42,921 bases of DNA from an uncultured bacterium (lineage in GTDB: Bacteria > Verrucomicrobiota > Kiritimatiellia > RFP12 > UBA1067): assembly GCA_902770045.1 (NCBI GenBank), contig CACXRO010000007.1, positions 1-42,921 on the forward strand, read 5' to 3'. The notes beneath the pieces are model-generated. The model ran no database searches. It was not told the DNA's origin and saw only the letters and a list, made by a program, of their open reading frames with translations. The first letter of the stretch is position 1. The number at the start of each line of letters is the position of its first letter. A program made the translations under genes and the position numbers. Below are positions 1 through 42,921 of this stretch, piece by piece.

Positions 1-2
1 AG

Positions 3-1991
3 GTGGCGATGGACAACTTCAACTTCGTCAACCTGCCGGACACCAACGGATGCTGCACCACCTGCTTCAGGGAGGGGTCCAACATTGTGGCGGAGTGCAC
101 CGCCCCGGCTCCCGGCCTTTCGTGGGCGGGGTATCCGCTGGACGGTGATTACTCTGCGACCGCCGACTCCGACGGCGACGGGCTTTCGGACTACGCCGAG
201 ATATTCGTCCACGACACCGACCCGTGGCTTGCGGACTCCGACGGCGACGGCATCACCGACGGCGTCGAGGTCGCCGACGGCACCAGCCCGCAGGACCTGT
301 CGTCGTTCCTCCGCCATGTCGCGGTGACCGTCGTGGAGGACGATCCCATGGCCGGGGTGACGAACTACGTCGCCTGGGGGACTTCGGCCTCGGGCTGGGA
401 GACCAACGACATGGTGGTTGCGCAGGGTCAGGTTTCGACTTTCGAGTTCACGATTGCGTCGCAGAGCGGCTCGGTCTACGTGAAGGCCTTCCGCGACGTC
501 GACCGCAACGGGGTGTTCGACCCCGGGACGGACCTGCTCGTGTCGAGGCTTCTCCCCGCCAGGGAGACGAGCACGTCCGTCACCATCCGCTTCGGCGACC
601 TCGACGGCGACGGATTCGCCGACTCGCTTGAGCTTGCGGAGGGCACCGACCCCAACGACGCGAGGAGCTACTGCTTCAACCTCGCCCTGGTCGAGCGCGG
701 CGTCGTGGGGACGACCAACGACATGACTGCCGTGGTGGTGTTCGGCGAGGAGGTCGTCCACGGCCCGGTCGTCGTCTCCAACGGCGTCTTCGAGGCCGAC
801 GTCGGCCACCTCGTGGCGACGAACCGGGAAGCCGTTACCGTCTATTTCTGGGACGACGCCAACTCCGACGGCATGCGCGACGACGGCGAGTTCTCCATCT
901 CGCGCACAGTGGCGATATCCGGCCACGAGAACTCCGTCACCAACGACTTCCAGGCCGAGCTCATGGACCGCGACCGGGACGGTATGCCTGACTGGTGGGA
1001 GCTTGCCAACGCCGCCGCAGGCATGTCGCCGTACACTTCCGGCGACGCTAGCCTGGATCCTGACGGCGACGGGCTGGTCAACCTGCATGAATACTGGGCG
1101 AACTGCAATCCACTCGTATACGACGGAACGAACACCCTGCTTTCTGTGTGCGCAAGGTCGATTGACGATAGGATACGCAATGTAGTTCCGTCAAACTCGG
1201 TAGCGCTATTCGTCGACTATTTCACCAACGGTGCCGATACCAACTTCATCGCCAACACGAATTGCTGGGCTCGGGACTTGAACTTGTCCTGCGTTAGCGT
1301 GTGGCATGGCGACAACGGGGACTATGGATCAAAAACTGCAACGGCGATAACTCGCCGACATGTCATTTTGTCAAGTCATTGGTGGGCATACAACAAACGC
1401 TATTATTTCTGCGATACTAATGGAGTAGTGTATACAAGATCAATAGTCAATGATGTTGTAATATCTGATGATCTGAGACTAGGGAGGCTTGATGAGCCAT
1501 TGCCGTCGACCATCAAATTGCCGAAGATTCCGCCGGCTGACATTGCGAACTATGTTTCGAGTGGGAAGTTTCTACCAACGCTTTGCGTTAACCAGGAGAA
1601 AGCCGCTACCGTTCTCGAAATTGACGATTTAGACATTGATGTAGTGTCTTCGGGCGGAGGACATTATCATCATTATGTGCGAACCGCTACGGACAATGTC
1701 GTTTCCGGCGACCGACACGCAATAAGGGCTGCAACGCTTGGCGGCAATTCCAGCACTCCAGTATTCCTGGTTGTAGGCAACGACTTGGTGTTTGTCTTTT
1801 CGAAGCATCTCGGTTCATGGACGGAGTTAACTTGGTGCAATTTCTACGGCCCGGCAACTATGACTCGCGCATCAGCTGTTCAACAACAGATAGACGTTTG
1901 GGAAGGCGCTGACGCTGGCCAATATCAGATGGAGCTATTGGATCTTGGGCAATTTGATAAATCGGTGAACGGGGGTGTCCATAATGAATAG
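3..1991 (+). CDS. Surface protein with thrombospondin-3-like repeats and trypsin-like C-terminal domain (5' partial)
   Basis: The frame is already open at the window edge, so the true start lies upstream; the GTG at 3 is only the first possible start seen here. The N-terminal half carries Asp/Gly-rich calcium-binding motifs of the thrombospondin type 3 kind (DSDGDGLSD, DSDGDGITDG, DLDGDGFADS, DPDGDGLVN), usual in secreted stalk-like proteins. The C-terminal third resembles a trypsin fold: RRHVILSSHW supplies a TAAHC-like His (about residue 459), SDDLRLGRLDEPL a DIALL-like Asp (about 489-490), and GGNSSTPVF a GDSGGP-like Ser (about 583). The triad is my inference from order and spacing; the GNSSTP oxyanion box is atypical. 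Base composition falls visibly after about position 1100, so the peptidase part differs from the repeat part. The end overlaps the next gene by 8 bases. The extracellular location is inferred. Confidence 0.75.
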   Translation: MAMDNFNFVNLPDTNGCCTTCFREGSNIVAECTAPAPGLSWAGYPLDGDYSATADSDGDGLSDYAEIFVHDTDPWLADSDGDGITDGVEVADGTSPQDLSSFLRHVAVTVVEDDPMAGVTNYVAWGTSASGWETNDMVVAQGQVSTFEFTIASQSGSVYVKAFRDVDRNGVFDPGTDLLVSRLLPARETSTSVTIRFGDLDGDGFADSLELAEGTDPNDARSYCFNLALVERGVVGTTNDMTAVVVFGEEVVHGPVVVSNGVFEADVGHLVATNREAVTVYFWDDANSDGMRDDGEFSISRTVAISGHENSVTNDFQAELMDRDRDGMPDWWELANAAAGMSPYTSGDASLDPDGDGLVNLHEYWANCNPLVYDGTNTLLSVCARSIDDRIRNVVPSNSVALFVDYFTNGADTNFIANTNCWARDLNLSCVSVWHGDNGDYGSKTATAITRRHVILSSHWWAYNKRYYFCDTNGVVYTRSIVNDVVISDDLRLGRLDEPLPSTIKLPKIPPADIANYVSSGKFLPTLCVNQEKAATVLEIDDLDIDVVSSGGGHYHHYVRTATDNVVSGDRHAIRAATLGGNSSTPVFLVVGNDLVFVFSKHLGSWTELTWCNFYGPATMTRASAVQQQIDVWEGADAGQYQMELLDLGQFDKSVNGGVHNE

Positions 1992-2604
1992 AAGCATATT
2001 TCTGCTGGCGTTGTCTGTAGCCATGTCGGGTAGTGCTGCGACATACGAGTGGACCGCCGGCATTGTGCCGGGGAGCGTATGGGGGAGCCCGGAAATTAAA
2101 CTATATACGATTGGTGGCGGCGTGTACGTTGACAGTTCCATTAATGCGATAGCAGATACTGACGGGAGCTTTATTGGATATCGCAACGATACCGGCGTGT
2201 ACTTGAAACAACAGGATCAAGACACAACACCCATGCCGGTGGGCAACAACTATTGGGTTGTCGCCTATTATGGAGACATCCTCAACCATGAAACAATTGC
2301 CACGATGGAAAGGATTGAACTTTGCAACTGGGAGGATTATTCATCGACTGGCGGGACCCTTATTGATAACCCTGAAGATTTTTATCTTGGATCTATGTCT
2401 ACTGGTTATTGGTCGTCGGACGGAGTAGATCGCTTCAGTTGGTATCACCTGTCATTGGATGACGAATTGCAAATGTCCCTCATTGACGCTGGCATTGGCT
2501 TTTATGGCGAGTCTGTTGTTGTTGGTTTGTCGCCAGAGCCGTCGTCATTGCAGCTTCTGCTCGTCGGGCTTGCGTGCTTTTCACTGCGCCGTCGACGAAG
2601 ATAG
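1984..2604 (+). CDS. PEP-CTERM sorting-signal protein
   Basis: A 206-residue protein of unknown role. It starts with a signal peptide (MNRSIFLLALSVAMSGSAA) and ends with a classic PEP-CTERM tail: SPEPSS at about residues 183-188, a short hydrophobic stretch, then an arginine cluster at the C-terminus. In known systems this tail is recognised by an exosortase, which cleaves near the PEP motif; an exosortase is encoded at 28717-29562. The ATG at 1984 is chosen because GGGGGTG lies 6 bases upstream; a GTG at 1975 would add three residues. The start overlaps the stop of the preceding gene, so translation is probably coupled. The central part has no domain I recognise. Base composition is clearly lower in GC than most of the window. 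Confidence 0.8.
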   Translation: MNRSIFLLALSVAMSGSAATYEWTAGIVPGSVWGSPEIKLYTIGGGVYVDSSINAIADTDGSFIGYRNDTGVYLKQQDQDTTPMPVGNNYWVVAYYGDILNHETIATMERIELCNWEDYSSTGGTLIDNPEDFYLGSMSTGYWSSDGVDRFSWYHLSLDDELQMSLIDAGIGFYGESVVVGLSPEPSSLQLLLVGLACFSLRRRRR

Positions 2605-2617
2605 GCCGAAATCATCG

Positions 2618-2638
2618 CCCCGCGCGGTGGGGATTTTT
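2618..2638 (+). terminator. Probable rho-independent terminator after the PEP-CTERM gene
   Basis: CCCCGC and GTGGGG can form a 6-bp stem (one G-T wobble) with a 3-base loop, followed directly by ATTTTT. It begins 14 bases after the stop codon. The stem is short, so confidence is moderate. Confidence 0.5.
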
Positions 2639-2646
2639 GGTATAAT
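2638..2646 (+). promoter_or_regulatory. Extended -10 promoter of the non-coding interval
   Basis: TGGTATAAT matches the extended -10 box (TGnTATAAT) seen before other genes here. No coding start lies close downstream; the first gene starts 400 bases later, so transcription from here would produce a long leader or a separate RNA. No convincing -35 box is visible. Confidence 0.5.
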
Positions 2647-2652
2647 TCACCC

Positions 2653-2955
2653 ATCTCGCGAGGCTAGGGAGGCGGGCGCCTCCTGACGCGGCGCGGGGTG
2701 ATAGTCCGGAAAACGGGCAAGTAGTCAGGCCTCTCCGCGCCATGCGCGGCCGCCGCGAACGCCCCGCCAGACGTTCATCAATGTAGCATCAACGCTACAC
2801 GTCGTTCCTCGGAAAACTGCAACATTTCATTTAGCGAACGACATGTAAGTGGAGATGCGCCCATCTGGGCGCATTTTCTCTTCATGTATTCGCTAAGGCC
2901 CGTTGCAGGGCTTCCGAGGAGTGCATGAGTGGAAATGCGCTCTTTTTCATGCATA
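2653..2955 (+). other. Structured non-coding interval: compound palindrome and duplicated hairpin
   Basis: No credible gene lies between 2605 and 3045. The interval holds a nested imperfect palindrome: TCCTCGGAA (2806-2814) with TTCCGAGGA (2912-2920), CTGCAAC (2817-2823) with GTTGCAG (2902-2908), TTAGCGAA (2831-2838) with TTCGCTAA (2889-2896), ACATG (2841-2845) with CATGT (2883-2887), and ATGCGCCC (2855-2862) with GGGCGCAT (2867-2874), whose tip is followed by TTTTCTC. A second smaller hairpin, TGCATGA (2922-2928) with TCATGCA (2947-2953), repeats the core AGTGGA(G/A)ATGCGC of the first. Upstream are GGAGGC/GCCTCC and TGTAGC/GCTACA hairpins. It could be a regulatory RNA, a leader of the methylase operon, or a mobile-element end. 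I could not match it to tmRNA, RNase P, SRP or 6S RNA. Confidence 0.6.
2853..2880 (+). terminator. Terminator-like hairpin at the tip of the palindrome
   Basis: ATGCGCCC-ATCT-GGGCGCAT followed by TTTCTC has the form of an intrinsic terminator, with GAGA/TCTC extending the stem past a bulge. Because it is nested in longer pairings, it may instead be the distal stem of a larger RNA or DNA fold. Confidence 0.45.
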
Positions 2956-2990
2956 AATGCGGTGTTTGCGACGGTTATGCGCAGAACTGA

Positions 2991-3015
2991 GATTTCGTCC
3001 GCGCCGTAATCTCAC
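2991..3015. repeat. 25-bp dispersed repeat, copy 1
   Basis: This stretch is identical at 24 of 25 positions to 42526-42550 (one G/A difference), while the flanks on both sides differ. It contains inverted GAGATT (2989-2994) and AATCTC (3008-3013). It lies just before the methylase start. Confidence 0.65.
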
Positions 3016-3045
3016 ACAAAGGCGCGGAGGGCATAGAGGCAGGGA

Positions 3046-4104
3046 ATGGGCGACAATGCGACACTGACATCGGCGAAGAAGGCGAAGCAGGACGAGTTCT
3101 ACACGCAGTATGCCGACATCCAGACGGAAATGAACGCCTACCTTGAATACGATTCTGCCGTATTCAGGGGGAAGACGATACTTCTTCCTTGCGACGATCC
3201 CGAGTGGAGCAACTTTACGCGCTATTTCGCGGAGAACTTCTCCGCGCTCGGGCTGAAGAAGCTCATATCGACAAGCTATTCGCCCGAGGCGAAGACGGCG
3301 AAGTACGGTTCGCTTTTCGAGTACGCCGCTTCGCAAGACGACGCGACGCCGAAGAACGAGAGAGGCAAGATATTCGTTCTCGACCATGACGTGACCGGTG
3401 ACGGCAAGGTGAATTTCGAGGATATCGAATGGACGTATCTCAAAGGCGACGGCGATTTCAGAAGCGATGAAGTGAGGAGGTTGCGCGACGAGGCCGACGT
3501 GATAATCACCAATCCGCCGTTTTCCCTGTTCCGGGAGTTCCTCGCTTGGATTATTGAAGCTGACAAGCAGTTTTCCATCATAGGGAACCGCAACGCAATA
3601 ACCTACAAGGAGGTGTTTCCGCTGATCAAGGCGAACAGGATATGGCTCGACAATCCGTTTGTGCGAGGGGCGGGATACTTCAAATCGTCGATGGAAGTCG
3701 ACAAGACTCTAAGCTACTACAATTCGCACGACTACAGGGAAGGGTTCATTCGCGTTCCTGGCGTGAGGTGGTTTACCAACCTTGAGCATGGCCGGCGACA
3801 CCAGCCGCTGCAGCTTATGTCGATGGCAGACAACATAAAGTATTCGCGGCACAAGGAAGTAAAAGGAGTCGGCTACCAGAAGTACGACAACTACGATGCG
3901 ATAGAGGTGCCGTTTACCGATGCCATTCCGAGTGACTATGATGGAATCATGGGAGTCCCAATTTCATTCCTCGACAAGTATTGCCCAGAACAGTTTGAGA
4001 TTGTGAAGTTTCGCACAGGAGATGACGATAGGGATTTATGTATCAATAGCAATTGTCCGTATTTTCGAATACTCATCCGTCATAGAAATGGAGGGCAAAA
4101 GTGA
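3046..4104 (+). CDS. EcoRI-family adenine-specific DNA methyltransferase
   Basis: A 352-residue protein that resembles the EcoRI methylase family (Pfam EcoRI_methylase). These enzymes transfer a methyl group from S-adenosylmethionine to adenine N6 in a recognition site. The catalytic motif NPPF is seen at about residues 156-159 (TNPPFSLFREF), and the family signature DDPEWSNF near residue 51 follows the hydrophobic strand TILLPC. The length is slightly above the roughly 325 residues of M.EcoRI. The ATG follows GAGGCAGGGA, a good ribosome site. The stop overlaps the start of the DUF262-HNH gene by four bases (GTGA), so both are made from one transcript. GC content is lower than in the neighbouring housekeeping genes, suggesting transfer. 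It could also be an orphan methylase, but the coupling argues for a modification-restriction pair. The target site cannot be read from sequence. Confidence 0.88.
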   Translation: MGDNATLTSAKKAKQDEFYTQYADIQTEMNAYLEYDSAVFRGKTILLPCDDPEWSNFTRYFAENFSALGLKKLISTSYSPEAKTAKYGSLFEYAASQDDATPKNERGKIFVLDHDVTGDGKVNFEDIEWTYLKGDGDFRSDEVRRLRDEADVIITNPPFSLFREFLAWIIEADKQFSIIGNRNAITYKEVFPLIKANRIWLDNPFVRGAGYFKSSMEVDKTLSYYNSHDYREGFIRVPGVRWFTNLEHGRRHQPLQLMSMADNIKYSRHKEVKGVGYQKYDNYDAIEVPFTDAIPSDYDGIMGVPISFLDKYCPEQFEIVKFRTGDDDRDLCINSNCPYFRILIRHRNGGQK

Positions 4105-5273
4105 AAACCGAACTTCGCACAGACATCACGGTAGGTGATATTTGCAAGGGCTTCTACTACAACACCCTTGAGGGGAAGGGTGTGAGGGGGTGGAGCGGGA
4201 AGCTCGTCATCCAGCCCGAGTACCAGCGAAACTACATCTATGCGAACGGGAAGGACGACGTGGCGGTGGTGGATTCGCTGCTGAAGAAGTATCCTATCGG
4301 CCTCATCTACTTCCTGAAGAATGGCGACGAGTACGAGGTCCTGGACGGACAGCAGCGAATAACGAGCTTTGGCCGCTTCGTGACGGGTCAGCTCGATGTC
4401 CTTGATGCCAACGGAATGCCGCACAAGTTCGACCCTGCGCACCATGGATGGCTGCTCAAGACGCCGCTCACGATCTACATTTGCGAGGGAGAGGGCGATG
4501 ATCCCGAGGCGGAGATAAAGGACTGGTTCAAGACTATCAACATTGCGGGCAAGCCGCTGAACGAGCAGGAGCTCCTGAACGCAACTTATTCGGGGCCGTT
4601 CATCACTGCGGCGAAGGCCGTGTACAGCAATTCGACCAACGCGCACATGAACAAGTGGAAGTGGTTTGTCGCGGGGGACGAGAAGCGGCAGGCTGTTCTC
4701 GCCGCGGCGCTGGACTGGGTGTCGAAAGGGCATGTCAGGGAGTATCTGAAGGACCACCGCTACAGCGCCGACATATCGGAGCTGACTGCGTATTTCGACA
4801 GCGTCATTGCCTGGATAGGCGGCGTATTCAAGGACACCAAGGACGAAATGTGTGGGCTTGAGTGGGGGCAGCTTTACGAGGCATACCACGAGAAGCCCTA
4901 CGACCCCGACAAAGTGTGGAAGCGCGTCGAGGAGCTTTATGCCGACGCAGACAACGAGATCGTCACGAGCAGACGAAACATATTCGAGTATGTCCTTGGC
5001 GGCGAGCGGCATCCTGAGTTGCTGAAGATACGCATCTACAAGAAGGAGGTCGCAAAGCGTGTCTACGCAAGGCAGACGGCCGAGGCGAAGGCCAAGGGCG
5101 TCTCTAACTGCCCGATATGCGCGAGCGGACATCCGGCGAACGCAAAGCGCATCTACGACTTCAGGGAAATGGAGGCCGACCACGTTACGGCCTGGTCGAA
5201 CGGCGGCGACACGAGCGAAGAGAACTGCCAAATGCTCTGCATACCGCACAACCGCGCGAAGGGGAATCGGTGA
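4101..5273 (+). CDS. DUF262 (GmrSD N-like) protein with C-terminal HNH nuclease
   Basis: A 390-residue protein with an N-terminal DUF262 domain and a C-terminal HNH nuclease domain. DUF262 is shown by QPEYQR near residue 36 and DGQQR at 82-86, the motif tied to nucleotide use in GmrS, SspE and BrxU. The HNH part has a zinc knuckle (CPIC at 337-340, paired with C376 and C380) and the residues D360-H361, N375 and H383. Together these suggest a nucleotide-regulated DNA endonuclease. It starts with GTG inside the methylase stop, behind GGAGGG. Known DUF262 nucleases usually carry DUF1524 and cut modified phage DNA; coupling to an adenine methylase suggests instead that the methyl mark protects the host. 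That role is inference. Confidence 0.85.
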   Translation: MKTELRTDITVGDICKGFYYNTLEGKGVRGWSGKLVIQPEYQRNYIYANGKDDVAVVDSLLKKYPIGLIYFLKNGDEYEVLDGQQRITSFGRFVTGQLDVLDANGMPHKFDPAHHGWLLKTPLTIYICEGEGDDPEAEIKDWFKTINIAGKPLNEQELLNATYSGPFITAAKAVYSNSTNAHMNKWKWFVAGDEKRQAVLAAALDWVSKGHVREYLKDHRYSADISELTAYFDSVIAWIGGVFKDTKDEMCGLEWGQLYEAYHEKPYDPDKVWKRVEELYADADNEIVTSRRNIFEYVLGGERHPELLKIRIYKKEVAKRVYARQTAEAKAKGVSNCPICASGHPANAKRIYDFREMEADHVTAWSNGGDTSEENCQMLCIPHNRAKGNR

Positions 5274-5333
5274 GTAACTGCAGCGACGAGACCGAGCACC
5301 AGCTCCCACGCTGAGCCGCGCCCATGCCATTTT

Positions 5334-5346
5334 TGGTATAATACGC
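5334..5346 (+). promoter_or_regulatory. Extended -10 promoter with ACGC, fumarase alpha gene
   Basis: TGGTATAAT is followed by ACGC, and the start codon lies 8 bases after the -10 box. With the usual 6-7 base distance to the transcription start, the mRNA would begin at or next to the ATG (leaderless). Confidence 0.7.
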
Positions 5347-5350
5347 GGCA

Positions 5351-6223
5351 ATGACGACCACAGCAACAGCAGAAAGGCTCGTGCGGCTCATCCGCGACAC
5401 CTCGTCCAAGATCCCGGACGACGTCCTCCAGGCGATTGCCGCGGCGCGCCGGCGCGAGCGGCGCGGCTCCTCCGCCGCGGCCGTGCTCGGCACGGTGCTC
5501 GAGAACTGCGCGCTGGCGCAGGAGAAGGGGGTGCCGCTCTGCCAGGACACCGGCACGCTCACGTTCTTCGTCGACCGCGCGCTGCGCGGACGCGTCACGC
5601 CGGCGTCGCTCCGCCGCGCCGTCGCACGCGCCACGGCGCTCGGCTACCTGAGGCGCAACTGCATCGACCCGGTGGACGGAAGGTCCTACGACGACAACTG
5701 CGCCGAGGGCGCGCCGGTCGTCCACTACGTCGACGCGGGCGAGGTCCCGGGCCTGCCGCCGCGCGGAGTGGCGCTGATCATGAAGGGCGGCGGCAGCGAG
5801 AACATGTCCCGCCAGTATTCGCTGCCCGACGCCGGGCTCGGCGCGGGACGAGACCTCGCCGGCGTCAAGGCGTGCATCCTCGACGCGGTGAAGCGCGCCC
5901 TCGGCTACGGCTGCGCGCCGGGCATCCTCGGCGTCGCCGTCGGCGGCGACCGCGCCACCGGCTTCGAGACGGCCAAGGCGCAGCTCCTGAGGCCGCTCGA
6001 CGAAAAGCCGCGTGCAGGCGACGCGCGTTCCCGCGCCCTCGCCAGGCTGGAGCGCGAGGTGCTGCGCGAGGCGAACGCGCTCGGCATCGGCCCGATGGGG
6101 CTCGGCGGCGCCACCACGCTCCTCGGCGTCAAGATCGCCGCGCGACCGCGCGTGCCCGCCTCGTTCTTCGTCACCATCGCCTACATGTGCTGGGCCTGCC
6201 GCCGCCGCATCATCTCGCTCTGA
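5351..6223 (+). CDS. Class I fumarate hydratase / tartrate dehydratase, alpha subunit
   Basis: A 290-residue protein matching the alpha (N-terminal) part of iron-sulfur hydro-lyases that interconvert fumarate and malate or dehydrate tartrate. Family marks seen are PLCQDTG (cysteine 64), KGGGSEN (145-151) and GYGCAPGILGVAVGGD (cysteine 188); C280 or C283 near the end may be the third cluster ligand. These enzymes need a beta subunit or domain carrying the second half of the active site, and none is encoded beside it or anywhere in the window. The beta gene may be elsewhere, or this protein may act alone in another role. The start sits 8 bases from a strong -10 box, with no ribosome site, consistent with a leaderless message. 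Strongly GC-rich, unlike the methylase genes before it. Confidence 0.85.
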   Translation: MTTTATAERLVRLIRDTSSKIPDDVLQAIAAARRRERRGSSAAAVLGTVLENCALAQEKGVPLCQDTGTLTFFVDRALRGRVTPASLRRAVARATALGYLRRNCIDPVDGRSYDDNCAEGAPVVHYVDAGEVPGLPPRGVALIMKGGGSENMSRQYSLPDAGLGAGRDLAGVKACILDAVKRALGYGCAPGILGVAVGGDRATGFETAKAQLLRPLDEKPRAGDARSRALARLEREVLREANALGIGPMGLGGATTLLGVKIAARPRVPASFFVTIAYMCWACRRRIISL

Positions 6224-6290
6224 TTGGTTGTCACCTGACTTGCCGCTACTTAGACATATTCTTGTCGTAGGGGAGTAGGAGGCGGCTGGC

Positions 6291-6325
6291 CATGGCAAAA
6301 TTTTTGTGACAAAACTTTTGCCATG
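6291..6325. promoter_or_regulatory. 10-bp perfect inverted repeat upstream of the ATPase promoter
   Basis: CATGGCAAAA (6291-6300) and TTTTGCCATG (6316-6325) are exact reverse complements separated by 15 AT-rich bases. It ends 13 bases before the extended -10 box at 6339, so it covers the -35 region and looks like an operator. The interval 6224-6353 contains nothing else I recognise. Confidence 0.5.
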
Positions 6326-6338
6326 AGGCGTTGGTTTA

Positions 6339-6351
6339 TGATATACTACGC
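6339..6351 (+). promoter_or_regulatory. Extended -10 promoter with ACGC, ATPase gene
   Basis: TGATATACT followed by ACGC; the ATG begins 6 bases after the -10 box, predicting a leaderless mRNA. Confidence 0.65.
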
Positions 6352-6353
6352 GC

Positions 6354-7466
6354 ATGAAAATGAACAACCCTTTTCTTACGGCGGGCTATGCGGGACCAGA
6401 ATACTTCTGCGACCGCGTCGATGAGACCAGGAAGCTCGTCAATGCCATAAAGAACGACCGCAACGTCACGTTGATAGCGCCGCGCCGCTATGGCAAGACG
6501 GGGCTTATCAGCAATGTGTTCGCGAGGCTTCCTTCCGCATACACAAGCATTTACATCGACATCTATTCCGCCAAGAACCTCGCCGCGTTCACGAAGATGC
6601 TGGCGAGCGCTGTGTTCGGAGCGCTTGATAGCCGTATGGAGAAGGCGATGTCCGTGCTGGCGACATTTTTCAGGAGTTGTCGTCCGACCGCCACGCCGCA
6701 GAGCGACGGGACGGTGAAGTTCTCGTTCGACATTACTTCCGACAACGCCGAATCGTCGCTTAAGGAGGTGTTCGACTACCTTAAGGCGCGTGAACGCCAG
6801 GTCGTGATTGCCATCGACGAATTCCAGCAGGTTCGCGAGTTTCCCGAAGAGGGGGTGGAGGCGCTTCTCAGAAGCTACATTCAGTTCGTTCCGTGGGTTC
6901 GGTTTGTCTTTGCCGGATCGCGCCGCCATCTGATGTCGGAGATGTTCGTCATGCCGCAGGGTGCGTTTTACCAGTCCACGCAGATAATGAATCTGGACGT
7001 GATTCCGCCGAAAAGCTATCTTTCCTTTGCGAGGGGTTTTTTCTCCACGGAGGGGTGGGAGGTTGACGAGGACGTGTTCATGGGGCTCTACAGGAGGTTC
7101 GACGGCGTCACCTGGTATGTCCAGGCGGTGCTGAACAAAGTATGGGAAACGCGCAGGTCGCTTGAAAATGACATCCAGGTCGATGCGGCCGTCAAGGAGC
7201 TCTACGAGGAAAGGGCGCTTATCTACCATGACCTTCTATGTGCGCAGAACGAAGCGTCGCAGGAACTCGTCATGGCGATTGCCCGCAATGGAATAGTCTC
7301 GGAGCCGACATCGACGGACTTTCTGTCCCGGAACGGACTGAGGGGCGCTTCGACGGTCAGGGCCGCGCTCAAGGACCTCGCAGGCAAGGATATTGCGTAC
7401 AAGGCTGAATCCGGCTGGATCGTCTACGACCGCCTCTTTGCGGAATACCTGCGATCGATACAGTGA
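6354..7466 (+). CDS. DEXX-box / archaeal-type AAA ATPase with C-terminal winged helix
   Basis: A 370-residue STAND-like ATPase of the group often found in many copies in Bacteroidetes and archaea. The N-terminus has the typical NNPF start and GPEYFCDR. Walker A is APRRYGKTG (about residues 42-50) and Walker B is VVIAIDEFQ (about 150-157), with FVFAGSRRH downstream as a likely sensor strand. The last hundred residues look like a winged helix (DFLSRNGLRGASTVRAALKD). The cellular role of this family is poorly known; defence, partner binding or mobile-element functions have been proposed. The start is fixed by the -10 box 6 bases upstream and the family N-terminus. It sits alone between an inverted-repeat operator and the sigma-fusion gene. 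GC content is moderate, in line with an accessory gene. Confidence 0.8.
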   Translation: MKMNNPFLTAGYAGPEYFCDRVDETRKLVNAIKNDRNVTLIAPRRYGKTGLISNVFARLPSAYTSIYIDIYSAKNLAAFTKMLASAVFGALDSRMEKAMSVLATFFRSCRPTATPQSDGTVKFSFDITSDNAESSLKEVFDYLKARERQVVIAIDEFQQVREFPEEGVEALLRSYIQFVPWVRFVFAGSRRHLMSEMFVMPQGAFYQSTQIMNLDVIPPKSYLSFARGFFSTEGWEVDEDVFMGLYRRFDGVTWYVQAVLNKVWETRRSLENDIQVDAAVKELYEERALIYHDLLCAQNEASQELVMAIARNGIVSEPTSTDFLSRNGLRGASTVRAALKDLAGKDIAYKAESGWIVYDRLFAEYLRSIQ

Positions 7467-7522
7467 AAATGTTGGGATACATCCTTGATTGAAACGGCCA
7501 GGTGAAGTTTGGCAAGAAACAT

Positions 7523-7550
7523 TTGAACCTTTTGCGTGGTATGCGATACT
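7523..7550 (+). promoter_or_regulatory. Promoter of the sigma-LamG gene
   Basis: TTGAAC (7523-7528) and GATACT (7545-7550) are 16 bases apart, with TG one base before the -10 box. Predicted transcription start is about 7557, leaving a leader of about 17 bases without a Shine-Dalgarno sequence. Confidence 0.45.
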
Positions 7551-7572
7551 AATATACGAAAACATACCACGC
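7534..7572. promoter_or_regulatory. Inverted-repeat operator around the sigma-LamG promoter
   Basis: GCGTGGTATG (7534-7543) and CATACCACGC (7563-7572) are perfect reverse complements with a 19-base spacer that contains the -10 box; the right arm ends one base before the ATG. The left arm lies upstream of the predicted transcription start, so the palindrome acts as DNA rather than as an RNA hairpin. Confidence 0.6.
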
Positions 7573-7573
7573 T

Positions 7574-10500
7574 ATGGATATTGTCGAAGAGCTGAGGAAT
7601 AACCGAGAAAACGGCGCAAAAAGGCTGGAAATCGAGTACAAGGTCGGTCTTATGACCATGGCCAGGCGTTTTTATGTCGACGAGACGGACGCCGAAGAGC
7701 TCGTGAACCGCACCTTCGCCGCCGTGGTCGACGGCATTGACGGCTATCTCGCGCGGTCGGCCTTCTTCACTTGGATGTGTCAGATCATGTCCAACATCTA
7801 CGCCGCCGACATGCGCAGGAAATCCAACAGCACCGTCACTTATCCCGGCGAAGTGCCGGACATGACCGACGAGGCCGGGGTAAGCCGCATATTCGACAAC
7901 ATTGACGCTTCGATCGTCCGCACGGCGGTGGAGAAGCTGCCGAAGGAAATGCGCGAGGTCATTTTGCTGCACTATTTTGCGGACATGTCCATCCCCCAGA
8001 TCGCCAAGTTCATCAGCATCCCGGCCGGAACCATAAAAAGCCGTCTCCACTATGCCCGCAAGGCGCTGGCGGCGAAGCTCGTGGGCAAGGCGAAGAAACC
8101 CGGTGTAAAGGCGCTCATCCTCGCGCTCGCGCTCTCGGCGCTGGCGGCGGTGGGTGCAGTCGGCGTAGTGGCGATCCGCTCCGCGGCAGCGCCAGAGACA
8201 GAGGAAGCCGAGGTTGTTTTTAACGCAAAGAGCACAGAGAACACAGAGGGTTCTTTGGAAACCAATGGGGACAGTCCCCAGCAATCTGAGGCGATAACTG
8301 ATAATTCTGAAGCAAATAACGAGGAAAACGCCATGAGCAACTCAATGCAGAAGGTATCAATGATCAAGACGCTTGCCGCTGCGGCGGCGCTGACTGCCGG
8401 CGCGGTGCTGGCGGCCGATCCGGGCGCGATCGAAGTCGTCGCCAGCAATTTCAGCACGGGGGAGTTCACCCTGCGCGTCCCAGCCTCTGAAAAGCCGCTG
8501 GAGCTCTACTGGGCGGCCGCGTGGGCGGACGACACGGCGGACTACGCCCAGTGGCGCGCGCCGGTCTTTCTTTCTAATATCCCCGCCGGCACGACGGAGG
8601 TGACCGTCACGGTCCCGGGCTTCAGTCCGGACGCGGCCTCGCGCTTCTTCCTCGCCGATCCCGACAACGCCGTGGTGACGCGGCCCGTCACCGTGATTGG
8701 CGGCAAGGACAGTTCCGGACATTTCAACTCGGCATTCGTGACCGGGCTCCATCCCAACTACGACTGGAAATACGACCTTGTCTTTGATGTGCCGGAGTTC
8801 GCCAGCGACCACCAGGCCTGGCTCCTCTGCCACCGCAACAGCAACGGCAATAATAATTCGCTCCTTCATTTCATCGTGCGCGCTTCCAACGACAAGAGAG
8901 TGCGTTTCGGCCACGGCTCGCATCACTCCATATATTCGACACCTACGATTGAGGCGGGTGTCAAGTATCAAGCGGCCATCAACGGGCGGGTCTGTGTGGT
9001 TTCCAATCTTGCCGACAATGTTCTCTTCGACACCTTGACGGCAAACGCGTCCATCCAGAACTACGGCGAATACTGGTTCTGGTTCGGCGCGTCGAGCGGC
9101 GCCAACGGCAAGAACTACAACACCGGCGACGGTTGCTCCTTCGCGCGGGTCTATTCGTTCAGGGCGTGGAACGGCTCGGGTGAGCTGGTGGGCGACTTCC
9201 GCCCGATGGTGACGAACAGCGTGGCCGGCTATTTCGACCTCGTGACGCGGCGGTTCTTCCAGTCCGGCGACGGGGTTACCGCAGGCGAGACGCACGTGTT
9301 CACGCCTTATGTCGCCTCCGCCGAGACGCAGCACGTCGATTCGCTCGTCGCGCACCTAGGCGCCCTGGTCGCCGTTTCGCCGGCGCTGGAGGTCGGTCTG
9401 GTCGAATGCGTGTCTGAAAGCCTGCCGTTCGTTATCGGCGGGATTCCGCTTTACGGCAGAAAATCAGTCGATGTCGGCGGCAGCGTAACCTTCAGCGTCC
9501 CGACGGAAAAGTTCATCTGGTGGGACGAAGCGACCAGAATGTCGTACCGCGTCGCCTCGGCAGGACTGCGCATCGACACCTACGACGCCAACAACGACGA
9601 GTTCGTCGTCGGGACGCCGCAGCCCGGACTCAGGAGCTATACCTTTACCCGCAACTCAGACACCGACGGTGTGCGGGTCGTCTGCCTCTGGGACGCGGAA
9701 ATGCTCGTCGATCCGCCCGACGGCCTGCGGGCGGAGTGCCTGCGGCTCGTCGATGTCGCGACGAATGCAAACGGCAAGACGGAAGTCGGTCACGGACCGT
9801 TCAATACCGGCGTCCACCCGATCCCGGCGACGACGCGCGTCTTTGTCGACGTTGGATTAGACAGCAACAACCGCACCGCCCAGAACTACCTCTCTCCTGT
9901 AACCGAGCGGCGCTTCTTCGGTTGCCGCGACGAGTCGGCCCACGGCCAGGATCCGGGGAAATGGCAGTACAATTTCCAGCTCAGCCGCGTGTGGCCGAAC
10001 CAATCTCAGCCAGCGCTGCGCGTGGACATGTGCAACTACATGGACGGAGCAGTGTCTCAAACCCAGTATTTCAATATCAACAATACGGCTCGTTTCGAAA
10101 TCGACCTCAAACCGACGACCGTCCGCCTCTACGACGTGCTTCAGAATGCGACGCATCTCGCCGAGATGAAGGACACCGGCTACGAGCGCTCCAGCGAGCC
10201 GCTCATCGGCACGCTGCACATCTTCGGGCAGCAGCGCCTCTCTGACACGACCGCGCCGCTCTGCGTGGACTACAACAACACGCGCTACTACACCTACGCG
10301 GTCTGGACGGACGGCGTCAACTTGTCGCGCGACTACGCGCCGTGCATCGACGCGGCAGGCAAGCCGGCGTTCTACGACCGCGTGGCCAGGAACTACATCT
10401 ACCCGATCGGCGACAAGGCGGAGTTCGTCGCGGAGTTCACGGGAACCGTAGGCACCAACTCGGTCTACGTGACGGGCGAGAACGAGAAGGGCGAGCCGGC

Positions 10501-10762
10501 GGCATATCTCGATCCTGGTGCCACAGCGCCGGGCTACTACAAGATCGCCGTCGGCAACAGCCAGACCTTCACCGCGACGGCGCGCGATGTCTTCGAGGCG
10601 AGGGTGGTCGGATACCATGTCGATACCTGGGTGGATGGCTCCGGCTGGCGGGAGGGCGCGGTGCAGAGCGGCCGCTCGGTCACGCTGTCGGGCGAGAACT
10701 CAATCCGCCGCGTCGTCTGGATCTGGAAGCGCGTCTCTGGCTCGGCAATTTACATCATATAG
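7574..10762 (+). CDS. ECF-type sigma factor - transmembrane - LamG-like secreted protein fusion
   Basis: One uninterrupted 1062-codon frame. Residues about 1-175 are a sigma-70 family ECF-like factor: region 2 near 30-75 (FFTWMCQIMSNIYAADMRRK) and region 4 near 110-170 (LPKEMREVILLHYFADMS, then IPAGTIKSRLHYARKAL). A transmembrane helix follows at about 177-198, then a polar linker of about 55 residues. At residue 254 comes MSNSMQKVSMIKTLAAAA, which itself looks like a signal peptide start, with GAGGAAAAC 7 bases before that ATG (8333). The rest resembles LamG/concanavalin-like surface proteins (FARVYSFRAWN, PMVTNSVAGYFDLVTRRFF). Two readings are possible: a membrane-tethered sigma factor with an outside sensor domain, or a fused pair where an internal start at 8333 makes an 809-residue secreted protein. 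No PEP-CTERM tail is seen. Confidence 0.75.
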   Translation: MDIVEELRNNRENGAKRLEIEYKVGLMTMARRFYVDETDAEELVNRTFAAVVDGIDGYLARSAFFTWMCQIMSNIYAADMRRKSNSTVTYPGEVPDMTDEAGVSRIFDNIDASIVRTAVEKLPKEMREVILLHYFADMSIPQIAKFISIPAGTIKSRLHYARKALAAKLVGKAKKPGVKALILALALSALAAVGAVGVVAIRSAAAPETEEAEVVFNAKSTENTEGSLETNGDSPQQSEAITDNSEANNEENAMSNSMQKVSMIKTLAAAAALTAGAVLAADPGAIEVVASNFSTGEFTLRVPASEKPLELYWAAAWADDTADYAQWRAPVFLSNIPAGTTEVTVTVPGFSPDAASRFFLADPDNAVVTRPVTVIGGKDSSGHFNSAFVTGLHPNYDWKYDLVFDVPEFASDHQAWLLCHRNSNGNNNSLLHFIVRASNDKRVRFGHGSHHSIYSTPTIEAGVKYQAAINGRVCVVSNLADNVLFDTLTANASIQNYGEYWFWFGASSGANGKNYNTGDGCSFARVYSFRAWNGSGELVGDFRPMVTNSVAGYFDLVTRRFFQSGDGVTAGETHVFTPYVASAETQHVDSLVAHLGALVAVSPALEVGLVECVSESLPFVIGGIPLYGRKSVDVGGSVTFSVPTEKFIWWDEATRMSYRVASAGLRIDTYDANNDEFVVGTPQPGLRSYTFTRNSDTDGVRVVCLWDAEMLVDPPDGLRAECLRLVDVATNANGKTEVGHGPFNTGVHPIPATTRVFVDVGLDSNNRTAQNYLSPVTERRFFGCRDESAHGQDPGKWQYNFQLSRVWPNQSQPALRVDMCNYMDGAVSQTQYFNINNTARFEIDLKPTTVRLYDVLQNATHLAEMKDTGYERSSEPLIGTLHIFGQQRLSDTTAPLCVDYNNTRYYTYAVWTDGVNLSRDYAPCIDAAGKPAFYDRVARNYIYPIGDKAEFVAEFTGTVGTNSVYVTGENEKGEPAAYLDPGATAPGYYKIAVGNSQTFTATARDVFEARVVGYHVDTWVDGSGWREGAVQSGRSVTLSGENSIRRVVWIWKRVSGSAIYII
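8223..8280. repeat. Intergenic-type repeats embedded in the sigma-LamG linker
   Basis: An A/G-rich tract (AAAGAGCACAGAGAACACAG) is followed by the palindrome TGGGGACAGTCCCCA (8266-8280). Both look like short dispersed repeats usually found between genes, yet here they are translated in frame as part of the linker after the transmembrane helix. Confidence 0.5.
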
Positions 10763-10804
10763 TCTAAAACGACAGCAGGAAATTCAACTGCCGAACCTAA
10801 CTTT

Positions 10805-10875
10805 ACACACGGATTTGTTCGCGACTACGTCGCTCACAGATGGCGAAGGTCGTAGACCTGAGCAAATCCGTGTGT
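10805..10875. repeat. Palindromic repeat with 13-bp arms
   Basis: ACACACGGATTTG (10805-10817) and CAAATCCGTGTGT (10863-10875) are exact reverse complements around a 45-base loop. The left arm plus TTCGCGA (20 bases in all) recurs exactly at 33385-33404, so it is a dispersed element. The interval 10763-10986 otherwise holds only the SGNH-gene promoter; this hairpin could also end transcription of the preceding gene. Confidence 0.6.
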
Positions 10876-10971
10876 TTACTTCCCACGAACAACGAGCCAC
10901 GCCACTCCCCCAATCCTGTAAATCCTGTTAATCATGTCAAAGCCGCATCCGCGAACCGCGAGCCACGAATA

Positions 10972-10984
10972 TGGTATAATACGC
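10972..10984 (+). promoter_or_regulatory. Extended -10 promoter with ACGC, SGNH hydrolase gene
   Basis: TGGTATAAT followed by ACGC; the ATG starts 6 bases after the -10 box. The preceding CACGAATA is shared with the promoter at 33485. Confidence 0.7.
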
Positions 10985-10986
10985 GC

Positions 10987-12129
10987 ATGAAAACGAAAAT
11001 GACTGCGAGTGGGATTCTCTGCATTGCGGCAATGGCGGCCGGTGCCGCCGACATCGCCGACTACGATCCGCGCATGGCCGTCGCCACCGCCAAGGTCGAG
11101 AACGGAATCAAGTGGATCGACGGCGTCCATCTGCCCATCGAAGGACGCGCCTTCGACAACACCGCCGCCTACTACGACCGGCTGCCGAAGACCGTGACCA
11201 CGAACGTAAACGCCGGCGTGCGCGGCATGCTCAACCACACGACCGGCATGCAGCTCCGGTTCCGCACCGACTCGAAGCGCATCGTCGTCAAGTGGGTGCC
11301 GGTCAACAAGAACCTGGCGATGGACCACATGCCGTCGACCGGCGTAAGCGGCATCGACGTCTACCGACTGGAGCCGGACGGCCAATGGCGCTACGTGAAC
11401 ACCGGGCGCATCCGCAGTGCCGACGGGGCGCAGCTTTCCGTCCCCTGGACGCCGGGCGACGCGTGCCTTATCAACCTGCCGCTCTACAACGGCATCAAGA
11501 GCATCAAGATCGGCATCGACGAGAACGCCACCATCTCCGCGCCGCCGCCGCACCGCTCCGGCGTCACCAAGCCGGTCGTCTTCTACGGCACCTCGATCAC
11601 CCACGGCGGCTGCGCGTCGCGTCCCGGCCTCTCGTTCGTCAACATCGTCGGGCGCGAGCTGGACGTGCCGGTCGTCAACCTGGGCTTCTCGGGGTCGGGA
11701 TGGATGGAGTTCGAGATGAGCGAGCACCTCGCCGCGATCGACGCGAGCTGCTACGTGCTGGACTGCCTCTGGAACATGGGGTTCGGCGACAAGGGCCGCA
11801 ACCGGAACGTCGACGAGAACTACGAGCCGTTCATCCGCAACCTGCGCGCCAAGCGACCGGGCGTGCCGATCGTCATGGCCGAGCAGTGCGACGTCTACCT
11901 GCGCCCGGGCGGGCCGAAGCGCTTCGGCGACAAGGACAATTTCGTGCGTGCGCTCTACGACAAGCTCGTCGCTGAGGGCTGGAAGGACCTCGTCTACCTC
12001 CGGGCCGACGAGCAGTTCGGCTACGATGGCGAGGGGACGGTGGACGGTTGCCACCCGAACGACATCGGCATGGCGGCGCTCGCGCGCGGCTTCGGCGCGG
12101 CGGTGGCCAAGGCGCTGAAGCTCAGGTAG
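10987..12129 (+). CDS. Secreted SGNH/GDSL-family esterase
   Basis: A 380-residue protein with a signal peptide (MKTKMTASGILCIAAMAAG) and a C-terminal SGNH hydrolase domain. Blocks seen are FYGTSITHGG (nucleophile serine about 203), LGFSGSG, LDCLWNMG (block III asparagine) and DGCHPND (aspartate 353, histidine 356). The N-terminal 190 residues form a separate beta-rich domain as in SGNH proteins that deacetylate or de-esterify carbohydrates; the exact substrate cannot be told. The start is placed at 10987 because the signal peptide begins there and the -10 box ends 6 bases before; a longer open frame upstream crosses the promoter and repeat and is not credible. The Hsp33 gene starts 8 bases after its stop, so the two are probably co-transcribed. 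Confidence 0.85.
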   Translation: MKTKMTASGILCIAAMAAGAADIADYDPRMAVATAKVENGIKWIDGVHLPIEGRAFDNTAAYYDRLPKTVTTNVNAGVRGMLNHTTGMQLRFRTDSKRIVVKWVPVNKNLAMDHMPSTGVSGIDVYRLEPDGQWRYVNTGRIRSADGAQLSVPWTPGDACLINLPLYNGIKSIKIGIDENATISAPPPHRSGVTKPVVFYGTSITHGGCASRPGLSFVNIVGRELDVPVVNLGFSGSGWMEFEMSEHLAAIDASCYVLDCLWNMGFGDKGRNRNVDENYEPFIRNLRAKRPGVPIVMAEQCDVYLRPGGPKRFGDKDNFVRALYDKLVAEGWKDLVYLRADEQFGYDGEGTVDGCHPNDIGMAALARGFGAAVAKALKLR

Positions 12130-12137
12130 GCGCGGCG

Positions 12138-12917
12138 ATGGAGAACTGCCGCGAGGAGTGGTACGACGCCGAGCGCAAGGTGTCGGTGACGGTGGCGGAC
12201 GTAACCGCCGCGGCGAACGCGCTCGTGAGCGGACATCTCGCCGGGCCGACGAGCGCGCGCTTCCTTGCCGAGGCGCTGGCGGCCGCGGCGCTTTTCGGCG
12301 CGGAGACGTCCGAGCCGGACGAGGTCGTCTCGCTCCAGATGAAGTGCTCGGGTCCGCTCGGCGGGCTCAACGTCGAATGCACCGCCGCCGGCACGCTGCG
12401 CGGCTACACCGAGAAGAAGGTGCTGGACGACTTCGACGGGCTCGGCAAGGCCGATCCGCGCAAGGTGGTGGGCGACGCGAAGTGGCAGGTGACGCGGTCG
12501 GTGCCGGGGCGGATAGTCTCGCAGGGGATCGCCGCGTCGCTGGACGGATACCTCGCCGGCTCGCTGCAGCGGCGCGCGACGATCCGCGTGGAGGCGGAGG
12601 TCGGCGATGACTGCGTGGTCGCGTCCGCGCGCGGGGTGCTGGTGGAGGACATGCCGGACGCCGCCGGCGATCTGGTCTGCTGCCGGCTTCAGGACCTCAA
12701 GTCGATCTTCGTCTCTCCGCGGCGGATTCTCGGCGAGCTGGGGCTCAAGGGCGCCGAGCTGAAGCGCACTACGCCGCTTTCGTTCGCCTGCCGCTGTTCG
12801 CAGGAACGCGCCGAGGCGATCGTCGCCGCGCTGCCGGAGGCGGAGCGCGCGGCGCTGCCGAAGCCGGCAACCATCGTCTGCCACATGTGCGGCCACGCCT
12901 TCACCGTCGCCATGTAG
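12138..12917 (+). CDS. hslO: Hsp33 redox-regulated chaperone
   Basis: A 259-residue homologue of Hsp33, a cytoplasmic holdase that is switched on by oxidation when its zinc centre is lost. The zinc ligands are in the expected pattern: CRC at residues 218-220 and CHMC at 248-251 in a C-terminal domain after a linker. The N-terminal substrate-binding fold is represented by LQMKCSGPLGGLNVE and by GRIVSQGI. The ATG at 12138 gives a normal Hsp33 N-terminus. A longer frame starting inside the previous gene is not used. It follows the SGNH hydrolase by 8 bases and faces thiC convergently with a 13-base gap, so no room is left for a long terminator. Confidence 0.92.
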   Translation: MENCREEWYDAERKVSVTVADVTAAANALVSGHLAGPTSARFLAEALAAAALFGAETSEPDEVVSLQMKCSGPLGGLNVECTAAGTLRGYTEKKVLDDFDGLGKADPRKVVGDAKWQVTRSVPGRIVSQGIAASLDGYLAGSLQRRATIRVEAEVGDDCVVASARGVLVEDMPDAAGDLVCCRLQDLKSIFVSPRRILGELGLKGAELKRTTPLSFACRCSQERAEAIVAALPEAERAALPKPATIVCHMCGHAFTVAM

Positions 12918-12930
12918 CCGCGGCGGAGCG

Positions 12931-14235
12931 CTATAGGCCCTTGGCGAGCTGGCGGATGCGGCGCGAGGTGCGGACGGCGCAGAACTGCTTGCCGCACATC
13001 GAGCAGTGGTCGTCGCCGTGCGCCTCGTCGGTGAACGCGCGCGTCTTCAGCCACCGCGCCTTCGCGCGCGGCGGGTCGAGGCAGAGCTCGAACTGGCGGT
13101 CCCAGTCGAACGCCGCGCGCGCGTCGGACATCGCGTCGTCGCGGTCGCGCGCGCCGGGCAGGCGGCGGGCGACGTCGCCCGCGTGCGCGGCGATCTTGTA
13201 GGCGATGCAGCCCTGGTGCACCTCCTCGGCGTCGGGGAGGCCGAGGTGCTCGGCCGGCGTCACGTAGCAGAGGAGCGACGCGCCGTAGGTGGCCGCGGCG
13301 GTCGCGCCGATCGCCGAGACGATGTGGTCGTATCCGGGCGCGATGTCGGTGACGACGGGGCCGAGGACGTAGAAGGGGGCTTTCCTGCAGACTTCCTGCT
13401 GGCGCTCCATGTTCATCCGGATCTGGTCGAAGGGGACGTGGCCCGGGCCCTCGACCATCGTCTGCACGCCGCGCGCGCGGCAGCGCTCGACGAGCTCGCC
13501 GAGGATGTCCAGCTCGCCGAACTGCGCGGCGTCGGAGGCGTCGGCGAGGCAGCCGGGGCGCAGCCCGTCGCCGAGCGAGACGGTGACATCGTGCTCCGCG
13601 AGGATGTCCATAACCTCGTCCCAGTTGGCGTAGAGCGGGTTCTCCGCCTTGTTCTCCATCATCCACTCGGCCATGATCGCGCCGCCGCGCGAGACGATGC
13701 CCATCTTGCGCTTCATCGCCGCGGGGATGTGCTTTAGGAGGAGCCCGGCGTGCAGGGTCATGAAGTCGACTCCCTGCTCGGCCTGGCGGCGGATGACGCC
13801 GATGAGGAACTTGGGGTCCATCTTCGGGATGTCGCCGAGGAGCGAAATGGTCTCGTAGATGGGCACGGTGCCGAGCGGCTTCGGCGAGGCGTCGAGCATG
13901 CCCTGGCGGATCGTCGCGATCTCGTTCTCGGACGACGCGACCGAGAGGTCCATCACGAAGTCCGCCCCGGCATCGAGCGCCACCTTGAGCTTCTCGAGCT
14001 CGTCGCCCTTGCCGGAGTGGGTCACGCTGCGGCCGAGGTTGGCGTTGATCTTGGTGGTGAACATCCGTCCCACGCCGACCGGCATGCAGTTGCGGTGAGC
14101 GGGGTTGAGCGGGATCACCGCCTCGCCGGACGCGACGGCGGCGCGCACCGCCTCGGCGTCGAGTCCCTCGTCCTTGGCTACGCGCTTCATCGCGTCCGTC
14201 ACAATGCCCTTTCGGGCCGCTTCAAGCTGTGTCAT
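12931..14235 (-). CDS. thiC: Phosphomethylpyrimidine synthase ThiC
   Basis: A 434-residue radical SAM enzyme that converts aminoimidazole ribotide to hydroxymethylpyrimidine phosphate for thiamine. Typical segments are NPAHRNCMPVGVG, LGDGLRPGC, MVEGPGHVPFDQI and the C-terminal CSMCGKQFC, the CX2CX4C site for the iron-sulfur cluster. The length fits the short bacterial form without the extended N-terminal domain of the E. coli enzyme. It is the last gene of the thiG-thiH-thiC unit and has GGAGAAAACAAA before its ATG. The upstream spacer has six 8-bp tandem repeats. It has no riboswitch of its own, so it should share the one before thiG. Confidence 0.95.
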   Translation of the reverse strand: MTQLEAARKGIVTDAMKRVAKDEGLDAEAVRAAVASGEAVIPLNPAHRNCMPVGVGRMFTTKINANLGRSVTHSGKGDELEKLKVALDAGADFVMDLSVASSENEIATIRQGMLDASPKPLGTVPIYETISLLGDIPKMDPKFLIGVIRRQAEQGVDFMTLHAGLLLKHIPAAMKRKMGIVSRGGAIMAEWMMENKAENPLYANWDEVMDILAEHDVTVSLGDGLRPGCLADASDAAQFGELDILGELVERCRARGVQTMVEGPGHVPFDQIRMNMERQQEVCRKAPFYVLGPVVTDIAPGYDHIVSAIGATAAATYGASLLCYVTPAEHLGLPDAEEVHQGCIAYKIAAHAGDVARRLPGARDRDDAMSDARAAFDWDRQFELCLDPPRAKARWLKTRAFTDEAHGDDHCSMCGKQFCAVRTSRRIRQLAKGL

Positions 14236-14247
14236 TTTGTTTTCTCC

Positions 14248-14293
14248 TTCAACCTTTCAACCTTTCAACCTTTCAACCTTTCAACCTTTCAAC
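14248..14293. repeat. 8-bp tandem repeat between thiH and thiC
   Basis: TTCAAC recurs six times with an exact 8-base period (plus-strand unit TTCAACCT; on the coding strand, GGTTGAAA-type). It fills the intercistronic gap from the thiH stop almost to the thiC ribosome site. Copy number could change by slippage. Confidence 0.85.
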
Positions 14294-15405
14294 TATATCC
14301 TGTTATCCCAGTTCTTGAAGACGACCTCCTGGCCGTTCGCCTTGATCGCTTCGTAGACTTCCTTCGGCGCGCGGCGGTCGGTGAGGGTGAACTGGGCGAC
14401 GTCGGCGGCGTGCTCCTTTTCGAGCACGGCGTAGCCGCCCGGCGTCACGCGCGAGCCGGCGCTCATGTTGTCCGCCGCCACCTGGACGATGTAGTCGCGG
14501 AAGGCCGGCGCCTCGCGGGTCGAGACGGTCATGCAGCACTGCGGGAAGCAGATGCGGAAGGCGAGCATCATCAGGTCGACGTCGCGCTCCTCGACTTCGC
14601 ACGGCGGCACGAACCCGCCCTCGACGCGGCAGAAGCGCGGGAAGGCGAACTGCACCTTCGACTCGTAGCACTCCTTCATCAGGTACAGCGCGTGCGCCGC
14701 GAGGCTCGCCGCCTCCCTGCGCCACGGCGTAAGGCCGAGCAGGAAGGCGCAGCCGAGGATGCGGAAGCCGGCCCTGCCGGCGCGGAGCTGGGTCCAGAGC
14801 CGCCATTCGTAGTTGGACTTCGGCCCGGCCGGGTGGAAGTACTTGTAGCGTTCCTGGTCGTAGGTCTCCTGGAAGCAGGTGAGGGACTCGAAGCCGGCCT
14901 CGAACATCGCGCGGTAGCCTTCCTCGGTCTGGGGTGCGACTTCGAGCGAGAGGTTGGAGAACATCGGCTTCAGGAGGCGGGCGACGTCGCAGAAGTGCTC
15001 GACCGAGTTGACCTTCGGGTCTTCGCCGGCGACGATGAGGAGGTTGTCGATGCCGCTTGCGCGGATCGCCTCGGCCTCGACGCGGATCTCGTCCAGGGTA
15101 AGGTTGCGCCGCACCGTGCCGGTGTGCTCGCGGCGGAAGTCGCAGTAGCGGCAGTGGTTGACGCAGGTGTTGCCGATGTAGAGGGGGGCGTAGACGCTGA
15201 CGGTCTTGCCGTAGTACTTGATCCGCGCGAGGCGGGCCTTTTTGCGCATCGCGTCCATGAAGGGGTACGCGGCAGGCGAGATGAGGTTCAAAAGGTCGAA
15301 CCAGTCGTGGCGGTCCTTCGCGAGCGACGCCTCGACCATCTCCGGCGTCACCTTGGCGAAGTAGTCGTCGACCTGCTCGGCCGTGTATTTCAGCAGCGGG
15401 AACAT
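14293..15405 (-). CDS. thiH: 2-iminoacetate synthase ThiH
   Basis: A 370-residue radical SAM enzyme that splits tyrosine to dehydroglycine and p-cresol for thiazole synthesis. The cluster motif CVNHCRYC (CX3CX2C) lies at about residues 81-88, and the protein also has the HTGTVRRNLT and VAPQTEEGY segments expected of ThiH. The start at 15405 is chosen because MFPLLKYTAEQVDDYF is a proper N-terminus; the frame remains open upstream inside thiG but codes for nothing recognisable. The start is 8 bases after the thiG stop with no strong ribosome site, so it probably depends on coupling. As ThiH rather than glycine oxidase (ThiO) is used, the pathway suits an anaerobe. Confidence 0.94.
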   Translation of the reverse strand: MFPLLKYTAEQVDDYFAKVTPEMVEASLAKDRHDWFDLLNLISPAAYPFMDAMRKKARLARIKYYGKTVSVYAPLYIGNTCVNHCRYCDFRREHTGTVRRNLTLDEIRVEAEAIRASGIDNLLIVAGEDPKVNSVEHFCDVARLLKPMFSNLSLEVAPQTEEGYRAMFEAGFESLTCFQETYDQERYKYFHPAGPKSNYEWRLWTQLRAGRAGFRILGCAFLLGLTPWRREAASLAAHALYLMKECYESKVQFAFPRFCRVEGGFVPPCEVEERDVDLMMLAFRICFPQCCMTVSTREAPAFRDYIVQVAADNMSAGSRVTPGGYAVLEKEHAADVAQFTLTDRRAPKEVYEAIKANGQEVVFKNWDNRI

Positions 15406-15413
15406 CGGAGATA

Positions 15414-16178
15414 CTACTTGAAGATGTCCATGGGGCTCGTCGCGCTCGCGGTGGCGCGGGAGGAGGGCGGACCGGCCTTGAGCGCAATTTCGGCGGCCTG
15501 GACGGCGAGGCCGAACGCCTTCGCCATCGCCACCGGGTCGTCCGCCGCGGCGACGGCGGTGTTGGCGAGGACGGCGTCCGCGCCGAGCTCGATCGCCTCG
15601 GCGGCGTGGGAGGGGAGACCGATGCCGGCGTCGACGACTACCGGCACGTGGCTCTGCTCGACGATGATCTCGATCATGTCGCGGGTGCGGATGCCGCGGT
15701 TGGAGCCGATGGGGCTGCCGAGCGGCATAACCGCCGCGGCGCCGGCGTCCTCGCAGTGGCGAGCGAGGACGGGGTCGGCGTTGATGTAGGGGAGGACGAC
15801 CATCCCGAGCTTCGCGCATTCCCTCACCGCCTCCAGCGTCTCGACCGGGTCGGGCAGCAGGTAGCGCGCGTCGGGGTGGACCTCGATCTTGATCCAGTTG
15901 TAGCCGGCGGCCTTGCCGAGCTTGGCGATGCGCACGGCCTCGGCGGCGTTGCGCGCGCCGGAGGTGTTGAGCATCACCTCGACCTTCGAGCGGTCGATGA
16001 CGCCGAGGATGTCGTCGTGCGCGGCGTCGTCCTCGTGGACGCGCGTGAGCGCGGTGGTGACGAGCTCGGTGCCGCTCGCCGCGATGGCTGCCTTCAGGAG
16101 CTCGCCCGAGGCGAACTTGCCCGTTCCCAGAAAGAAGCGGCTCGAGAACTTCCTGCCGCCGATGACCAGTTCCTTCAT
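15414..16178 (-). CDS. thiG: Thiazole synthase ThiG
   Basis: A 254-residue TIM-barrel enzyme that joins dehydroglycine, deoxyxylulose phosphate and ThiS-bound sulfur to form the thiazole phosphate. Seen are KELVIGGRKFSSRFFLGTGK at the start, the conserved WIKIEVHPD and VDAGIGLPSHAAEA segments. The ATG at 16178 gives the usual N-terminus and follows GGAGGAAGGAACA; an ATG 21 bases upstream lies within the riboswitch and is not used. It heads the thiG-thiH-thiC operon behind a TPP riboswitch. ThiS, ThiF, ThiE and ThiD are not in the window. Confidence 0.95.
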   Translation of the reverse strand: MKELVIGGRKFSSRFFLGTGKFASGELLKAAIAASGTELVTTALTRVHEDDAAHDDILGVIDRSKVEVMLNTSGARNAAEAVRIAKLGKAAGYNWIKIEVHPDARYLLPDPVETLEAVRECAKLGMVVLPYINADPVLARHCEDAGAAAVMPLGSPIGSNRGIRTRDMIEIIVEQSHVPVVVDAGIGLPSHAAEAIELGADAVLANTAVAAADDPVAMAKAFGLAVQAAEIALKAGPPSSRATASATSPMDIFK

Positions 16179-16184
16179 TGTTCC

Positions 16185-16264
16185 TTCCTCCGCCGGCATT
16201 ACCCGGATCAGGTTCGCGGGTCTTATCTCAGCCGGCGGCGCACCCTGCGCGCCAGCACCCCGTT
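16185..16264 (-). promoter_or_regulatory. TPP riboswitch (THI element)
   Basis: Read on the minus strand, the leader has the thi-box landmarks in order: GGGGTGCTGG, CTGAGA (16226-16231), ACCCGCGAACCTGATCCGGG, then TAATGCCGGCGGAGGAAGG. The 3' end of the aptamer runs into the thiG ribosome site, so ligand binding could hide it and lower translation. Confidence 0.93.
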
Positions 16265-16275
16265 GATGAGTGCGT

Positions 16276-16284
16276 ATTATAGCA
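16276..16284 (-). promoter_or_regulatory. Extended -10 promoter of the thi operon
   Basis: On the minus strand TGCTATAAT is followed by ACGC. The predicted start, about 16269, lies just before the TPP aptamer. Upstream are repeated CACGAA(C/T) units (16285-16318). Confidence 0.7.
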
Positions 16285-16326
16285 TAATTCGTGGTTCGTG
16301 ATTCGTGGTTCGTGGCTCGGGGGTGA

Positions 16327-16552
16327 AACTCCGATGGTTTGGGCTCTCGCTACCGCTCCGCAGCTTCGCCCATGACAACCCTACTTGCGATTCCTTAGCA
16401 GACTGATTTATATCTGGGGGCTGAGCCCCCAGACCCCCTGCGGCGGAGCCGCAGATATAACCCATGGCAACTGCGGCCGTAGCGAATGAATTTGATATGC
16501 GAAGCGTAGTCCATTCTGCGGAGCGGTAGCGAGAGCCCCACGGATCGGAGTT
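16327..16552. mobile_element. MITE-like element with terminal inverted repeats, copy A
   Basis: The ends are near-perfect inverted repeats of about 37 bp: left 16327-16363 (AACTCCGAT, then GGGCTCTCGCTACCGCTCCG) and right 16516-16552 (CTGCGGAGCGGTAGCGAGAG ... GGATCGGAGTT). Inside is a cruciform-like core: outer stem TTATATCTG (16408-16416) with CAGATATAA (16452-16460), enclosing GGGGGCTGAGCCCCC and CTGCGGCGGAGCCGCAG hairpins. It carries no gene. A related copy is at 40512-40736. The rest of the 16285-16748 gap holds CACGAA repeats, GC-rich palindromes and the rpoD promoter. Confidence 0.8.
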
Positions 16553-16683
16553 AGTATCACCCGCGACGAGACCGAGCGAGCGTATCCCCCGAACGAAGTG
16601 AGCCGCGAAGCGGGCGCTATGCGGGGTGCCCGCCGCGATGCCGCGCCCCTACACTCTACCCCCTTGCGCTTTTCCGCCGGATG

Positions 16684-16692
16684 TGATATACT
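16684..16692 (+). promoter_or_regulatory. Extended -10 promoter of rpoD
   Basis: TGATATACT followed by ACAC; the predicted transcription start near 16699 gives a leader of about 50 bases with GGAG before the ATG. A TTGACA at 16704-16709 with TATACT at 16730-16735 is an alternative, but the 20-base spacing is poor. Confidence 0.5.
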
Positions 16693-16748
16693 ACACCAAA
16701 CACTTGACAAAGTGAGAATGGGTGGACTGTATACTGGAGCGACCAAAA

Positions 16749-18860
<2,112 letters not shown>

Positions 18861-18875
18861 CGAACACGAAAGTCC

Positions 18876-18908
18876 GCCCGCCTGGGTTGCGAACCGGCGG
18901 GCGCAACC
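18876..18908 (+). promoter_or_regulatory. Two mutually exclusive hairpins between rpoD and the RRM gene
   Basis: GCCCGCC (18876-18882) can pair with GGCGGGC (18896-18902), or GGTTGCG (18885-18891) with CGCAACC (18902-18908). The pairings overlap, so only one can form at a time. No U-tract follows. Confidence 0.45.
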
Positions 18909-18947
18909 TGAAACCAGAAACCAGGAAGAAAGAAGGAGAAGAGAAGA

Positions 18948-19445
18948 ATGAACTGCATCATCAACGGAGTGTGCGACCTGTTCGCCCCCCCCACCCAGTG
19001 CGCGGCGATCACCCTCGCCGCCGTCGCGTTCGTCGCCGGCGTGCTGGCGACGTGCATCGTCTGCCGCCTCTGCCGCGGCTGCGGCTGCAAGTCCGGCAAG
19101 GCCCAGTCCCGCCAGGGCGCGCGCCCCCAGCAGGCGCCCCGCCGCGTGGAGCAGCCGTTCGAGAAGCGCAAGCCGCATCCCGCCCCCGCCGACGGCTCGG
19201 TGGAGATCTACGTCGGCAACCTGAGCTACGACATGACGGAGGACCAGCTCCGCGCCGAGTTCGAGGCGTTCGGCAAGGTCAACTCGACTAGGCTGGTGAT
19301 GAACCGCTTCAACGGCAAGTCCAAGGGCTTCGGCTTCATCCAGATGCCGAACCGGGACGAGGCGGAGCGCGCGTGCGCGGCGATCAACGACAAGGAGATC
19401 ATGGGCCGCCGCGTGAAGTGCAACGAGGCCAAGAACCTCATCTGA
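18948..19445 (+). CDS. Membrane-anchored RRM RNA-binding protein
   Basis: A 165-residue protein with one transmembrane helix near residues 19-38 (AAITLAAVAFVAGVLATCIV), a cysteine cluster just after it (C36, C39, C42, C45, C47), a basic proline/glutamine linker, and a C-terminal RNA recognition motif from about residue 85. The RRM has RNP2 IYVGNL and RNP1 KGFGFIQM, like the small RNA-binding proteins of cyanobacteria and many PVC bacteria. Those are normally soluble; a membrane anchor is unusual and would place RNA binding at the inner membrane. It follows rpoD by 87 bases and has a strong GAAGGAGAAGAGAAG ribosome site. The DJ-1 gene follows after 13 bases. Confidence 0.88.
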   Translation: MNCIINGVCDLFAPPTQCAAITLAAVAFVAGVLATCIVCRLCRGCGCKSGKAQSRQGARPQQAPRRVEQPFEKRKPHPAPADGSVEIYVGNLSYDMTEDQLRAEFEAFGKVNSTRLVMNRFNGKSKGFGFIQMPNRDEAERACAAINDKEIMGRRVKCNEAKNLI

Positions 19446-19458
19446 ACGGAGGCCGCCC

Positions 19459-20025
19459 ATGCAGGAGAACACCGCGCCGACGGCGCTCGTCCCGCTGGCC
19501 GACGGCTACGAGGAGATCGAGGCGGCGACCATCGTCGACGTCCTGCGCCGCGGCGGCGTCGAGGTGACGACCGCCGCGGTCGGCGGCTCGCTCGAGGTCC
19601 GCGGCGCCCACGGCATGGGCACCCGCGCCGACGCGCTCTTCGCCGAGGTGCAGGAGCGGGACTTCGACGCGATCGTCCTGCCGGGCGGCGGCGAGGGCAC
19701 CGACAACCTCCGCAAGTGCAGTGCGCTCCTGGAGCGGATCGTGCGCCAGCGCGAGCAGCGCGGGCTCCTCGCGGCGGTCTGCGCGGCGCCGACCGTCCTC
19801 TCCGCCGCGGGCGTACTTTCGCCCAACCAGCACGCCACCTGCTACCCCACCTGCCAGCTTGAGCTCGACTGCCCGTGGATCAACCAGCCGGTCGTCGAGC
19901 ACAACGGCATCGTCACCGGCCAGGCGCCGGGCTCGGCGATGCTCTTCTCGCTCGTGGTCCTCAAGGTCCTCGTCGGCGAACAGGTGGCCCGCAAGGTCGC
20001 CCGGGGCATGGTGTTCGAGTTCTGA
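19459..20025 (+). CDS. DJ-1/PfpI family protein
   Basis: A 188-residue protein of the DJ-1 (YajL/ThiJ) family. The reactive cysteine is C108 in LLAAVCAAPTVL, with the partner glutamate in DGYEEIEA (residue 18 or 19) and the strand AIVLPGG. Family members act in oxidative stress, as glyoxalase-like enzymes, or in protein and nucleotide deglycation; which applies here is not readable. The start follows CGGAGGCCGCCC. It sits between the RRM and ClC genes with gaps of 13 and 3 bases, so it belongs to one operon with them. Confidence 0.9.
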   Translation: MQENTAPTALVPLADGYEEIEAATIVDVLRRGGVEVTTAAVGGSLEVRGAHGMGTRADALFAEVQERDFDAIVLPGGGEGTDNLRKCSALLERIVRQREQRGLLAAVCAAPTVLSAAGVLSPNQHATCYPTCQLELDCPWINQPVVEHNGIVTGQAPGSAMLFSLVVLKVLVGEQVARKVARGMVFEF

Positions 20026-20028
20026 CGG

Positions 20029-21486
20029 ATGCTCGAGCGGCTGTCGATCTCGTCCTTCAGGTTCTTTCTCGCGGGCAAGGGGCTTTCGTTCCGCACCACG
20101 GGGAAGTACCTGGGCGAGTCGATGCTCGTCGGCATCGTCGTCGGGCTCGCGGCGGCCGCGTTCCGCTGGATGATCTACTGGGGGCGCGTGCTGCTGCTCG
20201 ACGGCGTCGGGCACCACGCGGAGCTCTCCTGCCTGCACACCGGCTCGGCGGTGGCGGCCGACTTCTCGATCGAGGCGATGCTCTGCGACCCGCGGCGCTG
20301 GACGCTTCTCGTGCTGCCGATGGTCGGCGCCGCGCTGGGCTGGCTGCTCATCCGCCGCTTCTCCAAGCTCGAGAACGCGCGTGGCACCGACTGCGCCATC
20401 CGCGCCTACCACCAGCGCGACGGCTACGTGACGAGCGAGGTGGTGCCGGTCAAGCCGCTCGCCTCGGTGCTCACCGTCGCCTCCGGCGGCTCGGCCGGCT
20501 ACGAGGGCCCGGTCACGCTCGTCGGCGCTGCCTGCGGCTCGGCGGTCGCGAGGATAATGAACCTCACCCCTCGCGCGCGGCGCATCCTGATGGCCGCCGG
20601 CCTCGCCGCCGGCATCGGCGCGCTCTTCCAGGCCCCGCTCGCCGGGGCGATCTTCGGTTGCGAGATCTTCTACTCCTCGAGCGACGTCGAGTACGAGACG
20701 ATGGTGCCTTCGTTCGTGGCCTCGGCCGTCTCCTACACCGTCTTCGCCTGCTTCTACGGCTGGGCGCCGCTCTTCTCGATGCCCGGCGAGTGCGTCTACG
20801 ACTCCGGCCTCAGGCTCTTCCCCTACTTCTGCCTCGCGCTCGTGGTGGCGCTGGGGGCGCGGTTCTACATCATGTTCTTTCGCGCCACCGAGACCTGGTT
20901 CAAGCGCGTGCGCATGCCCGGCCTCGCCAAGGTCGCGCTCGGCGGGCTCGTGACCGGCGTGATCGGCTTCTTCGTGCCCGACATCCTCGGCACCAGCTAC
21001 CCGCTCATCGGCGCCTGCCTCTCGGCCGGCTTCGCGTCCGACTTCGGCGCCGCCGTGCCGCTCTCCGCCGCCGGCTTCTTCTGCTTCTTCGTGATGAAGG
21101 CGGTGGCCACCTCGTTCACCGTCGGCTCCGGCGGCTCCGGCGGCGTCTTCGCGCCGGCGATCGTCTGCGGCGGCTCGCTCGGCGCCGCGGTCGGCCTCTG
21201 CTTCCACAGCCTGCTGCCGCCGTCGGTCGGCATCCAGCCCGCGGCGTTCGCGCTCGTCGGCATGGCGGGCTTCCTCGCCTCGGCGGTGCGCATCCCGCTG
21301 ACGGCGGTGGTGATCGTGGCGGAGATCTCCGGCAACCACGGCCTGCTGCTGCCGGCGATGTGGGTGTGCGGCATCTCCTTCTGGCTCAACGACAGCTGGT
21401 CGCTCTACCGCAGCCAGCCCCACAGCCGCTTCTCGTCGCCGGTCCACCGCGCGGACATGATCCCGGCCGGGGAGGGCAGGGCGTGA
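20029..21486 (+). CDS. ClC-family chloride channel or transporter
   Basis: A 485-residue integral membrane protein of the ClC family, which moves chloride or fluoride, often in exchange for protons. Family motifs: GGSAGYEGP, holding the gating glutamate in the GREGP position (about residues 156-164), and GSGGSGGVFAPA (about 367-378), the second selectivity stretch. Around ten hydrophobic helices are visible. No C-terminal CBS domains follow, and the final 40 residues are short and polar. The start codon comes 3 bases after the DJ-1 stop; the end overlaps the HAD gene by GTGA. A fluoride-exporting type is possible but not shown. Confidence 0.92.
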   Translation: MLERLSISSFRFFLAGKGLSFRTTGKYLGESMLVGIVVGLAAAAFRWMIYWGRVLLLDGVGHHAELSCLHTGSAVAADFSIEAMLCDPRRWTLLVLPMVGAALGWLLIRRFSKLENARGTDCAIRAYHQRDGYVTSEVVPVKPLASVLTVASGGSAGYEGPVTLVGAACGSAVARIMNLTPRARRILMAAGLAAGIGALFQAPLAGAIFGCEIFYSSSDVEYETMVPSFVASAVSYTVFACFYGWAPLFSMPGECVYDSGLRLFPYFCLALVVALGARFYIMFFRATETWFKRVRMPGLAKVALGGLVTGVIGFFVPDILGTSYPLIGACLSAGFASDFGAAVPLSAAGFFCFFVMKAVATSFTVGSGGSGGVFAPAIVCGGSLGAAVGLCFHSLLPPSVGIQPAAFALVGMAGFLASAVRIPLTAVVIVAEISGNHGLLLPAMWVCGISFWLNDSWSLYRSQPHSRFSSPVHRADMIPAGEGRA

Positions 21487-22415
21487 AGCGCGCGGTTCCA
21501 TACGTCAACGAGTCGGTCGCCACCCGGGACCTGAAGTACTACATCTTCGACTGGGACGACAACATCCTCCACATGCCCACCAAGATCCGCATGGAGCGGC
21601 TCGAGGACGACGGCACGTGGCGCCCGGTGGAGCTCTCCACCGCCACCTTCGCGCTGGTGAGGTCCGACACCGAGCACTACCGCGCCCCCGGCGGCAAGTG
21701 GCGCGAGGCTTTCCGCAACTTCGAGGACTCCCCGCAGCGCGACAACTTCCTCGAGGACACCCGCGCCGCGCTCGCGCGCATCGCCGCCGGCGAGCGCCCC
21801 GGCCCCAGCTTCAACGCGCTCAGGAAGACGCTCCGGGAAGGGCGCATTTTCGCGATCGTCACCGCCCGCGGCCACTCCCCCGCCGCCGTCGAGCGCGCGG
21901 TGAGGTGCTTCATCGACGAGGTCCTCACCCCAGAGGAGCGCGAGGAGATGATGAGCTCGCTGCGCGGCTACCGGCAGTGGCTGGACGGCGTGGGCGACGG
22001 TGAGTTTGGCACCGACGAGGAGGAGCTCGACTACTACCTCTCGATGTGCCGCTACTCCGCCGTCACCTACGAGGGCTTCGCCAAGCGCATGGCGGCGGAC
22101 CCCATCTACCAGGAGAAGCTCGCCGTCGCCACCACCGCCGCGCAGCCGGAGCTCGCCAAGGAGTTCGCGATCCGCGACTTCGTGGAGCACGTCTTCCACA
22201 TGCTCCGCCGGAGCGGCAACCTCAACCGCCCGGTGTCGATCGGCTTCTCCGACGACGACAAGGGCAACGTCAAGTCGGTCTCGCGCTACATCGTGGGCGA
22301 GCTCGCCCGCCGCTTCGAGGGCATCAAGTTCGTGGTCTACGACACCTCCGACCGCACCCTCTCGAAGGGCCGCAAGGTCTGCGTCTCGGGCCAGCTCAAC
22401 CTGCCGGGTTTCTGA
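21483..22415 (+). CDS. HAD-superfamily hydrolase
   Basis: A 310-residue protein whose motif I, FDWDDNILHMPT, holds the nucleophile aspartate 23 and aspartate 25 of HAD phosphatases. IVTARGHSP corresponds to motif II, and IGFSDDDKGN to the acidic motif IV. A long helical insert lies between motifs II and IV (about residues 140-230). The substrate is unknown. The GTG at 21483 overlaps the ClC stop by four bases and follows GGGGAGGG. A longer frame running back to 19875 is only a shadow of the ClC and DJ-1 genes. Confidence 0.85.
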   Translation: MKRAVPYVNESVATRDLKYYIFDWDDNILHMPTKIRMERLEDDGTWRPVELSTATFALVRSDTEHYRAPGGKWREAFRNFEDSPQRDNFLEDTRAALARIAAGERPGPSFNALRKTLREGRIFAIVTARGHSPAAVERAVRCFIDEVLTPEEREEMMSSLRGYRQWLDGVGDGEFGTDEEELDYYLSMCRYSAVTYEGFAKRMAADPIYQEKLAVATTAAQPELAKEFAIRDFVEHVFHMLRRSGNLNRPVSIGFSDDDKGNVKSVSRYIVGELARRFEGIKFVVYDTSDRTLSKGRKVCVSGQLNLPGF

Positions 22416-22429
22416 AAGGGGAAAAACAC

Positions 22430-24439
22430 ATGAAGACATCGCGAAGGGAATTCCTGTCCATGCTCTCCGCCGCCACTGGCGCGTTCGCCGCGCCGAAGGG
22501 GCTCTACGCCGCGCTCTCGCCCGAGCGCCGGCTCCGCCTCGGCGTCGTCTCGGACGTGCACATCCACCTCGGCGAGGCCGCCGACCTCGCGAAGTGGCGC
22601 AAGGCGCTCGAGCACTTCCGCGACGTCAAGGTCGACTGCGTCGTCGTCGCCGGCGACATCGCCAACGAGGGACTGGTGGCGGAGCTGGAGGCGTTCGCCA
22701 AGACCTGGTTCGACGTCTTCCCCGGCGACCGGCGGCCCGACGGCGAGAAGGTGGAGCGCGTGTTCATCCTCGGCAACCACGACCCCAGCGAATGGCGCCA
22801 CCGCTCCAGCCCGGCCTACGCGAAGAAGGACGAGAAGGGCAATCCGGTCTTGGACGACGACGGGAAGCCGGTGATCGACGAGGAGGAGTTCCGCGCGAAG
22901 CACCTCTACTGGTCGCGCGAGGCGGTGTGGAAGCGGCTCTTCGGCGAGGAGTACTCCCACTTCTACGCCAAGAACGTCAAGGGCTACTGGTTCCTCGCCT
23001 CCCATTGGCGCAACGGCGGCGTCGGCGGCAAGCACGAGTACGAGGCCGTGGAGCTGCCCGGCTACCTCAAGGAGCACGCCGACGAGCTCGGCCGCGTGAA
23101 GCCGTTCTTCTTCGTCCAGCACCTGCACCCGAAGGGCACCTGCCACGGCGGCGACGCCTGGTGGCCGGACTGCGGCCGGAACACCACCGAGGTGCTCAAG
23201 GAGTTCCCCAACGCAGTCGCGTTCTCTGGCCATTCCCACAGGCCGCTCGCGGACGAGCGCGCCGTCTGGCAGGGCGGCTTCACCAGCTTCGGCACCGCCT
23301 CGCTCTCCTACTCCTCGTCGCTCAAGGGCGGGTTTGACGGCGGCGCCGTGCCGCCGGACGGCTGCGAGCCGCTCGGCAGCGGCTACTGCAACGCCGGCTA
23401 CGTGGTCGACGTCCACGACGGCTTCCTCGCCGTGCGCAGGATCGAGTTCCGCCACATGAAGCCGATCGGCGACGACTGGATCGTGCCGGTGCCGCTCAAC
23501 CCCGCCGCGCCCGAGTTCGCCTTCGCCCCGCGCGCCGCGGCGAAGCAGCCGCCCGCCTACCCCGAGCAGCCCAAGGTGGAGCTGGACGAAGTCGAGGTCA
23601 AGAACGGCGAAGGCGTCATGGAGAAGAAGGTCAGGGTCTCGTTCCCGGCCGTCCAGCAGGGCGACAAGTCCCGCTCCCGCGTCTACGCCTACGAGATCAC
23701 GATGCGGAAGAAGGACGGTACCTCTGCCGCGGTCAGGACCATCCGCTCGGCCGGATGCGACATGCCGCCGTCGCTGGAGCCGGACCGCGTCTGCTGGCTG
23801 CTGCCGGCGACCGCGGCGTTCGTCAGGGACTGCGACTTCGAGATCGTGCCGGTGGACTGCTTCCGCCGCCGCGCGCCACGGCGCCGCGGCTCGATCGCGG
23901 TATTCGGCGGCGCCTCCGCCTGCTGCCGCGCCGCGACCGCGGCGAAGCGGGTCTGGGAGCGGGAGCTGGGGATGGACGTCGATACCTTCGCCGTCGACGG
24001 CTCCGGGCTCGTGGTGGCGAAGGAGAAGAACACCGCAGCCGTCGGCCAGTTCAACGAGGTGTGGCGGCACGGCAAGCGCCACGACCTTTACGTGGTGTGG
24101 ATCGAGCCGGAGGACGTCCCGGCCAAGCCGAAGGCGGTATCCAAGGCGCTTGGAGAGGTGCTGTCCGGCATCCGCAAGCGCGTTCCGAACGCGAAGATCG
24201 CGGTCTTCGCGCCGCTGTCAGCCGCGTCGGCCTCCGCCGAGGAGCTTGGCGCGGTCGTCGCCGCGGTCAAGGCCCGCTGCGCGAAGGGCGGAGCCAGATG
24301 CCTCGACCTCGCCGAGACCGGTGCGTTCAAGGACGGCAAGGCCACTTTCGAGCAGGGAGGCGAGCGCCTCGACGAGCACGGCTACGCCGTCGCCGCCCCC
24401 GCCCAGGCCGCGTTTCTGCGCAAGTTGCTGGAGGGCTGA
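22430..24439 (+). CDS. Tat-exported metallophosphoesterase with C-terminal extension
   Basis: A 669-residue protein starting with a twin-arginine signal (SRREFLSMLSAATGAFA), so it is probably exported folded. The calcineurin-like phosphoesterase core has SDVHIHLG (aspartate 42, histidine 44), GDIANEG (aspartate 77), GNHDPS (about 113-118) and GHSHRP, which together bind two metal ions. A beta-rich region follows, and the last 180 residues look like a degenerate SGNH-type domain (IAVFGGASACC, then VDGSG and LDEHGYA); this assignment is tentative. The start follows GAAAGGGG. The substrate may be a cell-surface phosphate ester or nucleotide. It lies between the HAD and pseudouridine synthase genes with short gaps. 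Confidence 0.85.
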   Translation: MKTSRREFLSMLSAATGAFAAPKGLYAALSPERRLRLGVVSDVHIHLGEAADLAKWRKALEHFRDVKVDCVVVAGDIANEGLVAELEAFAKTWFDVFPGDRRPDGEKVERVFILGNHDPSEWRHRSSPAYAKKDEKGNPVLDDDGKPVIDEEEFRAKHLYWSREAVWKRLFGEEYSHFYAKNVKGYWFLASHWRNGGVGGKHEYEAVELPGYLKEHADELGRVKPFFFVQHLHPKGTCHGGDAWWPDCGRNTTEVLKEFPNAVAFSGHSHRPLADERAVWQGGFTSFGTASLSYSSSLKGGFDGGAVPPDGCEPLGSGYCNAGYVVDVHDGFLAVRRIEFRHMKPIGDDWIVPVPLNPAAPEFAFAPRAAAKQPPAYPEQPKVELDEVEVKNGEGVMEKKVRVSFPAVQQGDKSRSRVYAYEITMRKKDGTSAAVRTIRSAGCDMPPSLEPDRVCWLLPATAAFVRDCDFEIVPVDCFRRRAPRRRGSIAVFGGASACCRAATAAKRVWERELGMDVDTFAVDGSGLVVAKEKNTAAVGQFNEVWRHGKRHDLYVVWIEPEDVPAKPKAVSKALGEVLSGIRKRVPNAKIAVFAPLSAASASAEELGAVVAAVKARCAKGGARCLDLAETGAFKDGKATFEQGGERLDEHGYAVAAPAQAAFLRKLLEG

Positions 24440-24449
24440 CGGGCGCGGT

Positions 24450-25193
24450 ATGGAAGAAAGGCTGCAGAACATAATCGCGCGGGCCGGCGTCGCCTCGCGG
24501 CGCGGCGCGGCGGAGCTGGTGGAGTCGGGCGCGGTGACGGTCGACGGCGTCGTCGTGCGCGAGCCGGGGATGCGGCCGGCGGAGGGCGCGGTGGTGCGCG
24601 TCCACGGGCGCCGCGTCGGCGCGAGGGAGCGGACGCGGACGGTGGCGCTCTACAAGCCGGTCGGGGTGGTGTCGACGATGAGCGACCCGAACGGCGAGCG
24701 GACGGTGGCGGACCTCGTGCGCGTCCCGGAGCGGCTGGTGCCGGCGGGCCGGCTCGACCGCGACTCCGAGGGACTGATGGTGATGTCCAACGACGGCGCG
24801 CTCGTCAACCGCCTCACCCACCCGCGCTTCGGCCACGAGAAGACCTACATCGTGAAGGTGGCGGGGCGCTGGAGCGAGGAGAAGCTCGCCACGCTGCGCT
24901 CGCCGCTGAAGATGGACGACGGCTACGTGATCCGCCCGGTGCCGGTCGAGGTGGTGGAGCTTCGGCGGGACAACACCGCGGTCCTCAAGTTCGTCCTCGG
25001 CGAGGGGCGGAAGCGCCAGATCCGCAAGATGTGCTCGCTCGCGCACCTGGTGGTGCTCTCGCTCAAGCGGGTGGCGATCGGCGGGTATTTTCTGCCGCCG
25101 GACATGAAGCCAGGCGAGTGGCGGGACCTCGGTCCCGGGGAACTTGCGCTCTTGACAAAATCCGGCGGCGGGTGTATCATTCCCCCCCAATAA
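24450..25193 (+). CDS. RsuA/RluB/E/F-family pseudouridine synthase
   Basis: A 247-residue rRNA pseudouridine synthase. The N-terminal S4 RNA-binding domain is seen as RLQNIIARAGVASRRGAAEL, and the catalytic aspartate is D103 in GRLDRDSEGL. The closing motif GEGRKRQIRKM is typical of the RsuA/RluB/RluE/RluF group; I cannot say which uridine is changed. The ATG at 24450 gives the proper S4 start; the longer frame upstream is not used. Its 3' end contains the topA promoter, so the last codons double as a promoter. Confidence 0.92.
   Translation: MEERLQNIIARAGVASRRGAAELVESGAVTVDGVVVREPGMRPAEGAVVRVHGRRVGARERTRTVALYKPVGVVSTMSDPNGERTVADLVRVPERLVPAGRLDRDSEGLMVMSNDGALVNRLTHPRFGHEKTYIVKVAGRWSEEKLATLRSPLKMDDGYVIRPVPVEVVELRRDNTAVLKFVLGEGRKRQIRKMCSLAHLVVLSLKRVAIGGYFLPPDMKPGEWRDLGPGELALLTKSGGGCIIPPQ
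25152..25180 (+). promoter_or_regulatory. Canonical sigma-70 promoter of topA
   Basis: TTGACA (25152-25157) and TATCAT (25175-25180) are 17 bases apart, the best -35/-10 pair in the window. It lies inside the end of the pseudouridine synthase gene; the predicted start near 25187 leaves a leader of about 37 bases with AGGAG before the ATG. Confidence 0.8.
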
Positions 25194-25223
25194 AAGGAAC
25201 GCGGGAGGGCCCGCAGGAGAAAA

Positions 25224-27770
25224 ATGTCGAAGAAACTGCTGATAGTAGAGTCGCCGGCGAAGGCGAAGACGATAGGAAAGTACCTTGGCGACGGGTTCGT
25301 GGTCAAGAGCTCGGTTGGCCACATCCGCGACCTGCCGAAGGAGAACGGCGCGATCAAGATCGAGGAGCGAGGCCCCGGCAAGTGGACTTTCGAGCCGCGG
25401 TACGTGGTCTCGGAGGGCAAGGAGAAGGTGGTGTCCGAGCTCAAGGCGGCCACGAAGAAGGCCGACGAGATCTACCTCGCGAGCGATCCCGACCGCGAGG
25501 GGGAGGCGATCGCCTGGCACCTGCGCGAGGTGCTCTCGCCCGTCGCCGATGGCAAGCCGTTCCTCCGCGTCACCTACAACGAGATCACCAAGAGCGCGGT
25601 GAAGAAGGCGGTGGAGTCGCCGCGCGACATCGACATGCCGCTCGTGGACGCGCAGCAGGCGCGGCGCATCCTCGACCGGCTCGTCGGCTACCGGATCTCG
25701 CCGCTCCTGTGGAAGAACATCAACTGCCCCAACAACCGCACGCTCTCGGCGGGACGGGTGCAGTCGGTGGCGCTGAGGCTGCTGGTGGAGCGCCAGCGCG
25801 AGATCGACGCGTTCAAGCCGGAGACGTACTTCCTGATGGGCGTGGAGGCGAAGAAGGACGGCGACGAGAAGACCTTCGCGGCGCGGCTCGCGCGGCTCGA
25901 CGGCGAGAAGCCGGAAGTGCGCGACCGCGACATGGCCAACCGCATCCTGCTCGACCTCGCCGGGGCGGCGCTCTCGGTGGAGGACGTCAAGTGCCAGCCG
26001 CGCGCGCGCCACGCGCTGCCGCCGTTCACCACCTCGACCCTGCAGCAGGCGGCCTCGAGCGTGCTCGGCTACTCGCCGGGCAAGACGATGAAGATCGCGC
26101 AGGCGCTCTACGAGCACGGCCTCATCACCTACATGCGCTCCGACTCGGTGAACGTCTCCCAGCAGGCGCGCGCCGCGGCGAAGGAGTTCATCGTCTCGAA
26201 CTACGGCGCGGAGTACTATCCCGAGAAGCCGAACTTCTACGCCGCGAAGGCCAAGGGCGGCGTCGAGGCGCAGGAGGCTCACGAGGCGATCAGGCCGACC
26301 GACGTCTCGCGGACGCCGCAGGCGTCCGGGCTCGAGGCCCAGGATCTGAAGCTCTACGACCTCGTGTGGCGGCGGTTCGTGGCCTCCCAGATGGCCGACG
26401 CGCGCACCACGGTGCGCTCGATCTCGCTCAAGGCGGTCAAGCCCGCGCTCGCCCACTCCTACCTCTTCACCGCCACGGCGACGGTGGTGGAGTTCGACGG
26501 CTTCCTCAAGGTCACCAAGCTCTCGCTGAAGAAGAAGACGAAGGACGGCGAGGACGACGAGGACAGCGACGAGGTGGCGTACCTCCCCGACGTGAAGGCA
26601 GGCGACCCGCTGCAGGCGGTGCGCTGGCTCTCGGAGGAGAAGCAGACCAAGGGACCGGCGCACTATTCCGAGGCGAGCCTCATCAAGGCGCTGGAGGAGA
26701 ACGGCGTGGGGCGTCCGTCCACCTACGCGGCGACGATCGAGACCCTGAAGCTGCGCGAGTACGCGAAGACCGAGAAGCGCAAGCTGGTGCCGCTCGAGCG
26801 CGGCAAGCTGGTGTGCGACTGGCTGGTGAAGAAGATGGACGACCTCTTCTCCGTGGGCTACACCGCCAAGATGGAGGCGGAGCTCGACCAGGTGGAGGAG
26901 AAGGGCGTCGCGATGGACGACATGCTCAGCGGCTTCTACGCGCGGCTGCTGAAGGAGATCAGCGACGCCTCCGAGCCGCCGCCGGACCGCGCGAAGTTCG
27001 ACGCCGTCTTCGCGCTGCTCGCGCAGGTGAAGGAGTGGAAGCCGGCGAAGAAGGTGGGCAAGCGCGTCTACGACGACCGCGCCTTCGTGGAGAGCGTGAA
27101 GGCCCAGGCGGAGGAGGGCACCCGGCCGCTCTCGATGCGCCAGCTGCAGTCGCTCGTACGCGTCGCCGCCTGGTACCACGACCAGATTCCGGACTGCGAG
27201 GCGCGCCTCGCCGCCGCGTCGCTGGCGCCGCAGAAGACCATGCAGTCCTTCGCCGACCAGGACCTGGTGAAGTACTGCTTCGAGAAGATGGACGGCATCC
27301 CCGAGCTGCAGAGCAACCGCTTCCTCGTCTCGGTGCGCGAGCAGGCCGTGCACGGCCGCGGCCTCACCCAGCGCCAGCTTTGGGTGGTCGCGCGCGCGAT
27401 CCTCGAGAAGGTCTCCGGCCGGCCCGACGAGGCGGAGATCCGCGCGCGGCTCTCGGACTTCGCCGACGCCGCGGTGTCCTCGCCCGCCGACGGCGTCGCC
27501 AGCGAGCTGCTCGAGATGCTCAAGGCGGTCAAGGTGTTCCGTCCGCCCACCCGCTTCGGCAAGCGGGTGTACGACGACAGGACCTTCTACAAGTCGCTCA
27601 CCGAGCAGTACGCGCGCCGCCACGTGCTCTCCGACCGCCAGGTCTCGGCGCTCAAGCGGATCATCAGGGCCTACCGCGACCAGATCCCCGACTACGAGGC
27701 GAAGAAGGAGAAGCTGGGGCTGGAGTCGAAGGGCAAGGGGGACAAGGAAGGTGGCGACGGCGCCGAATAG
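25224..27770 (+). CDS. topA: DNA topoisomerase I with unusual C-terminal repeats
   Basis: An 848-residue type IA topoisomerase that relaxes negative supercoils. The Toprim domain starts at KKLLIVESPAKAKTIGKYLG and includes SDPDREGEAIAWHL; the catalytic tyrosine is Y303 in LITYMRSDSVNV; GVGRPSTYA is also conserved. The usual C-terminal Cys4 zinc ribbons are missing. In their place, from about residue 590, are two clear copies and one degenerate copy of a 65-70 residue unit: GKRVYDDRAFVESVK and GKRVYDDRTFYKSLTEQ, each followed by a helix ending in DQIPD. These may be alternative DNA-binding or protein-contact modules. The Xer gene starts 20 bases before its stop. Confidence 0.95.
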   Translation: MSKKLLIVESPAKAKTIGKYLGDGFVVKSSVGHIRDLPKENGAIKIEERGPGKWTFEPRYVVSEGKEKVVSELKAATKKADEIYLASDPDREGEAIAWHLREVLSPVADGKPFLRVTYNEITKSAVKKAVESPRDIDMPLVDAQQARRILDRLVGYRISPLLWKNINCPNNRTLSAGRVQSVALRLLVERQREIDAFKPETYFLMGVEAKKDGDEKTFAARLARLDGEKPEVRDRDMANRILLDLAGAALSVEDVKCQPRARHALPPFTTSTLQQAASSVLGYSPGKTMKIAQALYEHGLITYMRSDSVNVSQQARAAAKEFIVSNYGAEYYPEKPNFYAAKAKGGVEAQEAHEAIRPTDVSRTPQASGLEAQDLKLYDLVWRRFVASQMADARTTVRSISLKAVKPALAHSYLFTATATVVEFDGFLKVTKLSLKKKTKDGEDDEDSDEVAYLPDVKAGDPLQAVRWLSEEKQTKGPAHYSEASLIKALEENGVGRPSTYAATIETLKLREYAKTEKRKLVPLERGKLVCDWLVKKMDDLFSVGYTAKMEAELDQVEEKGVAMDDMLSGFYARLLKEISDASEPPPDRAKFDAVFALLAQVKEWKPAKKVGKRVYDDRAFVESVKAQAEEGTRPLSMRQLQSLVRVAAWYHDQIPDCEARLAAASLAPQKTMQSFADQDLVKYCFEKMDGIPELQSNRFLVSVREQAVHGRGLTQRQLWVVARAILEKVSGRPDEAEIRARLSDFADAAVSSPADGVASELLEMLKAVKVFRPPTRFGKRVYDDRTFYKSLTEQYARRHVLSDRQVSALKRIIRAYRDQIPDYEAKKEKLGLESKGKGDKEGGDGAE

Positions 27771-28701
27771 GTTCCTCTCCGGCGATCCGCTCGCGCAGCG
27801 GTTCTCGGAGCACCTCCACGCGGAGCGCAACGCCTCCGCGAACACCCGCGTAGGCTACATGATGGACCTCGGCCAGCTCGCGACCTCGGCCTGGGGCGAG
27901 GCCGCGGAGCCGCCGTTCCCGTGGGCGGAGCTCGGCGAGGCGCGCGCCCGCGCTTTTCTGCTGGAGCTCTCGAAGTCCGGCGAGGCGGCGTCGTCCGTCC
28001 GCCGCAAGCTCGCCGCCGCGCGCACCTTCTACCGCTACCTCCAGGGCGCGGGGCTGGTGGCCGCGAACCCGTTTTCGTACCTGCGCGGGCCGAAGGCGAG
28101 CCACGCCCTGCCGAAGACGCTCTCGCCGTCCGAGGTGGCCAGGTTCCTCGAGCAGCCGGCGAAGGACCGCGCCGCCGGAATCGTCGGCGAGGAGACGGCG
28201 CTCCGCGACGCCGCGCTCTTCGAGGCGCTCTACTCCACCGGCTGCCGCATCGGCGAGATGACCGGCGCGGACTGGGGCGACGCCGACCTCGAGCGCGGCA
28301 CGATGGTGGTGACCGGAAAGGGGGCCAAGGACCGGCTGGTGATCCTGGGCGGGCCTGCCCGCCAGGCGCTCGGCCGGCTCAGGGACGCGCTTGCCGTCCG
28401 CGGCGCGGAGCTCGTCGCGCGCGACGCGCCGATCTTCCTCTCCGCCCGCGGCGCCAGGCTCTCGCCGCGCGAGGCGCAGCGGACGATGAAGCGCTACCTC
28501 GCCGAGGCGGGCCTGCCGACCGACCTGACCCCGCACAAGCTCAGGCACAGCTTCGCCACGCACCTCCTGGACGGCGGGGCGGACCTTCGGAGCGTCCAGG
28601 AGATGCTCGGCCACGCGTCACTCTCGACGACGCAGATCTACACCCATGTCTCGGTGGAGCGGCTCAAGGACGCCGTCGCCGCCGCGCATCCGCGGGGATA
28701 G
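27751..28701 (+). CDS. XerC/XerD-type tyrosine recombinase
   Basis: A 316-residue tyrosine recombinase of the Xer kind, which resolves chromosome dimers at dif. The N-terminal SAM-like core-binding domain covers about 1-115. Catalytic residues: R166 in STGCRIGEM, K in GKGAKDR, HKLRHSFATHLL with the second arginine, LGHASLSTTQ, and the nucleophile Y297 in IYTHV. It begins with GTG inside the topA end, so translation is coupled. With no phage genes nearby and topA as a neighbour, a housekeeping role is more likely than integration. XerC and XerD cannot be told apart here. Confidence 0.9.
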   Translation: MATAPNRFLSGDPLAQRFSEHLHAERNASANTRVGYMMDLGQLATSAWGEAAEPPFPWAELGEARARAFLLELSKSGEAASSVRRKLAAARTFYRYLQGAGLVAANPFSYLRGPKASHALPKTLSPSEVARFLEQPAKDRAAGIVGEETALRDAALFEALYSTGCRIGEMTGADWGDADLERGTMVVTGKGAKDRLVILGGPARQALGRLRDALAVRGAELVARDAPIFLSARGARLSPREAQRTMKRYLAEAGLPTDLTPHKLRHSFATHLLDGGADLRSVQEMLGHASLSTTQIYTHVSVERLKDAVAAAHPRG

Positions 28702-28716
28702 GGGGAACATCCGGCG

Positions 28717-29562
28717 ATGACCACGAAAGGCGAGAACATGGTGCGCGCGGCGCTTTTGGGCGTTTCGCTCCTCGCGCTCGTCTACGGCTTCAGGGAGCTG
28801 ATCTTCGTGCACGCGCCGTTCGTGTTCTCCGACCCGCTCGAGGACATGTCCTTCGGCTGGTACGTGCCGCTCTTCTCAGCCTACGTGGTCTGGCGCGAGC
28901 GCCGCGAGCTCATGGCCTCGCTCGGCGAGCCGAGCCTCGCCGGGCTTGCGGCGGCACTCGCCGCGCTCTTCGTGGGCTTCCTCGGCGTCCGCGGGGTGCA
29001 GATCCGGCTCGAGATCGCCGCCTTCGCCGCGCTGCTCGTGGCGGTGCCCTGGGCGATGTACGGCCGCCGCACCGCCGCGCGGCTTGCGTTCCCCGCGGCG
29101 TTCCTGCTCTTCTGCATTCCGCTTGCGACCTTCCTCGACGTCGTGACCGTGCACCTCCGGCTCCTGGCCAGCGCCGTCGCCGCGGCGATCCTGCATGGCG
29201 TCGGCGCCGGGGTGGAGCGCGTCGGCACCACGATCACCACATCCGGCGGCTTCGCGATCGACGTCGCCGCGCCGTGCGCAGGGCTGCGGTCGATCTTCGC
29301 GCTCCTCGCGCTCGCGGCCGGCTACGGATACTTCGCGCTCGGCGGCTGGTGGCGTCGCGCGGCGCTCTTCGCGCTCGCGGTGCCGATCGCCGTCGTCGGC
29401 AACATCGCGCGCGTGCTGATGATCTGCCTCGTCGGCACCTGGTGCTCGCCGTCCTTCGCGACCGGCTTCTACCACGACTACTCCGGCTACGTCGTCTTCC
29501 TCGTCGCCATCGCGATGATGGTGGGCTGCGCCGAGCTGCTGCGCGGAAGGAGGCGGAAATGA
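28717..29562 (+). CDS. Exosortase
   Basis: A 281-residue membrane protein of the exosortase family, the transpeptidase-like enzyme that handles PEP-CTERM proteins. About eight hydrophobic helices are seen. The catalytic set is present: C187 in APCAGLRS, R232 in VVGNIARVLMI and H253 in FYHDYSGY. The usual box is CSGLRS, so CAGLRS is a small variant. An ATG at 28738 with AAAGGCGAG before it is an alternative start. The stop overlaps the EpsI-like gene (ATGA). Its substrate may include the PEP-CTERM protein at 1984-2604 and others elsewhere in the genome. Confidence 0.93.
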   Translation: MTTKGENMVRAALLGVSLLALVYGFRELIFVHAPFVFSDPLEDMSFGWYVPLFSAYVVWRERRELMASLGEPSLAGLAAALAALFVGFLGVRGVQIRLEIAAFAALLVAVPWAMYGRRTAARLAFPAAFLLFCIPLATFLDVVTVHLRLLASAVAAAILHGVGAGVERVGTTITTSGGFAIDVAAPCAGLRSIFALLALAAGYGYFALGGWWRRAALFALAVPIAVVGNIARVLMICLVGTWCSPSFATGFYHDYSGYVVFLVAIAMMVGCAELLRGRRRK

Positions 29563-30155
29563 GCGCCCCGCGCCTGCTGGTCCCGTCCCTCGCCGCCGCC
29601 GCGGTGGTCGCGACGATGGTCGCGCAGACCTCGCTGCCGCCGCCGGAGGCCGCCGCTGATCCAGTGGTGCGGCTCGGCGACGTCGCCGGCTGCGTCGCCG
29701 AGGACTCCGCCGCGACCGACGTCGAGCTCGGCGCGCTGCCGCCAGACACCCGCGTCCTGCGGCGCGTCTACTTCGGGCCCGGCGGCGCGCGGCACGTGGT
29801 GACCGCGGTCGTCGGCGGGCGCACCAAGAGCTCGATCCACCGTCCCGAGCTCTGCCTGCCGGCGCAGGGCTACCTCATGCGCGATCCGCGCGGCGCTGAG
29901 TTCGCCGGCGTCCCCTGGCGGCTCATGCGGATCGAGCGCGGCTCGGTGGCCGAGCCGCTGCGCTTCGCCTACACCTTCTTCAACCAGGACGGCCGCCGCA
30001 CCGCCTCCCACGTCGAGCGCATCCTGACCGACGTCTGGGACCGCTCGGTGCGCTCGCGGATCGACCGCTGGGTGATGCTGACCGTCAATTCCTCGGGCTG
30101 CGGCGAAGACGGCTTCGGCGAGTTCCTCGCAGCGCTGAAAGGAGCGATCGAATGA
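29559..30155 (+). CDS. EpsI-like exosortase-associated protein
   Basis: A 198-residue protein with an N-terminal signal or anchor helix (LLVPSLAAAAVVATMVA) and the exosortase-associated EpsI domain. Its signature is seen as SSIHRPELCLPAQGY at about residues 89-103. In other genomes this domain follows or is fused to exosortase; its biochemical role is not settled. The start and stop both overlap the neighbours by four bases (ATGA), so it sits in the middle of a coupled exosortase-EpsI-WecA-NagA operon. Confidence 0.9.
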   Translation: MSAPRLLVPSLAAAAVVATMVAQTSLPPPEAAADPVVRLGDVAGCVAEDSAATDVELGALPPDTRVLRRVYFGPGGARHVVTAVVGGRTKSSIHRPELCLPAQGYLMRDPRGAEFAGVPWRLMRIERGSVAEPLRFAYTFFNQDGRRTASHVERILTDVWDRSVRSRIDRWVMLTVNSSGCGEDGFGEFLAALKGAIE

Positions 30156-32065
30156 CAGCGAGAATCCTGCCCTACGTAGTGCCGTTCCTCGGCGCGCTGG
30201 TCCTGACGCTGGTCCTCACCCCGATCGTGCGCGGGGTCAACCGCCGGCTTGGGATGGTCGACCGGCCGGGCGGCCGCCGGATCAACCGGACGCCCGTTCC
30301 GCGCGGCGGCGGCGTGGCGCTCTTCTTCGGCATTGCCGTCTCCTATTCGCTCTTTCTCCTCCTCTCCGGCCACCAGCCGCTCGGCCCGGTGCCTACGTAC
30401 GTGTTCTGTCGGCTCTCGGCGCTTGCCGCGCTGTCGATGGCGATCGGGCTTGCGGACGACAAGTGGTCGCTTCCGCCGCTCGCGAAGCTCGCCGGGCAGC
30501 TGGTGGTGGGACTGCTGGTCTGGCTCTGGGCGGGGCTCGGATTCACCGACCTCTGGCCGTCAATCCCCGCGCCGGTCGACTGCGTCCTCACCGTCTTCTG
30601 GGTGGTCGGGGCGATGAACGCGTTCAACCTGATCGACGGGCTGGACGGGCTCGCGAGCGGGCTGGCGCTGATCGCGGTGGTCGGCATGGCGGGCGGGCTC
30701 TTCTTCGTGCGCTGCACCGCGCAGGTCACGCTCTACGCCGCCGTCGCCGGCGGGCTCCTCGGATTCCTGCGCTACAACTACAACCCCGCGAGCGTGTTCC
30801 TCGGCGACTCCGGCTCGATGCTGATCGGCTACATCATCGCGGTGCTGCCGCTCTGCTCACACGTGCAGAACTCGCTGCTCGTCTCGGTCGGCGTTCCGCT
30901 GCTGGCGATGGGGGTGCCGATCTTCGACACCTCGCTCGCCATCCTGCGCCGCGCGCTGCGGCGGATGCTCCTGCGGAATCCGGTCTCGCGGCTCGCGGCC
31001 GGCGTAACCTCGGCGGACTCCGACCACATCCACCACCGAATCCTCCGGGCGATGGGGCTGAACCAGCGCAAGGCGGCGTGGACGCTCTACGCGATCGCCA
31101 TCTTCCTGGTGGCGGTCGGGCTGGTGGCGGCCTCGCTCCGCTCGCGCGCGGCCGGGCTCTGGCTCGCCGCCTTCGCCGCGGCCACGGTGATCGTCTTCCG
31201 CGACATGGCGCGCGTGGAGTTCTTCGACGCCGGAATGCTGCTGAGCCGAGCCGCCCATGCGCGCGACTCGGCGAGCCGCCGCCGCCGCGCCAGGTTCGCG
31301 GTGCCGTTCTACCTCGCCGCCGACATCTGCGTGCTCGTCGTCTCGTTCGTGGTCCTCAACTACGCGCTCCAGCTGCCGCACACGCTCGCCCACGTCCGCG
31401 TGGCGCTGCCGATCACCGTCGCCGCCTCGTTCGCCGCGCTCGTGTTCATGCGCACCTACGTCACCGTCTGGTCGCGCGCGATGCCGTCCAACTACGCGCG
31501 GCTCTTCCTCGCCTGCGCCGGCGGCTCGCTCGCGGGGTCGGTTGCGGTCTACTACATCGCGCCCGGGGCCGACGGCGACATGCTCTTCGCCTTCGCGTCC
31601 GGATACGCGCTGCTCACCTTCCTCGGCACGCTCTCCGTCCGCGTGGTGCGCATGCTGGCGCGGGACTTCTTCTACGCGCTCGACTGCGGCCGGCTCGTCG
31701 CCCGCAAGGACGTCTCGCGGGTGCTCGTATACGGCTCGGGCCTCCGCTACCGCGCCTTCCGCCGCGAGCTCGTGCGCCGCACCGCCGAGAACAACCGCAT
31801 CATCGTCGGCATCGTCGACGACGATATCCTCCTGCGCGGGCACTACATCGGCGGGCTCCGGGTCTGGGGCACGCTCGCCCAGGCGCCGGACATCATCAAC
31901 CGGCTCAACGCCGATACCTTCGTGATCGCCTGCGAACTGAGCGACGAGCGCCTCAACGTCGTGCGCCGCCTGCTCGCCCCGACCGGCGTCGCCATTTCCC
32001 GCTTCACCTTCGGCGAAGAGCCGATCCAGCCAATAAGCGAAACAAGAAAGGACAGCGAAAAATGA
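30152..32065 (+). CDS. WecA-like undecaprenyl-phosphate sugar-1-phosphate transferase fused to a second membrane/Rossmann-like module
   Basis: A 637-residue membrane protein. Residues about 1-345 are a WecA/MraY-type glycan initiator: NRTPVPRGGGVALF, GLADDKWSL, NLIDGLDGLASG (about 158-170), FLGDSGSML and the HIHH loop near 292, which together transfer a sugar phosphate to undecaprenyl phosphate. The second half has four more helices (about 380-510) and a cytoplasmic domain starting VLVYGSGLRYRAFRREL, like the N-terminal part of CapD/WbpM-type proteins. No SDR catalytic domain follows, so that half may be regulatory. Such a fusion in an exosortase operon suggests it primes an exopolysaccharide needed for PEP-CTERM sorting. 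Confidence 0.85.
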   Translation: MTARILPYVVPFLGALVLTLVLTPIVRGVNRRLGMVDRPGGRRINRTPVPRGGGVALFFGIAVSYSLFLLLSGHQPLGPVPTYVFCRLSALAALSMAIGLADDKWSLPPLAKLAGQLVVGLLVWLWAGLGFTDLWPSIPAPVDCVLTVFWVVGAMNAFNLIDGLDGLASGLALIAVVGMAGGLFFVRCTAQVTLYAAVAGGLLGFLRYNYNPASVFLGDSGSMLIGYIIAVLPLCSHVQNSLLVSVGVPLLAMGVPIFDTSLAILRRALRRMLLRNPVSRLAAGVTSADSDHIHHRILRAMGLNQRKAAWTLYAIAIFLVAVGLVAASLRSRAAGLWLAAFAAATVIVFRDMARVEFFDAGMLLSRAAHARDSASRRRRARFAVPFYLAADICVLVVSFVVLNYALQLPHTLAHVRVALPITVAASFAALVFMRTYVTVWSRAMPSNYARLFLACAGGSLAGSVAVYYIAPGADGDMLFAFASGYALLTFLGTLSVRVVRMLARDFFYALDCGRLVARKDVSRVLVYGSGLRYRAFRRELVRRTAENNRIIVGIVDDDILLRGHYIGGLRVWGTLAQAPDIINRLNADTFVIACELSDERLNVVRRLLAPTGVAISRFTFGEEPIQPISETRKDSEK

Positions 32066-33222
32066 AGACCACCATCGTCAATGCCCACGTCGTCTCCCCC
32101 GGTGTCGACCTCGAGAACGCGGTCGTCGTCGTCGAGGACGGGCGGATCAAGTCCGTCAGGAAGGGCCCCGCGTCCGCGAAGGCGGACAAGAACAACACCG
32201 TCGTCGACGTGCGCGGGCAGTACCTGATGCCCGGCTTCATCGACGTCCATACCCACGGCGCGCTCGGCTACGACTTCTGCGACGCGGACGAGAAGGCCGT
32301 CTTCGAGTTCGCCAGGGCGAAGCTCCAGGAGGGCGTGACGACCGTTCTCCCCACCACGCTCACCGTCTCGCACGGCGAGCTCGTCAAGGCCGCGAAGAAC
32401 GCCAAGAAGTACGCCGATGCGGGCATGCCCTACGCGAAGGTGCCGGCCATCCACCTCGAGGGGCCGTTCATCAACGTCAAGTGCTGCGGCGCCCAGAACC
32501 CGAAGTACGTGCGCAAGCCCGACATCAAGGAGGTCAAGGCGATCGCCAAGGTCTACCCGGTGAAGCTCATCTCCTACGCGGTCGAGTCCGAGGGCGGCGC
32601 CAAGTTCGCCAAGGAGTGCTTCAAGGCCGGCGTGGTGCCGAGCTGCGGGCACACCGGCGCCAAGTTCGCCGACCTCAAGCCGGCTTACAGGAACGGCCTC
32701 AGGCACATGACCCACTTCTGCAACCAGATGACCCCGCTCCACCACCGCGAGATCGGCATGGTCGGCGCCGGGTTCCTGGTCGAGGACCTCAACACCGAGG
32801 TCATCTGCGACAAGATCCACCTCTGCCCCGACATGCTCCGGCTCATCTTCACCCGCCGCAGCCTCGAGCACATCCAGATGATCACCGACTCGCTCCGCTG
32901 CTCGCACTGCAAGGACGGCTACGCGTTCGAGATGGGCGGGCTCAAGGTGCTGCTCAAGAACGGCGAGGCGCGCCTCGTCGAGGGCGGCAACCTCGCCGGG
33001 TCCACGCTCTGGATGGGGATGGGGCTCAAGAACGTCCACGACGTCACCGGCATCCCGCTCAAGGACCTCGTCCGCTGCACCTCCTGGAACCAGGCGATCG
33101 AGCTTGGCTGGGGCAAGGACCTCGGCAAGGTCGAGAAGGGGTATGTCGCCGATCTCGTGGTGATCAACCCGCGGAGCTGGAAGCCGTCGGCCGTCTTCGT
33201 TGACGGTATCCAGAAGATTTGA
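32062..33222 (+). CDS. nagA: N-acetylglucosamine-6-phosphate deacetylase
   Basis: A 386-residue amidohydrolase that removes acetate from N-acetylglucosamine 6-phosphate during amino-sugar use or cell-wall recycling. Metal and active-site segments seen: PGFIDVHTHG, IHLEGPF, CGHTGA and MITDSL, where the aspartate is the catalytic base in this family. The ATG overlaps the stop of the WecA fusion (ATGA). Its stop codon is part of the extended -10 box for the tRNA gene. Placing nagA behind a glycan-initiating transferase suggests it adjusts the amino-sugar supply for that pathway, which is inference. Confidence 0.9.
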   Translation: MKTTIVNAHVVSPGVDLENAVVVVEDGRIKSVRKGPASAKADKNNTVVDVRGQYLMPGFIDVHTHGALGYDFCDADEKAVFEFARAKLQEGVTTVLPTTLTVSHGELVKAAKNAKKYADAGMPYAKVPAIHLEGPFINVKCCGAQNPKYVRKPDIKEVKAIAKVYPVKLISYAVESEGGAKFAKECFKAGVVPSCGHTGAKFADLKPAYRNGLRHMTHFCNQMTPLHHREIGMVGAGFLVEDLNTEVICDKIHLCPDMLRLIFTRRSLEHIQMITDSLRCSHCKDGYAFEMGGLKVLLKNGEARLVEGGNLAGSTLWMGMGLKNVHDVTGIPLKDLVRCTSWNQAIELGWGKDLGKVEKGYVADLVVINPRSWKPSAVFVDGIQKI

Positions 33223-33232
33223 TATACTACGC
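33220..33232 (+). promoter_or_regulatory. Extended -10 promoter of tRNA-Ser
   Basis: TGATATACT followed by ACGC overlaps the TGA stop of nagA. The predicted start near 33235 is 36 bases before the mature tRNA. Confidence 0.65.
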
Positions 33233-33241
33233 ACAATTCAC

Positions 33242-33263
33242 GGCCCCGAGTCTCTTCGGGGCC
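33242..33263 (+). other. Hairpin in the tRNA-Ser 5' leader
   Basis: GGCCCCGA and TCGGGGCC form a perfect 8-bp stem with a 6-base loop. It lies between the predicted transcription start and the tRNA. No U-tract follows, so it is more likely a processing or leader structure than a terminator. Confidence 0.5.
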
Positions 33264-33270
33264 CGGTGCA

Positions 33271-33364
33271 GGAGGGATGGCCGAGTGGCTGAAGGCAACG
33301 GTTTGCTAAATCGTCATACGGACTAATCTTCGTATCGGGGGTTCGAATCCCCCTCCCTCCGCCA
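33271..33364 (+). tRNA. tRNA-Ser (anticodon GCU)
   Basis: A class II tRNA with acceptor arms GGAGGGA and TCCCTCC, discriminator G and encoded CCA. The anticodon loop TTGCTAA has GCT in the centre, reading AGC and AGU. The long variable arm (ATACG paired with CGTAT) is typical of serine tRNAs, and GGTTCGAATCC forms the T arm. Confidence 0.97.
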
Positions 33365-33384
33365 ATTTTGCAGTTGAGTTCTTA

Positions 33385-33404
33385 ACACACGGATTTGTTC
33401 GCGA
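33385..33404. repeat. Second copy of the ACACACGGATTTG repeat arm
   Basis: This 20-base stretch is identical to 10805-10824. Here the partner arm is absent, so it is a half-element. It lies between the tRNA and the TPR gene promoter. Confidence 0.65.
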
Positions 33405-33484
33405 TGCGTACATGAATTTCCTCGTTCACTGGTTGTTGGTTACTGGCTGCTGAGACACTTCGCGCGAAGCGCGCGTCACGAATA

Positions 33485-33497
33485 TGGTATAATACGC
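33485..33497 (+). promoter_or_regulatory. Extended -10 promoter with ACGC, TPR gene
   Basis: TGGTATAAT followed by ACGC; the ATG starts 8 bases after the -10 box (predicted leaderless). CACGAATA precedes it, as at 10965. Confidence 0.7.
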
Positions 33498-33501
33498 AAA
33501 A

Positions 33502-35427
33502 ATGACTTTTCCCGCCATAGTCTTTGCGACGATGCTGGCGGCGCTCACGGTGGCGCCGTCGGACCGGCTCGCCATGGCCGACCGGCTCTTCAACCGCGGG
33601 GACTACGCGGCAGCGCGGCGCGAGTACCAGGCGCTCAGGGGCGAGAAGGGGGTCGACGAGGCCGACGTCCTCTACCGGCTTGCGGCGGCGTCCGAGGGGA
33701 TGAAGGACGCGAAGGCCGTCCGCGCCGACGCCGACGCCTTCCTCGCCAAGTTCGCCGCCCACCGGCTCGCCGACCGCGTGCGGCTTATGCGCGCGCTCGT
33801 CTGCGAGGGCGAGGAGCGGCGCAAGGAGCTCAGGATGCTCGACCGCGACGACGCCGATCCGTCGCTCCGCGCCGAGGCGCTCTTCCACCTCGCGAGGATG
33901 TCCAACGACGCCGCGCTCTACGAACGCTGCCGCAAGCTCGACCCGAAGGGGCGCTACGCCGCCTACGCCTCGTTCTACCACGCCTCCGCCGCGCTGGAGA
34001 GCGCCGACGCCGTGGTGCGCCGCCGCGGGCTCGCGGAGCTGATGGAGGTCGTCTACGGCAAGGACGCCGCGCTCGCGAAGGACGCGCTCTACCTCGCCGC
34101 GGTGCACAGCTACCGCGAGGCGAAGTACGGCGAAAGCGCCGCGCTGCTGAAGCGCTACCAGAAGCTGCATCCCGGCGACGCGCGCCTGCCGGAGGTGCGG
34201 CGGCTCGTCGCGCTGAGCGAGCTCATGGGCGGGCACTACGCCGCCGCGCTCGCCTGCTGCACCGACGACAAGGACGATACCCTCGTCTTCGTGAAGTCCA
34301 CCGCCAACGAGCGCATGGGCAACCGCGACGAGGCGCTTAAGCTGGCGCGGAAGTATCTCGAGGATTTCCCGCAGGGACGCCACCGCGACGCGCTCGAGCT
34401 GGAGCGCGCGAGGATGGAGTTCGACGCCGCGGCGAAGTCCGGCGACAAGGCGAAGGCGCTCGACGCGGCGAAGCGCGCCGTCGCCTTCGGCAAGGGCGCG
34501 GTCGCGTTCGACCGGCTCCGCTGTGCGTGGGCGCTGGAGCTCGCCGGCGAGGCGGAGAAGGCCGAGGCGGAGTACGCGTCGGTGGCGAAGGACTTTCCCG
34601 GCAGGGGCGACGCGGCGGAGGCGATGTACCGGCGGGCAATGTCGCTTCTCCGGCGCGAGCAGTGGGCGGCGGCGGAGCTTTCGCTCGCCGAGGCGCTTGC
34701 GTCCGGAATCGACGGCGAGAGGCGCGCGCTGGCGCTCTACTGGCGCGGCGTGGCGTCCGTGAGGTCCGGCCACGCGGCCGAGGGGGTGGCGCTGCTGAAG
34801 GACGCGGTCAAGGCGGGGCTGCCGCTCGACGAGTCGCGCGAGGCGCGGCTGATGATCGCCGACGCGGACTTCAACGCCGGTCGCACCGAAGAGGCCAAGG
34901 CGGCGTACAAGGAGCTGATCAGCCAGGGCGCGCTCGAGCGTATGGGCGCGGCGAAGACTTTGTCGGTGGGCAAGCTCCTGGGCGGCGAGGAGGCGAAGCT
35001 CTGCGCGCAGTCGCTGGTGAAGAGCGACTCCGCCGAGTGGCGTCAGGCCGGCTACGCGCTGCTCGGCTCGGTGGAGGAGGCGGCAGGCGCGTACGGTGCC
35101 GCGGTCTACGCCTATTCGAAGGCGATGGAGGAGAAGTGCTCCACCGAGTCGCTCGCCAGGGTGGCGCTGCGGCTCGGGGTGCTCGAATCGCGCGGCGGCG
35201 ATCCGGTCAAGGCCGAGGAGGCGCTGAAGCGCGCGGTGGAGCTGAACGCCAAGGACCAGTCCGCGCGCGCCGAGGCGTACCTCGCGCTCGCCGAGGCCGC
35301 GCTCCAGCGGCGGGACGTCGAGAAGGCCCGCGGCTACGCGACGGTGGTGACCACGCTTTTCGAAAACTCGCAGTTCTCGAAGCGGGCCGAGGAGATCCTC
35401 AAGTCCAATCTGGAGGAGGAACAGTGA
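33502..35427 (+). CDS. Exported tetratricopeptide-repeat protein
   Basis: A 641-residue alanine-rich helical protein with an N-terminal signal (MTFPAIVFATMLAALTVA). Repeats with TPR spacing run through the whole length (ADRLFNRGDYAAARREYQAL near the start, ALKRAVELNAKDQSARAEAY near the end), as in outer-periplasmic scaffold proteins. The start is fixed by the signal peptide and the -10 box 8 bases before; there is no ribosome site. The stop overlaps the VWA gene by GTGA, with GGAGGAGGAACA as its ribosome site, so the two proteins are made together and may interact. Confidence 0.82.
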   Translation: MTFPAIVFATMLAALTVAPSDRLAMADRLFNRGDYAAARREYQALRGEKGVDEADVLYRLAAASEGMKDAKAVRADADAFLAKFAAHRLADRVRLMRALVCEGEERRKELRMLDRDDADPSLRAEALFHLARMSNDAALYERCRKLDPKGRYAAYASFYHASAALESADAVVRRRGLAELMEVVYGKDAALAKDALYLAAVHSYREAKYGESAALLKRYQKLHPGDARLPEVRRLVALSELMGGHYAAALACCTDDKDDTLVFVKSTANERMGNRDEALKLARKYLEDFPQGRHRDALELERARMEFDAAAKSGDKAKALDAAKRAVAFGKGAVAFDRLRCAWALELAGEAEKAEAEYASVAKDFPGRGDAAEAMYRRAMSLLRREQWAAAELSLAEALASGIDGERRALALYWRGVASVRSGHAAEGVALLKDAVKAGLPLDESREARLMIADADFNAGRTEEAKAAYKELISQGALERMGAAKTLSVGKLLGGEEAKLCAQSLVKSDSAEWRQAGYALLGSVEEAAGAYGAAVYAYSKAMEEKCSTESLARVALRLGVLESRGGDPVKAEEALKRAVELNAKDQSARAEAYLALAEAALQRRDVEKARGYATVVTTLFENSQFSKRAEEILKSNLEEEQ

Positions 35428-37052
35428 AGGGCGGCGGTTTTTCGCTGGACATCATAATCGCCGCGCTGATTATTTCCGCGGCGCTTCACGCCGGGCTCAT
35501 GTTCTGGGTGCGTCCGCAGGTGATGACCCATTCGACGATCCAGCGCCGGGTGGCCAGGCGCGGCCCGATGCGGGTCGTCAAGGCCGAGGCGCCGCCGGAG
35601 CCGGTGCGGTTCGAGACGGTGGAGGACCTCGCCGCGGAGAAGTCCGCGCCCGAGGCCGCCGAGGCCACGGCTTCGCTGCCGGCGGCGGAGGCCGCGGCGC
35701 CGTCCGAGGGCGAGCGCATCGCCGTGCCGAAGCCCGAGCTGCCGCCCGAGGTGCTCGTCCGCACCGTTCCCGAGGGCTCCCGCGAGCTGCCCGAGGCCGC
35801 GGCGGAAGACGACTTCTCCGCTCCCGCCGCGCCGCCGAAGATGGCGATGGAGAGCCCGAAGCTCGCGCCCGCGGCAGAAGCGCCGGCGCCGTCGTCGCTG
35901 GGCGTGGCGCTGCCGCCTGCGCCGGTGTTCGAGGCGCCGGTCTTTTCGTCCGCCGCCGTCGTGGCGCCTGGCGCCGTCGCGAAGATCGACGTCGGCGAGA
36001 AGGACGAAGGCGCCGAATCCGGCGAGGACGCCTCAGACGCGGTGATGCCGAAGGTGGACGAGGCGGTGGTGGAGAAGGAGAAGGAGGCCGTGCGTTCGCT
36101 CGTCGACGCCGAGGACGCGAAGGAGATGGACTCCGTCGTCAGGGCATCGGCGGAGAGCGGCGTCGACGGCGGCTGGCGCTACTTCAAGGTGAAGCTCGAT
36201 CCGTCCGAGTCGCTGGAGACGGTGCCGAAGGACCTCGTGGTGCTGATCGACGCGTCCGGCTCGATCGGCAAGGACCGCATGGGCTCCATCCGCGGCGCGG
36301 CGAAGCGGATCCTGCGCTCGGCCGCCAACACCGGCGACCGCTTCAACCTCGTCGCCTTCCGCGACCGCTACTCCTACGCGTTCAAGTCCTGGCAGGACTT
36401 CAACACCGCGACTTTCGACGCCGCCGACCGCTGGCTCAACGGCGTCGCGCCATACGGCCGCACCGACGTCTTCCGCACCATCTCCTCGGTGCTCACCCTG
36501 CCGCGCGACCCGAAGCGCCCGCTCGTCGCGCTCGTCGTCACCGACGGCGACGCCAACGCCGGCGTGAGCGACACCGCCTCGATCCTCTCGCGCTTCACCG
36601 CGCTCAACGACGGGCTGGTGAGCGTCTACATGTACGGCGTGAAGGAGTCGGCCAACCGCGAGCTCATCGACGTCCTCACCCGCGGCAACCGCGGCGAGAG
36701 CTTCGTCTTCGAGGGCTCGCGCTTCCGCGCCGGCGAGGGGTTGGAGGCGCTTTCGGAGCGCTTCCGCGACCCGGTGCTGAGCGACCTCAGGCTCGTCTTC
36801 GCCTCCGACTCGCGCGCCGAGGCGTATCCGCGGCTGCTGCGCAACCTCTACCGCGGGCGCGGCGTGGAGCTGGTGGGGCGCGTGCCGATTGACGAGAAGA
36901 AGGTCTCGTTCTCGCTCAAGGGGCTCAACGGCGAGCAGGCGTTCGAGAGCTACTTCACGCTCGACATCGGCAAGGACGGCGGGCGGGGCGCGGCACTCGC
37001 CGGCGAATGGCGCGCGGAGAAGGCGGTGGAGGACCGCTTCCGCGCGAAGTAG
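35424..37052 (+). CDS. Membrane-anchored von Willebrand factor A protein with TonB-like N-terminus
   Basis: A 542-residue protein. Residues 5-30 are a single membrane helix (LDIIIAALIISAALHAGLMF), followed by about 200 residues rich in proline, alanine and glutamate, as in TonB-like periplasm-spanning proteins. The VWA domain follows with a complete MIDAS signature, DASGS (D276, S278, S280), and a later TDGDANAG. This suggests metal-dependent binding of a partner in the periplasm. The start is GTG. The TPR gene before it recalls Bat-type TPR/VWA groups, but no MoxR ATPase is nearby. Function unknown. Confidence 0.82.
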   Translation: MKGGGFSLDIIIAALIISAALHAGLMFWVRPQVMTHSTIQRRVARRGPMRVVKAEAPPEPVRFETVEDLAAEKSAPEAAEATASLPAAEAAAPSEGERIAVPKPELPPEVLVRTVPEGSRELPEAAAEDDFSAPAAPPKMAMESPKLAPAAEAPAPSSLGVALPPAPVFEAPVFSSAAVVAPGAVAKIDVGEKDEGAESGEDASDAVMPKVDEAVVEKEKEAVRSLVDAEDAKEMDSVVRASAESGVDGGWRYFKVKLDPSESLETVPKDLVVLIDASGSIGKDRMGSIRGAAKRILRSAANTGDRFNLVAFRDRYSYAFKSWQDFNTATFDAADRWLNGVAPYGRTDVFRTISSVLTLPRDPKRPLVALVVTDGDANAGVSDTASILSRFTALNDGLVSVYMYGVKESANRELIDVLTRGNRGESFVFEGSRFRAGEGLEALSERFRDPVLSDLRLVFASDSRAEAYPRLLRNLYRGRGVELVGRVPIDEKKVSFSLKGLNGEQAFESYFTLDIGKDGGRGAALAGEWRAEKAVEDRFRAK

Positions 37053-37088
37053 TTTTTTCAGCCAGTACAACGAAAGGGAAAAACGCCA

Positions 37089-38336
37089 ATGAAGGCAAAG
37101 CAGGCTATTATCTGGACGGTGGCGCTCGTGGTGGGCGCGGGACTCGGCATGCTCGGCTGCGCCCCGCTCGACCGGTTCATGGACTTCGTGGCGTCGGCCT
37201 ACACGCGCGCGTTCCAGTTCGTCGCCATTCCGACGGTCGCGCTCGCGATTCTCACCGCGATGGCCTCGCTTGGCGACGGCAACGCGATGGGCAAGGTGTT
37301 CGCGAAGACGTTTGCATGCACCTGCCTCACGTCGTTCATCGCGGCGCTCGTGGGGCTCGGGCTCTTCCTCGCGATCGACCCCGGGGCGCTCTCGCCCGAC
37401 GCGATCTCGGCGGTTGGCGCCGACGCGGCGGAGAAGGTGAAGAGCCTCGCCGCCGCGCCGGACACGGTCTACGGGCACATCCTCGGCGCGATACCGAACA
37501 ACCTGGTCAACCCGTTCCTCTCCGGCAACGTCCTCTCGATCGTGCTGATCGCCGCCGGCATGGGCGTCGCCATCGCCGTGCTCGGCAAGAAGAGCGAGAA
37601 CGTGAAGGCGCTCCACCGCGCCGTTCTGGGGCTGCAGGAGGTGTTCTTCGGTCTCATCAAGGGCCTCATCTGGGCGCTGCCGGTCGGCATCGTGGCGTTC
37701 GCCGCCCAGCTGTCCGCCCAGATGTCGGCCGGCGTGGTGGCCGACTCGATCGGCAAGTACGTCCTGGTGGTGATCGGCGGCAACGTGATCCAGTTCTTCG
37801 TGGTGCTGCCGCTCTTCTGCTACCTGCGCGGGGTCAACGGCTACAAGGTGATGCGACAGATGACTCCGGCGCTCCTGATGGCGCTCTTCACCAAGTCGTC
37901 CGCGGCGACGCTGCCGGTCACCGTCGCCACGGCGGAGAAGAACATGAAGGCGAAGCCGTGGATCGCGCGCTTCATCCTGCCGCTCTGCTGCACGATCAAC
38001 ATGAACGGCTGCGCCGCGTTCATCCTCGTCACCTCGCTCTTTGTCATCCGCAGCTCGCCGGAGTGCGGCATCGCGCTCACGCTGCCGACGATGCTCGCGT
38101 GGTGCCTCATCGCCACCGTCTGCGCGATCGGCAACGCCGGCGTGCCGATGGGCTGCTACTTCCTGACGCTCTCGCTGATGGCCGGGGTCGGCGGCAACCT
38201 GATGATCCTCGGGGTGATCCTGCCGATCTACACCATCATCGACATGATCGAGACGGCCGAGAACGTCTGGAGCGACTGCTGCATCTGCGCGGTCGTCGAC
38301 AAATCGGAGAAAGACAAGGAGGCAAGGGAGTCATGA
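37089..38336 (+). CDS. Dicarboxylate/amino acid:cation symporter (DAACS family)
   Basis: A 415-residue membrane transporter of the GltP/SstT type, which imports glutamate, aspartate, serine or C4-dicarboxylates with sodium or protons. The re-entrant loop motif [10 protein letters not shown] and the substrate/ion motif TINMNGCA (NMDG-like) are both present, with GNAGVPMG further on. Eight or more helices are seen. The specific substrate is not readable. The ribosome site is AAAGGGAAA. It ends with overlap into purE (ATGA), an unrelated function but likely the same transcript. Confidence 0.9.
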
Positions 38337-38829
38337 GCGACAACAAACCTATGGTAGGCGTGGTGATGGGGTCCGATTCGGACTGGCCGCTGGTGCAGAA
38401 GGGCTGCGCCACCCTGGAGTCGTTCGGCGTCCCCTACGAGACGCGCGTCATCTCGGCGCACCGCACGCCGGAGGAGGCGATCGCCTACTCCAAGGGCGCG
38501 GAGGCGCGCGGGATCAAGGTGATCATCGCCTGCGCCGGCGGCGCGGCGCATCTCGCAGGCGTCCTTGCGGCGGGCACGGTGCTGCCGGTCGTCGGCGTGC
38601 CGGTGGCGGGCGGGGCGCTCAACGGCCTCGACGCGCTCTACGCCACGGTGCAGATGCCTTCGGGCGTCCCGGTGGCGACGGTAGCCGTGGGCTCGGCGGG
38701 ACCGGTCAACGCGGCGCTCCTCGCGGTGCAGATCCTCGGCACCGCCGACCCCGCGCTGCGCGAGAGGTTCCGCGCCCACAAGGAGACGCTCAAGGCCAAG
38801 GTCGCCGCGGCGAACGAAAGGATCCACGC

Positions 38830-38833
<4 letters not shown>
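38333..38833 (+). CDS. purE: N5-carboxyaminoimidazole ribonucleotide mutase PurE
   Basis: A 166-residue enzyme of purine synthesis that moves the carboxyl group from N5-CAIR to CAIR. Seen: [12 protein letters not shown] at the phosphate site, VISAHRTPE with the catalytic histidine, and [14 protein letters not shown]. The size fits class I PurE. It overlaps the transporter before it and the epimerase after it by four bases. purK is not in the window. Confidence 0.95.
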
Positions 38834-39816
<983 letters not shown>

Positions 39817-39829
39817 CGCCGCGACGGAC

Positions 39830-40501
39830 ATGGGTCGCGGTCCGACGAGAACGCTCGCCTTCAACGGCTGGGCTGCCGGTCCAGAGGCGTGGGCGCTGAC
39901 GCGCTTCCGTCGCGACTGGACGTTCAGCTACGTCGAGCAGCTGGACGGGCTGCCGGCGCGCGTCATCGCCGGCTTCGACCGCGTGGTGCTCGTGGGTTTT
40001 TCGATGGGCGGCTCGTCCGCGCTCGAGACGCTCCTGGACTTCCCGGACAAAGTCGCGGGGATCGTCCTTGTCTCCGCCGCGGTGCGGATGATGGAGGAGC
40101 GGCTCGAGCCCACGGCGGAGTTTCCGCGCGGCGAGGTGGTGTGGAAGGGGATGGGCGAGCGTCGCCTCGCGGCGCTGAGGCTCGGCACCCGGATGGTCTT
40201 CGCCCGCGACCCCTCGCCGATCTATGCGGACGCGAACCTCGACCGCGGGCTCGAGTTCCTGCGCCGAGTCGACCTCCGGCGGCGGCTGGAGGACTTTTCC
40301 GCCGACCCGCGCGCTGCCGCGCTCAAGGTGGCGGTCGTGGCGAGCGAGCGCGACGGCATCGTCGCCCGCGGCAACGCCGAGTTTCTGAAGCGAATCTTCC
40401 CGCAGGCGTCGCTCACCTGGGTGCCGGGCATGGAGCACGTCCTGCCGATCACCGCCTCCCATGTTGTCGACGCCGCCGTCAGGTCGGTGCAGGGCGGTTA
40501 G
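39830..40501 (+). CDS. Alpha/beta hydrolase (BioH/BioG-like size)
   Basis: A 223-residue alpha/beta hydrolase. The nucleophile elbow is GFSMGGSSAL, the acid is the aspartate in ASERDGIV, and the histidine is in GMEHVLP, so the triad is complete. The short size and LAFNGWAAG start (oxyanion region) resemble pimeloyl-ACP methyl ester esterases such as BioH or BioG, but no biotin genes are near. The start follows GACGGAC weakly, 13 bases after the epimerase stop. Confidence 0.8.
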   Translation: MGRGPTRTLAFNGWAAGPEAWALTRFRRDWTFSYVEQLDGLPARVIAGFDRVVLVGFSMGGSSALETLLDFPDKVAGIVLVSAAVRMMEERLEPTAEFPRGEVVWKGMGERRLAALRLGTRMVFARDPSPIYADANLDRGLEFLRRVDLRRRLEDFSADPRAAALKVAVVASERDGIVARGNAEFLKRIFPQASLTWVPGMEHVLPITASHVVDAAVRSVQGG

Positions 40502-40511
40502 TGCGGTTTTA

Positions 40512-40736
40512 AACTCCGATGGTTGGGGTTCTCGCTAACGCTTCACTGCTTCGCGTCTGACAACCACAATTCATTTCTTTGTATTACCTGTTTTATATCT
40601 GGGGGCACATCCCCCAGACCCCCTGCGGCGAAGCCGCAGATAAAATCAGTGGTCATCGTGGCCGTAGCTAATGAATGTTAGTCGAGAAGCCATTACAATT
40701 CTGCGGAGCGTTAGCGAGAGCGCACGGATCGGAGTT
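40512..40736. mobile_element. MITE-like element with terminal inverted repeats, copy B
   Basis: Homologous to 16327-16552 over its whole length. The ends are again inverted: AACTCCGATGG with TCTCGCTAACGCT on the left, and AGCGTTAGCGAGA with GGATCGGAGTT on the right (ending at 40736). The core keeps TATATCTGGGGGC, CAGACCCCCTGCGGCG and GCCGCAGATA. It fills most of the 296-base gap between two convergent genes; nothing else is seen there. Confidence 0.8.
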
Positions 40737-40797
40737 TCATACACTACGCCTCCAATGCTTCCACAAAATTCATTGAAGAACAGAAAATGCAGACGGG

Positions 40798-41406
40798 TCA
40801 GCCTTCCCAGGGGCGGACGCGGAGGCGGGCGCCGAGGCCTTCGGCGATGGCGCGGCAGCGCGCCTGCTTGGCCGCGTCGGTGACAGGCTCGCCGACGACG
40901 GTCATCACCACTTCCGGGACGCATTGCGCCGCGTCGTGCGCGAAGGCGAGCATGGCGGGGTAGGCGTCGGCCCCGAACTTCGGGCGGCACACGGCGAGGT
41001 ATTCGGCCGGGTCATCGGTGTTGAGGCTGATGGAGAGGCAGTCAACCTTGCCTGCGAAGAGCGCGGCGGTGGGGCGGCCGTTGACGAGGTCGGAAAGCCC
41101 GTTCGTGTTCACCCTCACGCGCAGTGAGGGGTCGCGCGCCTTCATGTGCGCGGCGGCGGCGAGCAGCACGTCGAGCCTCTCGGTGGGCTCGCCGTAGCCG
41201 CAGAAGACGACTTCGCGGAAGCGCGTCCAGTCCTGCGCGTCGAGGCTTGCGGTCACCTCGTCGAGCGTCGGCTCGCGCTCGAGCCAGAGCGAGCCGGAGC
41301 CGTAGACGCCGCTCGCGTTGTTCCGGAGGCAGAAGGTGCAGGCGCAGGGACAGCGGTTGGTGAGGTTGACGTAGACCGACGACTTGACCTGGTAGGTGAT
41401 GGTCAT
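40798..41406 (-). CDS. Radical SAM protein, TatD-associated type
   Basis: A 202-residue small radical SAM protein. The cluster motif CPCACTFC (CX3CX2C) is at about residues 19-26 after YVNLTNRC, with FCGYGEPTERL and RVNTNGL matching the SAM-binding strands. It closely resembles the small TatD-linked radical SAM family, whose function is unknown. Here the partner is not tatD but the pyridoxal kinase gene, which it overlaps by ATGA. No maturation target is visible nearby. Confidence 0.82.
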   Translation of the reverse strand: MTITYQVKSSVYVNLTNRCPCACTFCLRNNASGVYGSGSLWLEREPTLDEVTASLDAQDWTRFREVVFCGYGEPTERLDVLLAAAAHMKARDPSLRVRVNTNGLSDLVNGRPTAALFAGKVDCLSISLNTDDPAEYLAVCRPKFGADAYPAMLAFAHDAAQCVPEVVMTVVGEPVTDAAKQARCRAIAEGLGARLRVRPWEG

Positions 41407-42278
41407 TTCACGAGCTCCCCAATGACTTCCTCGATCGCGAGGCCGTCCTTCTCCGGCAGCCCCAGCTCCACCGAGCGGCGCACCGCGCTCGCGGTGAAGG
41501 CGCTGGCGCGGCGGACGGACTCGGCGAAGTCGACGCCGTTCACCGCGTCCGCCAGGATCACCGAGGCGAATACGTCCCCGGTGCCGCTGCGGTCGCCGCC
41601 GATCTTCCGCTCCGCGCAGAGGACGGGCGCGCGGCCCGAGACGTAGACGAAGTTCACGAGCGTTTCGCCGCGTGGAATGCCGGAGACGACGACGCGGCCG
41701 GCGCCGCGTTCGGCGAGGCGGCGGCAGATCGACTCCAGCTCGGCGTCGGAAAAATCGGTGCGGTATGGCTCGTCGGCGAGGATGCACGCCTCGGTCAGGT
41801 TGGGCGTGAGGACGTCGGCGACGTCGAGGAAGCTGCGCATCGACTCGGCGAGCGCGTCGTCGTAGGTGGCGTAGAGGCGGCCGTAGTCGCCCATCACCGG
41901 GTCGACGCAGACGACGGTCCGCTCGTCGCGGAAGGCGGCGATGAAGCGCTTGACGAAGTCCACCTGCTCGCGCGAGCCGAGGAAGCCGGACTGGATGGCG
42001 TCGAACCTGAGGCCGAGGCGCTTCCACTCGCGGATGTAGTCGTCGAGGCTGGCGGTGTTGTCGGTCCACGAAAACGACTCGAAGCCGGTATGGTTGGTGA
42101 AGAAGGCGGTGGGCACGGGGCAGCACTGCACCTTCATCGCGGAGAGGATGGGGATCGTGACCGCGAGCGAGCAGCGCCCGAAGCTGGTGAAGTCGTTGAT
42201 GACAGCCGCCTTGCGCTGGCGGTTGTGGTCGGGCCTGTCCGCCTGGGCGGCGGCCGCGTCTCTCTCTGTCCTCTGCAT
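41403..42278 (-). CDS. Pyridoxal/pyridoxamine kinase
   Basis: A 291-residue ribokinase-fold enzyme that phosphorylates pyridoxal or pyridoxamine (PdxK/PdxY type). Seen: VINDFTSFGRCSLAV at the substrate loop, FDAIQSGFLGS, VDPVMGDYG, LTPNLTEA and the ATP/anion-hole motif DRSGTGDVFAS with the catalytic aspartate. The first 23 residues before the kinase fold are polar and extra; no later start codon exists, so the ATG at 42278 is well supported. The start lies 9 bases from a strong -10 box with no ribosome site. Confidence 0.92.
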   Translation of the reverse strand: MQRTERDAAAAQADRPDHNRQRKAAVINDFTSFGRCSLAVTIPILSAMKVQCCPVPTAFFTNHTGFESFSWTDNTASLDDYIREWKRLGLRFDAIQSGFLGSREQVDFVKRFIAAFRDERTVVCVDPVMGDYGRLYATYDDALAESMRSFLDVADVLTPNLTEACILADEPYRTDFSDAELESICRRLAERGAGRVVVSGIPRGETLVNFVYVSGRAPVLCAERKIGGDRSGTGDVFASVILADAVNGVDFAESVRRASAFTASAVRRSVELGLPEKDGLAIEEVIGELVK

Positions 42279-42283
42279 GGAGT

Positions 42284-42296
42284 GCGTATTATACCA
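42284..42296 (-). promoter_or_regulatory. Extended -10 promoter with ACGC, pyridoxal kinase gene
   Basis: On the minus strand TGGTATAAT is followed by ACGC, and the ATG starts 9 bases after the -10 box. The predicted leader is 0-3 bases. The rest of the gap to 42392 has no gene I recognise. Confidence 0.7.
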
Positions 42297-42392
42297 AATT
42301 GCGGCGTCGCCATGGCATGTGGTATATCATGGGATGCGGCGTCACTTATCTCAACGTGCCGGTATATGACTACTAGGCCCCCTTGGCCGAGC

Positions 42393-42921
42393 CTATCCTG
42401 CTCCCTTGGCCTCGCATTTATCTCCTGAACCATCATCCCCGCCATCGACTCCTTCCCCGTCTCTCTTCCATTTTCCTCCCAAACCTCTTTTCCCCGTCCA
42501 TTGCATCAGCCTCCGCCACCACCGCGATTTCGTCCGCACCGTAATCTCACGCTCGTACCTCTCCCTCCATTCCCGCAGCATGTTCGCGTCCTCCACCGCC
42601 TCCGGGTCGACCAGCGCGTCGATCCTCGCGATGAGCGCCGTCGCGCTTTTCCCCGCCGAGTCCGACACCTCCCGCCATATCGCCGCCGCCCTTACGACCT
42701 CGGCCTCCGGCGTCTGCCACTTCGCCCCGTCCGCGGCCTTCCGCGTCCGCCCGGCCAGCTTTCCGCCGCCGCGCCCTGGCTCCGGCACCGCCGCCGTGAC
42801 CGGCGTCGGGTCGACGAGCCCCGCGATCTGCCGGAACTTCTTCGCCGCGGCCTTGTAGCGCATCACCGCCGTGTACCTGAGGTAGAGCGCGGGGATGTTG
42901 TCCTTCAGCCACCCCTTGATC
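42393..42921 (-). CDS. Hypothetical protein, 5' partial
   Basis: The frame is open to the right window edge (reading KGWLKDNIPALYLRY before the first in-window starts at 42866 and 42863), so the gene starts outside. The visible part is basic and alanine-rich at first, with an N-terminal segment recalling helix-turn-helix-like phage or plasmid proteins (WLKDN, then YTAVMRYKAAAKKFRQIAG); this is weak. The C-terminus is glycine/aspartate/lysine-rich (KRDGEGVDGGDDGSGDK) and probably disordered. It contains the second copy of the 25-bp repeat. No function assigned. Confidence 0.5.
   Translation of the reverse strand, partial: IKGWLKDNIPALYLRYTAVMRYKAAAKKFRQIAGLVDPTPVTAAVPEPGRGGGKLAGRTRKAADGAKWQTPEAEVVRAAAIWREVSDSAGKSATALIARIDALVDPEAVEDANMLREWRERYEREITVRTKSRWWRRLMQWTGKRGLGGKWKRDGEGVDGGDDGSGDKCEAKGAG
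42526..42550. repeat. 25-bp dispersed repeat, copy 2
   Basis: Matches 2991-3015 at 24 of 25 positions; this copy is inside the coding frame of the partial hypothetical gene. GATT and AATC near its ends are inverted. Confidence 0.65.

Follow-up and report, generated by a model that had tools for sequence, protein, structure and literature searches.

Sequence comparison indicates that the methylase carries the specificity in a widespread pair of EcoRI-family methylase and DUF262-HNH nuclease

The analysed stretch of DNA, hereafter the window, comprises 42,921 nucleotides of a contig from an uncultured bacterium of the Kiritimatiellia. Its plus strand encodes an EcoRI-family DNA methyltransferase (M) and, directly downstream, a nuclease with a DUF262 and an HNH domain (R), both preceded by a structured leader. 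The locus contains the following features.

2640-2965, plus strand: structured leader of ~330 nt with a TATAAT -10-like box (2641-2646), a conserved block and a ~115-nt covarying hairpin (about 2806-2920), identified by fold, covariation and repeats
3046-4104, plus strand: M, EcoRI-family N6-adenine DNA methyltransferase of 352 aa (PF13651 EcoRI_methylase E=2e-121, PADLOC MTase_II 1.5e-92, AF2 fold)
3511-3522, plus strand: NPPF catalytic motif, M residues 156-159, read from the sequence and invariant in 47 Ms
3643-3774, plus strand: V1, hypervariable cassette, M residues 200-243, presumptive target-recognition segment (conservation dip, 33 swappable classes, DNA identity ~0.3-0.5 in swap pairs)
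4006-4068, plus strand: V2, second hypervariable segment, M residues 321-341, defined by its variability; the window copy resembles the M.EcoRI type
4101-5273, plus strand: R, DUF262 (ParB/Srx-like) plus HNH nuclease of 390 aa with a GTG start (PF03235, PF01844, PADLOC REase_II, AF2 fold)
4344-4358, plus strand: DGQQR motif of the DUF262 domain, R residues 82-86, invariant in 53 Rs
5109-5270, plus strand: HNH nuclease domain, CxxC / DH / N / C..HN, R residues 337-390 (PF01844 3e-6, 4h9d Z 6.0, invariant residues)

The end of M and the start of R share the GTGA at 4101-4104, as a preliminary description of the locus had noted, and because the genes overlap they are probably expressed from a single transcript. 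A GGAGG-like site lies 5' of each gene. Open reading frames on the opposite strand were dismissed as mechanical, all domain evidence being on the plus strand. M matched the PF13651 profile with 405.8 bits (curated cut-off 26.4) and contains NPPF, which assigns it to the M.EcoRI family. The Pfam scan of R returned PF03235 (GmrSD_N/DUF262, 1e-18) and PF01844 (HNH, 3e-6); it gave no match to DUF1524 and no helicase or ATP motor, DUF262 and HNH being the only domains found. The HNH residue set CPIC..DH..N..MLC..N was located at R positions 337-384, and both DGQQR and the Cys, Asp, His and Asn residues of the HNH domain were unchanged across 53 aligned R relatives. Type II models of PADLOC, namely MTase_II (PDLC03297) and REase_II (PDLC03418; 3e-68 over 8-371/372), cover the two proteins nearly end to end. 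A search of NCBIfam gave no match, and a sequence search of solved structures returned nothing for M at E<=1, including no M.EcoRI structure, and nothing meaningful for R. The preliminary description had reported intact NPPF, DGQQR and HNH motifs and a nuclease that joins DUF262 to an HNH domain, unlike GmrSD, SspE and BrxU, and these observations were borne out; the DUF262 fold of R is of a nucleotide-binding type.

In the AF2 model of R (pLDDT 84.9, pTM 0.59) the N-terminal domain aligned with BrxU (Z 8.8), SspE (Z 6.8) and CTP-bound ParB (Z 6.6), and the C-terminal domain with the HNH nuclease 4h9d (Z 6.0); Z values below ~8 are weak support alone, and the assignment of M and R is carried by the sequence families. 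The model of M (pLDDT 81.5) aligned with the N6-adenine DNA methylases M.TaqI (Z 9.6), CamA and MmeI (both Z 8.8), among other Rossmann methylases.

Methylase and nuclease are separate genes lying side by side, as in Type II systems, and this arrangement is conserved. Scanning genome contigs with R identified 80 loci from many phyla, 78 of them with upstream sequence to examine; a same-strand M was found upstream of R in 77 of these and directly adjacent in 64. One R (locus L030, genome G442) had no M match in its MAG, which may be incomplete. Among loci of the virus collection IMG/VR, M was adjacent in 68, further off in 6 and lacking in none, while 6 left no room for it, so that all 74 loci with room to examine had a same-strand M upstream. 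When loci were chosen by M alone across the phylum, R adjoined M in 26 of 30 and R.EcoRI in 2. Two EcoRI-family methylases of the phylum (L133, L140) adjoin neither DUF262-HNH nor R.EcoRI and are possible orphans, and one relative (L121) shows the reversed order with R upstream of M. At ~13 loci other genes lie between M and R (PIN toxin, transposase-like, unknown ORFs); no common family was apparent by eye, and they were taken as insertions. Distances among Ms and among Rs were correlated (r=0.79), a value reached in 0 of 2000 permutations. Plasmids of Pediococcus (9 kb), Moraxella (9 kb) and Enterococcus carry the pair, and in the Flavobacterium phage vB_FspS_laban6-1 (L085) a complete pair adjoins the tape-measure gene. 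From these comparisons, M and R appear to form a widespread, conserved and co-inherited mobile two-gene restriction-modification system. The pairing is catalogued and not new as such, since PADLOC models match both proteins and plasmid and phage records in GenBank/RefSeq annotate them as neighbours, although our literature search, which did not extend to REBASE, found no published description of it. The preliminary description had proposed an uncatalogued arrangement in which methylation by the system itself keeps the nuclease from cutting. Its coupling of the two genes is supported and the absence of a catalogue entry is not; its view of the nuclease is taken up below.

G+C content is 51% and 58% in the two genes, lower than in the window (66%) and in 436 kb sampled from the genome (65%). 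Synteny with a same-genus genome resumes at the fumarase promoter (window position 5334), which makes the operon look inserted, and it was probably acquired recently. The leader folds more stably than shuffled sequence (z=-7.5 for 2600-3045), and over 13 copies its consensus comprises 62 base pairs, 19 of them with compensatory changes; no Rfam match was obtained in 1500-7600 at E<=1. Within this genome (G000), copies precede the window pair, a second M-R pair on contig C3, a PabI-type RM system, a Dcm plus MutH-type RM system, BREX brxC-pglX and a DUF4417 gene, and a truncated copy precedes a RhuM gene. Copies in relatives of the genus precede further M-R pairs and a UvrD-like helicase with a Mod-like methylase. 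A phylum-wide element is not claimed, since matches of the RNA model elsewhere in the phylum were weaker (<70 bits) and lay before mixed genes. The leader could be a shared regulatory leader or RNA, or a recombination site for cassettes, and the site that it marks seems to exchange defence operons. At G000:C17 (L164, about 14.6-19.5 kb) three consecutive copies, the first truncated, stand before RhuM, DUF4417 and the PabI-type RM system in a cassette-array-like order. On G254:C15 of a genus relative (L295) the flank on the PEP-CTERM side recurs (window 1-1075, at 92%), and after it come the same leader and an M-R pair of a different subfamily. The second pair of this genome (L095, G000:C3:48457-50674, minus strand) is intact, shares ~36-46% protein identity with the window pair and has the same leader; an R 98% identical to its R occurs in G254:C17 with a different V1. 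In 436 kb of G000 the motifs ATCGAT, CTAG and GGCC occur at 0.31, 0.14 and 0.64 of expectation, possibly reflecting avoidance in response to further restriction systems that the genome encodes.

The variability of V1 and V2, their exchange between systems and the contrast to EcoRI-linked methylases described below suggest that these two segments of M recognise the target. We take Tyr204 of M.EcoRI to be a residue that crosslinks DNA, and it would fall within V1 (YELYG). Both cassettes are exchanged across deep lineages, and several of the 33 V1 classes are common to two R subfamilies that are only ~40% identical. An R that reads the target of M should change together with V1, and no such change was seen. 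Over 157 pairs R identity correlated with that of the M core at r=0.79 and with that of V1 at r=0.15, and once M-core identity was matched, R identity was nearly equal in pairs of the same and of different V1 class. In comparisons across subfamilies (R ~40% identical), sharing a V1 class altered R identity by -0.002. A search of the 157 pairs for 15-residue blocks of R that covary with the cassettes of M found none beyond the permutation null (p=0.24 for V1, p=0.34 for V2); V1 within M, used as positive control, gave a delta of 0.55. By this comparative test, which takes V1 and V2 as the likely recognition segments, R appears to lack the determinants of its own for the methylase target that a Type II nuclease has. 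Instead, recognition segments differ between the modification components of systems whose restriction component is nearly unchanged, as in BREX, Type I and Type III systems, which indicates that specificity is carried by M and not by R.

Natural cassette swaps were also found, in which Rs that are 97-99% identical adjoin Ms with unrelated cassettes. Two systems of one genus (G254:C54 and G330:C40) have Rs with 3 differences in 387 residues, and their DNA is 93-100% identical across most of the 5' part of M and across R; identity is 37-45% in V1, 32-53% in V2 and 75-83% between them. The second system of this genome (G000:C3) and G254:C17 differ at 7 residues of R and have unrelated V1 segments. 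Two systems within one Bacteroidota MAG (L081 and L082) have Rs that are 97% identical next to different cassettes, and L018 and L019 form a similar swap pair. Throughout the swap pairs the differences in R (3, 7, 10 or 11) are scattered, and their positions are not common between pairs. L016 and L018, which share a V1 class, differ in R by 9.

A different pattern was observed for methylases linked to R.EcoRI. Eight such Ms from several phyla carry a single V1/V2 type, with V1 identities of at least 64% in all 28 pairs at core identities of 59-82%, whereas only 10% of DUF262-linked pairs at similar core identity reach that V1 level. Since the R.EcoRI-linked Ms group in a single clade (support 0.998) nested within the tree of DUF262-linked Ms, this lock on V1/V2 counts as the behaviour of one lineage and not of several independent ones. 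On the tree, linkage to R.EcoRI appears as a partner change within the DUF262-linked family. Among the residues of M only T76 was lost after the switch, and no surface for binding R stands out on M. Eight DUF262-linked Ms have an EcoRI-type V1, and their predicted target is GAATTC or a closely similar sequence. The 436 kb sampled from the host show no avoidance of GAATTC (observed/expected 1.08), a result of little weight given that the window V1 belongs to a class other than that of EcoRI and that the operon was probably inserted recently.

The best reading of these comparisons is that M alone would set the specificity, with R as a generic and probably nucleotide-gated nuclease acting through M or its mark. 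In the form that we consider to have a somewhat better than even chance of being correct, the M protein itself guides R and reads the target via exchangeable V1 and V2 segments. M would methylate an adenine within this target; having located its site, it would only methylate or release where the site is hemimethylated or fully methylated (self), and would allow R to load where it is unmodified (foreign). Binding or hydrolysis of a nucleotide by the DUF262 clamp or switch might then license the HNH domain, and R would cut or nick near the M site. DUF262 has been proposed to bind and hydrolyse NTP (PMC4619093). Target recognition by V1 and V2, the action of R through M, the nucleotide gating and the cleavage are our extrapolation from comparison.

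The preliminary description had presumed a nuclease that reads the target itself, as in an orthodox Type II system in which methylation blocks R and a few differing residues of R set its specificity. PADLOC files the two proteins as a Type II methylase and nuclease, and R.EcoRI, which does read its own site, can take the place of DUF262-HNH in the same family slot. The swap pairs, however, differ in R at few, scattered and unshared positions, L016 and L018 differ about as much within one V1 class, and over the 157 pairs neither V1 nor V2 has a covarying block in R; we therefore regard a self-reading R as unlikely, and the comparison places specificity in M. It is about equally improbable that R reads N6-methyladenine regardless of context, such that M supplies only the mark and the density of methyl groups holds R off or sets its NTPase state while unmethylated DNA is attacked. 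This would fit with the insensitivity of R to the target of M, and the DUF262 relatives SspE/DndI and BrxU do sense DNA modifications (PMC12707154, PMC11662687), but host or plasmid DNA poor in sites would be at risk, the rapid exchange of M specificity would bring no obvious targeting advantage, and a non-exhaustive look at R revealed no recognisable extra reader domain. That R is a modification-dependent Type IV nuclease beside an unrelated methylase is very improbable, even though DUF262 is common to GmrSD, BrxU and SspE, given the adjacency across phyla, the gene overlap, the co-inheritance of M and R and the lack of a DUF1524 match in R.

Guidance of R by M would have several implications. 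The novelty appears to lie in the division of specificity between M and R and not in their pairing, and a very common two-gene family now filed as ordinary Type II would work by specificity that the methylase supplies. Specificity could then change without the self-killing to be expected of a system whose methylase and nuclease have to change in step. To our knowledge this would be the simplest re-targetable restriction system. The pair also offers a direct test of how the DUF262/ParB-like switch functions, and it puts the classic EcoRI methylase into a family that is usually paired with DUF262-HNH and not with R.EcoRI. More tentatively, with a chance that we put at slightly below even, the pair may represent a minimal and previously unrecognised class of restriction-modification, composed of one methylase that alone determines specificity and one ParB-like, nucleotide-gated DUF262-HNH protein as universal effector, in which swapping two short cassettes of M would re-target both self-marking and cutting and for which R.EcoRI would be a later partner.

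Among known systems, EcoRI (M.EcoRI, PF13651, with R.EcoRI) is of the same methylase family, with 46% identity to the window M over the full length, and likewise consists of two side-by-side genes carried on small plasmids. Its nuclease, however, is the PD-(D/E)XK enzyme R.EcoRI, and its methylases have V1/V2 fixed where DUF262-linked Ms show 33 V1 classes. The Type IV nucleases GmrSD and BrxU share with R a DUF262 domain with DGQQR, and BrxU also the fold (Z 8.8, as given above), but these enzymes contain DUF1524, lack a partner methylase and cleave modified DNA (PMC4619093, PMC12707154), whereas R has the PF01844 HNH domain, no match to DUF1524 and a dedicated methylase. SspE/DndI resemble the window pair in joining a DUF262 nuclease (fold match of R to SspE Z 6.8) to a modification module that provides the self mark; their mark is a phosphorothioate and their nuclease has DUF1524, while the partner of R is a single N6A methylase. 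The PADLOC models for RM type II name only the parts and are silent on the division of specificity. V1 and V2 of M behave like the exchangeable recognition domains in the modification components BREX PglX, Type I HsdS and Type III Mod: PglX provides specificity for both methylation and defence (PMC11341690), and the recognition domains of Type I and III systems move freely (PMC3983042). BREX, Type I and Type III systems are, however, multi-subunit complexes with ATP-driven motors or ATPases, whereas the system described here comprises two genes and no helicase.
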